Below, in pieces: positions 1 through 64,000 of a stretch of 64,000 bases of DNA. A program made the translations under genes and the position numbers. Where the stretch lies: NCBI GenBank assembly GCA_956465555.1, contig OY101118.1, positions 1,612,001 through 1,676,000 of the forward strand, read 5' to 3'. The notes below the pieces were generated by a model, which was given only the letters and a program-made list of their open reading frames with translations, was not told the origin of the DNA and did no database searches. Every line of letters begins with the position of its first letter. The first letter of the stretch is position 1. The stretch comes from Nitzschia sp. pyKryTriq1 (taxonomy: Eukaryota; Bacillariophyta; Bacillariophyceae; Bacillariales; Bacillariaceae).

Positions 1-823
1 TGTCTCGATTGAACAGAATCTGAGAACATCCTAGTTCCGAAAAGATTAGTGGAATGCTAGAGTTCTCCAAATGGCGATGAAGGTCCAGATAGGATCCCAA
101 CGATCCATCCTCGTTCTCTTCAAAGGTTTGAAGTGAGGAGCACCAACTTTCAATGTTGATTCCTAGAATGTCCAACGTCGCATTTTTATCCTCATTGCAC
201 GTGAGGTAGTGAAGCAACATTTGAGCGGATTCGGCAGGATTTACCGCAGCACTAATGCCGTCGTGTTGTGTGGTGTAAACGAGGGGGAGACGAGCACCCA
301 ATCGCTTCAAATCGCGGGCATAGGCCAACAGACAGGGAGCCGCCGGCCAATCTCGAAGGGAGTTCAAGACTTCATTGCCCAAGACGCCCCCCAAGACATT
401 CGGATGATTTTGCACCGATTCCACGACGCGAGCTCCATAGCGAAAGAGCTTGGCAGTGTAGCACGCGGGCGCCGCCTTGCCACGATCCAGGACGCCATCG
501 CCCGACGCCGTCGTCAAGGGAACCAGTACATAAAAACCAAGTTCGGCGGCAGCTTGGTAGAATCCATCCATGTTATGGTTATCGTGACTACCAGTATCGT
601 CGATATCGAGATGGATCTGATACAATCGAATGGTGTTGATGTAAGGAGAAGCCTCACGAAGCTGTTTCAAAATGGCAATCCAAGCCTCTTCATTGTAGAT
701 CTTTGTGTGGAGACTCACGGGAAACGCCATCCCACGCATCATGAATCGCAGGGAGGGGTTCTGTTCGTAGACCAAGTAGCGACCTTGAACAATGACTCGA
801 TCAATTTCTGTGATGACTGTCAT
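1..823 (-). CDS. GH72 beta-1,3-glucanosyltransferase-like protein (C-terminal end cut by window)
   Basis: An open frame runs from an ATG at 823 leftward off the window edge, about 274 codons without a stop. The translation matches the catalytic core of GH72 (Gas1/Gel family) enzymes, which cut and rejoin beta-1,3-glucan chains. It starts with a strand like 'GRYLVYEQNPS..FMMRGMAFP'. The acid/base glutamate sits in LGNEVLNS and the nucleophile glutamate in IFSELGC near the left edge; both are kept. The sequence 'LGINIESWC' between them is also typical of the family. An in-frame stop lies a short way upstream of the ATG, so this ATG is the first available. No signal peptide follows it, although GH72 proteins are normally secreted, so an upstream exon may be missing. 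In diatoms such an enzyme could act on chrysolaminarin or another beta-1,3-glucan; that is inference. The end of the gene is outside the window. Confidence 0.75.
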   Translation of the reverse strand, partial: MTVITEIDRVIVQGRYLVYEQNPSLRFMMRGMAFPVSLHTKIYNEEAWIAILKQLREASPYINTIRLYQIHLDIDDTGSHDNHNMDGFYQAAAELGFYVLVPLTTASGDGVLDRGKAAPACYTAKLFRYGARVVESVQNHPNVLGGVLGNEVLNSLRDWPAAPCLLAYARDLKRLGARLPLVYTTQHDGISAAVNPAESAQMLLHYLTCNEDKNATLDILGINIESWCSSLQTFEENEDGSLGSYLDLHRHLENSSIPLIFSELGCSQILFNRD

Positions 824-927
824 GGTGGTACTCGTCCTGTATTCTCGTTGGTGAAAACAGTGGTGTCGATACTACGAGTATTCCGATGGATGATTCGCTG
901 ACCGACTTTGTTGTTGCGCCGAGAGAA

Positions 928-1257
928 ATGAGACTCTTTGCTTGCTGCTTGCTGCTTGCTCTGCTTGATGTATCTGTCGCTCTCCCACCAAAAGCACCAG
1001 CAGTCGATAGTGGGAGTTACGATGAAAGTAAAAGTGCAGGCCGAAATGAAGGAACTTGGATGATGATGGAGGTTCTTCGTCTTCTCACCACAGTACAAAG
1101 TAAGAACAAATGTAGTGTCTGTCGTCGTCGTCGAGAGCCACGACCGAGACACGAGACACCACGATCCAGATTTCCAATTCTCTTTTCGCGAATGTCGTCA
1201 TCATCATCCAGGATCTCGCTTGACAACGAGACTTCTTGCGGCGTTCTTACACGTTAA
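928..1257 (+). CDS. Possible small secreted protein, unrecognised
   Basis: This is a 109-codon open frame from ATG 928. Its first 22 residues look like a signal peptide: MRLFACC, then a leucine-rich core, then VSVALP. The rest is basic and serine-rich, with arginine runs from CGT repeats, and resembles nothing I know. It lies just upstream of the GH72 gene and points away from it, so it could equally be part of a shared promoter region. The only support is the open frame and the signal-like start. Confidence 0.2.
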   Translation: MRLFACCLLLALLDVSVALPPKAPAVDSGSYDESKSAGRNEGTWMMMEVLRLLTTVQSKNKCSVCRRRREPRPRHETPRSRFPILFSRMSSSSSRISLDNETSCGVLTR

Positions 1258-1355
1258 GTCGTGTCGATATTCACCAAAGGTCGTGATTTATCGTTTTTCG
1301 ACTCCAGTACAGTAGCTCGAATTTTGTGTGCAGAGTACCTGTATGTACCGTACTA

Positions 1356-1525
1356 TGTACTGTAAACTTCGATTCAAGAAGCTACAGTACCAGGTACCTA
1401 CATACCGGTACAGGGTATCGCCCCTGGGCTGGGATGGATGCCTGTGAGCACCGGACGGAGCGCAGACAGTGTGCTGTAAACTTTGATTCAAAGCTACAGT
1501 ACCAGGTACCTACATACCGGTACAG
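1356..1525. repeat. Direct repeat pair of about 57 bp in GTAC-rich DNA
   Basis: Nearly identical copies begin near 1356 and near 1469. Each reads CTGTAAACTT, then GATTCAA, then ACAGTACCAGGTACC and TACATACCGGTACAG. They differ by a few bases. Both sit in the gap between the GH72 gene and the acidic membrane protein. The rest of this gap (1258-1827) holds GTAC palindromes and no convincing gene. Confidence 0.8.
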
Positions 1526-1827
1526 TATGTGCGCACGCTCTCTGGGTTCGTACCGCCACTGGTACAGTACTGTACTGCACTACCAGCAGAGAAAAAACGC
1601 GAAGTGCATGCTGTCGTCGTGTGTGCTTGGTGTTCGGGGGTCGTCGGTTGCGTTGGTCGAGCGGTGTTGTGTGGCCGTTTTGTTGGGGCTCTTGATATTG
1701 CGCTGCCGGATCCACCCTCCACCGCATCTACTGCCATCTTTCTGTTCTTGTACTCGTACTTTTATTGAGATTCATAAACCAGCTTGTTAGGTCGCCATTG
1801 GTTGGTAGGAGTATAACACAGCTCACC

Positions 1828-2640
1828 ATGGATGCAAACAAGCGCAGCAACAATGTCGTTTCCAGACGAGGAGCACAAGCACTTCAAGCGAGTTCGGAAG
1901 AAGTCCGACCCATGTTGCCCGCAGCCGGTAGTACCAGCAAAGGCGGCAGTCACCCCGCTCCACCCCGCTCAGGTCAATTCACCATCTTGCCCGCGTTCAA
2001 TACTAGCAGCAACAACAGCAACAGCAATGATGGCAGCAAGGACCCTCATCACAAACGCCGGTATCGGGTCAATCTTCCTATCCGCATGTTGCTTATCTTG
2101 GCCATGGTATTTATAGCTGTACCCTTGACAATTTTTTTCTACAAGGAAGTGCACATTCACCAAGCGCACAATAACGAGGCACATTTCAAACCAGAGAAAT
2201 ACGTCAATGTCAATACGCAAGATGTCATGTCGCAATTTTCAAAGCATCTAGTAGGCAAGCACGACGACAATTCTGTGTCCTCCGACGACAAAGAAAAGGA
2301 CGACGAGGAAGGATCACCCACGAAGAAAGAGCAGTCATCTCTAGATATTAAGAGCGACAAAGAAGCCAAAAACGAGTTAGAAGAGGAGCAACCAGACGAA
2401 ACAGAGGAAGGGGAAGGAGATAAGGACGAAGGATTAGCTGGCGCAGGCGAGGGGGAGGGCGAACCCCGAGGAGAAAAGGAGACTGGCGACGTTGTCGATG
2501 ACGGTGACGGTGACGGAGAGGAAGCCGATGAGGAGGGTGGTGACAAAGACGATGAAGGTGAAAAAGAAGAAGAAAACCTTGAAGAAGGGGAGGAAGAAGG
2601 AAAGGGACGAAGAACGAAACGAATACGGCGGCGAGTGTAA
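1828..2640 (+). CDS. Single-pass membrane protein with acidic C-terminal tail, unrecognised
   Basis: This is an intronless 270-residue protein. I chose ATG 1828 (MDANKRSNNV); the frame is open a little further upstream but has no ATG there. Residues 1-75 are polar and disordered. A basic patch (HHKRRYRVNLPIR) precedes one hydrophobic segment at about residues 85-108. That order fits a type II or tail-like anchor with the short N-terminus in the cytosol. The last 110 residues are almost wholly Glu/Asp/Lys/Gly, ending in a basic cluster (RRTKRIRRRV). Low complexity prevents a family call. A possible role is as a membrane anchor with a calcium- or protein-binding acidic tail, but nothing in the sequence proves it. 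Confidence 0.6.
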   Translation: MDANKRSNNVVSRRGAQALQASSEEVRPMLPAAGSTSKGGSHPAPPRSGQFTILPAFNTSSNNSNSNDGSKDPHHKRRYRVNLPIRMLLILAMVFIAVPLTIFFYKEVHIHQAHNNEAHFKPEKYVNVNTQDVMSQFSKHLVGKHDDNSVSSDDKEKDDEEGSPTKKEQSSLDIKSDKEAKNELEEEQPDETEEGEGDKDEGLAGAGEGEGEPRGEKETGDVVDDGDGDGEEADEEGGDKDDEGEKEEENLEEGEEEGKGRRTKRIRRRV

Positions 2641-2660
2641 ATGAAAGCAAAACGGCATGA

Positions 2661-2692
2661 TTCGTTCGTTCGTTCATTCATTCATTCATTCC
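2661..2692. repeat. Tetranucleotide microsatellite (TTCG)n/(TTCA)n
   Basis: A run of CGTT/TTCG units turns into ATTC units just after the stop of the acidic membrane protein. It is a simple repeat in a 3' UTR. Confidence 0.8.
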
Positions 2693-2848
2693 AGTGACTG
2701 GCGGATCATCTACTAGCTAGAGACTCTTCCTCGCAGAGAACCCTCACGAAGAGCTGGTGTGCTTTTCACTATAGAGCAGATGGAATTAGAGAAGGTTGCG
2801 GTGAGGATCTACCAAGACGGCAAGCAGAACAGAAGCTCCCGTGGGCAC

Positions 2849-4151
2849 TTACACGAAAGCCTTGACATCAATCTTTCCATTTTCATCGGGCTCAATGACT
2901 CCCTTTTCCGTCACAATACCACGAATATTCTTGGCTGGTGTGACATCGAAGGCGGGATTCCAACAAGGAACGTTTTTGGGTGCCTTGGACGTCTCGATCA
3001 ATTCTTCGGCCTTGCGCTCTTCGATTGGAATTTGATCTCCACTGCCCAGTGTAATATCAAGCGATGTAAGTGGGGCCGCCACATACACGGGGACGTTGTG
3101 GAAGGCCGCAATGATGCTCAAATTGTAGGTGCCAATCTTATTGGCGGTATCACCGTTCGCGCAAACACGGTCGGCACCGACTACGACAGCATCCACTTGC
3201 TTGGTCTTAACAAACAAAAATAGAAACGACAATTTTGTCAGAACGAGTCCTGTATTAGAGTACGATCGATACAGCACCTCATCTGTCGTCGTATAGATGA
3301 CCTTCATCCCGTCGCCACTCAAGCTTTTCAGTCTTCCCATAATATCATGTATTGTACTCACCTGCATCAAGGCTCCTGCCGCGGAATCACAAATTAGTTG
3401 CCCGCCGGGCATTTTTTCTTCCATTATCTCAAATGCTGTCAATCGTGATCCTTGATTGTATGGTCTGGTCTCGAGAGCAGTAATACTTTCCATTGCATCC
3501 ATTTCCTGAAGTCGTCGGGCGATACCCAGCGCAGTCCCATACCCCGCAGTGGCCAAACTTCCCGTGTTGCAAATAGTAACGAGATTGACCTTGGACTTGC
3601 CAGTTTCTTTCAAGATTGCTTCGGCGCCATATTTTCCGATCGCCTTGTTGTCGTTCACATCTCGTTCCAACATAAATTCGGAATAATCCTTGACGGCTTT
3701 CAAGAGTTTGTCTTTGGGCGTCGCGCCGGTATCTTGCAATAACATGGCCAATTTTAGTTTTGTATCCAGTTCTCCCAAAGCATTGGACAAATTGACTGCC
3801 GTGGGTCTGGAAGTCTTCAAATACGCCATTTTTTGTTGAATTAGTCCCAAGATTTTGGTGCTGTCGTTGTCCATTCCCACCAGAGCAGATACCGTCGCGG
3901 TGTTGGTATACAAATCGACCGACAATCCCAACAATGCCACAATCGCAATGAGCGGGGCACCCCGAATCTGCATCGTGTGAATGACACTCCATGCGGTCTC
4001 AACGTCAGGAACATCAATGTAAACTTTTTCGTGTGGAATCAAAAGTTGATCCAATACTTCGAGCTTTGGCACGGGGTCACTGCTGTAAATGAGAGACTGC
4101 AAGTTGCTGGACGTTTTCGCCTTTTTGGTGGGTGGTTCTGGGGAAGTCATG
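2849..4151 (-). CDS. MRI1: S-methyl-5-thioribose-1-phosphate isomerase
   Basis: This enzyme of the methionine salvage pathway converts methylthioribose-1-phosphate to methylthioribulose-1-phosphate. Family motifs are clear: MQIRGAPLIAIVA near the start, TICNTGSLATAGYGTALG with the catalytic cysteine, ETRPYNQGSRLTAFE, and VVVGADRVCANGDTANKIGTY with the catalytic aspartate. I start at ATG 4151 (MTSPEPPTKKAK). The frame is open further upstream, but that extension looks unlike the family. The open frame is continuous, yet 52 codons (3206-3361) interrupt the conserved CDSAAGALMQ..TKQVDAVVVGAD stretch. They begin GTGAGT and end TTAAG, so they form a 156-nt intron with no stop. Spliced exons are 4151-3362 and 3205-2849, giving 381 residues, the normal length. 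The gene is divergent from the glycosyltransferase at 4591. Confidence 0.92.
3206..3361 (-). other. Stop-free in-frame intron inside MRI1
   Basis: The segment starts GTGAGT after CAG and ends TTTGTTTGTTAAG before ACCAAG. Its length of 156 nt is a multiple of three with no stop, so retention would add 52 residues. Those residues fall in the middle of a conserved block that is contiguous in the family, so removal is the expected form. Confidence 0.8.
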
Positions 4152-4590
4152 TTCGGAAAGGAGGTGGGATGGCAAACGATGATGCACGGTGGGAGGAGGG
4201 GGGTGGATATAGAGGGAGTAGGGTATCCAGAAGCGATCGATACACGTACTCGTAGGAATAGTAATGAGTAGACTAATGACAACACAATCAAGAAAACGAG
4301 AAACGATCGGCCATCGTGGATCGCGACGAATCTTTGGCGGACGATGACAGACGCCCGAGCGTAGTCGAATGATGGATCGTGTATCGTGGAAGTGCAGTGT
4401 GTATTATCGTTACTATACAGTATGATGGTACGAGTAAAACAAAAACGATCAACGACGATGACGGCATTTCGACCATGACATCTATTACCAGGTACCATTG
4501 TGTTGTGAAAAGTTTCGACGACTCATTTTTTCACCCTTCTCTCTACAACTGAATTCTCCGCCTGCTTGCACGAGCGATGATAATGTCTAG

Positions 4591-5928
4591 ATGAAATGCT
4601 TACGGAGAAACAGTGGCTGCGCCAATCCGCTGAGAATCGCAATGGCAATTGCGACGGTCCTCTCGTGGGTTCCCTTGTGGCAGAGCGGACGACTGACTCA
4701 GAATATCTACGAATACTCTAGTCAAGGGGATAATGAAGAGCCATTATTAGCACCTGTACTGACGAAAGCCAATCGTACAACGTCAAGAATGCAATTTTCG
4801 AGGCCGTGCAATATTTCTTGTACGCTTCCTCAGTGGATGCAGAACTACATGAGTTGGCACACGAATCAATTGCAGCAAATACGAAAACATCCACCTTCCG
4901 AGCAACCGTGGTTGCAACAAAGACTACTGGTGGTACGATGTCTGGAAGGAGATCGATGCGGTGGAACGGCGGATCGACTCAAGAGTCTTCCCTTGTCCTT
5001 GGCGGTCGCGGCCAAGACCAGGCGATTGTTGTTTCTGCGATGGACGCGTCCTTTTCGATTGGAGGAATTCATGGTCCCTGGTGAACAATTCAATTGGACG
5101 GTCCCAGATTCATTGGTGCCTCTACTGGATAGCAACAAGACTTCCAAGGTTTTCTTCGGAGGTAAGGCGGCGAATCAAAATATTGTCAAGTCTGCACACA
5201 ATCCTAGTATCTGGGTAGTCGAAGGCGCCGCCCAACAGGCACGCGAGGATCTCTTTCGGAACATGGTTTCGGGATTGCAAGGCACTTCGGGTCAAGCCAT
5301 TGCAAATCCGCCCGATTTTTTTCATGATAAGTTCCTGGCTTTGTTTCGACCTGTCCCAGCACTACACGCTTTGGTGGAGCATGAAATGCAAGAGCTGGAT
5401 TTGTGGCCGAACCAATTTGTAACGGCCCACATTCGAGCCAAGTATCCGGGAGAACCCTATCGAGAAACTTGGAATGTCACTTTATTGCAACGAACTGTCG
5501 AGAATGCCATCGATTGTGCCTCCTCCCTTGTCTCTGGGAAAGGCTTGCCTGTCTACGTTGCATCGGACACTTTAGTGTCTTTACAAGCAGCTCAAGCATA
5601 CGGAAAATCCTCCACGCCCTATCGGGTCGTCTCTCACCTTGACGTTCCCACATCCGATGAGTCATCCAGCAATTTCCAGGTTCAGAAAAAGTTACCCCAT
5701 CAAGATCCGCCTCATTTGAACTTTGCCAAGGAAGAGGATCCGTCGGCGTTTTTCTCCATCTTTGCCGACCTCTTCATCATGTCCCAGAGTCGGTGTGTGG
5801 CTGTAGGAGCAGGTGGCTTTGGGCGCTTTGGTAGTTTGGTGAGCTTTAATGCAACGTGTCATATAGCACATTCCACCAAGGGCAAGCTGAATTCTTGTAC
5901 CTCGGTGGGTGGGAAGCCAGGAGCCTGA
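4591..5928 (+). CDS. Type II membrane glycosyltransferase, fucosyltransferase-like
   Basis: This is an intronless 445-residue protein. It has a short basic N-terminus (MKCLRRN), then a hydrophobic anchor at about residues 13-32, as in Golgi type II enzymes. The lumenal part has CGGTADRLKSLP near residue 125, which resembles the GxGxRxxSL-type donor-binding motif of fucosyltransferase-fold enzymes. Further along come VTAHIRAKYPG and SQSRCVAVGAGGFGRFGS near the C-terminus, both typical of GT23/GT37/GT65-like proteins. Several N-x-S/T sites lie in the lumenal part. The donor is probably GDP-fucose, but donor and acceptor are inferred from fold resemblance only. A divergent promoter of about 440 bp is shared with MRI1. 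Confidence 0.6.
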   Translation: MKCLRRNSGCANPLRIAMAIATVLSWVPLWQSGRLTQNIYEYSSQGDNEEPLLAPVLTKANRTTSRMQFSRPCNISCTLPQWMQNYMSWHTNQLQQIRKHPPSEQPWLQQRLLVVRCLEGDRCGGTADRLKSLPLSLAVAAKTRRLLFLRWTRPFRLEEFMVPGEQFNWTVPDSLVPLLDSNKTSKVFFGGKAANQNIVKSAHNPSIWVVEGAAQQAREDLFRNMVSGLQGTSGQAIANPPDFFHDKFLALFRPVPALHALVEHEMQELDLWPNQFVTAHIRAKYPGEPYRETWNVTLLQRTVENAIDCASSLVSGKGLPVYVASDTLVSLQAAQAYGKSSTPYRVVSHLDVPTSDESSSNFQVQKKLPHQDPPHLNFAKEEDPSAFFSIFADLFIMSQSRCVAVGAGGFGRFGSLVSFNATCHIAHSTKGKLNSCTSVGGKPGA

Positions 5929-6330
5929 AATGAATCATCAACTCTATAGCTCGCGAAGACTAATCTACCAGAGAATACCCACAGTCGATCTGAAGCTATA
6001 GCGAGCACACATATCCTTCTATTTTTATTTTTATTGTAGCTGCTGTAATTCGTTGTTGCTCCAAGTTGTAGTACTCGTAACTACTGTTATCTGTAACTCA
6101 TGAACAAACTTGGCTGAAGTTTGTTTGAGAAGATATCGTAATAACAAATAAAGAAAACTATGAATTAAAAGGTACAGTAAAGTCTTCTCCCATCGTAGTC
6201 AACGAATGGTGATGAAGGCTTCCGAATGTAGGCAAGATATCGCGTATGTACAACATGTACGGTACGGGACTCCATATAAGGGACTCAGGAAGTCGAATTT
6301 CATCTCACTCCCTCACGATGAGTGAGGCAC
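5929..6330. other. Intergenic, AT-rich, probable LTR remnant of the copia fossil
   Basis: No gene is visible. Read on the minus strand, directly below the copia frame, a purine-rich tract (about 6306-6314) is followed by TG and then a TATATGG box. That is the layout expected of a polypurine tract and a 3' LTR. The far end of the LTR cannot be fixed because no second copy is in the window. Confidence 0.35.
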
Positions 6331-7461
6331 TTACCCCATGAAACGATTCCGCAGTTTTAGAAATTGATCGCGCGGCAATGGTTTGGTAAAGATATCAGCA
6401 ATTTGTTCGGTAGTAGAGATATGTTGAATGTTGATAGTTTTTGCAATAACATGCGAACGGAAATGATGGAGGCGAATGGACAAGTGCTTGGTACGAGGTC
6501 GTGTACGATGATTTGTAGCGATTTCAATGCAGCTTCGATTGTCCTCGAACACAGTACATTTGACTTCGGGAACAGAACCGTTGATATCGAATCCAAGTGA
6601 TTGCAATTCCTTGATGAGATTCATGACGCCAATCACTTCACGCAATGAGGATGACAGAGCGATGTATTCTGCCTCAGTCGTAGACAAGGCAATCAGCGTC
6701 TGCATTTTGGAAGCCCAAACGATGGGACAACCAGCGTACATGATTACATATCCCATGCGCAAATGAGTAGAAAGGGGGTCAGAAGATGAGCGATGTTGCC
6801 AAGAACCAGCAAAGTCAGCGTCAACATAGCATTCCAGCCCTTTAGAATGGTCGGGTTTGAAGTGCAGTCCCATATCTTTCGTCTTCAATAGATAGCGACA
6901 GATTCGCTTTAAAGCCTTTGCATGGGATTCCTTTGGCTCATTGCAGAAGCGTGCACATTGTTGTACCGCCATGGTCAGGTCAGGTCTGATCATCGCTTGA
7001 AGATAGCTTAGACTGCCGACCACAGAGCGGTAATTCCAATCATAAGAATGTCCCGAAGCTTCTTCAGGATCTTTATCAAGCAGATGAGTGTGGCAAGCAG
7101 GAGTATCGTGAATTTTGGTTCGGGAAGCCTTAGGGTCCAAACCAACCATTTCAAGGATACAAGAAACCATCCTGGGTCGAAGTTCATGACTAGACTTTTT
7201 CTCAGACACATTCTCGTTGAACATATGGGACAAGTACAGTTCACGGATGAGTTTCCATTGGTTTCCATGCTTCATGACGGCACGAATCAAGATATCTGTG
7301 TTCTCCTTATTCCAATCGTAGATTCTGTTGTGGGCAGGCCGTCCTTGCCTCCAGGGTCTGGAGCCACAAGCGTTTTTGTTTCCAAGCAGCGAGGGTTTGG
7401 GGCCACAAGCGTTTTTGTTTCCAAGCATCGAGGGTTTTGGGCCTGTTTCATTGAGTATCAC
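6331..7461 (-). mobile_element. Ty1/copia retrotransposon fossil, RT end and RNase H part
   Basis: This is the 3' part of a Ty1/copia pol region. It carries the end of the reverse transcriptase (YDWNYRSVVGSLSYL, RPDLTMAVQQCARF) and an RNase H domain (YVDADFAGSW, LSTTEAEYIAL, EDNRSCIEIA), and ends with TEQIADIFTKPL, the usual copia terminus. Gag, protease, integrase and most of the RT are absent here, and no 5' LTR or target-site duplication was found. The element is a broken, old 5'-truncated copy. The upstream end contains a short tandem repeat (see 7340-7440). Confidence 0.85.
7340..7440. repeat. Short tandem repeat at the truncated end of the copia fossil
   Basis: Two units of about 42 bp each read GGGCCACAAGC, GTTTTTGTTTCC, AAGCA, CGAGGGTTT, with a third partial unit on the left. 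They mark the edge where recognisable copia sequence fades. Confidence 0.75.
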
Positions 7462-8054
7462 TCGTAGGAGACAGTTAACAACAACAACAGATGGAAGAAG
7501 TGATAGTGATAAAGTAGTACTACTTTACGACACCAATGTTGTAGGTTAGTTCCCTTGCCCCAGTTCACTATTGTTGTCCAACCAAGCAGCAGGTCCAACA
7601 TCATATTGTTATCTGTTGGCTTCCCAATCCATCATCATTTTTAGTAGTCTGATTAGTCATGTCGAGGCTTATGTACAGTGATATATTATTACATTGCATC
7701 GGAACGAAAGATTATTATATAATATTCATCCATGAAGACAAGCAAAACACCAATACGATCCGGCGCACAAACCTTGCACAAACATCGCCGTTGTTCATTT
7801 TGAGAACCCCTCTAAGATCTCGCCACATGTTCTCAACAGTCGAGATCCTCCATCCTTCCGACAATGCTAAATATTGTACATAGACTAATTTGTATCTATA
7901 TTGGGGAGGGGACCAAAACTCCAGAAATGAAACGGGGGAAAGTTGAATGAACACCTCATCCATTTTTTCGTTCTTTCTTCTTTCTCATGAACATTGACCA
8001 TGAACAACTTCATTTCTACTCTCATGTTCTCCTATTTGCTCGATAGACGTGACC
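7462..8054. other. Intergenic gap, no gene seen
   Basis: AT-rich DNA between the copia fossil and the FAD oxidoreductase. I see no conserved frame. The stretch just before 8055 is pyrimidine-rich and may be the promoter and 5' UTR of the downstream gene. Confidence 0.5.
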
Positions 8055-9389
8055 ATGGTCGACTGCGCTTCAACATTGTATGACTTGGTTGTAATCGGTG
8101 GAGGTGTGGTGGGTTTGTCCGTATTGCGAGCGGCCACATTGCAAGGTTGGAGGTGCGCCTTGGTGGAAAGCCAGAATGAATTGTTGACCCAAGCGTCAGG
8201 TTCCAATTCGGGCATTGCTTGCACTGGCGTGGATGCGTCGCCTGGAACTCTGGAACGGGCACTGATTCGAGACGCCAATTCACAGTTTCGCGTATATTGT
8301 CAAGCGCATAACTTGCCGACACGCCCTTGTGGGTCTCTTGTGTGCCTCTGGCCGTGGGATGATCAAGATCGGCTGGATGAAGTCTTACTGGAATCGCTGG
8401 ATGCTGGTGATACTCACGCCCAGCGATGGACGTCGGAACAAGTGCTTGCTGAGGAGCCTAATCTTGCTCCTTCTTGTCGAGGTGCTGTTCATATCCCTGG
8501 GGAAATTGTGGTCGATCCATGGCTGTACTCCATTTCACTGGGCTTGCATGCACGAGAAAATGGTGCTGATTTTTTTACCAATTTTTGTGTCGATGGAACA
8601 ACTTCTTTCTTCAACGATGGCGTTTGGACGATACGGCGGAATCGAGATCCCAAATCGCCGCCTACGACTCCAGTCGCATTGAAAGCCAGATGCGTGGTCA
8701 ACGCGGCCGGAATCTTTGCTGATCTCGTTCAAGGACAAACCCACGGGATGGCACAATGGACCGCTAAACCGAGGCGTGGACAATACCGAATCTACAACGC
8801 ATCCCCGACATCCAAGATTTCACATCCCATACAGCCAGTGCCTTCTCAATTCACGAAGGGGATATTCGTCTTTAGCACGCTGTACAATCAGCTGGTAGTA
8901 GGACCCACTGCCTTGGATCAAGATTCTCGGATAGATCGCGAACCAGATTCTCGAGTCGCAGAGCAGTTGGATCTGGTCATTCGTCGAGTGATACCTAGTT
9001 TGGATACAGAGTCGGCCTATGTGGGAGAATATGTAGGAATCCGCCCCGGGACCGATCAACGAGACTATCAAATACACTTGTTGCCAGAGAAACAATGGGT
9101 AGCCGTCGCTGGTATTCGGTCCACTGGGCTCACGGCGAGTCTCGGCATTGGAGACTATGTTGTACGACTCTTAGGCTGTATCTTGGAGCCACCCCCAGTG
9201 AAGAAACCAGTCCAAACGACACCCCTACCACCCATAACTGAACTTATTCGGGACTTTCACACTCGCAAGGATGGCCGTGTCGTCCTTCAGGGCCATGCGT
9301 ACAAAGTCACCCACCCGCTCACACGGCTGGGATGGCAAGCTCAGCATGCTGATATCACCTCTCCGTCTTCCTACCAAGCCAAACTCTAA
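8055..9389 (+). CDS. FAD-dependent oxidoreductase, GlpA-type glycerol-3-phosphate dehydrogenase/L-2-hydroxyglutarate oxidase-like
   Basis: This is an intronless 444-residue protein starting at ATG 8055 (MVDCAST). The N-terminal Rossmann motif YDLVVIGGGVVGLSVLRAA binds FAD. It belongs to the DAO superfamily: 'SGSNSGIACTGVDASPGT' resembles the GlpA/LhgO signature, 'CVVNAAGIFAD' is the second FAD contact, 'FVFSTLYNQLVVGPTA' matches the GlpA active-site strand, and 'IRSTGLTASLGIGDYV' is the C-terminal FAD-binding end. Substrate is therefore either glycerol-3-phosphate or a 2-hydroxy acid; the GlpA-like VVGPTA segment favours the former. The C-terminal 60 residues are short and contain no cysteine-rich BFD domain as in bacterial GlpA. 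No clear targeting peptide precedes the FAD motif. Confidence 0.8.
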   Translation: MVDCASTLYDLVVIGGGVVGLSVLRAATLQGWRCALVESQNELLTQASGSNSGIACTGVDASPGTLERALIRDANSQFRVYCQAHNLPTRPCGSLVCLWPWDDQDRLDEVLLESLDAGDTHAQRWTSEQVLAEEPNLAPSCRGAVHIPGEIVVDPWLYSISLGLHARENGADFFTNFCVDGTTSFFNDGVWTIRRNRDPKSPPTTPVALKARCVVNAAGIFADLVQGQTHGMAQWTAKPRRGQYRIYNASPTSKISHPIQPVPSQFTKGIFVFSTLYNQLVVGPTALDQDSRIDREPDSRVAEQLDLVIRRVIPSLDTESAYVGEYVGIRPGTDQRDYQIHLLPEKQWVAVAGIRSTGLTASLGIGDYVVRLLGCILEPPPVKKPVQTTPLPPITELIRDFHTRKDGRVVLQGHAYKVTHPLTRLGWQAQHADITSPSSYQAKL

Positions 9390-9468
9390 AGGTTTTGTCC
9401 CATATTAGTACATACTATTTTTGGTTTTGCAAAATCCAAGCAGTGCACTAACATCATTGACTCTACTA

Positions 9469-10521
9469 CTAGCTCGGTTTGGCGTACATCAGCTTGCCTT
9501 TTTTCTTTCGTTTATTGACCGCAACATAAGCCTTGCCTTTGCTAATGCTGTCGCCAATGCTGGCAGTGCGCTTGATCCCCGTGGCGGCAGAAGAATTGCT
9601 GGCAGTCGACAAAGGAAGGGGATATGCTGTCAATGACGACGACGACTCTAGATTCGAAGCACTAGTAGCAGTGATAGACGATAGTTGGTCCCAACATTCC
9701 TGCAAGCGCCGCTCGATCAACACCTCGTCGGAAGTGTCGAGTGTAGGTGTAGCGTCTTTGGGGGTGCTACTGGGGTTGGTTCTTCCTTGTGGGCTTTCTT
9801 GTGCTCGTAGTATATTGAAATACAGGAGATTCATTCCCACGGTATCAAATTCCGAGATGGATCCAATGGGCAAACCAAAAGTACCACGCTCTTGAACATC
9901 GGAATAGTACAATGTCTTATCCACTAAAGTCTTTTCGGTTGCCCGCACTACGCAGGTTCCATCAAGAGTGGTAGTAGAAGGACCCGAGGACGACCCCAAG
10001 GAATGCAGTGCCTGTGCCATCATGGTTGCCATGGCTTGAGGCGGCCCCGAAAATACATCAATGCCAATAGATTGAGCATGAGCTTCCAATTGAACCTGCG
10101 TCAGTGGCTTGCTCTGGACATATCGTGCTTTGAGAGGCGATGGTGTGGACTGCAAAAAATACCCAATGCGAATTTGCAACTGGGCGAGTGCAGCAGTGGC
10201 GTGGTTCTCTGGAGTGCTGGTGGTGGAACTGCCCGCTTCGTCGTTGGTGGTGGTGGCCATTGTCACAACGTCAAATGTCAAATCTACAAAACTCAGAGCC
10301 TCGCTCAGATCACCGTCCTGAGAAGAAGAGATTGTCGGTTTATCATTGACGAGTTGTGATCTCCAGTACAGTCGACGCGACGGTCGTGAAGCGTTTGTAG
10401 TATTCGTAGCAGCGGTGGCAACAGCGTCGCGGAGCCACTCTTCCACTTGGTTGACATCCAGCAACAATTTCGTTACCAAGTGGATTATGAAGCGGTCCAG
10501 AAATGTAGGAGCGACAGACAT
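9469..10521 (-). CDS. Unrecognised protein with conserved-looking N-terminal and central blocks
   Basis: This is an intronless 350-residue frame from ATG 10521 (MSVAPTFLDRFII). I do not recognise it. Residues 1-30 look helical and amphipathic (FLDRFIIHLVTKLLLDVNQVEEWL). Ser/Thr-rich linkers separate it from a middle block (LQIRIGYFLQSTPSP, then ARYVQSKPLT) and a later folded-looking block (VVRATEKTLVDKTLYYSDVQERGTFGLP). The C-terminus is basic (NKRKKKGKLMY), which may be a nuclear signal. There is no membrane segment or signal peptide. It is divergent from SCC2 with 583 bp between the start codons. Confidence 0.6.
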   Translation of the reverse strand: MSVAPTFLDRFIIHLVTKLLLDVNQVEEWLRDAVATAATNTTNASRPSRRLYWRSQLVNDKPTISSSQDGDLSEALSFVDLTFDVVTMATTTNDEAGSSTTSTPENHATAALAQLQIRIGYFLQSTPSPLKARYVQSKPLTQVQLEAHAQSIGIDVFSGPPQAMATMMAQALHSLGSSSGPSTTTLDGTCVVRATEKTLVDKTLYYSDVQERGTFGLPIGSISEFDTVGMNLLYFNILRAQESPQGRTNPSSTPKDATPTLDTSDEVLIERRLQECWDQLSSITATSASNLESSSSLTAYPLPLSTASNSSAATGIKRTASIGDSISKGKAYVAVNKRKKKGKLMYAKPS

Positions 10522-11104
10522 GGAGCTTCTTTGACAGTACAGTGAGTCGACAAATCAATCTGTCTTTGTGACATAGTATACTGTACCGGTATGGTGGATG
10601 ATGGTCGCCATTCGCCATGGTCAAAAAGTCAACTTGAAAGTACTTGTACGCTGTAAAAGAGTCAACGAAGGAAGATTCCAAAATTTTCAGAGCTGAATAT
10701 CGGGAATGCTCGGCGCGCACTGGCGGGAAGTTTTGGAAGCTTTGACTCCCTCGAACCGAATGCCAAGCTCAGAACCGGGCACCGCCGAGGCTCTTTCCGT
10801 AAAGCCCAGTAGACTTTCTACGGAGGAAGGGTGCTTGCTCCACTCGTTTTCCTACCTTTTTGCGTTGCGTTAGCTCTTGCTTCTTGCGACTTTGGCAATG
10901 ATCAATGATCCCGCAGTTTGTGACGAGCGGAAGGAGATCACTCTTTCGTACCGTATCTACTTGTGTTCATATCAGCACCCGCTGAGACTATAGCCAGCGC
11001 ATTGTGCTTGCGTTGACAGTGACAGTGACAGAGTTCAGTCGGGAGTGTAGATACGTGTGCAAGTGCAATCGTAGCTATCAGATTCATTCTCTTCATCCAG
11101 CAAG
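10522..11104. promoter_or_regulatory. Divergent intergenic region between the unrecognised gene and SCC2
   Basis: This gap of 583 bp separates two genes transcribed away from each other and must hold both promoters. I see no conserved frame. A short GACAGT repeat and pyrimidine tracts lie near the SCC2 start. No core promoter element can be called with confidence. Confidence 0.4.
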
Positions 11105-14100
11105 ATGCAAGCTCCAAACGATTTCGGGGAGCCAGCGGGAGATGTCACTATGCACCCACCCGTAGGAAACAACTTGAACGGCGACAGTGACTTCTTCACC
11201 AACACGATCGAGCGAGTCTTGGCGACCTCGGAGAGTCGGGGAGAATCCCACCTGGAACCATTTACGGCAAAAGAGCTATCGTCGCTTTCGGCACTGTGCA
11301 CCAAGCAAGCCAACCGAAAAGGGCATTTGGATGCAGATCTGGGTTTTGCTGATGTCGATCCAAGCACTACGGGGCAACTAGTGGAGGGGCTACAAAAGCA
11401 CGTGACTTTGGCGTCGAGCATTGACTTTGTTCAAGAAGGATACAAAGCATTACAATCCAACTCGATTGCGATTGAGACGGTAAGATTCAATCAAACATTG
11501 TCGAGTTCTTGCGCTCTACTTTGCGTTCTTTTGAGCCTTTTGGGCTACCTAGTTGTTTTCTTGTACTTGTACTTACCACCTCCTTACTTCCTCTCACTTC
11601 TTCCATACAGTGGCTGGCGCAAGGCGGTAAAAGCCTCCATGACAAAATTAGTATGGGGCTGGAAGCAGCTGCCATCCTTTTGTTCGTCATCAATAGCCCC
11701 GGCATCAATCGATCTGTCATCAATGAGGACGCCATTGAAGCCTCGATTGTGCTGTTCCGCCAGCATCTGGGCAAGAACATTCTTCCTTCGCTGAATCAGG
11801 TGGGCCACATTACAGCGGCCTCGGACAAGGCGGACACTGCCAGCGCCTCGCGGACTCCCTCCACGTCGGCAAAGAAACGAAGACGAAGCAGTGCTGCGTC
11901 CGGGGGGGATACCAGCTTGATTCGGGACATGAAGAAGGTCTATAAACCGATGTACACGACGATTGGGCTCACCGTTCAAATCCTGGAGAGACTAGAGGCT
12001 CTCGTGCAGAAGGTCCCGTTGGATGACCAGCCACTCTTGAACATTTCTTCTGGAGCGCTCATCTCTCTCGAACTGGATCCTGCGTTGCAATCCGATATGG
12101 CAATCGCCCATCAAATTCACGAAGCATCGATTGGTGTCGTAAGTGCCATCTTTCGAAAGTATCCAAGGCATCGGCAGATCATCATTGAAGACTTGTTTCC
12201 AGTCATGCTCAAGCTACCAGCGTACAAAAAGTCTATGCGAACCTATCCTATTCAGTCCTCGTCGATATTGTTTCCCACGGGTCTCAAGACACTTTCTGCG
12301 TCACTGGCACCGGGAGTGGAAATGGGTGCTATCCAAACGATTTCGGCAATGATCCTATCCCTTGTACAGGGCTCTGTAGTCCGACCAGAAATCCTATCCG
12401 AGCACCAGCAGCAAGAGGACGACGACTCGCACCCAAAGCAATTTGAAATCGTTTCGGGGCTTCGAAGCTGTCAATCTGTCAGTGACCTCTTTGTCTCGCA
12501 TCTGCTGGCAAGATGTTCCAAAAAGGGGGAAGACGGTGGGGCGTCCGAGTTTCGGCCGATTTTGTCCAACTTGATTGATGATCTTCTTCTTGTGATGTTG
12601 GTGCCAGAATATCCGGCGGCGGAAATGCTCTTGATCTCTATTGCCAATGGAATAACCCATGATCTGCAGGACATTTGCAACTCCAAAACAAGCAACGTCG
12701 AAACGACGTACGTAAATACAGTCCTGGATGCCTTTGGTAAGATTTGTGCGGCCGAGGCCAAGATTTTGAAGTTTCACCGCGAGCGACCAGTGCGCATTCT
12801 TAGTCAAACCATGCCTTCGACCAGCGAGGAAATGTGCTATTGCAAGAAGGAAGGTTCATTGGTCGGCGGCATGGAGTGTGAACGCTGCCATTCCAAGTAT
12901 CATGCTATTTGTGTCGCTATGACCAAGGAAACTACGCCAGAAATTTGGCTCTGTGATGCATGTCAGTTGGGGCGCATTGTTGATTTTGAACGAGATCGCA
13001 ATACCAATCTGGGGGATCTGGGGTGTTCACCCGATTTGGTGGACGAACAATATTGTATGCGTCGGTTGCTGATTGACTACCTTTCGATCATGACGCGCAA
13101 TTCAGGGGTGGTTGGATTTCAAGATGCCTACGAATTCCATCTCGCAAGATGGTTGTCAGATCTGAATCGAGTCCGCAAGCAGGTGGGGGGTTCTTCTCCT
13201 GGGGGTGAGGGTGCTTCTTCCGGGCGGACTAACATGTGGCCCCTAGTGACGCGATTGACGGAGCTTTGGGATCCAAGGGAGTCGTCCGTGTTGAACACCC
13301 ACGGACAAAATTCTCTCAATGGTATGCTGCATTGTTTGTCAGACGAGGGACGAAGCCGCATCATGGTGAATGTGGCTTGCACACAGTCACAACTCCTCGT
13401 CTCCCACCTCAGTCAACTCGGTCTGTTTGTCAACGAGCTAATCGGAAATAAGTCGTCAGCCCTGCTTCGACGACTCTCTTTAAAGGCACTTGAAAGGGTA
13501 AGTTGCATCGAATTTGTATGGGGTCCCTGTCCTTGTTCATGCCGTCTTCCTCGTCTCCTCACGACATTATGGTTCCTTTCCCACTCAGATCACGGACGCC
13601 GATCCAAAGTTGATGATTTATCCGAAAGTACGCAACGCGGTCACCGCGCGTTTTTCAGACGAAGCTATTTCCGTGCGAGAAGCGGCTGTATCTTTGGTTG
13701 GTCTTTATGTGGTACATTCACCTGCTGTAGCAAACGCGTTTCATCCTGCCTTCATGGTCGGCCTACAAGATCCTGGCACGAGCGTGCGAAAGCGAACCAT
13801 CAAGATCCTTCAAGATATTTTGTGTACCAATCCTTCGTACAAGGGTCGAGCGGAGGCTTGTACTGCCATGCTACGTCTGGCTGCGGATCCAAAAGAAGAT
13901 GATCCTGTCCGAGATGCGATTCACGATCTGTTTCTGAAGGTGTGGCTGGAAAATGGTGAAGACAAAGTGGAACAAGAAGTGGCGTCGCCTGGCAGCCCCG
14001 AGGTGGAAGAGCCTCTGACATCCCTAGGTGGGAAAGTCCTAGATCTGGAATTTGTCAATGCTGCGGGAGGGTTGGTCCCAGTCACTCCAACGCCTCTACC

Positions 14101-16685
14101 TAATGGCGCGCTTTCGCCACCTCTGACAGTCCGAGAGACACGGTCCACAGAAAGGAGGGTAAAGAAGAGAAGAATGCAAGTCCGTTCGGAGATTGCCGCA
14201 GAGCAGATGGTAGAAGTGGTCAAGGCGGCTGACACAGGAGAGCACTTGACGGTCCTTTTTAGAGACCTGTTGGCTGGTGAATCGGATGCCGATAAGGGGC
14301 GAAAGACTTCTGCACGAAAGAAACGTAGATCACTTGCGGAAGGCCACTGTTCCATGCTCGTGGATGCACTGTTTGAAATCTTGCTACGAGTCGAGGAGAA
14401 TCGCTCCAATGCCGGAGGTGCGACGTCGAAGGATGTTGTCGCCGTCATAAGAACTATTGGCGTTTTCACGAGCATCTCACCGAGCGATGTGCACCGACAC
14501 TTGGATACCTTGCTTCCTTATCTGAAAGCCGACAATGGGATGCCGTTTCAGCAAGAAGCTGTGGTTGTAGCGTCCTTGTGTGATACAGTTGCTCGAGTCA
14601 CGCCTGTGTTGAGCAAGGACGAGCTGGATGAGCTAAGTACGACATCGCTTGCTGACGATCTTGTCAAACTCACTTACAAGTTTGGGAGAGAGGCTTTGTC
14701 TTCTGCCGTTCGTGCACTCTCTGCCCTGGCACACCACAAGGAGAGTAGCGAAAGTAGTCCTTTCCGTACCAAGATTCTTAGCTTGGCCAGAACCTTTTAC
14801 GGGTACCTGTTGAAGCATCGGGACGTGGATGACTCAGTGTTGATGAAGGTGAGACTTGTTGGTGGTTTTTTCCCGCCAAAGGCTTGTTATCAGCAATGCG
14901 TTCTAAACCAAACCTATTCATGTGTAGAACAAGGTCAATGCCAACGTGCAGCGAGCGCTCAGCGTGCTCGGAGCTATATGTCGCTACCACGAATCCTCTA
15001 TGGTCGATATGGACATTGATCATGATGAAGACGAAGCCAATGTTCCTCCGGATAGTCTGACCTTTTCAAACATTGCCTCGGTCTTCGAGAATATATTCAC
15101 AGTTTTCCTCTCAAAAAATGATACGCAGACAAAGTGTGCAGCGCTCCGTGGGCTATGCGGTGTTTTCATTTCACATCCTCGGGAAATGCTTCGAATGGAC
15201 GAGTCAGGGTTGATCACCCGAGTAATGGCACCCGGCGCAGCTTCGAGCTTGCAGCTAGAGTCACTTGTGTGCTGGCGCGATATTCTTCTCGTAAGTATCT
15301 CATAATCATCTCCAAAGTCGGATACAGACGGACATCGGCTAACCATGTGTTTACCACAGACCGAGGAGTCCAGGATTGAAAGTGGCGAGGCTAAGAAAAA
15401 GATGGACGCGACAAGGAACATTACAGTTTCAAAGAAAATCTCTGGCGACCAAGACGCAGACGCTACCTTGTTTGGCGGGGTTCTGATAAGTCATGCCCCA
15501 CGTCTGCTTCAGATGACTCAGGTCAGCGACAAGAAGCTCCGCTTCGCGGCCCTGGACCTTGTTGGTCATCTCTTGCGGCAGGGGCAGATCAACCCCAACG
15601 AGACCGTTCCCTTCCTTTTGGCATTGCAGGGAGACGTTGAAGAAGAGGGAATTCGGGCTCTTGCTTTCAAACTTCTTATGATCGAAGGCGAAAAAAGACC
15701 CGATATGCTTCGCCAGCGGGTTTATGCTGGAATCAAACAGGCATACGCATTTCAAAAGACCGTGTACCCAACGAAAGAACATGTTTCTGCGTTGGTCCGT
15801 ATCAGCAAGGACGGCACCGCATACACTGAATGTGTCTTTGGTCGGGTATTCAAGGAGTGCATTGCAGGGATAAGAAAACAGAGGAGAGGCCTCTTTTCGA
15901 GCCTTTTGCGTCGATTCGACCTTCAGAATCATCGAAAAAAGGCGAATGACGTGTCTGGCGGCCGATCTGTGGAAGACAAATTCATTGAAGATCTCCCGCT
16001 CCTTTCTTTCACGGGTCAAGTTCTGGCATATCTGCCATATAGGCTCGCGTCGGACCCACTTTTCATTATCTACACGATCAATTCAGCACTCGCCCTCCGC
16101 GGTCCGGATCTTCTTGATCGACTTGCAAGCTTTTTGCGCCCTTATGGTTTGTGTAGCGCAGACGAAATGGACGAGTCGAATTACGAAGAAGACGCTCTTG
16201 AAATTGCCGCAAAAAGGGAACTGCCACACCATGCTAAGGAAGCAACACGTATGCTAGAACCCGATTTCGATGCCAGGGCCTTTTCCTCCTTGTGTGCCGA
16301 GGCAGCAGCACAGACACTCTTGCTTCGTCTCAAAGACTTCCTCCGGACGGCCTACGACTTCAACGAGTCGCGCATATTTGGGTTCAATCCCGACGCCAAG
16401 GATGAAAAGGAGAAAGCATTTTCGAAAGCATCGCAACTGTCGTACGATTCCGAGCTACCCATGGAAGCAGTCAAAGGAGGCGACGATATGAAGGAAATCG
16501 ACTGCATGATCCTACAGTATGCAGAATTCCGTAGATTGATGAGAGCCGAGGCGAACCTCGAGAGCAACACCATGGATGAGGATTCCAACGATGACGAGGA
16601 TAGTGAGGATGAAGCTGGGCCAAGTCGAAAGCGACCTCGGTCGACCACTAGCGTCGCGGAAATCGAAGATGTCATGTCTCCATAG
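11105..16685 (+). CDS. SCC2: Sister chromatid cohesion protein SCC2/NIPBL, cohesin loader with PHD finger
   Basis: SCC2 loads cohesin on chromosomes. Five exons join in frame: 11105-11479, 11611-13497, 13589-14848, 14928-15290, 15360-16685, giving about 1,735 residues. All introns are GT-AG and phase 0, 69-131 nt. A PHD finger lies at about residues 530-575 (CYCKKEG..MECERCHSKYH..C..WLCDAC, the C4HC3 pattern). It is followed by HEAT repeats with the family's key stretch around residues 765-830 (ARFSDEAISVREAAVSLVGLYV, DPGTSVRKRTIKILQDIL). The NIPBL C-terminal block appears near residue 1510 (GQVLAYLPYRLASDPLFIIYTIN), and an acidic end with a basic KRPR cluster follows. A PHD finger in SCC2 is known from plants. 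The gene is tail to tail with the pantothenate kinase, 123 bp apart. Confidence 0.92.
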
Positions 16686-16784
16686 ACACTTGTATTGCCT
16701 GATTCACCGCTAGTCATTTGAGATCATTGGGTTTAGACACTTGTATTGCCTGATTCACCGCTAGTCATTTGAGATAATTGGGTG
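16683..16784. repeat. Perfect or near-perfect 51-bp tandem duplication at the SCC2 stop
   Basis: Two head-to-tail copies (16683-16733, 16734-16784) both begin TAGACACTTGTATTGCCTG; they differ at about two positions near the end (ATCATTGGGTTT against ATAATTGGGTGT). The first copy starts with the SCC2 stop codon, so most of the repeat is 3' UTR. Confidence 0.95.
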
Positions 16785-16808
16785 TTGAAGAATAGAGAGC
16801 TACTTATT

Positions 16809-18876
16809 CTACGATTGGAATTCGTCGATGTACAATTGGATAGCCTTTTTCAACTCGGTTTCATCGAAATCCTCTTCATCCTGCAAAATAAAATGCAAGG
16901 AAGTGTTAGATCAAATTATTTGTGCGCAGCCTCTCCCTTACGTGCGATACTTACACCGTCTGAGTATTCTATGTGCCAAAATTTGCTCTCTGCCTCGTAA
17001 CTGACGACCTTGCCATTGTAAAGAATATCTACAAGTTCACCTTCGTCATTCTCGATAGGAAAATATTTGGCCACACGTAAGCCCAAGTATCTCTGACCCG
17101 GTAGCTGACTAATTGTGGACTCTTGTTTTGCCTTCTTGGTCTCCCCAAGCTGTATTTCTGACGATTCAGCAATCCGTGGCCTCTTGACGGAATTGGGAGT
17201 GGCATTTTCCGCCTTTTCGGGAACTTCTGATGCTGCCGCTGTAGCGACAGTAGCCGCCTTAGCCTTGGCTTTGACTTTCTCGGCTTTCTTTTCGAGCGTA
17301 GCCTTCAGAGTGGGGACTTCTTCTAGAAGCTGCTTCGCAGAACTTTCCGATCCTTCTTTGCGATCATCCCTCCTCTCCTTCGTCCAGATTCGTGGACTCA
17401 CAGTTTCCTTTTCGCCAACTTGGGCATACTTCTTCAGAGCGTCTAGATCACAAGAGGAACAGGACGAGGTGTTAGCCCCACTCGGAACGCCGAACCATTT
17501 GAACTTTCTGAAACGTACCGTAAACTTCGTCCAACGTGAATTCTTCCCCATCACCGTCATCATATCGGATCTTATACAAGTCATCGTCCATATCTTTCTT
17601 TCCCGGTGAGACCGAGACAATCGTTCCACGGTAAACGAGGTCGCCATCGATGTCTGGATCCGTGAATTGCTTCGCCACACGTTGGCCTAACAACTTGAGA
17701 CGCAGTGCATCCTCCGGGGTGGGCTCACCGGCTTCTTTGGACTTTTCGTTGATCAGATGTCCAATGCCATAGCTAGCCAAATGCTTGGCCTCTTTTATAT
17801 CAAGGTGGGCCAGGGGTAGCTCGTCCGGCTTGCGGAGGCAACGCATCAAAAAGCCCGAGTCTCCACCAGTTACGTATATAGTAGGTTTTTTCTCGCTCAC
17901 CAGCGCTGGCTCTTTCTGGCTTTCTTCAGTCGCGCCGTCGCTTCGATTTCTCAATTCCTTGAGGAATTGTTTGACAATATTTCGGCTGTGTACGCCGACT
18001 TCTTGGAAGATGGAGGTGATCATAGATGTCCTGGTATCCGTGGCAAAAGCAGGCAAATCGTCCAACCCATTGAATTCTTCAAACGAGATCGACGGTAGAT
18101 TACCGCAATAATCCGACAAACTACGAAACCGAGCACACAGTCCTGGCGAGATGCCACCTCCCATGATCTTTCCTTTTGCGTCGAGGCCAGTGTATGTCAT
18201 CGCTGTCCCTCCATCGATGACCAAGAGCGGAAACCGACCTAGCTTAAATCCCGAATACAAACAAGCTGCCCGATCAACTCCAAATGTATCATAGCAACCA
18301 TTTTCTCGCGAGAAAAAATCGGTATTCTCAATACGGAAGATGCGATTTGGAATGTCTGAAAAGGCATAAGCTAAACCTCGTTCATTCTCCTTGTTTGTAC
18401 TGACGATATATACAGATAGACAAGGTGACTTTCGAGCAGCAGCGTGCTGGAGGGCATGAGCTTTGTCGGCCTGCCCTTCATTTCCAAAAACTTCATCATG
18501 GATCACATTGGGTAAAAGATTCGCCAAAAGTTGAAACGACGAAATACTTTTCGTCTCCTTCGCGGTGATGCATGGAGTTCTGACCATCAAGACAAGTAAG
18601 TGATAGCAAAAGGTCATGTTGTGAGTACAAGTAGGTTCTACAGTGCGAGTACAAGCAACAATGTTCGGTACTCTCGCCACAAAGCCGGACCACACACCTC
18701 CAGAAAAGAGTGGCGACAAAGTCATCATTCTTCGATTGCAGCATCGACCAGCTGTAACTTGAGTTTCCAATAACGACGCAAAGGATCTTTGGTTCCTCAG
18801 GATGCGGCACCGCCGTCTTCCATTCGGACAGCGTGCTGACTACCTTGCCGTCTTTCCACTCCAATTTCACCACCAT
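16809..18876 (-). CDS. coaX: Type III pantothenate kinase fused to two Tudor-like modules
   Basis: Pantothenate kinase starts coenzyme A synthesis. Four exons join in frame: 18876-18698, 18579-17519, 17442-16955, 16880-16809, giving 599 residues. The start is ATG 18876 (MVVKLEWKDG). Type III motifs are present in order: CVVIGNSSYSW (ATP loop), a spliced LFWRTP, FGVDRAACL, VIDGGTAMTYTGLD with the catalytic aspartate, MGGGISPGL, and YVTGGDSGFL. The C-terminal 240 residues are not part of CoaX. They hold two similar modules of about 60 residues (near 356-415 and 530-595), each with 'LGxRVAKxF', 'YxGxVVS', 'YxIxYxDGDxEDF', the pattern of Tudor-like or PWWP-like chromatin readers. A lysine- and alanine-rich linker lies between them. 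The splices at 17518/17443 and 16954/16881 restore the second module, which supports one gene. Most eukaryotes use unrelated type II enzymes. Confidence 0.85.
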
Positions 18877-19380
18877 GATGCTTGCTTGTTCCACTGTCTA
18901 CGAATAATATATGGGTAGCAGCAAGAACGGCTAGCCAGGACCCTACCAGCACAGGACTCGTATAGCTTTTCAACACACAAACAAAAGCCGCTGCAAAGGA
19001 AATAAGCTACCGGTATCGTTGGACTTTGGACTTGGTCGGCGGTATCCATACTGTATTGCGGCCTCGCTTAGGGCTGTGAGGCCGCGCTGCGCAAAAAGAT
19101 ATTTCTTTTTGGCAGGAAAAATATGATGCGTAGACTGACTACTGGTAGGTACGTACAAGTACCGGTAGGTACAGAGCTCACAGCTACTGCGTACCAGGGG
19201 TACTGCCGCGTCCTCGCGGGTAAAGTCGGGTACTGTACATACCGGTACAAACGGTACGAGTACAGCACGTTCTACCACCGAGCGGGGCGGCGAACGGGAC
19301 AGGGAAGTATCCTGGTACCGGGGTACGGTACTGGTACCCTGTACTTGTTTGTAGGGACTACCGGTAGGTACTATACACTC
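18877..19380. other. Intergenic gap with GTAC palindrome cluster
   Basis: The first part is likely the pantothenate kinase promoter. From about 19138 to 19370 it is dense in GGTAC, GTACC and ACCGGTA words, with no conserved frame. It ends at the left terminal repeat of the integrase element. Confidence 0.6.
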
Positions 19381-20537
19381 TGCGCTATCCAGCACGTCCC
19401 CCTTTTTGGATAACGCGCTCACGGATACGGTTGTGCTGGACACTTAACGTCGCAGGTCAAGAGTTGGAATTTTCCGCTCTTACAATTATCGACACGGTCA
19501 CCAGTCTGACCGAAGTCGTTCGCTTGCAAGCGAAAACTGCGGCTCACGTCGCCTTGCAGTTCGAAAACAACTGGCTAGCTCGCTACCCAAGACCGTCTCA
19601 CTGTCTTCATGATCAAGGCGGAGAATTCACAGGTTTTGCATTCCAACAAATGCTCAACAGAAATTTGATCCACGATCATTGCACTACCTCTCGCAATCCT
19701 CAGGCCAACGCCGTTTGCGAGAGAATGCACCAAATAATTGGGAACGCACTCCGTGTGCTAACTACCATGCATCCTCCAGAAGGACTCGCAGAAGCCAATC
19801 AATTAATTGATACGGCTATTGCCAACGCGATGTTTGCACATCGTGCCGCTTACAATAGCGCTATTCAAACTACCCCAGGTGGTCTAGCATTTGGTCACGA
19901 CATGGTCGTTGCGCTGCCGCTCATTGCGGATTTGCAAATTATTCGAGCACACAAACAACAACTAATTGATAGGCGCCTCATCAGTGCAAATCAAAAACGA
20001 TTCTCTTATGATTATCGCGTTGGCGAATCAGTACTCAAACTGGCATGTAAGCCCAACAAACTCGAAGCTCGTGCTTTAAGTGGACCGCATGTTATTGAAC
20101 AAGTCCACACCAATGGTACAGTGACAATTCGATTGTCCCCCACCGTGGTTGAAAGAATCTCACTACGACGAATCAAGCCCTACAGGCAATAATGGACGGA
20201 AGAGGTTTTCTCCCTTGTTCCTCAAGGTTTCCTCTTTATTTCTCACGTCAAGCGTTCGCTGTGAACGTCAACCTTGGAGAGGCAGAGTGCGCTATCCAGC
20301 ACGTCCCCCTTTTTGGATAACGCGCTCACGGATACGGTTGTGCAAACGTGCGGCTAATGGTTCCGCCGAATGTCTCCGAATATCAGAGACTGGCGAAGAA
20401 CCTCGGCGATACCCAGCGAGGTTCGGCGAACCTCGGAGGAGTTCCCTTCCCTCTATCAAGGTTTTGAGAATAGACGAAAACACTTGTAAAATAATCCCAT
20501 AATTTCTATATCACGTTAGAGATAACGCACACTCCAC
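19381..20537 (+). mobile_element. Internally deleted LTR retroelement fossil with integrase
   Basis: Identical 56-bp direct repeats (19381-19436, 20288-20343) begin TGCGCTATCCAGC. Between them lies a frame coding an integrase core: LTIIDTVTSLTEVV, HDQGGEFTG and NAVCERMHQ carry the D, D and E of the catalytic triad. A C-terminal part follows (RVGESVLKL..LSGPHVIEQV..LRRIKPY) of the Ty3/gypsy-like type. A purine tract (GGAGAGGCAGAG) sits directly before the right repeat, as a polypurine tract does before a 3' LTR, so the right repeat is probably the start of the 3' LTR (to about 20537, end uncertain). Only the first 56 bp of the left LTR remain. The element is broken and has lost most of its interior, but the identity of the repeats suggests a fairly recent insertion. 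Confidence 0.75.
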
Positions 20538-20680
20538 GGGTACACCCGTACTTCGTCGGTGTACCTGGTACCGGTACGGTACCAGTACACCCCTGGTATG
20601 TATTCTTGTGTACGAACGCCGTGCGCTTCTCGCGGTGGATACGACGTTAATAATGTATGACAAAATAATGGTTCAGGCAG

Positions 20681-21129
20681 GGGTCCATAGCGCGGCGCGA
20701 AGAGCTTTCATGGGGTATGAAGCTTCGCCCTTCGCTCTTAACCATGTTAGGCCCGGACCTCGCAGCCTATCGCGCGTTTTCTCGTGTTGTACGATTCGCT
20801 AGATAACACCGTAGTGAAAAATTATCTCCGGAACACGGTCGGAACACGCACTATTTCCAACGCGACACAACGTGCACATCCAGCACATCCACCCACGTGA
20901 TAACAAGTGTTGTAGTATCTACCCGTCCGGCAATGGATCACTATCACTAAATTCAACGATTGACGTTACGAATCGTCTAAGTATGTTTAGGTGGAGTGTG
21001 CTGTGCAAGAGTACAGGTATGACCTTCAGAGCTGTTTATGATCATTCCAGAGCTTGGCCCATTTTACATACCGGTAGTACTTCATACATACCCCATGAAA
21101 GCTCTTCGCGCGCGCAGCGCTATGGACCC
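20681..21129. mobile_element. MITE-like element with 40-bp terminal inverted repeats
   Basis: The left end (20681-20720) reads GGGGTCCATAGCGCGGCGCG then AAGAGCTTTCATGGGGTATG. The right end (21087-21129) is its reverse complement with a few changes and a short insertion. The 449-bp element has no conserved frame. Its inner part matches 63402-63772 in the opposite orientation, so it is a dispersed family. No target-site duplication could be settled. Confidence 0.8.
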
Positions 21130-21581
21130 ATGGGTTCCGGTCATTGTTATCTTGAGTTAGCGGAGCGAAATGCACGTAAAAAAGAGCCTTCAAAAGAGCC
21201 ATTTGAGAGTAGTCGTCCCTTCCATCATCGATGATCAGGCCATTATAATTGACACACACGACCGCAAAAGCCTGCAGCAATGTGTGAAGTAGTTGTGTAC
21301 CAGGTACCTGGTACCAGGTACGGTACAACATCACCTCAAACGTTCCGCCTCCTCCCCTTCCACGACGCCGCGCGCTAAACGGTACTCTCGGTAGAAGCAC
21401 TGGTACTGTACGTTGAAAGTTGAATTGATGTTGAATGTGAAGAAGAACTTGCGTCTTGCTACTGTACCGTATCTTGTCCTTATTGTTATAACGCATCATA
21501 CATACTTGACGAAGAATCCAATCACCGCCAGTGATCTTACACTGCACTACAGCACAGCACTGGTAGCACCACCTTGGAACA
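21130..21581. other. Intergenic DNA before BRF1
   Basis: Contains a CAGGTACCTGGTACC palindrome cluster around 21298-21330 and no conserved frame. The right part is presumably the BRF1 promoter. Confidence 0.5.
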
Positions 21582-23525
21582 ATGTCAAGTGGTAACGTTG
21601 CCAGCCGCTCCGCTGCGGCACGAGGAACGTGTCCGAATTGTGGGTCCACGCACATTGAACAACACGACGCCAGTGGCGCTAGTGTTTGTACGGAATGCGG
21701 TGTTGTGTTGGAAGAAAATGCCATTGTCAGTGCTGTCGAATTCGTGGAGGGTGCCGGAGGTGCCAGCAGCATGGTGGGGCAGTTTGTCAGTGCGACGTCG
21801 AGCAAGGCGTACACGTCCTCGCAAGGAGTGGGAGGACGCGGTGGCTACGGATTTTCGCGAGACAGTCGAGAAACAACACTTGCGAACGGACGTCGGCGGA
21901 TTACCGAAGTGGCGAGTCGACTGCGACTGGGGGGACACTATGTGGATGCAGCGCATAGACTCTTCACGATTGCCGTCGAAAAGAATTTTGTGCAGGGACG
22001 AAGGACTATTCATGTAGTAGCAGCGTGTTTGTACATTGCTTGCCGGCAAGAAAAATCTCAGCACATGCTCATTGACTTTTCAGACGCTCTTCAAGTGAAC
22101 GTGTACACCTTGGGGACATGTTTTCTGAAATTTCGTAGACTCCTCGGCTTGAAATTGGAAATATTGGACCCTGCTTTGTACGTCTATCGATTTGCAGCTC
22201 ACTTGGAGCTGGAAGACAAAGCCAATGCGGTAGCCTTGACGGCATTGCGTCTGGTGGGAAGGATGAAGCGTGATTGGATCGTCGCAGGTCGACGTCCAGC
22301 GGGAATTTGCGCGGCGGCACTTTTGATTGCCGCAAGGGCTCATGGCTTCTCTCGACAGCCTCAGGATGTCACACGCATTTTGCGAGTGTGCGGCATGACG
22401 GTGACCACTCGCGTCAAGGAATTTGAACTAACACCGAGTGCGAGCTTGACACTTGACCAATTCAATCGTGTGGAACTAGAAACCGAGGCAGATCCACCTA
22501 TATTCACCAAGAATCGCATCATGGAAGCCCGGGCGAGGGCTATTCAAGAAAACAATGTGGCATTACTTGAAAGTGGGGCACTGGACAATCCGATGGACAG
22601 TAAAAAGAGCGCTATCAAATGGAGAGACGGGAAGGCGAAGAAGAAAGATCAAGAATTTGAGGACCTGTATCAGACAATCGAAAAAGGTTTGGTGGACTTG
22701 GAGGAAAAGGAGAAAGGCCACGATGGCGATCAAGAGGAAACGGCAGGAGGGAAGGATACCGATGCCGCTGCAGCGCTCAAAAAACCATCCCAGGATGATG
22801 ATGAAGATGATAGAGCTCCTGAAAAGGACAGTACCTCCCCGGAACAAGAAGCTGATAGTACGAGTAAGGATGGTGCATCGGAGCAACCTCTTTCAATTTT
22901 GAAGAAGAACATAGGCACCAAAACCACGGGATTGGAAGTTTCCAAAACAGTGACCATTGCGAACGATGAACTCCTCGAAATCCCAAAGCAATGGGAAAAG
23001 GCGTATCCTAAATCAAGCTGGGGCAAAGCAATCGTCCTACCAGACCAGTCCACTCCAGAAGAACGACAGCCATCCACAATTCCAAATGAAGGCAAACTTG
23101 ATACTAAGACGTGGAAGGAAAGTATGCCTCAAGATATGATAGATGACGTTGAATCCATCTTTCGAGATCCCACAGAGATTGCACAAAAAGAAGCTATCTT
23201 CAACAAGATCAATAAGGACTATATTGAATTACAGGCTCAAAAAGACAAAATTCGGGTTTCAAACGAAGAAGCAGAGAACCAGGACGAACGTGATCTGGTG
23301 GAGCAAGCCCAAGGGCACGAACGATATCGCAAGCGGAAGAATCGGGGACGTGAAACTGCAGAAACGACCGAAGAGGCCTTATTGCAGGCCGTGGCAAATC
23401 GAAAGATTAGTCGGAAGATCAACTACGACGCGATGAGTGCAATCTTTGACGATGCTGGTAGCTTTTCCACCACTGATGCAGCTGGCGGTGGCGTCGAGGA
23501 AGACGGTCCCATGCCCGAGTTTTAG
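21582..23525 (+). CDS. BRF1: TFIIIB subunit BRF1 (TFIIB-related factor)
   Basis: BRF1 recruits RNA polymerase III to tRNA and 5S genes together with TBP and BDP1. This intronless 647-residue protein has an N-terminal zinc ribbon (CPNC near residue 17, CTEC near 37) and two cyclin folds at about residues 100-285. The first contains RRITEVASRLRL and HVVAACLYIACRQEKSQHMLIDFSD. The second contains VALTALRLVGRMKRDWIVAGRRPAGICAAALLIAARAHG, the part most conserved between BRF1 orthologs. A long acidic linker follows, and a C-terminal region with short conserved pieces (NRKISRKINYDA) fits the BRF1 homology block that binds TBP. Start ATG 21582 places the zinc ribbon at the usual distance. It is tail to tail with the DUF6817 gene, 80 bp apart. 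Confidence 0.93.
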   Translation: MSSGNVASRSAAARGTCPNCGSTHIEQHDASGASVCTECGVVLEENAIVSAVEFVEGAGGASSMVGQFVSATSSKAYTSSQGVGGRGGYGFSRDSRETTLANGRRRITEVASRLRLGGHYVDAAHRLFTIAVEKNFVQGRRTIHVVAACLYIACRQEKSQHMLIDFSDALQVNVYTLGTCFLKFRRLLGLKLEILDPALYVYRFAAHLELEDKANAVALTALRLVGRMKRDWIVAGRRPAGICAAALLIAARAHGFSRQPQDVTRILRVCGMTVTTRVKEFELTPSASLTLDQFNRVELETEADPPIFTKNRIMEARARAIQENNVALLESGALDNPMDSKKSAIKWRDGKAKKKDQEFEDLYQTIEKGLVDLEEKEKGHDGDQEETAGGKDTDAAAALKKPSQDDDEDDRAPEKDSTSPEQEADSTSKDGASEQPLSILKKNIGTKTTGLEVSKTVTIANDELLEIPKQWEKAYPKSSWGKAIVLPDQSTPEERQPSTIPNEGKLDTKTWKESMPQDMIDDVESIFRDPTEIAQKEAIFNKINKDYIELQAQKDKIRVSNEEAENQDERDLVEQAQGHERYRKRKNRGRETAETTEEALLQAVANRKISRKINYDAMSAIFDDAGSFSTTDAAGGGVEEDGPMPEF

Positions 23526-23605
23526 ACGTAGGAGTATGATCGATCGAAATACTAACCGCACACTCCACTTTCTCTAATTTATAATGTTCTTTAATGGAGA
23601 TGGGT

Positions 23606-24550
23606 TCAAAGATTTTTGCAGACTTCGGTTTCCATACTCGTAGACTGCGGCGAGAGATCTTCTGGAATGGGTTCTCCTATCGATCGCAGGGCATCGAGAG
23701 CGTGCGCGGAGGCTTCCGACATGGGGGGTGTTCTCGCTTGCACTAGATGACGTGTGTCGGGGGCCTCCGTAGCCATGACGGCCTCCAGCATTTGTTTGGG
23801 AATCGTGGCAAGCCGAGCCCGTTCCACACTCAAGATTTCGCTCATTTTCCTATATGCAAGTCGTCGGTACGAGTAGGCTTCCCCCGTCTTCCAGAGAAAC
23901 AGATCGGAAGGTTTCGATGCGGCCCCCTCTACCTGTTCAAGCCAGTCTGCCAGTGTGAGCTCAATAAAATCCAGCCACTCGTCTTTGCTTAAGATTAGGT
24001 CAAAGCGCCCTAATTCGGGTCGAGAGCGCAAAATGAACTTCTTGGCAGGATCTTGAATCGGGCCATCCCAATCAAATACCGTCTGATCTAGAGTCGATCG
24101 GTCTACCATGCAAAACCAGAAACAGATGTTTTCTGCCATGGGACCAATGAGGCCCTGAATCGCTGTTCGCTCTTGGAGAGGAAGTGCGAATCCTTGGAAT
24201 CCTTCCGTCCCGTAAATGGAGTGAAAGAGGCCCGCATTTGTCAAGTACGTGGGTGCGCCCCAGTATCGCAAGACGGCCTGGACGCCCTTGAGATGTTCAT
24301 CAAAAGCAGCGCTCCCGGTATGATCCATGACAGCAGGGACCGACTCTTCGACGAATTTCCAAAGTGCGGCGTCGGCTTCTCGCCATTCCTGGGCGACATT
24401 GCGGGGGGTGTCGACGTTGGGGGCCTTGAATTGCGCAGCGGCATGACTGGCTTCGATTGTCGGCGCTCCACCAACATTCAAAGCACATGAAGAGCCTGTC
24501 AGAGTTGATGATAATAAGAGGGAAAGGGAGATTGCTGTTTTCGTGATCAT
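23606..24550 (-). CDS. DUF6817 domain protein with signal peptide
   Basis: This is an intronless 314-residue protein from ATG 24550. Residues 1-23 form a signal peptide (MITKTAISLSLLLSSTLTGSSCA). The middle matches the DUF6817 family: LKGVQAVLRYWGAPTYLTNAGLFHSIYGTEGFQGFALP, then NICFWFCMVDR. The H-x-x-Y-G and the earlier helices look like a metal-binding HD-type fold, but activity is unknown. Family members occur in bacteria and algae. It could enter the secretory pathway or, in a diatom, the plastid; no ASAFAP-type cleavage motif is obvious. Confidence 0.75.
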   Translation of the reverse strand: MITKTAISLSLLLSSTLTGSSCALNVGGAPTIEASHAAAQFKAPNVDTPRNVAQEWREADAALWKFVEESVPAVMDHTGSAAFDEHLKGVQAVLRYWGAPTYLTNAGLFHSIYGTEGFQGFALPLQERTAIQGLIGPMAENICFWFCMVDRSTLDQTVFDWDGPIQDPAKKFILRSRPELGRFDLILSKDEWLDFIELTLADWLEQVEGAASKPSDLFLWKTGEAYSYRRLAYRKMSEILSVERARLATIPKQMLEAVMATEAPDTRHLVQARTPPMSEASAHALDALRSIGEPIPEDLSPQSTSMETEVCKNL

Positions 24551-25530
24551 GGCGCGATAAAATTAAGAAAGGCATGCCTTGCGGTTATTGTGAGTTGTGT
24601 GAGATCTTGATCAGTGCGTCGTGCTTCTCGCGAAAATGGCTTCCTCAGCCATCACTTGAACTTCACTCTTAACCCTCTCATCGCACCGCTCGTCGACCCA
24701 TCGCGTGCTTCGCACGCGATGGGCACTTCGACCACTTCGAACAGTCGCTCCCGCCTCCCGCATCCTCTACAGCTCTAGAGGGGTAAATAAGAGTCGGGGT
24801 ATCGCACTCCCATGGAAGGCCGCGGACGATGTATTGACGGACAGACTGTACCAGATAATGAATTTGCGCAGAAAAATTCTCCAGACAAATTCTTCCTAAG
24901 AATTTGAAAGTCGTACGAGTTACGAATGTTTCGTTTTCCAAATTATGATCCTATTTTATCTCTCTACTTTCTGCTTTTATGAATGTTCGAGATGGCCCCA
25001 TGGGCCTGTTACACATGGTTTCCATGGGCCTTTAACTCGTGCTTCGTTGGGCCTTTAACTCTTGCTTCGTTGGGCCCAGAGCTCTTGATCTATTGGACGT
25101 ATAGTCCTCGGTCTCGTAATAGTATTGAGTAACGAGTCGAGTCCTATATCGTCCGTACGTCGTTCGTTGTACGTCATCATGAGAACGTTTCTCAACACGC
25201 CTGCGCCATCCTTCCAACCCAATCGCGTCCGTCCGTCCACCCGCATCGCTCATTTCCGCGCTCACTGCGTGTTCGCGTAGCCGGGCGGGAATCATCATCC
25301 TCTTCAGCTAAATTGGTATGTACTTGCCCCACCGATCGGGTTTCGGGTTTCCCTCCTCCCTCCGACAGATTTGCCTTCTTTCTCTCAGTAAAATATCTTC
25401 TCCCCATTCCCCATCATGCCACATCCCACATCCCACTCTTGTTCTCTGTTCTCCTTTTCCCATTGCTTCTCTATCTCAACGAAGCAATCTTCGCTACAAG
25501 TATTCCAGTCAACCTTATTCCGATCATTGG
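24551..25530. other. Intergenic gap with perfect hairpin and short tandem repeat
   Basis: No gene is visible. A perfect 12-bp stem with a 3-base loop lies at 24697-24723 (CCCATCGCGTGC, TTC, its complement). A tandem repeat of about 26 bp with the words TGGGCCTTTAACTC and TGCTTCGT lies at 25026-25078. Pyrimidine-rich DNA near 25370-25510 is probably the promoter and 5' UTR of the next gene. Confidence 0.6.
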
Positions 25531-26678
25531 ATGAAAGCGGCGACAGCAGCCATGATCCAACAGCAGCCAACAATTGCACTACTATTACGCCATCGAATGG
25601 CAACTGCCAGCCATGGTGTAGCACGAGCAAAATTATTTTCCACGGTTGCTCAGGGTGAAAGAAGCAGCAGCAGCAGCAGCAGCAGTGTTCCGCGAGTCAC
25701 CACGTCCAAGGACAAGGATGGCATCTGCGAGGTAGTTTTGAATCGACCAGATAAGCTAAATGCGGTTGATATGAAAATGTTCGAAGCCATTGCTCAAACG
25801 GCAGCGGATTTGAGAAACGATCGATCGTTGCGTGCTGTGATTATCCGAGGCGAGGGACGTGCTTTTTGTACAGGGTTGGATGTGAAGGCCGTACTCAGCA
25901 ACCCACATCAACAGACACAACGCTTACTGGAACGGCCGTCGGGCTACGGTGTCCCGGGGAATGACATTGGAAATCTAGCGCAAGACGTGAGCTATCTCTG
26001 GCGAGAACTGCCCGTCCCTGTGATTTGCGTCCTACAGGGCATGTGTTATGGAGCTGGACTTCAGATTGCCCTAGGAGCAGATTTTCGGTACGCCACGCCT
26101 GATTGTAAGCTTTCCATAATGGAATCAAAATGGGGTTTGGTTCCTGTAAGTATAGTACAGTGTACAGTCAATTGGTTGGGTGGGTCTGGTCGATTGATTG
26201 GATGGGTCGGGTCGAATTGAGTGATGCACGCAGCAGTAATCCTTTGACGTTACTAATCTCTTACCCGTTGCATATCATGTTGATGTTATTCAATTGCCAA
26301 TCTTTCTTCTCTTTCTCTTAGGATATGAGTGCTGCGATTACTTTGCGGGAGCTCGTTCGTATAGACGTCGCCAAAGAGTTGACCATGACAGGTCGCGTGG
26401 TATCGGGAGAAGAAGCTGCTTTGATCGGCTTGGTTACCAAGGTTGCCGAAGATCCTCTACAAGAGGCACAGGCTTTTGCCAAGGAATTAGTCCAGCGTTC
26501 TCCTGATGCCCTAGCAAGTGCCAAGGAGTTGTTTCAGTCGACCTGGATGGCTTCGGAGAAGGAGTGTTTGGAGGTCGAAACTAAACTTCAACGAAAGCTG
26601 CTGGCTTCTTGGAATCAGATGGCAGCGTCGGGGAGGGCTTTTGGCTGGGAAGTCCCTTACTTTAAACGTAAACCATAA
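25531..26678 (+). CDS. Enoyl-CoA hydratase/isomerase (crotonase family), probably mitochondrial
   Basis: Two exons, 25531-26145 and 26322-26678, join in frame (phase 0 intron, 176 nt) to 323 residues. The join restores MESKWGLVPDMSAAI. Residues 1-45 (MKAATAAM.., basic, no acidic residue until about 44) look like a mitochondrial presequence, and I chose ATG 25531 for that reason; the frame is open to 25318. Crotonase motifs are the two oxyanion-hole strands: GRAFCTGLDVK and QGMCYGAGLQIALGADFRYA. The position that is Glu in classical hydratases reads 'GLVPDM', with an Asp, so isomerase or another activity is possible. A serine tract from an AGC microsatellite (25663-25684) follows the presequence. 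Confidence 0.85.
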
Positions 26679-27046
26679 CCTCTACCAGTAGCGCTGTGAC
26701 AGATTTTCTTACACAAGCTGGATAGCTTCTTACCCGACGAGAATAATATTCTCTACGAATACTGGTTCAAGGACCATTCTTATCTTCTAAATCAGCTTAG
26801 AGCATATATTTTAACTAATTAGTACAGGAAAATTGACTTTGAGGTAGTGCAGGATCCCGCTGACCTGCTAAAACTTCCTCCGGATGAGTATAAATCTATC
26901 TGATGTGGTAAGCTTTCAAGCCTAGCAGTATAATTCCCAAGATGCAGCGCCCAAGAAGGTGACAAGCATAAGATGGTACACACGAGAGACCATCCACCCA
27001 AAATATGAGCCTGCCACCAATACCGAAAGTTTGTGGAAGGAGCTTT
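26679..27046. other. Convergent intergenic region, 3' UTRs
   Basis: This gap of 368 bp lies between two convergent genes. AT-rich DNA near 26740-26830 may hold polyadenylation sites. I see no gene. Confidence 0.5.
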
Positions 27047-28074
27047 CTACGCCGTTTTGGCTCCTTGGATGTTGGTGCGTGGAAGCCCTCCCAAACCTGA
27101 TGTATTGGGATTGATCGTTCCAGACAGAGGAATACGAGGACCGCCAAGGGAATTGAGTTTCTTCTGCTGCAACTCCATAAGTTGAATTCGCAGTGCAATA
27201 GGGATTGCAGTGGTGTTCAGTTGTTGCTGCATAAACATTCGCGAAAGAGCAGCTTGCTGAAGACGTTCTTGCAGGCGTCTGGACACCTCGGCTTCGATGG
27301 CAGCATCCAATTGAGTAGCCACAATGCCGACAGGAGCGGGGTTAAGTGGCGCTTGATTGGGGATATCCTGGGTAGCAGCATGCGTGGGAGGATGGATCTC
27401 CGGCCTTGAGGTGGGCTCTGCCTTCGGTGCCGAACGAACGGGCTTCTCAACGGATTTCTTCGGAGCTTGGTGCGACTTGGCGATGGCTGAAACTGCCCTG
27501 GGCGCCTCCGCCTTGCAGGTCATCTGTTCACAGAGATCAAGTCGGTCCTTACGGAAGTCCTCGTGATAGAAAGCACCAGATTCCTCACCTCTATAGTGGC
27601 GCTGGAAGCCCCAGCGGTGTAACTTTCTCGTGAAACTGGAATACTTTGCACTTTTGAAGTGTTCTGGTAGGATGTCCGCCACGAAGGCCTTCGGGTTGAC
27701 AATGGAGAATGATCTTCCGCTAGGAGTCCAAGCAATTATGTCATTGAATTGCTTGTCTGATAGAACTTTCATCAGCTAATGACGTAAACAAAGAGGGCCA
27801 TGATGGTCAGCACATGAAGCACATACAAAGACCACGGAGAATCGTGCGTAATACCATGGTCGACCTCGCATACCGATTTTCTTACCTTTAGAGGGAAAGG
27901 CGTCGCTCGTTTTCGTCCACTTTTAGTGAATCTCTCGGGAATTGCGAACGACTCATCGCCATCTTCTCCGTCGACATTCGAACTGATAGATAAAGCCGTA
28001 AGAGCCGTAGCAGCGGCCTCCGTGGCTTCTTCGTCAACTGACGGTCTGGATTCTTCTTTTTTATCAACGTTCAT
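27047..28074 (-). CDS. HSF: Heat-shock transcription factor
   Basis: HSF proteins bind nGAAn repeats; diatoms have a large HSF family. Two exons, 28074-27886 and 27775-27047, join in frame to 305 residues. The join falls inside the DNA-binding domain and restores TPFPLK|LMKVLSDKQFNDIIAW. The domain covers about residues 45-145, with the recognition helix FKSAKYSSFTRKLHRWGFQRHYRG. The wing region is short (GEESGAFYHEDFRKDRLDLCEQM). After a Pro/Ala/Thr-rich linker, a helical region (EAEVSRRLQERLQQAALSRMFMQQQL) may act in oligomerisation but is shorter than a classical HR-A/B. The start is at ATG 28074. Confidence 0.92.
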
Positions 28075-29905
28075 CTTCTTTCTTCTAATTCTAGTGCAGA
28101 TTGGTTGTGTTGGCTAGTGTAAACAGTAAAGGCGAACGATTGGAGTGGTGTGGGTAGCAGGCGGGATGTCAAACAATGATTTTGCTGTCGCTAAAGAGTA
28201 GGAGTTAGTGCAATGAACGTTGCTGAACCTCAACAGTTTTGTCTTGGCTGTCTTCTACAGTCGCTCGCTTGCTTCTTTCGCCACGTTCTGTTCGTTCGAT
28301 CGCTGGCTTGGCCAACCAAACCTCGCTCCCGCTCTGCCCGCGGGGCCCGCTTCGGGTAAGGAAGGCACTTTTGGAAATCTACGAGTAGACGGGAAGTCCA
28401 AAAGGTTCGGGAAAACTCCCGTAAAATCTATACTTCGAATCACGTACAAATGACATCTTCAACCTCTAGGAGATCGCCTTGGATGATTGATGCCGTCGTC
28501 ATTCTAATTCACTCCGGACATTCTAGACATCCTTCTTCTCTCAGTACCTACACGAATGTCTGGTACAAATAAAGTTCTCTTGAAATTGCAAGTTGTTATT
28601 AATTATTGCAGGGCTTACTTGTCGGTGCGGTAGTCTTCTGGTTATTTGACATTCTTCAACATGGCATAAGGCCTAATTGATATTGTGTCATCATTCAAAG
28701 TGAAAGAAGGGCTTATTTGGAATTTACCCGAGAATCCTACTGTAGGAATCTACGTAATCCAGTACAAAAGAGCTTTCTCGGCCTCGCTAGGGGTGGGTAC
28801 CGGTACAGGAGTCCCCACTAGAGCGACGTGGCGCCCTGGACGACTCATCACGCAACCGCCCTGGCTAGCCTTGGCATGAATGGCAACAATTTTTGTTTTA
28901 AAACCTGTAGTGCCTTCCTGAGGTCGCGAAGGCGATCCCAACAGTTAGTACGCACGGCTAGTACATATTGTTCCGTACATAATTACGTACCGGTACTACG
29001 AGTAGCGTACTGGTACACCTCAAGGAACAGAACACGACAGAATAAAATGTTATGCCTTGCATCTAAAAAATGTCCTTAGGGCCCAATTCTCTCCTTGGCC
29101 GGCCAAAACCCGAATATTCACACGAGATTGTTGGCGGAGCTTCCCGAAGTTCTCACTTCCTTCGTCTGGCCGGCGGCGTCAAGCGCTATTGAAGTGTGTC
29201 AAGTACTGGTATGGTTCCGGATTTCAAGATCATGTACGAGTAGTTAGTTTTCAGAAGTTCTATTTGTCTACTCTCTCTACTCTAGTAGTGTAGTAATAAT
29301 TAATTGCTCTCGACCGTCAAGATAGTAACTAAATTAGACAGTGCACTTTTTCGCTGCTTTACAATATAATTTAGTGCAATAGTAGCCATGGCAAAGCAGC
29401 GAAAAAGTGCACCGTCTAATTTACCTACGAGAGCAATGAATCTCACTTGCGCCGAAACGACATGTGAGCCCAGCCAGATGAATGATGACAGTCCAAGGAC
29501 TGATGATTCAATGGACTCTTTTTTCCCGTACGGGATCATCAGCGCTACTCCTGGAGTAGTCTGCACATCTGCAGAGACGGTGGAACCTACTAGCTCTAGT
29601 AGAGAGTAGCTACTAGCTTTTGTTCACCAGACTCATCTCCGTGCAAATTAGATGGCCAACAAACCCAAGGCCAATCTTCGAATCATCATCCTGACTATCG
29701 TCACAGCGCTAGACTCGACCTACCGAAGGAATCTATTAGACCAGCAGCTACGTGATGCTGCTTTTTGCTTTGCTACACGTAGATGCAGCAAAGGCCAAAT
29801 TCCTCAGCCGATTGCCACTCTCCTCGGCTGCCTTTTTGCTGAGTATTAGAAGAGATAAATAGTGCATATTATGAGGGTAGAATGTTGATTCAGTCTTCCC
29901 TACTA
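28075..29905. other. Gene-poor 1.8-kb gap with inverted repeats
   Basis: I found no conserved frame on either strand. The gap holds GTAC palindromes near 28795 and 28975-29015, an inverted-repeat element (29302-29436), and a partly self-complementary stretch near 29740-29800 built on GCTACGTG/CACGTAG and GCTGC/GCAGC words. Short open frames here (for example at 29652) look random. Confidence 0.5.
29302..29436. repeat. Inverted-repeat (foldback) element
   Basis: Arms 29331-29360 and 29393-29422 are 30 nt long and complementary with one mismatch (arm begins AAATTAGACAGTGCAC). Outer ATTGCTCTCG/CGAGAGCAAT words extend the pairing, with a short insertion on the left side. The loop is 32 nt. A related core word, CGCTGCTTTAC, recurs in the inverted repeat at 63094-63150. 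Confidence 0.85.
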
Positions 29906-31695
29906 CTAAGTTTTACGGTTTCCTGCCTTGGCCTTCTTGATGGCCCTTTTCTTGTCTTTCTTCTTTATCTTGGTTTGTCTTTTTTCAGTCTTTGCTTCTC
30001 TGACCGCCTTCTTGTTAGCCTTACGCTGGGCTTTAACATCTGCCCTATCTGCCTCTACCTCTTCCGCCGTCTTTGGAACTTTTACATACATATCATCCTC
30101 TTCGCTGTCGGATTCGTCGTCGCTTAAGCCAGAGCCATCGTCGTCGTCGTCGTCGAGTTCCGGGTCGCTAGCCGGGTTTGCATCGTCTTCGATCGGGCCA
30201 TCTTCAGTATTTCCCATCAAACCTTCACCCCTGTGATAGTTTCTGTACTTTTCGACGATTTCCTGGTTGCCTGTGAGGGCAGCAACAGCGTTTGCATAGG
30301 TTTCTTCTACCTCACCCTTTTCAATTTGCCTCACGTCATAGTCGGCTACCTGATTCAAACTCCTCGGCAAAAAGCTACTCATGAAAACAGCTTCATCCAC
30401 AGCATTTTGCTGCATATTTTCCCGGCGTTGTTGATCCGATTGAATAGATAAGAGCTTCTGGGATTCTTGCACTTGATTCATGACTCGGTCCAAATGTGCC
30501 ATTTCGGCTTCTTCGTCGTTATTATCGCTTGCCACTACGGTCGTGACAAAGTCAAATAATTGTCGTGTCGTCATGACATCAAGTTTTCCTACTTTGTCAA
30601 AATAGTCATTGACGTTGGCGGCATCTTTCCGCAAAAAGTCAATGGCTGACGGATGGTCCGTTTCCACCGACTGACTGACATCGATCACATAGATCTGATT
30701 TTTGTGCCACAACAAATTATATTCACTAAAGTCCCCGTGAACTAGTTTGCACCGTTGATACAAGTGCCGCATGATCAAAATGGTTTGAACGTAGGCTTCC
30801 CGCATGTGTTTTTCGCTGAGTACGGCATCCTTAAGTCTCGGGGAGGGCCAACCATTGGTTCCCAAAAATTCCATGAGCAAGATGTGGGCCTTTAAAAAGA
30901 TGGGAGTCGGACAAGGAATCCCTGCAGCATGGATGCGTCGATAGTTACGCATTTCCTTTTCGGCCCAGACTTTGACCATTTTACGCGGATTGGATTTGCC
31001 TGTGGAGTGGTGCAGGGACCGCGGAGCGAATGAATGAGAATCAAAGACTCCGTTTTCCCTCGCTGACAACACAATCATGGTTGGCCACATACTGTACAGA
31101 CGGTCTACTTACAATATCCCTTTCTCCAACGGTGTTCTCCAGAGACGTACTTGTCGCGGTCTTTAAAGACTAGAATACTCGTCTTGTAGATTTTAATGGC
31201 AAACTCCGTGACGTTCGTCATGGACTTTTTGCCCGCTTTTGCGTAGTATACATTTGCTTCTTTTCCTGTGGACAAACAGCCATCAATTTCATCTAGCATT
31301 CCGTTACTCAACATTTTGAACAACATGAGACGCGTCCTTGGGTCCAAACACTGTTCACTAGTCGCTCTGTCGTCGCGAGAGGTGTGGAGGGTCCTCTTTT
31401 TGATTTCCATTTCTTGCATCTTGGTAACCGAGTTGGCGACCGAGTGCGAAAAGTTCATCTTTTGGGAGTTTGCGGCAACGGCAGACGAAGACCCTCCTCC
31501 TCCACCGCCGCCACCGCCCATTACCGGATTGTCGTTCCCATCGTAGTCATAGTAATCGTCATCGTCGTCATCATCGTCATCGTAACCGTCGTCGTCCCAC
31601 GCTGCGCCGGCGTTGTTGTTGTTGTTGTTGTTGTTGTGTGAGACAATGGGTGCGTCATCGAATTGACCAATGTTTGTGGCTGCTGTGGTTGCCAT
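29906..31695 (-). CDS. RIO1: Atypical protein kinase RIO1
   Basis: RIO1 acts in late maturation of the 40S ribosomal subunit. Exons 31695-31113 and 30999-29906 join in frame (intron 113 nt, phase 1) to 558 residues. The join restores the family's HRWRKGYC|KSNPRKMVKVWAEKEMRN; without splicing the frame stops right after GYCK. Kinase motifs are STGKEANVYYA (ATP loop), FAIKIYK (lysine), LVHGDFSEYNLL (catalytic aspartate) and YVIDVSQSVETDHP (metal aspartate). The N-terminus is low complexity, with runs of Asn, Asp and Gly from trinucleotide repeats. The C-terminus is acidic, then strongly basic (KIKKKDKKRAIKKAK), as in other RIO1 proteins. It is divergent from UPF2, 632 bp between starts. Confidence 0.94.
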
Positions 31696-32327
31696 CCTAC
31701 TATCTATTGTGTATATCCGGATCGCCTAGACTAGCTCGGGTATGAATGAATCAAGTTAATGCAATACAACAAGCAGAAATGTGTGTTGTATCTTGTATCA
31801 TTGTGAGTTGCTGCTGGAGGGATGAGGAGAAAGGAATAAAGACGAAAGAAAACAGAACGACTGGCTCTCCCGCAAAATCGAACCCTTCGACTAACATTCT
31901 TTCCGTCGTACGTTTGTGGATCCATTTTGTGGCTGAGGTCCGGACGAACGCGCGATGTTCTGGTTCGGCCTCAAGACATCGCGATCACGGGTGCTATGCT
32001 TTAACCATGGCGGCGTGGTTGTTGCGCCGAAAGGATGCTAAATGTACGGGTGTCACATACCACATAGTACAGCTATAGTATACCGGTACATACTGTACAG
32101 CGTGGTGGAGGCAATGTTGTGCGAGTAGACGAGTATATTAGAAGCAAAAAGCCTCTTGATTTGACATTTCAAAAAGAGGACCAGCTGGCCTGACTCATTC
32201 TCCACCAGTCGAAGAAGATTCGCGATTGTAGGCCAGGAAAAAATCGCGAGAACAAGGACCGTATCATATCCATCGGGTGGAACTGGAAAGCCTCCTCGGG
32301 CTGGACTGGACTTGGCTGGATTGACCC
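31696..32327. promoter_or_regulatory. Divergent intergenic region RIO1/UPF2
   Basis: This gap must hold both promoters. It has a small GTAC/ACCGGTAC cluster near 32065-32095 and no conserved frame. RIO1 acts in ribosome assembly and UPF2 in mRNA decay, so co-regulation is possible but not shown. Confidence 0.4.
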
Positions 32328-35300
32328 ATGGTGGAAGGAGCGGGAGCACCCAGTGGTGGTCGTTCAGGAGGAGGTCGAGGAGCTGGTCGTGGTCGTACTG
32401 GTGGCGGCGGCAGGGGGCGAGGAGGCAGGGGAAAGGGGCGTGGAGGACAGGGGCGAGGCTCCAATGAAGGTGCCCCCAGTCAAGGACGAGGCGAGGCTTC
32501 TTCTCCTGCTGCTGCTGCTCCTGCTGCTGCCGCCGTCACGAGCAAGGGAAAAGCCAACACCAAGCCGAACATCCCCAAACCTGGAAGCAATGATACAGGT
32601 GCCAAGGGTGGAGGCGGTGGCGGTGGAAACAAAAATCGAGGCAGAAACAACAAGAGCAAGGGTGCCAAAGATCAAGCACCCAAGGAGCCGAAACTTTCTC
32701 CTGAAGAACTCAAGAAAAAGGAGGAGGAGCAAAAACAGGCTGAACGAGCAGATGCAGAGCGCAAGAGACTAGAAGCAGAACAAAAAGCACTAGAGGCGGA
32801 ACGAGAGGCCAGAGCCAAGGCAAAGGAAGAACTCAATGCAAAAGTCAAGGAGGCCAACGACTACCTCCAATCGCTGGCAGATGCCGTTGCCGTACACAAA
32901 GAGAATCGTACGGCGCTCTCTCCAGAAGCGCTGGCAGAATCCCGTAATGCATTTGAGGCTAGCAAAAAATCGCTGAAGTCAGATTTGAAAAAGTGCACAG
33001 CATTTGTGAAGAAGGTCAAGAGTGGCATTGCTTGGTCCATGAAACCGGACGACATTGCGAAGGATGTCACCACCCTAAATCTCTCTCGCTACGTGGAAGA
33101 AGTCGTCGCGGCTATCCTGGAAGCCAAGCTCAAGGTCACAGATTTACCTGTCCTCGTGGCCTTGTGCAAGGCCATGCATGAACGCTACCCTGCCTTTTTG
33201 ACCAATCTAGTTCCCGCCCTTTGGGCCGTTATCACTGGCAAAGCTCCGGACGAGACAGGGAAAAATCGTCGGATATATGTCCGCATTGTCACTGAATTCT
33301 TGTTGAATGGTTTGGTACCTGATACAAAACCGCTTGTGAAGCTCGTTACCGAAGTGACAGGTGGAAAAGATGGCAATTATGTAGTCACTGATGCCAATGT
33401 TGTGGTGGCCTTTGTCAAGACTGCTGGTGTTGAGATTTTTGGCGTTACTCCCGCAGCTGTTGCTCGATATACCAAACTGATTGATGATCAAGCATCTAAC
33501 ATGGAAGCCCATCAACGGGAAAATGCAGATAAATCGGAAGAGGAAAAGGCCCAAGACCGAACGGTACTCGCCTCGAGCAAGCTCGTTACAGAAGGAAAGT
33601 CTTATATCGCAAAAGTAAACGAATTGCTCTCTGAACGTGCTGTCTCAGAAGAGATTTCAAAGGATTTGTTGACTCATTGCAAAGGAGCGTACAAGACTCT
33701 GGCGTCATCACTTGTGGCGACTCACGGAAAGCTGCAAAAGATGGAGAAGCGCTGTGAACAGGACCGCTTGCTCTCTGGTTCCTTGACAGACACACGAGAA
33801 AAGGGGCTCGTGGACGCTCGTAAGCTCAGAGAGTCTTTGCTCAGAAGTGTGGAAGTACTGTCGGATATTTTGGATTTGCCAATGCCGAAATTAAAGGAAG
33901 AAGAGAGCGAGGAAACTGATGCAGGTGGGGTTGGTCTTGAATTATGGACTAAGGGTGGCGGCGAAGATGGCGCCGATTTTGGACCTTTCGATGATGAAGA
34001 AACTAGATTCTTCTACTGCGATATACCCGATTTTCTTACTACCGTACCTCCAGCTTTATTGGGTCTGAGCCAGGATGAAATCGACAAGCGGAAAGCAGAG
34101 AATCTGGTCAAGTTCGGGTCTGGTTTTGATAGTGTTGCAGAAGAAGGCGATTCTGACACTGCTGACGTGGCTCCATCGTCGGAGGAGCAGCTCGAGGCTG
34201 CTGAGCAAGGGGAAAAGATCGAGGTGGAGGGAAATGTCGAAGAGACCAACGAAGAGAACAAGGATACGCCCCATTACAAGCTCATGGTTCTTCTGGAGCA
34301 AGAACTACCGGAATGCAGCCGGCGCGAACAGCTCGATGAAATCGCTGAGAAGTTTTGCACCAATCATGGGTCCACGAAGAATTCCAGAAAACGGCTCACT
34401 CAAACATTATTCCTGGTACCAAGAACGCGACTCGATCTACTCCCATACTACTCTCGCATGGCGGCTACGCTGAGTCGGGTGTGGGGTGATATCTCTGAGT
34501 CGCTTGTGAGGGATTTGGAGCAACAATTTCATGGCCAAGCAAAATTCAAGAAAAACCAGAACATCGAATCCCGTTTAAAAACTGCCAGATACATTGGAGA
34601 GCTTACGAAATTCCGACTTGCACCACCGATGGTAGCATTCCGATGCATTAGAAGATGTCTTGATGACTTCACAGGTGGAAATGTCGATGTTGCTTGCTGT
34701 GTATTGGAGTCTTGTGGCAGGTATCTGTATCGACTGAGACACACAAATGAAAAGCTGACGCTTCTCATGGATGCCATGATGCGGTTGAGCAAGGCGAAGG
34801 TAAGTTCGATGTGGTCCTTTTCCTGGAGAATACTTCTTGTCGCTTATTTCTAAGATGTTTTTCAGCATCTCGACGAGCGCTCGCAAGCTTTGATCAACAC
34901 AGCGTTCTACACTGTCAAGCCTCCAGCAAGTGGACCCAAGAAGAAGGCCAAAGTGTATCCTCCGCTGGAAGGCTATTTGCGTCATTTGCTAATGGTTCGA
35001 CTCCAACCAACCGAATCGAGCATTTCCTTTGTTTCAAAGCAACTGATTCGTCTCCCATGGGGGGATCCTTCGAAGCAATGCGGTGCTCTTATCTGCAGAA
35101 TCATGCTGAAGACTTGTCGACGCGGGAGATACAAGTCCATTCAGGCAGTTGCTTCTGTAGCCGCGAAACTGCGTCGTCACAAGCCTGAAGTTTCCATTCG
35201 CCTTCTTGACTCTGTACTAGAAGAGCTGCAGTTGGCGATGGAGTATCCAGCCTTTAAAGATCAGCAACGGACTCTCACTATGTCTCGGCTGCTGGGAGAG

Positions 35301-36875
35301 CTCTATTGCTCATCATTGGCTTCGGGGCAATTAATCATCCAACAGCTGTACACGTTTCTGAACTTTGGTCATGAAATCCCTACCGCGCTACGCGAGGCAA
35401 GTGAGAAGGCTGCTGTAGAGAGCGCAGCGCCGAATTCGGCAGGAGGGGTTGCTCAGACTATTCAGGAGGACGAAGAAATGGAGGACGATCAGCTCGAGAA
35501 CCAAGAGGGGGCGCCCAAGGAGGCTCAGCCAGTAGCAGTGTCCAAGTACTCAAAGTATGACCCACGAGTACCGACTCTTTTGGACACACCCAACTCTGCG
35601 TTTCGCATCAAGCTAGTGTGTACGTTACTTGAAGCGGTTGCCAAATCGATTGTCACCCGAAACAACCTGTCGAAGGTTGACGCCTTTTTGACGGCATTTC
35701 AGCGCTACTTGTTCACTAAGACTGTCCTGCCGACTGAAGTGGAATTTGCCTTGCTTGATACGTTTGATATTATTGACTCTCAATGGCGAAAGGTGTCAAA
35801 GGATGGCGGAAAATTGAAAAAGAATGGTGGCGATACACATGGACAAGGATTTCCCCGCTACAGAACGTGGCTTGAAGCTCACAATGCAACTGTTGGAGCG
35901 GAAGAAACGGATGCCCAGGCAGAAGAAAGAGCAAAAACTCGACTTGAAGGCTTGGCCGCGGACAGCAAATCAGTCGATGGCGACGATACGTTTTCAAGTG
36001 ATCTCATGAATGAAGAGGATGAGATGATGGATGACGATGAAGACGACGACGACTCCACGGAAGATGCTCTCTCCGCCAGCGCGAAGGATAGTCTAAATGA
36101 CGACCACGAAGAATTTCAGCTTTCTGGTGACGAAGGCGAAGGGCCCGGAGATGCCGACGAGGAGGATGAGGAAGGAATAGATGAGGACGACGACGAGGAG
36201 GACGAGGATGATGAGAGCGACGAAGACGAAGGCTCTGAAGAGGAATTTGACGAAGAAGCCTATATGCAACAGCTGGAGGCGGAGGCATTCGAGAGAGAAC
36301 TGAGGCGACTAACAATGGATGCCCTTGAGAAAGGAAAGGCTACCAGTCGTGGAGGGAAAGTGGCCGATACGATGCCAATGGGGTCTCAGGTCATTCGAAA
36401 GAAGACAGGAGAAACTGAAAAGGCCCCAGCGTTTGCACTTGGTGGCAAAGCGGGGATCAGCTTTCAGCTTCTTAAGAAAGGTAACAAGGGCAAGATGGAG
36501 GCAAAACAATTCTTTGTTCCTTCGGACACAAACTTGGCAGCTGTGGCTACCAAGCAAGATGACAGGGCGGCGAAGGAACGTGACATGATCAAGGCTCGTG
36601 TTCTACAGTACGAGGCGGAAAGTGCAGAGGCTGATTTGACTGGCGGAAATGTATACCTTGAGCAAGAAAAACTACAAGTCATTCGTAATCGCTTGTCCAT
36701 GGAAGAAATCGACCGCAACTTTGGTACGTCAGGGGGCAACTTGAGGCCACCTGACAAGCCTAAATCGGGGTCTTCGGCAGGAAGAGTACCGACGGGTGGA
36801 CGAGGGCCAACACTCGGGGGTCGAGGCTATGGACGTGGGCGTGGAAGAGGAGGTGGTGGAAGGTCGCTCGTCTAA
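32328..36875 (+). CDS. UPF2: Nonsense-mediated decay factor UPF2 (MIF4G protein)
   Basis: UPF2 bridges UPF3 and UPF1 on mRNAs with premature stops. Exons 32328-34799 and 34866-36875 join in frame (66-nt intron, phase 0) to 1,493 residues. The N-terminus is an RGG-rich domain (residues 1-110), followed by a Lys/Glu helix. Three MIF4G domains follow at about 180-400, 620-850 and 870-1050. The second contains FFYCDIPDFLTTVPPALLG and NSRKRLTQTLFLVPRTRLDLLPYYSRM. The third has VSFVSKQLIRLPWGDP-like sequence. A long acidic stretch (about 1190-1310) precedes the UPF1-binding end (EAEAFERELRRLTMDALEKGK, FQLLKKGNKGKMEAKQFFVP). The C-terminus again has RGG repeats, which is unusual. It is tail to tail with the channel gene, 71 bp apart. 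Confidence 0.93.
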
Positions 36876-36946
36876 AGCTGGAGAGGTTGCGATGAAAGGC
36901 TCCGAAGAACTTGGCTAGATATGGCGACCGCTGCTGTCTGCCTAGT

Positions 36947-38544
36947 TTACCTTTTTGGACGAGTCAGGTGCTCACACAGCATTTCGACCTTTTCTGCGAT
37001 ACCGTCGACCTTTTCTTCTAGCCTGTCCAACCGTGATGCCAGATTTAGGCTAGACGTCCTGGAAAAGGCACGAGAGCCGCCAAGCTGATTTTTGCGAGTC
37101 ATTTCGATGAATTCCTGCAAAGACATGGAACCAGAACCATCTGCATCAGCTTTAAGAAATTGTAAGATAGCCGCTTTTGTCGGGTCGTCCTCATCGTCTG
37201 AATCTTCGTTGGCGATTATTTTCTGGTATTCTTCGTCTGTGCACAGATGAATGGATGGGATCAAATTGGAGTGTAATGCAATGTCCAGTATAGGGCCACA
37301 AAGATCCCTTACCTGTAGAATAGCCATCGGAAGAAGATTCATCGAAAGAAGCGCCTGGCTTGCTCATTCTCCGTTTTGCGAGCTGCCGTTGCCGTTTCGC
37401 GCACCGAGCTGCCTCTGCCTCAAAGCCCCAAGTCAACATTGAAACGGGAATCGCGAACATACCTTTTAAAAGAATAGATCCGATAGGCATAGCGTTTGTG
37501 AGTTTGAGCTACTACTAGTAGGGCAACACAGGGTGTGTGTTGAAACTTACCAATTGAAAAAGCACTCGTCAACAAAAGAACTCCCTTGGTATACCAAGGC
37601 AACTCTGGCAAATCACCAATGGAACTGGACCCTGTCAGTATTAGTGTCGATATGTACATGGTCGAAAGCAATGACTCAAATTCATCAGTTTGCAAATGAT
37701 TTCGCGGGCGCAGATGGAACATGAGTATCGAGGTGGTCAAGATCATGAACAATCCCACAAATATACTCATGTACATAATCTGTCGGTTGTAATAGATCAC
37801 TCTCCATACCGCGTTAGTCGCGTTGACAAAACCATTGGTCTTCAAGATGCGCAGGAGACGAAATGTTCGAAGGAATGTTAGTGTTGGAAGGTCCCAATCG
37901 GTTCCCAGTTTAAGGAAAAAAGGTACGGTTGCCAGTAGGTCAATCAGCGAGGGAACCTGGCACATAAAATACAGCCGACCAACGACGACTCCACGAGGAC
38001 TGAACTTCTTCGACTCTGTAATAGTGTACAGTCTTGCCAAGTATTCCAGAAGAAAAATGCTAGATGTGATTCCTTCCGCTGTCTGAAATAACTCCGCGTT
38101 GCGCCCCTGCTTTCGATAGACCGGTTCCGTAGACACTACAAATACGACAAAGTCCACAACGATAACGACAGAAATGAGCCACTTGAAACAAAGAGCTGGC
38201 CATTGCCGCGATCTTGGGTTTAGAAGTGTATACATGTAGGATTTGATCATTTTTCGCCGTCGTCCTTTTGTTGCTTCAACAGTTCGTCGGTTCGCGGGGG
38301 CGAAAAGCTTGTCCAAGACGGGGCCACCGGGACTGGCCTTTGGTATCAATAGGTCGGCTGCTTTGGAAAGTTGCTCTGGTGGAGTAAATTTCATCTGCTC
38401 GTCTCCGTCTCCGTCCTCAACCCTCGTCTTCTTCATACCGGTAGGATCAGGTGATGTCATGAGGACAGACACCTTTTTGGGAATTCGTCGCGGAGACGAA
38501 GGACCAATAAGGGGTTCCATCAATGAATTTTTCCCCTCTGTCAT
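36947..38544 (-). CDS. Voltage-gated ion channel with EF-hand (channel A)
   Basis: Exons 38544-37551, 37462-37313 and 37236-36947 join in frame to 477 residues. I chose ATG 38544 (MTEGKNSLME); the upstream open frame has no better ATG. The fold is a single six-helix voltage-gated unit: S1 ends in DFVVFVVSTEP, S2 has IFLLEYLARLY, S3 has SLIDLLATVPFF, and S4 (about 220-232) has RTFRLLRILK with four basic residues three apart. The pore segment (STMYISTLILTGSSS) lacks the TVGYG filter of potassium channels. After S6 (MFAIPVSMLTWGFEAEAARCAK) comes a canonical EF-hand loop, DADGSGSMSLQE (about 413-424), then a coiled coil (ASRLDRLEEKVDGIAEKVEML). Ion selectivity is unknown. Two relatives lie at 45861 and 47610. 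It is divergent from the cysteine-synthase-like gene, 282 bp between starts. Confidence 0.85.
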
Positions 38545-38826
38545 TGCACCAAGTGACTGACCACTTTTCCTTGTCCATTCACTAGGATCCTCGCAAAATG
38601 GTCCAAGCCATACTGTAGCCAAGAGAAATGGCTTTGAAGGTCGTTTGCAGTTGTAAAAGTATTTGAAGTAGTAATAAGGCCAGCCAAAATCAACAAGTAA
38701 AAATCTAAATCCTGAAGGATCCGCTGGATCGGAGATCGGATCGATCAATCGGACCCAGCCATACTCATATTGTACGCGCTACACGAGAGCTGCTTTGTAC
38801 ATAGTCTACGAGCTACTGTAGGAGCT

Positions 38827-40050
38827 ATGAGTACGTTGCGTCAGCCCGTGGCTTTTCGAAGAAACCCGGAGCTAGTTTTTCTCCGCGCGTCGCAAAAGGA
38901 AGATCCAAATCCAAAATCCAACATTGCAGGAAACACAAAACATCCACAAAGAGAAAAGAGACTCGTCTCTTCAGCAGTTCTGCTGATACAAAATACAAAC
39001 AAACAAATGTCGGTCTGTCCGCTAAGTCCACTACAGATACCAACAAGGTCGCATGGCATTTTGCCCGATGTGACGGCGGCCATTGGAAATACTCCTTTGG
39101 TGGACCTTTCTCGTCTTGTCCGCCATTACGGGATTTCAAAAGGCCGTATTCTAGCGAAACTGGAATACCTTAATCCAGGTTTCTCAAAAAAAGATCGAAT
39201 TGCCAAGCAAATTATTTTGGATGCCAAAGAATCTGGAGAATTACTAGATGGTCAAACGGTAGTCGAACTGACGAGTGGCAACACGGGGACTGGATTGGCG
39301 ATCGTCTGCGGCATTCTGGGACATCCGTTTGTCGCAGTCATGAGTGCTGGCAACAGTGTGGAGCGTGCTCGCATGATGAAGGCTCTGGGTGCAAGGGTCG
39401 AAATTGTTCCCCAGGCCCCTGGAAGTACATCGGGAAAAGTCACAGGGCAAGACATTGAACTGCTGGAATGTCGAACCAGGGAATTGGTCGATGAGCTTGG
39501 TGCCTTTCGAGGGGATCAATTTGGTCGTCACAGTAATCCCAAGGCACATTGGGATGGAACAGCACCAGAAATCTGGCTAGCTAGCAACGGCTCTGTGACA
39601 GCCTTTTGCGATTTCGTTGGTACTGGGGGGAGCTTTGGTGGGTGTGCCGCGTTTTTCAAACCGAAAGGTGTTCAATGTTACGTGGTGGAACCAGTGGGTG
39701 CGGCTGTATTAGCGGGTCAAGAGGTCACGAACCCCAATCATCGAATCCAAGGCGGGGGTTACATTATGACCGAATTACCAGCCATGAACCCGATGAATTC
39801 GAATGGTGGTGAAGGCAAGAAAGACGAGTCAGCGTTGGTCGATGGCTATATTCAGGTCACGGACGAGCAAGCGATTGAAGTGTCGCGGAATCTGGCTCGT
39901 TTAGAAGGAATCTTTGCGGGGTATTCTGCTGGAGCAAATGTATATGCTGCCCTGGAGCTTTTGAAGAGCAAACAGCATGCAGGTGGTACGGTGGCAGCCA
40001 TGATATGTGACAGTGGACTAAAATATCTATCAACGGATCTATGGGAATAA
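38827..40050 (+). CDS. Cysteine-synthase-like PLP enzyme
   Basis: This is an intronless protein of 407 residues from ATG 38827; a second ATG at 39007 (MSVCPLSPLQIPT) would give 347 residues and the bare enzyme. The first 60 residues are basic and may be an organelle targeting peptide. Fold type II PLP motifs are ITAAIGNTPLVDLSRL-like sequence near the start, NPGFSKKDRIAKQI with the PLP lysine, VVELTSGNTGTGLAIV (the substrate loop TSGNTG), and FVGTGGSFGGCAAFFK (phosphate loop). The normal PSSVKDR reads GFSKKDR. The substrate is probably O-acetylserine or O-phosphoserine plus a thiol, but cystathionine beta-synthase-type use cannot be excluded. There is an insertion around residues 215-245 (TRELVDELGAFRGDQFGRH). 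Confidence 0.82.
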   Translation: MSTLRQPVAFRRNPELVFLRASQKEDPNPKSNIAGNTKHPQREKRLVSSAVLLIQNTNKQMSVCPLSPLQIPTRSHGILPDVTAAIGNTPLVDLSRLVRHYGISKGRILAKLEYLNPGFSKKDRIAKQIILDAKESGELLDGQTVVELTSGNTGTGLAIVCGILGHPFVAVMSAGNSVERARMMKALGARVEIVPQAPGSTSGKVTGQDIELLECRTRELVDELGAFRGDQFGRHSNPKAHWDGTAPEIWLASNGSVTAFCDFVGTGGSFGGCAAFFKPKGVQCYVVEPVGAAVLAGQEVTNPNHRIQGGGYIMTELPAMNPMNSNGGEGKKDESALVDGYIQVTDEQAIEVSRNLARLEGIFAGYSAGANVYAALELLKSKQHAGGTVAAMICDSGLKYLSTDLWE

Positions 40051-40236
40051 GAAGGAAGAGATGGCGTTGAAGCAGACGATGCTAGTGGAGCGTAAAGATC
40101 GCGAGGGTACTATCGATGGATTTGCGGCAGGAACTCGAGTGGTCATGATACTACCCGCAAGGATTGTCACGAGTTCAGGTGGCCACGATACCACCCAGTG
40201 CGCATAGAATTCCTTGGCCCTTTCACAAGGGAACGT

Positions 40237-40800
40237 TTAACTAACAACGGCCTGGGAAAGCGTAGTGGTTGCAACTCGCATATCCTTCTTGCGCTCACCT
40301 CGCTTGCTCAGGACACGAGTACCGGCACCTCCGACTATTCCTCCCGCAATCGCGCCCCAAGGGCCACAAAAGGCGATTGCACCTACGATGACACCTGCTG
40401 TGGTACCTGCAGCCATACGCCACCGGCGGCGGCGACGACGACGCATCTTCTTGGCGAAAGGATCTTCTCCTTTGATTTCCTGATCAACAATGTCGTCGTA
40501 GTTGTTCCGATGTTCGTAGCCGGTATTCAATTCAGTCTTGCTGTCGAAATACGTATCGACTGCAACAGGGGAAGGAGCTGATTGAGCGTGGTCAGGAGTG
40601 GACGGAGGAGGATTCTTTGGGGATGGCTTAGAGAAATCGCAAGCCTCGCAGCACTGAGCGTGTTCAGGGTTGATTAGAGTGCATTGAGGACAAGTCCACT
40701 CAGTGGCCAGAGGAGGCGCTGAAGCGGAGTAGGACCCATGCGGGATGGTCGCTACAACTAATGGAGCTGTAGGTTCGTCGTCATAATTTGGAGTCTTCAT
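40237..40800 (-). CDS. RanBP2-type zinc-finger protein with poly-Arg and glycine-zipper segment (paralog 1)
   Basis: This is an intronless 187-residue protein. A RanBP2-type zinc finger lies at about residues 34-56 (EWTCPQCTLINPEHAQCCEAC: W, C-x2-C, N, C-x2-C), the class that binds ubiquitin or single-stranded RNA. A Pro/Ser-rich linker follows. Then comes KKMRRRRRRRWRM (about 118-131) and a hydrophobic glycine-rich segment (TTAGVIVGAIAFCGPWGAIAGGIVGGAG), probably membrane-inserting like glycine-zipper proteins. The C-terminus is basic. It shares domain order and the KKMRRRRRR motif with the gene at 41578, so the two are a tandem duplicate pair. I know of no named family with this order. Confidence 0.75.
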   Translation of the reverse strand: MKTPNYDDEPTAPLVVATIPHGSYSASAPPLATEWTCPQCTLINPEHAQCCEACDFSKPSPKNPPPSTPDHAQSAPSPVAVDTYFDSKTELNTGYEHRNNYDDIVDQEIKGEDPFAKKMRRRRRRRWRMAAGTTAGVIVGAIAFCGPWGAIAGGIVGGAGTRVLSKRGERKKDMRVATTTLSQAVVS

Positions 40801-41577
40801 TGTTTATGGTTTGCAGTGTGTGAGTTTCAATTTTTGTGAGAGACTCTAGAAAGCACGAAAAGGTCCACCAAACCTCATCTCTCTTGTAAGTTTGGTGATC
40901 CAAGAACGAAGAATCATCATTTCTGGCAAAGTAATAGTTGGTGGGAGTCAGATCTACTCGTGATTTTTAGGCTTGTCGTGTCGTGAGTCGTCACGATGTG
41001 ATTTGGAATGTTCGGCAAAGTTCTTGGGACTAACACAGTACCTTTTCTCATCCTTGCCGGTCCCGTTTCCGGGTCCCTTCACCATTTCACACGACACTAC
41101 GTACCGGTACCATGTACCATGTACAGTACCTGGTACATACCGGACCGGCACCCCAGGTATGCGTCCCAGGTGGTGCTGACTCGCCCGTGTCGTCTACTAC
41201 GACACTACCACTTGTACAAACTTCAAAATTGCTCTGAAGTACGAGTAGATAATACCGAGCCAGAGTTTGATCTTGCCAAATCAAAATGTAATAATGTAAG
41301 ATCTGATCTGGTCCCACCGCATTGGCCAGAATACTGAATCGTATAAATTGTGAATAGTATATTTCAGGCGTGCCCTCATTTTGCTGGGAGTGATCGGGGA
41401 CCAAGAATTCCTAAATGAAAATTGAAGTCGGATTGCGCCAACTAACAAAGCCCAACTCTGCAGTGTAAAAGGTCTGCACTTTAGATCAAACTTTTGGATG
41501 TCGTATTGTGCTGCTATACATCTTTCTTATGCAAATGTAGTAGAGTCGTCCTCGTGCCATAGATTTTGAAGGATGGG
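40801..41577. other. Intergenic gap between the RanBP2 paralogs
   Basis: It holds the promoter of paralog 1 and a palindromic GTAC cluster (about 41098-41150, with CGGTACCATGTACC and ACAGTACCTGG). I see no gene. Confidence 0.5.
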
Positions 41578-42129
41578 CTAGTAGTAGTCCGTTTCGACAG
41601 ATGGCAGCATCTGATGTTGTGCCAGCCGTTCGTCCTTTCTACGTTCTCTGCACCTGCTAACTTTTCTTGCCACCATTCCACCAGCGAGTGCCCCAGCAAT
41701 TGCGCCAATGCCACATCCAAGGACACCTCCGACGACAGCTCCTCCCACGGCACCGACACAAACCCGCCCCTTTCTTCGGCGCCTCCTCCTCATCTTCTTC
41801 GCCCATGGCGATTCACCCAAATCAACCACCTCTTGGACCTCTGCTTCTTCGTAATCATCATTCTTGCAATTCTGGTTCAAGTTTTGGAGGTTGTTTCCTT
41901 CTTGGTCGTAATCCCGAGAGTATGCCAGAGGCCCAGGATTCTCGCAAGCTTCGCAGCATTCTTTGTGAGCCAGATTAATGAGGGTGCAAACCGAACATGT
42001 CCACTCGGTGTTACTAGCAGATCCCATTGACGACTGATCGGTAGTATATGGTTGGTCGACAAGAACTTCTGTAACATAAATGATAGGAGCTTCGTCATCC
42101 TCCGCAGCAAAATCCTTGCGTTCCACCAT
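41578..42129 (-). CDS. RanBP2-type zinc-finger protein with poly-Arg and glycine-zipper segment (paralog 2)
   Basis: This is an intronless 183-residue protein from ATG 42129 (MVERKDFAAEDDE). The zinc finger EWTCSVCTLINLAHKECCEAC lies near residue 44-64. An acidic linker leads to KKMRRRRRRKGRV, then a glycine-zipper segment (VGAVGGAVVGGVLGCGIGAIAGALAGGMVA) with small residues every fourth position. The basic end (RKVSRCRERRKDERL) matches paralog 1. The pair differ in the acidic and Pro-rich linkers, so the finger, Arg run and zipper are the conserved parts. The job is unknown; a membrane-tethered ubiquitin reader is one idea, not shown. Confidence 0.75.
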   Translation of the reverse strand: MVERKDFAAEDDEAPIIYVTEVLVDQPYTTDQSSMGSASNTEWTCSVCTLINLAHKECCEACENPGPLAYSRDYDQEGNNLQNLNQNCKNDDYEEAEVQEVVDLGESPWAKKMRRRRRRKGRVCVGAVGGAVVGGVLGCGIGAIAGALAGGMVARKVSRCRERRKDERLAQHQMLPSVETDYY

Positions 42130-43160
42130 GGTTGGTTAGTATTTCAGTAGATCTTGGTATTATATCTGTGTGGAGATGAATGAGCTGTACTGGTATTGTG
42201 AGTTCTTTGAGGACGACACACACTTCACCTTTCCGGCAAGATGTGCATTCATTCCACGAGAGATGCAAAATAATTATTTGCAAAAGATACCGTACCGGTA
42301 CTCGTAAATTACCGACACCCGAAACAGGATGAGACGTTCGAAGATCTGGATCGGCCAATCGATTGATTTTTTTACTCGTGCGAAGCGTGGGGAAGCTTCC
42401 AACTTTTTTGACACTAATGCTGCATCTGGATCTGATGTGTTTGCGCGGTGACATCTCTTGCGCGCACACCGCCGTGAAAAGAACGCTACCGGTACCGACT
42501 ACAGTAGTTCTCCGGTAAGCGATAAAAAACCGCGAGGGAATCACGCGATAGAAAACTACGCTTCACACAAGATCATCGATCGAGCAAACATCACTCCGAC
42601 TTCGAGTTACTAGCAGAAATAGATTTAAAAAACCCGCCCACCATCCCTTACACCTTTGAACGAGGCAAGGTGATGTACCGAAGGGTGACCCGAAAGACGG
42701 AGAACAGCTACGCAGTTCGAAGTCGAGTAGGGTCTTAGGCCAACGAATTTGAAAACTATATATATATACTAATATTCATCGGTCTAGAATGTTCGAGAGA
42801 GTTGAGGGCTGGTTGGCGCCCGCGCCAGGGCCAAAATGGAGCGAATCATCAAGCGAATCGGATGGAAGGGGCAGGGATGCATACAAGCAGTAAATCCCCT
42901 TTTTGCCACACCCCGGATTCGCACTACTAACTACTGTACCAGGTACTGTACTGTACAGGTAAGACCTGACACCCCCAATTCAACAAGCAACGTACTGTAT
43001 GTAGGTGGCGGAACGTAGTGTAGCGTAGCCATACGTGTCTTATTCGGCTGTACAGTACTCTATGGTACATGATGGTATTGTTTGTTTGTATTCTTCCAAC
43101 ACAACCGATTCTTCCAGGACAACACAATACCCTGAGTCTTTTTTTTTTTAACAACACACG
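42130..43160. other. Intergenic gap with microsatellite and GTAC words
   Basis: No conserved frame is seen. There is a TATATATATA tract near 42757-42770 and GTAC palindromes near 42288-42302 and 42935-42960. A T-run near 43139-43150 lies just before the oxygenase start. Confidence 0.5.
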
Positions 43161-44408
43161 ATGATTCTGCGACTACCATTGATATTTTTGTCGTGTCGAA
43201 TTGCTGCCAGCTTTACTTTGTTCGAAAGCGCAACAAGAAGCTTCAAGTGCAACAATGTGGCCCTCCGCGATACTGGTACCGCCACCGCGCAAGCGGAGGC
43301 TACCCCAGCCGTGGCGTCAGCTCCCCGTACTCCTTTTAAAATTTTCAATGACCACAACGTGGAGCGAATAGACGAGTCTGATGGCCAGGGGATCAGTCAA
43401 TTGTCCGAAAATGTTGAGGCCCAGAAGGTTCTTCAACCGATCGTGTCGTGGTCCGAAATCCAACGACTCTCATCTAGCACCAAATCCACAATGGAAGAAA
43501 GAATGGAATTTGTTCATCGCTTTTCCTCGACAGGAGGCTATTTATTACTAGAACTGGAGGAAAGTCAAGCATACGTAGTGGAAGACATGTGGGCGTCGCT
43601 GCAAGCATTCTTTGATCGAGAAGATCTGAAAGACGACGAGTTGCATCACCAAACCATCGCTCGTGAAGGCGATGCACATGAGAACTTGGGATACAAATTT
43701 GTGCAGACCTATAATACACCGGGGGACCTTGTCTTGCCAACAACCATTCAGGAAGCTCTTGGAAACTCCCCTACGTCCCAACGTGGAGCTGCCGATTCCT
43801 TCTTGCTGCTAGCTGAGATTGCCTCCAAGATCGCCTCCGTCGTCGCTGCGGGGGCGCTGGATGAAGACCCCGAAGTCATGCAATCGGTGGTAGATGGTCT
43901 TCTCCATACGTCGTCCACGCATTTTGCTAGCTCCAACCATCGCTTATCCCGATACGTCTTGACGGAATCAGAGGCGAATCCACTCAAAGAATCCTTGCGA
44001 AGCCACACCGATTGGACTCTTACAACACCCATCCCTCTGAGTGCGACTTCGGGCCTCCATTTGTGGAAGCCACATTCGAAACAATGGGTTGCACCCGAGG
44101 CACTGGTGACGGGCTTGCCTCTTCCAAGGACCCGCTATGTCGTCGTCTTGGCCGGAAAGTGGATCGAGCTACTCACTAAGCAAAGGGTTTTGGCTTGTGT
44201 GCACCGGGTGGTAACCCAAACCTCCCAAGAGCCCCGTTTGAGTGCTCCTTTCTTTCTTCGACCCAAAGAATTTGTCTTTGAGAGTTTGAGCGGTCAATTC
44301 AACGACCCTGAACAAGCATCGGACGACATGTCAACAGAGGATGCAATAGCCCGAATCCATTCGATGTTTCAAGGTTTTATTGATCTAACGAAAGAAGCCG
44401 ACCGCTAA
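43161..44408 (+). CDS. 2-oxoglutarate/Fe(II)-dependent oxygenase (isopenicillin N synthase-like), secreted or organellar
   Basis: This is an intronless 415-residue protein. Residues 1-18 (MILRLPLIFLSCRIAASF) look like a signal peptide, and AASF then F/L-rich sequence resembles a plastid bipartite presequence. The C-terminal half has the 2OG-Fe(II) jelly-roll motifs: HTDW (H and D iron ligands, about residue 285), GLHLWKPHSKQWV, ACVHRVV (distal histidine) and RLSAPFFLRP (arginine that holds 2-oxoglutarate). The N-terminal half lacks the DIOX_N pattern of plant enzymes. The substrate is unknown. Its tail faces the selenoprotein gene, 268 bp away. Confidence 0.8.
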   Translation: MILRLPLIFLSCRIAASFTLFESATRSFKCNNVALRDTGTATAQAEATPAVASAPRTPFKIFNDHNVERIDESDGQGISQLSENVEAQKVLQPIVSWSEIQRLSSSTKSTMEERMEFVHRFSSTGGYLLLELEESQAYVVEDMWASLQAFFDREDLKDDELHHQTIAREGDAHENLGYKFVQTYNTPGDLVLPTTIQEALGNSPTSQRGAADSFLLLAEIASKIASVVAAGALDEDPEVMQSVVDGLLHTSSTHFASSNHRLSRYVLTESEANPLKESLRSHTDWTLTTPIPLSATSGLHLWKPHSKQWVAPEALVTGLPLPRTRYVVVLAGKWIELLTKQRVLACVHRVVTQTSQEPRLSAPFFLRPKEFVFESLSGQFNDPEQASDDMSTEDAIARIHSMFQGFIDLTKEADR

Positions 44409-44529
44409 TCGATAATGAAACAAACTCGAGAATATTATTGTGTGTTACTCCTAGAGTCGTCAACTACTCTTCGGCCTCTCCGTTTCAACGCCTAACAAAT
44501 AATAGTATGCTGCTTCTAGGCATCGTCTC

Positions 44530-44582
44530 TTGCTTGTCAGTTGCCGAATATCCTGAGGAGTATCTGGCAACGTCATTCGCAT
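44530..44582 (-). promoter_or_regulatory. Candidate SECIS element in the selenoprotein 3' UTR
   Basis: About 100 nt downstream of the selenoprotein stop, the minus strand can fold into a stem-loop. It has ATGA at 44576-44573 and TGA at 44539-44537 where the SECIS quartet should be. The stem GTTGCC/GGCAAC continues with AGATA/TATTC. This gives about 11 pairs below an apical loop of about 10 bases with the sequence CTCC. Most SECIS loops carry AA, a few carry CC; this would be the CC type. The fold is judged by eye only. Confidence 0.4.
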
Positions 44583-44676
44583 TCGTACGAGATATCAACA
44601 GCAGTGAGATTTGTAAGTACATCGCCGGATAGTAGTCATTGTTGATGGCCGTGGCCGTGGCCGTGACACACTCTGT

Positions 44677-45534
44677 CTAGAGGCCAAAGAAGCTAGGGAG
44701 TTGAAAGGCCGGGGCTTTCTTGGTAGCTTCCTCCTTTGCAATCTGGAAAACTCTCTCAATGTCGGGATGATCACCAGGGAGGCGATCGCTCCATCGATAC
44801 CTGATGTCATTTCCATTGACCACAAAAGTACCACCCAGTCGCAATACTCCCTCCGGGATTTCTCCAAACTTCATGTCTTTGGGAATGGGGGCTAGTTTTC
44901 CGGCACTGGTGAGGTAGTCCCAAGCTCCCTTGAGACCCAAATCAGGTGCTTTCATGTTCTTCGCCGCCTCTTTTGCAACGTCCTTGTCTTGTTCATCAAA
45001 ACGTCCGAAACCGGCAGCCTTGTAGGCGTCAAAATTGTAGTCGTCCACAAAGACATTCTCACGATCCACATAGGGATTCTTTTCCAGGAAGAGATTTAGT
45101 TTTTCTTCGTCGCCAATGGAAATGAAAATGGGCCCGGAAATACCAGTCATATCTTCCCTTTGCTGGAGCTCACACCAATCTTTGGTGTAGCTCCAGCAGT
45201 AAGGTCACCCAGCGTGTCGTAGAAAGATTACGATGGAAGTACCCGGGCCCATTTTCTCATCCAAGCGAATTGTTTTGCCGTCAGCGTTCGTCAATATGGC
45301 CGATCGGAGAGCCTTGGCAGTCACGCTCTCTGGAATAACGTCATCTGGCATAGCACACGGAGCCTGCTCACCAGTGGTTGATGATGTGCTCGAGAGTATC
45401 AAAAGACTAGACTGCGATGCATCTACCGTCGCCATCGAGGAGCCTCGAAAGGCATTGGGCTGGAAGGCCGTGGCACTGAAGGTAGCAGCCGCAAAGGCTG
45501 CGACTGCTACTACAGCAGAGTAACCAAATTTCAT
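44677..45534 (-). CDS. Selenoprotein of the PRXL2/SelU-SelL-like AhpC-TSA family, Sec in a UxxC site
   Basis: One frame runs from ATG 45534 to 44677 (285 residues) interrupted only by TGA at 45207-45205. Reading TGA as selenocysteine gives VIFLRHAG-U-PYC at residues 102-113. Related thioredoxin-fold antioxidant proteins have 'FLRHxGCxxC' there, so Sec replaces the catalytic cysteine exactly. The frame stays open on both sides: 18 codons (PYCWSYTKDWCELQQRED) link to MTGISGPIFISIGDEEKLNLFL and the rest of the fold, including GTFVVNGNDIRYRW, the usual late strand. Residues 1-22 (MKFGYSAVVAVAAFAAATFSATA followed by FQP) look like a signal peptide with a diatom plastid-type A-F cleavage site. Likely job: peroxide or thiol redox control, perhaps in the plastid. 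It is divergent from channel B. Confidence 0.88.
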
Positions 45535-45860
45535 CTCGCCTTCTTGCGCTACAGCAGCACTCCCCTTCAGACCTGATTATGTTGTGCTCTAAACTCTTGC
45601 AGGTCTTTTCCGTCATGGTGGTGGTTGTGGTGGTGGTCGTGGTGGTGGTGGTCGTCGTCGTCGTCTGTCGTCAGAGAAGAGGCTGATGTGTTATGTGTTT
45701 CTTCGGCAATTTTTTGGTGTTCTTGGCTGGGACGATCCGCGCGTGCGACGCGTGATACATCGAAAGTGACTATTAATACCCGAAAATAAAAACAGAAAAA
45801 ATAATGATGTAGAGCAGAGACAAATCTCAAATCCATGTTGAAAATGTTCGAGATGTGCAC
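45535..45860. promoter_or_regulatory. Divergent promoter region, selenoprotein/channel B
   Basis: This region of 326 bp lies between the two start codons. It contains a CCACCACC/GTCGTC simple repeat near 45613-45670 and no conserved frame. Confidence 0.4.
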
Positions 45861-47551
45861 ATGAACTGTTCCTCTTGTGACACTTCACAGAATTCCTTGC
45901 ACATGTATGGCACGATGCAGCAATCGGCTACAAACAAGCAGCCGTTGCTGGCGGAAAGTAACGATCGATATCAAGGCGATCAGATTCCGATTGGAACGAC
46001 TTCCGGTGCAACGGCAACGGTAGCGGCAACGACAACGACAACGGCAGCAGGGAACGGGAGCAGACGAGATGGGTTGGTACGAGCGCCGAGTGCAAGGAAT
46101 GGTCCAGTCTTAGCTTTTATCTTGGATAAATCGCACAATCAAAAGAAGCACAGTGACGTACCAGTACCCGTTAGGTCTACTAGCAATTTGGAGCTGACGG
46201 GCGAACATACCCTTGCGACACTTCCACCGAGACCGAAATCGTTTGTGTACACAATGCTGAATCCGCGGTCTGACGCATGGCAAGCAGTCGTCTACAAAGG
46301 CTTCATTGCGGTTGTGATTATTTCAGTGAGTTTGCAACAGTACGACATGTGTGTTGACACGCACTTGGTTTTGGAATATTTATGACCTTCTTTCTGACTG
46401 ATTTCGATGATTCGTACGTGTACCCAAATACGTTCCTCTCAGGATCTTGTGTCATTTGTGATTTCGACCGAGCCAAATCTGAGTGACTACCACAGGCGAG
46501 TCTTCCACATGTGGGAAGGGGTCACCTCTACCATTTTTCTCGTTGAATATATCACGCGTCTGGTGGTGGTCATGGAGTCACAAAAATATTACGAACAAGG
46601 GCCCTTCTGGGGAAGAGTCAGCTATGCTTTGACGTGGTCGGCATTGATCGATTTCTTGGCCACGTTCCCTTTCTTTGCGGAACTTGCAACTGGATGGGAT
46701 TTACCCACTTTGACCTACCTTCGATCCTTTCGGTTGCTCCGCATTTTTAAAACAAGTGGGTTTTCCGAGGCCACGCGAGCCGTGTACAGGGTCATTTATT
46801 ACAATCGCCAGATATTGTATGTCGCTTTATTGATTTGTGTGGGTCTGATCCTGCTGACAGCTGTTCTGATGTACTACTTGAGGCCACAAAATCCAGAACA
46901 CTCACAAGATTTCCAGTCATTGGGGGCGACCATGTACTTATCGACGCTCATGTTAACCGGGCAGGGAGGGCCTGAAGGCGACATGCCGTGGTATACCAAA
47001 GGCGTCGTCCTTCTGACGGGGATCTTCAGTATTGGTATGTTTGCCATACCCGCTAGTATGTTAACCTGGGGATTCGAAGCAGAGGCAGAACGAATGGCAC
47101 AAGTCGCCTATGCCAAACGAAGGCAGCCACAGACCAACGCGGAACAGGACAATTGGTCGTATTCGTCAGAAGACTACTCAACAGGTGAGATGATGGTGCC
47201 GAAATTCATCCGGCAGCAAGCAACACCACGAACCAAACTAACTATTTTTCGCGAATAGATGAGGAATACGTTCGCATCATAGCTGGTGGCGATGGAGAGG
47301 AGGATGAAGACGCCGAGGCAATGAAAACATTCACTTTGGCAGACATTGACGGATCAGGAACTATTTCCTTATCGGAATATTTGGCATTATCCAGAAACCA
47401 GGCAGCAGGGGCAAAGGCAGGGAAATCGTCTATTGCAGTAAATCAAGAGTTGACCGCTCGATTGGACGTTCTGGAGAAACGAATTGAGAATAACAGTCAA
47501 AAGCTCGACAAAATATGCCGTCTGTTGGAGGGAATGCAAGTCAAGAGCTAG
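45861..47551 (+). CDS. Voltage-gated ion channel with EF-hand (channel B)
   Basis: Exons 45861-46325, 46443-47184 and 47259-47551 join in frame to 499 residues. The start may be at 45861, 45903 or 45915. The spliced S1 reads AVVIIS|DLVSFVISTEP. S2 has TIFLVEYITRLVV, S3 has ALIDFLATFPFF, and S4 has RSFRLLRIFK. The pore segment is ATMYLSTLMLTGQGGPEGD. S6 reads MFAIPASMLTWGFEAEAERMAQ. A canonical EF-hand loop (DIDGSGTISLSE, about 431-442) and a C-terminal coiled coil (ELTARLDVLEKRIENNSQKLDKICRLL) follow. The 5' third is Thr/Ser-rich. The second intron sits at the same place (STG/DEEY) as in channel A, which shows common descent. It is tail to tail with channel C, 58 bp apart. Confidence 0.85.
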
Positions 47552-47609
47552 CTAGCTTGACTTCGCTTTTGAAGCGTTCAATGCTTAAGTTTCTCCAGAC
47601 TACTTCTAA

Positions 47610-49250
47610 TCACACAATACGTTGGATATCATCATTTCCCTCTAGCAATTCACAGAGTTTGTCCAACTTCGAGTGAATCGTTGCGACGGATGATTCTAGA
47701 TTTTGCATCCGATGCTGTAGGTTTGCAATGTCGTTTGATAGGGGCTCCGTATCGACCAAAGTGGTTGGTACGTAGGGTGGCTCAGCACGATGGCCTGTGT
47801 TGGCCAGGAAATCAGCAAGTGCAAAATATTTTTTACCCTCTCTATCGTCTTTCATGTAGGCACTTGTCATTTCTTTGATTTTCTCCATGTTTTTGTCGTC
47901 GTCAACTTCTGTGCTTTCGCTTGTGTCTTTGGCAATAATTCTTAGATATTCGTCGTCAGAATTCATAGAATTTGCTCTCTCAGCCGCCACATCTACCATT
48001 GACTTATTTGCTTGTTTGATATCGGCCCTCGTTTTTCGTGCACATCTCTCGGCTTCCGCTTCGAAACCCCACGTCAGGAGACTTACAGGGATTGCATACA
48101 TCGCCACGGACAATGCTCCAGTTAATCCTACGACGACTTTGGTATACCACTGCAGAGGAATTAACATGTGAGTGAGTCGAGAAGACTTCAAGTTCCTTCA
48201 AGGAAAAAAGAAACTCACCGGCATTTCTTCACTGGAACGGATGAACGAGTCTTGACCCGTCAGAATGAGCACAGATAAGTATAGCGTCGATGGTATAGAC
48301 TGGAATCCCACCCCATCGTCTCCTTCTCGCGGTCGACAATAGTACAGCAAAACGGAAGATATCACAACCAGGAAAAAACAAATAAGCAATGCCACCGAGA
48401 GGATCTCTCGATTGAAATAAACCACCCTGTAGCAGGCGCTAAAAGCCCGAGCATAGCCATCAGTTTTCATGATTCTCAGTACTCTGAATATTCTTAAGTA
48501 AGTGAGCGTCGGCATGTCAAAACCAGTCAGCAGCTGGATGAAAAATGGAGCCGTTGCCATCACATCGATGATCGCGTGAAAAGAAACCATCCACCAAAGC
48601 CGACCCAAAACAGGCCCACGATCACCAAACTTTTTATTTTCCACGCAAACAGAGACTCGAGCAATGTACTCGACAAGAAAAATGCTCGTCGTAACGCCCT
48701 CGATGGCTTGAAACCATACCCAGTACTTCACGTATATACGCTCCTCGGTGGAAATGACGAAGGCGATCAAATCGGCAATAATCAAGGTCGAAATAAATTT
48801 CTTAAACACTTCTGCGTACCACACCCCGGAACGGGGATGCAACATCGTGTAGACACAGGAATGATGTTGCTCTAGATCGTCAATTTCTGAAGGTCTTGGC
48901 GTAAAGATGGCGCGTAGGACACCTGATCTTCGTTGGGGGGTATCATGCTTATAAATCGCGGGATGCGCCGATCTTCTCCTGTCAGATGCAGTCATATAAT
49001 TTGTCGGTGTATCGGAAACGTCCATATCATATGCTCGGTAACCTACTGGCTGAGATACAATCCTTCTGTGACCCGAGCCTAAATTCCGTATGCTGTTGCT
49101 GGGGGAATCTACGAGGAGGAAGCCATGACCAACTGGCTGCGAATCCCCTCTCCTGTGACGTGGAGAGTCATACTGCGTCGTTCTATCATGATCATTGAGA
49201 TTGAAATTTTGATAGTAAGATAGATCCTCCTCGTCGATCGGGGACGCCAT
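47610..49250 (-). CDS. Voltage-gated ion channel (channel C), EF-hand decayed
   Basis: Exons 49250-48219 and 48149-47610 join in frame to 523 residues, restoring SSEEMP|WYTKVVVGLTG. The start is ATG 49250 (MASPIDEEDL). S1 ends IADLIAFVISTEE, S2 has IFLVEYIARV, S3 has IIDVMATAPFFI, and S4 (about 258-268) has RIFRVLRIMK. The pore segment is STLYLSVLILTGQDSF, and S6 is MYAIPVSLLTWGFEAEAERCA. The place of the EF-hand loop holds KDDREGKKYFALADF, which lacks the canonical spacing of acidic residues, so calcium binding is doubtful. A coiled coil (NDIANLQHRMQNLESSVATIHSKLDKLCELL) ends the protein. The intron position differs from A and B: it sits before S6 rather than inside it. Confidence 0.85.
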
Positions 49251-49703
49251 CTTGCTTCTTCTTTTTTGAAAAGTGAATTGAAAGAGTTGTTGGAATGGCG
49301 AAATTCGAGGAACGATGTATTGTGCGACAAAATTAGCCGACATCACAAGGGAACGGAACGCCGGCTGGCGACAAAAATTCCGTTGGGCGTTGGGCGGTAT
49401 GCACTCGACAACAAAAACCGTCACACGTCACACGAAGAATAAAATCCGACTGTGACCGTGGTACGTTATTGTTGCAGCCGCTGTGTCCAGCGTGTATTTA
49501 CCAATACAGGTCTCTCTCTCTCTACGAGTACCGGTAGTCTACAAGTAGTAGTAGTAGTAGAGAGAGAGAGAGAGAGATCAGGTAGATCTAGACTAGAGTG
49601 GCTCAAATGGATCAAATTATTAGAATATACAGATGGACGGGTTTCGAGTGTGAAATGTAACAGCCAGTGTTTGTTGGTCGTGATGACCTATATTATTCGT
49701 TCT
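49251..49703. repeat. Intergenic DNA with CT/AG microsatellites that pair
   Basis: A (CT)n tract at about 49509-49522 and an (AG)n tract at about 49558-49577 flank a GTACCGGTA word and a (GTA)n run. The two tracts are complementary and could fold back. No gene is seen in the gap. Confidence 0.75.
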
Positions 49704-51788
49704 TTAAAAGAATTTGGTGGCCTTGCGCCGAAGAGTAAACAAAGCAAGGGATCGGAAAATGACAAAAATCGCGGCCATGGCCATCCAATACCACCAGCTC
49801 TCGTCGGGATCCGCGTCGACAGACTCCATTAGATTTTCGCACATAATATCTGCCGTTTCGGAGCCACATCCATCTCCAAACTCAAGGACAAGGGCGACAC
49901 GAACAGAATAGGTCAGAGCAAAGAGATATCGTGCCCAACTCAACCAAGACGGCATTAAGGCCGGAGCCACAAAAAAGCCTGCGAAGAGAAGTTGAGGTAC
50001 AAAAAGAATTGGAAGCATTTGATTCGCCATTTTTGGGTCCTCCACAGCACAACCGAGGGCAACAGAAAGTGCAGTGCTGGCCATGGCAAGAGTGTAGACG
50101 TTCAAGAAAAACATCCCGAAGTTCGAGCGAAAGCTGATGAGCCAGTATGAAACCAGACAGCTGGCCAGAATCTGGACAGCGGTGATAACGGCTTCGACAG
50201 TCAGTCTCGATAGAAAGTATGAAACGACCGAATAGTGGTTGGTGGAATATTCGCGAAGAAACACTGGACGTTCCTGGGGGAAAGCAAGCAAGGACTGTTG
50301 GGCTGTGCCCATCATTCCCAACATAAGCACCATGATCAAGGCACCAAAATGACTAGACAAGTTGGTGGCAATATCCGATGGTTGATCGCCAACGTCAAAG
50401 AAAATGACCCCAATCAATGTCGACAGAACAATCGAGAATCCAAGTCGTCCTCCCAGGATCGTCTTATCGCGAGCAATATTTTTCACCTCACGAACAAAGA
50501 GCATATACGTCTGAGTCATCATGCCGACTGGCCTCGCGTCGATGCCTTCTGAATTTCGCCTCGAGGTCACAGTAATGCCCAATTCATCTTTTCCATCCTT
50601 GTCGGTGAAGGCATCAGGAAGCTCACGGATGTCCTCTGGAAAGAATCCTCGCTTGTTGAGCTTCTTAATAGATGTCGCTTGAGCCACGGTCATGATCCAA
50701 TCTGCAGGATTGTACTTGGGTGGTATTGGTTTTTTTCGATCAGCGAAGTATTTTGGGACCTCGTCGACCGCTCCTTGGTACATGACTCGGCCCTTATTCA
50801 TCAAGATGAGACGGTCAAATGAGTTGAATATTTCCGATGCTGGCTGGTGAATGGTAAACAGGACACTGGCACCGGAATTGGCAACCTTCTTCAAGACTTT
50901 GCAGAGTTGCAAGGCACTGAAACTATCGAGACCCGACGTAGGCTCGTCGAGGAAGACCATCGTAGGCCGGACAACAAGTTCAACGCCAACGGAAGTTCTC
51001 TTTCTCTCACCCCCAGAGATTCCCTTTAGAAGAGGCCCGCCTATGACAGTATCGGCGCAATGGGTCAATCCAAGTTCCTCGAGCATCAGGTCGGTCAAAT
51101 TAACCAGCTCGTTTTTTGGGGTCACGCGAGGCAAACGCAATTTGGCAGAAAAATAAATGGCTTCTCGTGGGGTAGAGGTTACTTGAAGCGAATCATCCTG
51201 GGCCACGAAAGCAATATGTTGACGAACATTGATATCGGTAGGATCGACGGAATAGTTATTCAAGCGGACGTCTGACTCGATGTGCACGCGTCCACGAGAG
51301 GCGGCTCGTCCCGCCAAGATATTCAAGAGACTGGTCTTTCCAGCTCCACTGTTTCGAAGAAGAGCGAAGGCGTAATTCTATTTGAGTGATGACATTTTTC
51401 AGTCAAGATGAAGAAAATCAAATTAAAAAGAAGACCACACTCACCTGGGTCCCATGATAGCAGTCGTCATGCCGACGGGGACTTCGCCCCAGACATTATC
51501 GAGGAGCTTCCTATCTTCCTTGCCTTTGATGCCAGTCTGTGGAGGTAAAACAAATGCAAAATAGTAAATAAGTGGAGGCGAATAAGCTTTCTAAACTTTC
51601 ATCATAGTCTACTAGTGCAACAGGAATAAACTTACCAGAGTCATATTGACATTACGCCACACCAAAGTCTTGCCTTGACGACGAGCAAAGGGGTCACTAG
51701 GATTGGGCTGCTTTCGGTTGACTTTCGAGGTAGCACCGCTAGCTTCGATATCGGTGTTGTTACCGGTGTAGTCTGTGGAGGACGACAT
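49704..51788 (-). CDS. ABCG-family half ABC transporter
   Basis: Exons 51788-51636, 51536-51445 and 51348-49704 join in frame to 629 residues. The second join rebuilds the Walker A motif IMGP|SGAGKTSLLNILAGR. The other nucleotide-binding motifs are ISGGERKRTS (signature), MVFLDEPTSGLDS (Walker B) and LFTIHQPASE. The membrane domain (about residues 330-629) has six hydrophobic segments and the ABCG-type order with the nucleotide domain first. Half transporters dimerise and usually export lipids, sterols or hydrophobic compounds; the substrate here is unknown. I start at MSSSTDYTG (51788); an upstream open extension is unlike the family. Confidence 0.93.
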
Positions 51789-53293
51789 TTTTTCTTTGTT
51801 TGCTTTGTGGTGGTGATCCTTGGCGATGAAATTGAAGTTTATGAGAGGGAATCGAAGCGAGTTTTCGGTGGAAGGGAGTGACGAATAACGGCATGATTGA
51901 GGAGTCGTCGTCTTTTTGTGTGATCTTGCTAGAAGAACGAGCAGTTTGGAAACGCAACGAACCGCCACTCTTGGGAGGAGCCCCGAAAACAACTCACGGG
52001 TCCGTGGTCTGCATATGCCTCCGATCCGCCACGAAGCCTCTCGGATCCTGCCTCCATCATGATCTGCACAGTCTATAGTAGGGTACCCGGTAGATTGAGT
52101 ATACTGTTACTGTACTTGTGCTCTACTCGCAGTCTACTTCATTCTACCTGTAGCAAGTACATAATATTATTTATTGTATGAGCATGCCACAACTTGAAAA
52201 TATATGCCTCGGAACCGCCACGAAGCCTGCTCTCGCTCGGATCCTGCGCAGAGATAGAGAGCAGGCCTTTTTGACCGGCGAAGTTCGCCGGGTTAGCTAC
52301 TAGTACCAGCAGTAGTAGAACAAAGTTGAAGAAGTATAACTTTTTCAATGCTATTGGGACATTTATTTTTTAAAATCGACCCTTTCACGAAGTTGTACAG
52401 TAAGATGATTCCGTCGGCTCTAGGTGAACTTGTGACTTGTGAGTTCATTGGTCGTCTCCCTTTTGACGGATGACGGATGATGCGATGTGCGATGATGTTG
52501 TGTGTGCTACTTGTACCTGGTACCGGGTACCACCGGTACTGGTACTGTACCAGAACCAGAGAGGTGCACTGTATGTACCTGGTACAAGTACCGGTAGACC
52601 TGGTGGTACGTCCTCGTTCTACCAGTACGAGTACAGTACCAGGTACTGGTACTGGGTACTGGTACGTACAGTAAAAATACAGTACCATCCTTGGGGGTGT
52701 GCGCGCTGTGCGCGTTTCTTCTAAAATATAGTATTGTACTCGTACCGGTAGTCTAATTTGTGCGGGGGCGCACAAAAGAGATTGCAGCCGCCATGCTACA
52801 TTGAATACTCTCTCTCTACTAAAGGAGCGACTTCCTTTCTGCTTTACCGGTATTGCATTACCCGTAGCACGGACAAGAGCCGGTGGGTTTCCATCGGGAC
52901 GACGACGGGACAATCCCAAATTAGCAAGGGGGACGGAAGGGGATCCACTTGGATGTTCCCCGAAAAAGCTTCGTTTGTGCCGTCGGACGTTGTCGGAGGC
53001 AAGTCCGCGCTCCGTCCGCGCTCAACGCCGCGGCGATAAATAATACGTATTAAAAATTCGAGTAAAAAATACGTTGTGCGCGCACTCAGTACCTGTATTT
53101 TCAATCTGCAGTTAGTGGCTACTACAGTACCGGAAGTAGTAGTGGCGCGAAATTTTGAGAGGCACACCAGAAGCAACAATGTGAAATGGTCTCGACACAG
53201 ACTGGTCATTCTCACCTTTGATAAATTTTCATCAGACCCTTGTTTGAGATCGGAAAGTTCAAGGGGCAAATATTCTGAGCCTCCCTTCCGAAA
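51789..53293. other. Gap with degenerate duplication and GTAC tracts
   Basis: A diverged duplication of about 45 bp (near 52012-52056 and 52201-52248) shares the words GCCACGAAGCCT and CTCGGATCCTGC. A dense GTACC/GGTAC tract fills about 52507-52750. No gene can be supported; short open frames in the tract are by-products of the repeat. Confidence 0.6.
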
Positions 53294-56200
53294 ATGGCGT
53301 CCGCAGACTCTGAAGGAACCCTAAATTCAACCGAGCCCGCCATCTTGTGTTCTGTGCTCAATGTAGTTATTGATCATTCTATGGAAGATCCAACTCCCAT
53401 GGAGCCGCCGGAGTATCAGAAACAAAAGGAAGCAGGCAAAGCCAGCCCCATCAAGGTGCCTGTAATTCGTATCTTTGGCCCTTTGGTGCGCGATCCGGGT
53501 CGGGGTCCGTTGCAGTCCGCTTGTCTTCACGTGCATGGAGCTTTTCCTTACTTGCTGGCTCGACCACTAGTCGCAGGTCCCGATGGATCCATCAGACGAG
53601 CTTCACCAGCGGAGGGGCAAGTCAATTGGGACGATCCTCTGTCGGTGGAACAGGTTGTGAATTCTCTTGCGATGATACTAGAGGATGCCATCCAGTCCTT
53701 GGACGTGGAACGACGGCAAAAGCAAGATCGAGGAGCGGCGTCTACTCACGAGCAACCACAATTAGTTGTTCCAGTTATTCGAAAGGTTAGTGTAGTGCAG
53801 GGGCGTGGCTTTTATACATTTTGCCCTGGTTCCGTAGCTCCTTTCTTGCGAGTGGAATACTACGACCCTAAATTGAGATGGAAAGTGAAGATGATGTTGG
53901 AACGTGGACTCCAGGTACCATTGTCGTATTATCCCGATCCTGGACAATACGATCGCAGCGATGAAGAGAATGACGATGTGCTCAGATTTAATTGCTACGA
54001 GGCTCATATTCCCTATACCATGCAATTTTTCAAAGATTTCAATTTGGCAGGGATGTCGTATGTACATGTCCAACAAGGAAAAATACGTCCCTCTTTGCGA
54101 GAATCCTGCTTTGCCAAGTACCGTGCGGCACCCTTCGAGAAATCCAAAGATGCTCCCGCAGTCTTTCTTCGGTCAAACACACCTCCAGAATATATTTGGC
54201 CAGTACCCGATTCTTCCATCCAAAAAGTTCAAAGTCAACAAGATGGCAGTGACTATTTTTTCGATCCTGCGTTTCCTCCACCCGCAAAAAGCACCATTGC
54301 AGATGTCGAAATCGATTGTACCGTTCATGATTTAAGAAATATTGACATGGTTCTCAAGACACTGCCGTCAGACCTAGACGAGCGCGACAAAATTCAATGG
54401 CGGGCCGTCCCCAGTCTGCAAGAAATCTGGCGCCAAGAACGCCGAAGGATGGCGAAACTTTTGACACCTGAACAAGATTTTTTGACTCCTTGTCCTTCTG
54501 CTGCTACTGCGGCTGTCGGCACAGAAGGGTTTCCCAATCAAAGAAAGGCTCCACCGCCTTTCACGCTCAATGTAAAACAAGGAGCAGAACGATCAGGAGC
54601 GAGATTGGCGGTGAAAGGAATGAAGTCGTTGGTGAAACTCACTCATGGGTTAGATGAAGACTTTGAACGCTCTCTGAAACAGATTGTGAAACGCCATCTT
54701 AAAGCCATCGAACAGACAGATCAGAATCTCATGCATCCCCAAGCACCCTCGCCTTCGTTTGCGACCCCTGGTGCAGCTTGGCGTAAGCATGGACATGTAC
54801 CAAAGTTGACGCCTAACATGGACGAAGCTATTCGAGCTCTTGATTCTCTGGCGAATACGGGGACAACCACCCCAAAGACACCTTCACTCGGTGATGCTGT
54901 CAACGCACTAGAATCGCTCCAGGGGGGCTCCGCAGTAGGTGATGACAGTCCTGCGACGCCGCGCCCCATGGATATCCCACAGACTTTCGTTGGCGAGAGC
55001 GTCGGCGAAAGCGTTGATGTGGAAGATACAAGGGCAGCTCTATTCTTGACTAGTAGTCAACAATCCCAGGCCACCGCCGGACTCTCATATCCCTCGTCTC
55101 AAGAAATCCACCAAGATAGTGAGCCCTTAACCCTTATGGATCCAGCCGTTCTAAGCCAAAGGATTGATCGAGGGGACACTATATTCCAGGACGCATCAGC
55201 TGGGCGAGAGAATATGGAGGACTACATTGATGCTGATACGCTGCTCCCGTACGAGACTTTGGATTTTGGAGATGATAGATGTAGGGTGCAGTTTACTGTG
55301 GATACAGATCCTTCGGCAACAGTTCGAATATGTGGGAATCTGTACTTGATGTGTCGTCGAGACGGCCATAATCACCAGGACGAAAGCGAACGAGCTCGTC
55401 CTGGCTACTACAAGACTGTTACGACTGGTACATTTGTTGATGGGATACGGGATACCTCCCATGCTGAGTACGAAGACGACGAAGTGGACAAGGAAAAATT
55501 TGAGGAAGCTTTGTCCATTATGGCCACTCAAATCCCGGGAACTGAGACCGGAGTCGATTCACCAGACCACACAGCTCAAGATGGCTATATCCGCATGCAA
55601 GGACTACACAACCAGGAAAGATCCCAAGAGAAAACTATGTTTTCAGGTATGGATACGATTCTTCGTGGTGGTGAACCTACTCGTAGGACCGACCCAGAGG
55701 ACACGGGCAATAGCACAGACGGTAGTCATCAAGTGGATGAAGGGAATACAGCGATACCGAGTATGGGTTGCAAGGTACTCGTACGTCACGCGCATGCCTC
55801 TCTTCCGGTATCGAAAATTCGACCTCCAGAAACATATCCTGCATATGTTACTCTGACTCTCCAAGCCCCTAGAAGATCTGCCTTGTACCCCTCGGCAAAT
55901 GGCCGCCTCCATACTACGAGCAGCGAAATTGGCGGAACACCAAATTGGCTGACTCACGCTTCTAGGTACTCGAGCAGGAGAACATCTTTCTTGAATCTGC
56001 ATCTGGAGGAAAACGCTTACCTTCAACCTGTCCAACCTCCGCCGACCCGAAGGAGGGTCCAGGCATGGTGCAGGAAGAGAGGGTTTGATGCTCCAAGCCG
56101 TGAGACAAAGCGAAGGAAGGAAGTCCCTGACCGCAGTGCAGCAAGAGCTCCGATTTTAGAGATCGACAGCAGCTCAAGAAAGACTATCGCCATGTTACAA

Positions 56201-59200
56201 GGAGACTCGATAGACTCATCAAACAGAAGGAAATCAAATTTTTCAGGTCAAGGGGTGGAGGAAGTTTTGTGGCAGTCGTCACAACCATCGCAATTGAGCA
56301 TGTCTCAGCAGTCACAAAAGAGTGAGTCTGAATCACCCAAAACCAACTCGCAACAACCCGACTCATCCTCTATGAGTAGCGGTAAAATAGAAAGCTCGCA
56401 ATGCGGGGTCTCTGGAAGCATCACCCAGACACCTGACGATGCCTTAGAGGGCATCGGGGCTCAGGGCGGAAAAATCCATGTACAGGGCGGAGGTACCTTG
56501 AAGGCTAAAACACGTTCCTCGCCAGACACAAAGTCTGAAACCATTCATAATGAAGCCAATCGTGACAACACTTGTACGGACTTCATACCGTCACCGATAT
56601 CCTTCATGTCGATTGAAATCCACGTGCAATGTAGAACAGGCGCGTCAAGACTTGACTCCAAAAAGATCTCGATGGCACCAGACTCGAGCAAAGACAAAAT
56701 ATTTGCAATTGTGTATGTTTATGGGATAGATCCAGGTGGCGGGGAGAGCTTGAAAGTGCTCGAGCGCTGCTGCCTCTTTGTTCGCTTCCATCAAGAGAAA
56801 ATGGAAAAGCAAGTGATTGCCAAGGCGATGGAAAGCAGCATGCCACGATCGAACATGGGAATAAGAGCTCCCCTGCAAGTGGAATGCCTGGACAGTGAAA
56901 AGCGGTTGTTGATGCGCCTATCGTCTCTCGTGACAGCAAAAGATCCGGATATGCTGTTGAGCTGGGACACGCAGAGCGCTGGCTTAGGTTACATCATCGA
57001 ACGAGCTCTTGTATTGGGTCGTGATACTCATCCACCAGATCAAGGGCCAGATGTCACATCCATCGACAAGCCAGCCATCGACATGGTAAGACTGCTCGGT
57101 AGAACTCCTTTTGACGATTCGAGAGGGTCATTTCCTGGCAAGTCTGCGAGTAACAACACGGCAGAATTAGCATTGGTCCCCCCAGTTGGAAATAGCGAGG
57201 AGAGAAAGTGGAAGGGCAGTGGTCTTGGCAGCGAATGGGATGAGGCAGTGGGGGCCGGTGCCGCAGCGGCGTCGATTGTAAGTATTTTTGGGTCGAATGG
57301 CCTGCGTGCTGACGATCTTTTGACTCAACCGTCGAAAACGTCCGATGTTAGGTCGGGCGGCTTGTTTTTGCTGGATGGAAAATCGTCGCCGAGGAAGTCA
57401 AACATCCGAACTATTCGTACTTGCCTGCTGTCACAGCAGCCGTTCTCAACAAGCGGATACCATATCACGATGATTTACTTCTGACTCAATGGTATGCTTC
57501 CGGTGCTGAAAGATGGCGCGTGCTGAATCACCGTCTCAACCAGGCAACCACTACGCTACTTTTATTTGACGCGCTTGACATCATTGGTCGGGCAGGGGAA
57601 GCTGCTCGGTTGAGCGGAGTAGAATTTTCGCAAAGCTTTCCGGGTATCCGTGGCAGTCAGTACAAGGTTGAAGGTGTCCTCCTTCGGGCTTTACAGAGTC
57701 TTCGATCTGACGAGCGGGGATCCAAGAGAGGAAAGAAGAGCTCTGTAACACCTTCCAAGGGCACCTTCTCACGGCTTCAGCCAGAGCCACATCAATCACC
57801 CGAGTCGTCAGAGGATATCAAATCAATGACACAGAGCCCATGGAAAGTCCGCCGAGGAATCAACGAGAACACGTCAAGTTCTGAGGCTCGTCACTATTTT
57901 TTCTTCTCTCCCTCTTTGGAGGATACCAACAAACAAGAAGCTCTTGAAGTACAGGCACTTACTCTCGAACCCCAGTCTGGTCACTACATAGACCCCGTCG
58001 TTGTTTGCGACTTCACTGCCTTGTATCCTTCGCTTGTCATCGCGTACAACCTTTGTTATTCGACCTGTGCTGGAAAAATTGAGTATCATAGCACCAGGCG
58101 CGAGATGCAAATCGAAGGCCGAACGAAAGGCCGGCTTGGCCCATTTACTTACCCCGAGCGGAGGACAGCCACAGTGCTGAGCCAACACTTCAAATCCCTC
58201 CTGCAGGAACCCAACTCTTCGATCGACAGCGCGACCAAGCGAAAAAACACGGACAGGGGATATATCTCACCGACTGGAACAATCTATGTTGCCGAGGATG
58301 TTCTGAAGGGAGTTTTGCCACAGGTGCTGGACGAGATTCTGACGACAAGGTACGACCATGTTGCCTTCGGTGACCTATACTGACCCCTCCCCCTCACACC
58401 CAAATAATTGATGACAGAGCCATGCTTAAAAGGGCGGCGAAGGAATACAAGAAGCATGTAAAGGATCTATCGCCGGCCATTCTGCGCCAGCTAGAAGCTC
58501 GGCAGCTTGCTTTGAAATATGTCGCAAATGTTACTTATGGTAAGCAACCTCTTCGAAACCACAGAGAGGGAGAAGATGACCATGGTAGTCACTCATTATG
58601 TTGCCTAATTGCTTGTCTCAGGTTACACTTCCGCTACCTTCAGCGGTCGATGCGCAATGCCTTTGTTAGCGGACACAATTGTTGAATGCGGGAGAAAAAC
58701 CCTTCGAAAAGCTATCGACACGGCCAATAGATGGGGTATGGAGGATAAATGGAAAGGCGCGAGAGTTATTTATGGCGACACGGACTCTCTCTTTGTACGA
58801 TTGCCAGGACGTTCCTACAGAGAGGCATTCGACTTTGGTGAAGAGTTGTGTCGAGCTGTGACACAGGATAACCCTCCCCCGATCCAACTGAAATTAGAAA
58901 AGGTGTACCTGGGATCAATTATGCAAACCATGAAAAGATATTGCGGTATGAAGTTCGAGTCCAGAAATCAGAAAAAGCCTACGTTCGAAGCAAAAGGCCT
59001 GGAGACAGTACGAAGGGATCAGTGCGCCCTGACGCAGAAAGTACTCAGAAATGCATTGATTGCGCTGTTTAAGGATGGGATTGAAGGTGTCAGGGGGTAT
59101 CTTCAGAGGCAATGGTCACTCATCGAGGCTGGGCATATCCCTGTTGCAGATTTCATACTGACGGGCAGAGTTCGCAGCAAATATCGTGGGGGCCGAGAAG

Positions 59201-60040
59201 GTCCCGTTCAAGCTGTACTTGCGAAGAGGATTGGAGAGGCCGATCCTGGGAGAATAATTCGGAGCAAGGAGCGGCTCCCATATGTCATTGTGGCGACTCC
59301 GGGGATCACATTCCGTCTGAAGGATTGTGTGTTGACCCCTCTGGAGCTACTTGAACGATGGGATGCTTATACCATCCATTCTGCATACTACATCGAAAGG
59401 GTACGTTGTCAAATCTGAGTCCTTTCGTGCCTCGGGTATTCCATCGCATCTGATAATTCGCCCGTGTTCCTTGACTATGTAGCACGTTAATGCGTCTCTT
59501 CAGAGATGTCTGGGTCTTGCCCCCCATTATGTCGATGTTAATGCATGGTACCAAGCATGTCCAAAGCCGAGGCGTAGAATTCATTTTTGGCCTGTCCGAT
59601 CACGAAGTCGAGCGATGATAACGACCTACTTCGGAAGCGATGTTTGCTCGTTGTGCCGCCGGAAATGCCAAGCGAATGGTAGAGCTCTGGTGGTGATCTG
59701 TAGCGAGTGTCGAAGCGACAAAGCACAGTCTTCTCAAATTGCGTTGTCGCGTCTCAGCCAGGTACAAGTCACGGCGAAACAACTAGCAAAAGAGTGTTCA
59801 CGCTGCAATGGATGCTTCGAGGATGCAGACAGCTTCGCTAGTCTCGTGACACCTGACAACTCTGAAAGCCAAAAACAGAAAAGAATGGGCTTGATCAGCG
59901 GTAACCAGGGTGGTGAATGTTTACGTCTTCCTTTGGCAAACTGCGTCTGCATTGACTGTCCCACCACCTTCAAACGCCATCACTTGCGAGAACAATTAAT
60001 TGAAACCACAGCCACCTGTGAGGTGCTCGAGATTCTCTGA
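53294..60040 (+). CDS. REV3: DNA polymerase zeta catalytic subunit REV3
   Basis: REV3 performs translesion synthesis with REV7 and POLD accessory subunits. Five exons, 53294-57277, 57352-58349, 58418-58539, 58622-59400 and 59483-60040, join in frame to about 2,146 residues. The N-terminal domain has PVIRIFGPL..GACLHVHGAFPYL-like sequence and YVHVQQGKIRPSL. A long low-complexity insert (about residues 420-1090) follows. The exonuclease-like region begins near 1100 (MSIEIHVQC). Polymerase motifs are DFTALYPSLVIAYN (A), ALKYVANVTYGYTSATFSGR (B, across a splice) and YGDTDSLFVRL (C), all complete. The C-terminus carries CSLCRRKC..CSEC (zinc site) and CSRCNGC..CVCIDCP (Fe-S site that binds POLD2/3). 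The convergent neighbour is the TALE gene. Confidence 0.95.
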
Positions 60041-60485
60041 TTCTGACGAGGATTTACATTGCCAGGCTCACGGGATAAATTCCCAGCCACTCTACTAGAG
60101 GACCGGTACCACCATACAAAAAGCGCCACCGTTTTAAAAAGAAAATTCTACTCTTAGAGTTACAGTCCGTTTTTTAAAAAAGAAACATTTTACTCCAGAG
60201 CTACAGTAAAAACACAAATTTGGGGCGAATTCCATGGGAAATATGCAATCCAAGGTGGTATTTCTCGAAAGAAACGCCACGACGGGCGGGTGAATGCGAG
60301 TGGTGTGTCATCGTCTGCGACTCTTGAGTCACAAGGTTGAGATGATACCACGGGCAAGTAGCAAGGCGATCGCGAAGATACGCTAGCAGCTAGCCGTTTA
60401 AAATGCAGTGTAGCGCTTGTATGAAAGAAGGGACAGGTGTCCCAACAAATGAAAATGAAGCCAGATGCCAACCAAAACTGCAGGC
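60041..60485. repeat. Convergent gap with an imperfect 40-bp tandem repeat
   Basis: Two units at about 60131-60168 and 60169-60209 each read CCGTTTT, an A-rich tract, TTTTACTC or TTCTACTC, and GAGCTACAGT or GAGTTACAGT. They sit between the REV3 and TALE stop codons. The rest is probably 3' UTR. Confidence 0.65.
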
Positions 60486-61367
60486 TCAATTAGCATAACC
60501 GAAAAGCGTGGTAGCTTCCTCCAAGGTAGGCAGACTGTCGCAATACACATCGTTTGCTTCCTGACATGCGTCCTTCCAGGTTTCCAAGCTGATTCTTCGG
60601 AACTTCCTTCTTGGAGTACTGGGGATCGGGTCTTCACTCCTGGTCGGGATCAAGCGCTTTTTGATTGGGGTGGAAGGTGGGCTAACTTGGCTCGAATGTT
60701 GACCAGATGTTTGTTCAACACAGAAGGATGGAAGCGAGGAGGACTCGCCCTCAGCCTTGGTAAAAGATTCCATGGAGTAGTCCTCAGAATTCTCGACCAT
60801 TGTATCTCCTCCCTCAGAAGTAGTCACAGAGCCAGAACTGGAGCCCTCGCTGACAAGTTGTGGCGAATGAGAGCTGTCCCTCCTTGAAAGGGCCTTAGAG
60901 ATATCTGATCCCATGAACGAGCTTTGGCTCACCGTTCGGGGAAGATCAAATTGAACAGGACCTGGAGTGCCCAAGTTGAGAGTAGGCTTGTACGAAGCGT
61001 CCGGAGAGACGGGGTTGGCCTGTACGGCACTAACAGCAGCTGCCACGGCTGCGGCATGCACCGAAGCGACAGCTGCAGCGGCATGGGCCTGTTGCTGGAT
61101 ACGTGCCTCCACTCGTGGCTTCCAGTATCGCTTGCGGTTGTTCACAAACCAATTGGTGAGCTGCTTCAGCTCGATGCCAGTATCAACCATGATCTGGGTC
61201 TTCTCTTGCTCTGTCGGATACGGATGGGCGATGTGGTCGGGAGACATCATCCACGCTTTCAAATACTCGACCGTTTCGGAAGGAAGGCTCGACGTCTTTC
61301 GGTTTCCTTTTCCAGACTTTCCCTTGGATGGGCTCATGGAGTCAACATCGTTCATTTCAGAGATCAT
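60486..61367 (-). CDS. TALE-class homeodomain transcription factor
   Basis: This is an intronless 293-residue protein from ATG 61367. The homeodomain at about residues 26-87 is of the three-amino-acid-loop-extension class: SETVEYLKAWMMSPDHIAHPYPTEQEK supplies helix 1 and the extended loop with P-Y-P, and LKQLTNWFVNNRKRYWKP is helix 3, with W-F-x-N-x-R. An Ala/His-rich stretch (about 93-120) follows, then a Ser-rich acidic tail with a basic KKRLIPTR patch. No KNOX or BELL domain is visible in this length. TALE proteins often form heterodimers that control mating or life-cycle state, but that is family knowledge only. Confidence 0.9.
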   Translation of the reverse strand: MISEMNDVDSMSPSKGKSGKGNRKTSSLPSETVEYLKAWMMSPDHIAHPYPTEQEKTQIMVDTGIELKQLTNWFVNNRKRYWKPRVEARIQQQAHAAAAVASVHAAAVAAAVSAVQANPVSPDASYKPTLNLGTPGPVQFDLPRTVSQSSFMGSDISKALSRRDSSHSPQLVSEGSSSGSVTTSEGGDTMVENSEDYSMESFTKAEGESSSLPSFCVEQTSGQHSSQVSPPSTPIKKRLIPTRSEDPIPSTPRRKFRRISLETWKDACQEANDVYCDSLPTLEEATTLFGYAN

Positions 61368-62554
61368 GGCTACAATTGATAGTTGATATTGTCTTCTTTT
61401 GTGACAAAAGGGGTTAACTCGGAATTTTGTGCGCCTGGTTGATGGGTAAAAGAATCAAAAGTGCAAAGGAAATCGTCAGCTACACACACTCGACACAGAA
61501 ATCCCGCCTTTTTCACAGAGAAGACGCGAAAATAGGGGAATTTGCATCTTGGAAGACATCACCCAACTGGCAACAACTGATGGGACGACAAAACCATTGG
61601 TGGAAAAACGCTGACCAGTTCACTGCGACACAAGACCCTTAAGTAGTAGGGCTTACTCAGCTGTTGACGAAGACCACGTTGCCAAAATTATAATAATTGA
61701 CGAAGGGTGGCCAGCTGCCTCCAAGATAAAAAATCGAAACGTCACTGCCACATCGTCGATTCAACGCACTGCAGAATGCTATTGGCCCCTTCTCTCTTGA
61801 TGGCTGACGTGTTGACCGTAGCAGTACCGGCACAGTACCTGGTACGGGTACGATTACGCGGACGAAGTTGATGTCTGGAAAATGTCGAAAGATCCATCCA
61901 CCCATCACCCAGCCATCACACGAACGCGTACCAGTAGACAAGTGCGACAGCAGCTTTTCTCTCCTTCGCCGCGACGACCACGGGCTACCGGTACCAGTGC
62001 CTGTACTGTACTCATACCGGTACAATCGACTGGCGACTGGCGTCCCCTGTGATGGCTACCGTTACATAACCCTGAAAAATCTACCGAAGTCGTACTTTTC
62101 TACCAGATGCGGATTTCCCGTATGTAGAAATAGGTCTACGGTGACTGAAGAAAGTAGATTTCGGACGGTAGCTGAAAAATAAATCTACCGCCGCGTCGCT
62201 CGTTTCGTCGCCTTTTGCGACGTTTTATTCTACCCGACAAAGAACAGACGTTGCACGATAACAACACGCACGTTCACAACCCCTCAAAACGTTCACGCAC
62301 TACTGTGTAGTTGAAAAAAATTCTACTGTACCGTACTGTCTGTGCGCCGCAAATCGACCTCCGCGTCGCTCGTTTTCATCGCATTTTTCGACAAAACAAT
62401 TCACACCAACGCAATAACAATAATGCTCGTCATGATAAAGGACGACGGTAACAGCAGCAGCAGCAGCACGTGAGAATCTTCATACGGCGGCCCCACGAAT
62501 TTTATTCCATGCCAAGCTTCTTCTCGAGGAACAGCAAATGGCACCCAAAGAAAC

Positions 62555-63040
62555 ATAAAAGAAAGCACCGCGCATTCCTGTTGCTGTCAAATCAGCAGAA
62601 GCAGCACAACGAGAGAGCAGAGGAAATGACACAGCGCAACCACCTCCAGAAGCCGCACTGGTGGTGAAGAATAATGAGGATGATATTGACGACGACAATG
62701 ATGAGGATGACAACGAAGAAGAAATCATTCTGCCCGATCCGAGTCCAGGCATTGCAGCTACTCCAGGAGAAGCATTCCTCAAAAGGAAAAATCTCTCATC
62801 ATCGTCAGAGGAAGAATACTGCTAGCTTTCAACAGGGGGAAGAAGAACAATACCAGCAGCAAAACGAAAGAAGCCTCATCCATCATTGAGCAGCTAGTAC
62901 CGCCGGAGGGAATACCTACCACTGCTGACCGAATACGAGATCAAGCAAGCAAATGGCAGAGGAAGATGCCTATCAAAAAGAAGAAGCCCGTCGTCTCAAG
63001 CAGGATAAACAAGCCACATAGTAGTAGTACTGTGTAGTGC
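62555..63040 (+). other. Possible degenerate coding segment, unrecognised
   Basis: Two frames that are not the same read as biased, protein-like sequence: an acidic part (PPPEAALVVKNNEDDIDDD, IILPDPSPGIAATPGEAFL) and then IIEQLVPPEGIPTTADRI..ASKWQRKM, ending in a basic run. Neither begins with a usable ATG. It may be an old gene remnant or exons of an unseen gene. I do not recognise the family. Confidence 0.25.
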
Positions 63041-63093
63041 CATCAGCGACCAAGCTAGCGACTCTCTAGAATTATTTTTAGTCAGTACTTGTA

Positions 63094-63150
63094 ATATCGT
63101 AAAGCAGCCACAGAGTGTAGTAGTACTAGTACTTCGCTGCTTTACGATAT
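63094..63150. repeat. Short inverted repeat, related to the 29.3-kb foldback element
   Basis: Arms 63094-63108 and 63136-63150 (ATATCGTAAAGCAGC and its complement) are perfect over 15 nt. The core word GCTGCTTTAC is shared with the arms near 29350. Confidence 0.8.
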
Positions 63151-63401
63151 AGTACTTAGTACTACTAGAGTGACAGTAGTTACTAAATTACCTCAGCTCT
63201 CTACTCTACTACTAGCTAGTAGCTCTAGCTAGAGTAGAGACGAGTACAAGTACAAGTAGTTGTACAAGTACTGCTACGAGATGCATCATAATACTAGCTA
63301 CTGTTGTGTTTCGCGACTTGTTGACACCGCGTGCCTACTTTGTTTTTTCTATACAAACCGAGGACTGTTCACCATCTTCTACCACACAACAACAATGAAC
63401 C

Positions 63402-63772
63402 TACAATCCACCATGCACAGCACACTCTACCTAAACATACTTAGACGATTCTTAACGTCAATCGATTAATTTGGTGATTGTGATCCATTGCCGGACAGGT
63501 AGATACTACAACACGTGTTATCACATGGGCAGATGTGGATGTGCACGTTGTGTCGCGTTGTGTCGCGTTGGAAATAGTGCGTGTTCCGACCGTGTTCCGG
63601 AGATAATTTTTCACTACGGTGTTATCCAGCGAATCGTACAACACGAGAAAACGCGCCATGGCCCGCAAGGTCTTGGCTAACATGGTTGAAAGCACTCTTG
63701 GGGTGAATTTGCGCGCAGGAGCTCGAAGCTCCATACCCCGTGTAAGCTCTTCACGCCGCGCTATGTACCCCT
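63402..63772. mobile_element. Second copy of the 20.7-kb MITE, inverted, one end missing
   Basis: Read backwards, this stretch matches the interior and left end of the element at 20681-21129: the terminal repeat at 63733-63772 (complement GGGGTACATAGCGCGGCG..GGGGTATGG) and interior words such as ACTATTTCCAACGC and TACCTAAACATACTTAG. The other terminal repeat is not found near 63400. Confidence 0.8.
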
Positions 63773-64000
63773 GACAGGTACTTGTACTGGTACGAGTACA
63801 AAAAATCAAAATCATGGAGCTATGTAGCTATTCATTCGTACTGTACTACCGGTACTGTAGCAAGCAGGCGCAGCGCGAGCGCGAAGATCCAAGTCGCAAT
63901 AAGATCCAAACTCCAAACAACGCCGAACACCAAACGGCCCACAATACAAAAGGCACATACTACTGCACTTACTTGATACACACCCAATACCTGTACCGAT

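Follow-up and report, generated by a model that had tools for sequence, protein, structure and literature searches.

A strongly supported selenoprotein gene with a UxxC redox site and a candidate SECIS-type element in the diatom Nitzschia sp. pyKryTriq1

The window, that is, the whole stretch of 64,000 nucleotides that was analyzed (contig OY101118.1 of GCA_956465555.1, positions 1,612,001 to 1,676,000 of the forward strand), carries on its minus strand a reading frame of 285 codons with a single internal TGA, followed by a candidate RNA element. The features of the locus, numbered from the first letter of the window, are as follows.

44677..45534, minus strand: coding sequence, 285 amino acids; no intron required; TAG stop at 44679-44677
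45325..45534, minus strand: N-terminal presequence, residues 1-70; A-T-A/F24-Q-P, like the diatom ASAFAP plastid motif, comes after a hydrophobic stretch
44719..45324, minus strand: thioredoxin/peroxiredoxin-like domain, residues 71-272 (AlphaFold2, Foldseek)
45205..45207, minus strand: in-frame TGA, codon 110, putatively read as selenocysteine (Sec); Cys in the C5 paralog, TGA in the C6 paralog
45196..45198, minus strand: codon of Cys113, presumably the resolving residue of UxxC; unchanged in all 30 alignment rows and aligned with C47 of human prostamide/prostaglandin F synthase (PGFS)
44523..44590, minus strand: SECIS-type element of the 3' UTR, made up of helix I, GAATGAC (44578-44572), helix II hairpin (44571-44540), TGAC (44539-44536)

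The convergent neighboring ORF at 43161-44408 (plus strand) contains a 2OG-Fe(II) oxygenase domain (PF03171, E = 1.2e-5), and because it ends at 44408, the element lies inside a 268-nt inter-ORF stretch. Neighboring ORF regions with Ion_trans matches (PF00520), apparently with introns, are located at 45861-47258 (plus strand) and 47430-49343 (minus strand).

Translation from 45534 to 44677 with TGA as Sec gave exactly one TGA, in the context FLRHAG-U-PYC, and the coding sequence matched the genome searched (40.65 Mb, 20 contigs) at 100% with that one TGA inside. Contig C20 of that genome (123.5 kb) carries a psaA fragment, for which the top PDB matches were 8zeh, 8xls, 6ly5, and 6l4u, structures of diatom photosystem I. 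The initial annotation had placed the TGA (45207-45205) where relatives carry the catalytic Cys, and the alignment bears this out, with Cys or TGA at the position in 29 of 29 relatives; a residue other than Cys or Sec, which would have spoken against its reading, was found in 0 of the 29, 27 of which had been fetched through a Cys-containing pattern. The frame is open past the TGA, as had been stated, for 175 codons (285 − 110) instead of the 178 given, and the later fold motifs are, as claimed, retained downstream. The codon pattern xFLRxxGUxxC had one match in the window, at codon 110, and none in 100 shuffles. Genome-wide, FLRxxGUxxC matched three times, namely, in the TGA-110 gene, in the C6 paralog, and at a third site with more stops right after the match; this last was discarded as a chance match, because the genome read backwards also yields one.

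Two paralogs in the same genome bear on the TGA site. The closest, the C5 paralog (C5:1336054-1336707), is 53% identical across residues 70-284 and free of stops, with FLRHLG-C-TWC at the site; the C6 paralog (L008:1432-2385) reads FLRSLG-TGA-PLC, i.e., UxxC with an in-frame TGA at the same codon. The C6 paralog needs one spliceable, normal 81-nt GT-AG intron, further on and away from the TGA, and has its own GAATGA element 36 nt past the stop. Bacterial relatives at 27 loci (Planctomycetota, Acidobacteriota, and Verrucomicrobiota) read FLRHxGCxFC and, by alignment, are homologous along the domain; because the main pattern of the scan that fetched them contained the Cys, they are not an unbiased Cys count, and for the Cys/TGA site just the two paralogs from this genome are free of that bias. 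The 30 alignment rows show no variation at V102, F104, L105, R106, G109, C/U110, C113, or Y171. Searches of viral contigs (also with the Sec-codon pattern), plasmids, and phages returned no relatives of the protein.

In comparison with the C5 Cys paralog, pN and pS were 0.32 and 0.77 after the TGA (172 codons) and 0.28 and 0.88 before it (40 codons), dN/dS for this pair not being computable with dS saturated. Synonymous differences thus exceed nonsynonymous ones more than twofold, and the constraint relative to C5 persists, as far as codon comparison indicates, past the TGA. In comparison with the C6 paralog, dN/dS was 0.53 after the TGA and 0.25 before it, a weaker contrast than that with C5. 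Sec is probably the older state in these paralogs, because it is present in the C6 paralog and the TGA-110 gene and Cys in C5 alone.

An AlphaFold2 model from a 3-row alignment was poor (mean pLDDT of 51.4), and the model from the 30-row alignment was used instead (mean pLDDT of 72.6; 120 residues at 90 or above). The latter predicts the strands and helices of a thioredoxin/peroxiredoxin, with 10-residue block means of 87-97 at residues 71-170 and 231-270 and of 47-76 in an insert at about residues 171-230. Residue 110 lies directly ahead of helix 111-126, and the predicted model has the PRXL2 fold with UxxC/CxxC at a helix start. The best Foldseek matches were human PGFS entries 9usa (E = 4.5e-9, target TM of 0.76) and 9us9 (E = 1.0e-7, target TM of 0.82), an enzyme which we take to be PRXL2B, followed by the peroxiredoxins Bcp4, AhpE, and Tpx. 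A family profile searched against the PDB likewise matched 9us9 (E = 8e-10), with the CxxC pair aligned with C44 and C47, the residues on which the Foldseek alignments (18-20% identity) place U110 and C113; the UxxC site in an AhpC-TSA/PRXL2-type fold that the initial annotation described is thereby supported. A single-sequence phmmer search of the PDB gave nothing beyond three matches (E = 0.26 to 1.4), in which the presequence resembles light-harvesting proteins. The sole NCBIfam family listed for the protein was the SelL-related NF040769 (49.9 bits versus a cut-off of 120, E = 2.7e-13), which matched 30 of 30 alignment rows. Pfam AhpC-TSA scored below threshold (15.7 of 26 bits), and no match to PF13911 (AhpC-TSA_2) was listed for the protein at E values up to 10; PF13911 matched 28 of the 30 family-alignment members and the C6 paralog at 32.2 versus 27 bits. 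The protein is a member of the PRXL2/SelL/AhpC-TSA superfamily.

The genome contains three genes for tRNA-Sec with anticodon TCA (74-75 bits versus a cut-off of 47). Two of them (L011 and L012, C4:2830576-2830822) are in tandem, with starts 161 nt apart and identical sequences, and the third copy (L010) is on C5. Ten further genes carry TGA at what we take to be the Sec positions of their families: three GPx genes, a SelT-like gene, SelM, SPS2, two MsrA genes, and two SelU genes. The SelU genes with TGA read RRPG-TGA-FLC and RRPG-TGA-VLC, and one with Cys reads KRPGCVLC (loci L002, L001, and L004). Judged from these three tRNA-Sec(TCA) genes, SPS2 with its TGA, and the other TGA genes, the machinery for Sec decoding is present.

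The element 3' of the TGA-110 gene starts 98 nt past the stop and consists of GAATGAC, a 32-nt hairpin (−11.9 kcal/mol), TGAC, and a lower helix, with a quartet core between two helices. The rule used to score such elements (GAATGA-hairpin-NGAN, ≤ −6 kcal/mol, no more than 500 nt past the stop) was derived from the ten TGA genes first examined, the TGA-110 gene and the C6 paralog included, and all ten satisfy it. Two SelU genes were tested afterwards; SelU-C14 passed (element 86 nt past the stop, −9.9), and SelU-C8, with GAATGA at 76 nt past the stop, failed the strict form on the hairpin, which brings the overall count to 11 of 12 TGA genes. None of six Cys or non-Sec control genes (seven listed, one not found; the motif missed 6 of 8 Cys MsrA loci) had an element at or below −6. 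GAATGA as such does occur in the C5 Cys paralog, one of the controls, but with a hairpin of only −3.1, and in one Cys MsrA, where the hairpin is lacking. Across both strands of the window, 44 GAATGA sites but one full element were found, that of the TGA-110 gene, and shuffling its 3' UTR produced an element in 60 of 5,000 cases. Away from the 3' ends of TGA genes, elements at or below −6 occurred at about 8 places in the fetched own-genome loci (282 kb, both strands, overlaps counted). The core common to the candidate SECIS elements is GAATGA...TGA, with CGA for TGA in GPxA. Elements were seen in the 3' regions of L008, L025, L028, L029, L030, L066, L068, L069, L070, and L002, and the upper stems of several candidates are long and strongly paired. 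Past its stop, the SelT-like gene (L025) carries a pair of GAATGA hairpin elements spaced 240 nt apart, perhaps a double SECIS.

The candidate elements resemble eukaryotic SECIS (NTGA..AA/CC..GA) in their 3' UTR position and in a non-Watson-Crick ATGA/TGA core between two helices; unlike it, the 12 elements examined here (11 genes, SelT having two) all lack an apical AA or CC 10-13 nt from the quartet. A published SECIS search rule requires AA or CC at that distance past the quartet, and its source reports 16 selenoproteins for the diatom Thalassiosira pseudonana (PMC2375036). Because that search succeeded in a diatom, the absence of AA/CC may be lineage specific, or the folds drawn here may not be the active ones. 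Among the matches listed (titles and abstract openings) on diatom SECIS apical loops, no description of a diatom SECIS lacking AA/CC appeared. Our first SECIS scan demanded AA, CC, AC, or CA in the loop; it found the element of the TGA-110 gene through AC, gave weak and distant matches for GPxB and SelT, and gave nothing for GPxA, GPxC, or the C6 paralog. Once the loop requirement was dropped, the common GAATGA core emerged across the TGA genes. Rfam RF00031 (SECIS_1) had no match in the genome at E values up to 10, and Rfam searches of the whole window and near the gene listed no SECIS. A snoRNA match overlapping the element (44534-44580) was rejected as below cut-off (16.6 versus 108 bits).

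Very probably, the gene encodes a selenoprotein in which UGA-110 is read as Sec through tRNA-Sec(UCA) and the SECIS, giving a PRXL2/SelL-related UxxC oxidoreductase. The main evidence for Sec, none of it named in the initial annotation, is the SECIS-type element, the tRNA-Sec, and the paralogs, with Cys at the site in C5 and TGA in C6; on sequence grounds the selenoprotein reading is strongly supported, in agreement with the Sec originally proposed for this TGA. The stop could alternatively have arisen by mutation of a Cys codon (TGC or TGT) or by its misreading in the assembly, leaving a truncated product; TGA is one base away from the Cys codons, and in the Cys paralog a single step would turn 85 of 285 codons into a stop. 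However, the sole stop falls on the catalytic-type Cys, the C6 paralog has TGA at that same codon, the frame has no frameshift or other stop, constraint goes on downstream, and a SECIS-type element and tRNA-Sec are at hand, all of which makes a pseudogene or an assembly error highly improbable. Least credible of all is the removal of the TGA from the mRNA by an intron. Fifteen in-frame GT-AG pairs of 40-200 nt do span the TGA, but no gap interrupts the alignment with the Cys paralog and the 27 bacterial proteins across FLRHxG(C/U)xxC, and each such excision would delete part of the conserved core.

With regard to subclass, SelL has its Sec residues spaced as UxxU, and strict SelL (two Sec, UxxU) is excluded here, because residue 113 is Cys (U110 and C113). 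NF040769 is nevertheless the best curated family match, albeit below its cut-off, and what the SelL-related group and this protein share is a Prx-like domain with an FLRHxGCxxC core common to proteins of Planctomycetota, Acidobacteriota, and Verrucomicrobiota. Two Sec are also given for SelL in PMC3473315. The idea that UxxC might define a new subclass, put forward in the initial annotation, is weak, because algae already have known UxxC selenoproteins in this superfamily: two SelU genes here have UxxC, and PMC7539508 describes SELENOU as among the most widespread algal selenoproteins, lists SELENOL for algae, and presents AhpC_b of Thalassiosira oceanica as a UxxC AhpC-type selenoprotein whose prokaryotic homologs have CxxC. 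The TGA-110 protein has the same combination of UxxC and prokaryotic CxxC homologs, and, compared by description only (a diatom protein, UxxC, an AhpC-TSA-type domain, otherwise prokaryotic CxxC homologs), AhpC_b may belong to the same family.

It appears unlikely that the gene should be classed as a genuine SelU (SELENOU) ortholog and not as SelL related. The two share UxxC, the fold, and the superfamily, as seen in the PF13911 matches of most family-alignment members, and the nearest solved structure is PGFS. In the tree, SelU adjoins the three diatom paralogs with support of 81/86 on long branches, the TGA-110 gene and the C5 Cys paralog group at 100/99, and C6 joins them at 93/73. Long branches are flagged for the C6 protein, whose joining of the TGA-110 gene carries a warning, for one bacterial row, and for the Prx row; because of these and of the long SelU stem, the tree leaves SelL versus SelU unsettled. 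Against a SelU ortholog, the protein is without a listed PF13911 match and its sole listed NCBIfam is SelL related, and its FLRHAGUPYC differs from the RRPGUxLC of the separate SelU genes in this genome.

The position of the TGA, the homology, the tRNA-Sec and SPS2 genes, the RNA element, and the predicted fold come from the sequence; Sec insertion and the catalysis, substrate, and location of a PRXL2/SelL-related selenoenzyme are inferred as follows. Ribosomes would decode UGA-110 as Sec with tRNA-Sec(UCA) and the SECIS kink-turn hairpin about 98 nt past the stop, and the product would be a Prx-like thiol-selenol oxidoreductase of thioredoxin fold with UxxC at the start of its first long helix. 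The Sec110 selenolate may attack a peroxide or a disulfide-type substrate and would then be resolved by Cys113, with formation of a selenenylsulfide. A thioredoxin-like reductant could reset the enzyme, and would do so in the plastid if the presequence functions as its appearance suggests. All three paralogs have the hydrophobic stretch followed by FQ. According to PMC4329603, plastid presequences of diatoms combine an ASAFAP motif, in which Phe occupies +1, with a transit peptide that is positively charged overall. Here the net charge over the 20 residues that begin at F24 is 0, short of a strong transit peptide, and plastid targeting, at which the initial annotation had hinted, is put forward as no more than plausible.

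More tentatively, we suggest, as a possibility rather less favored than not, that Sec insertion in this diatom relies on a lineage-specific SECIS, in which the GAATGA/TGA kink-turn core is conserved, the upper stems vary, and the apical AA/CC is absent. It would serve a plastid-directed UxxC branch of the SelL/PRXL2 superfamily, separate from both SelU and SelL, in which Sec and Cys forms have been kept side by side. The diatom selenoproteome gains a well-supported member, and with Sec and Cys paralogs as a natural pair within one genome, one can ask what selenium buys a plastid-type redox enzyme. Because the published AA/CC rule fits 0 of 12 elements here, selenoproteomes of related algae may be undercounted if the pattern is general. 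As a separate observation, 16 bacterial SelL-related proteins have an extra N-terminal hydrophobic stretch, by eye a multi-span membrane region, ahead of the redox domain (L031, L032, L034-L038, L041, L043, L045, L048, L049, L051-L053, and L057).
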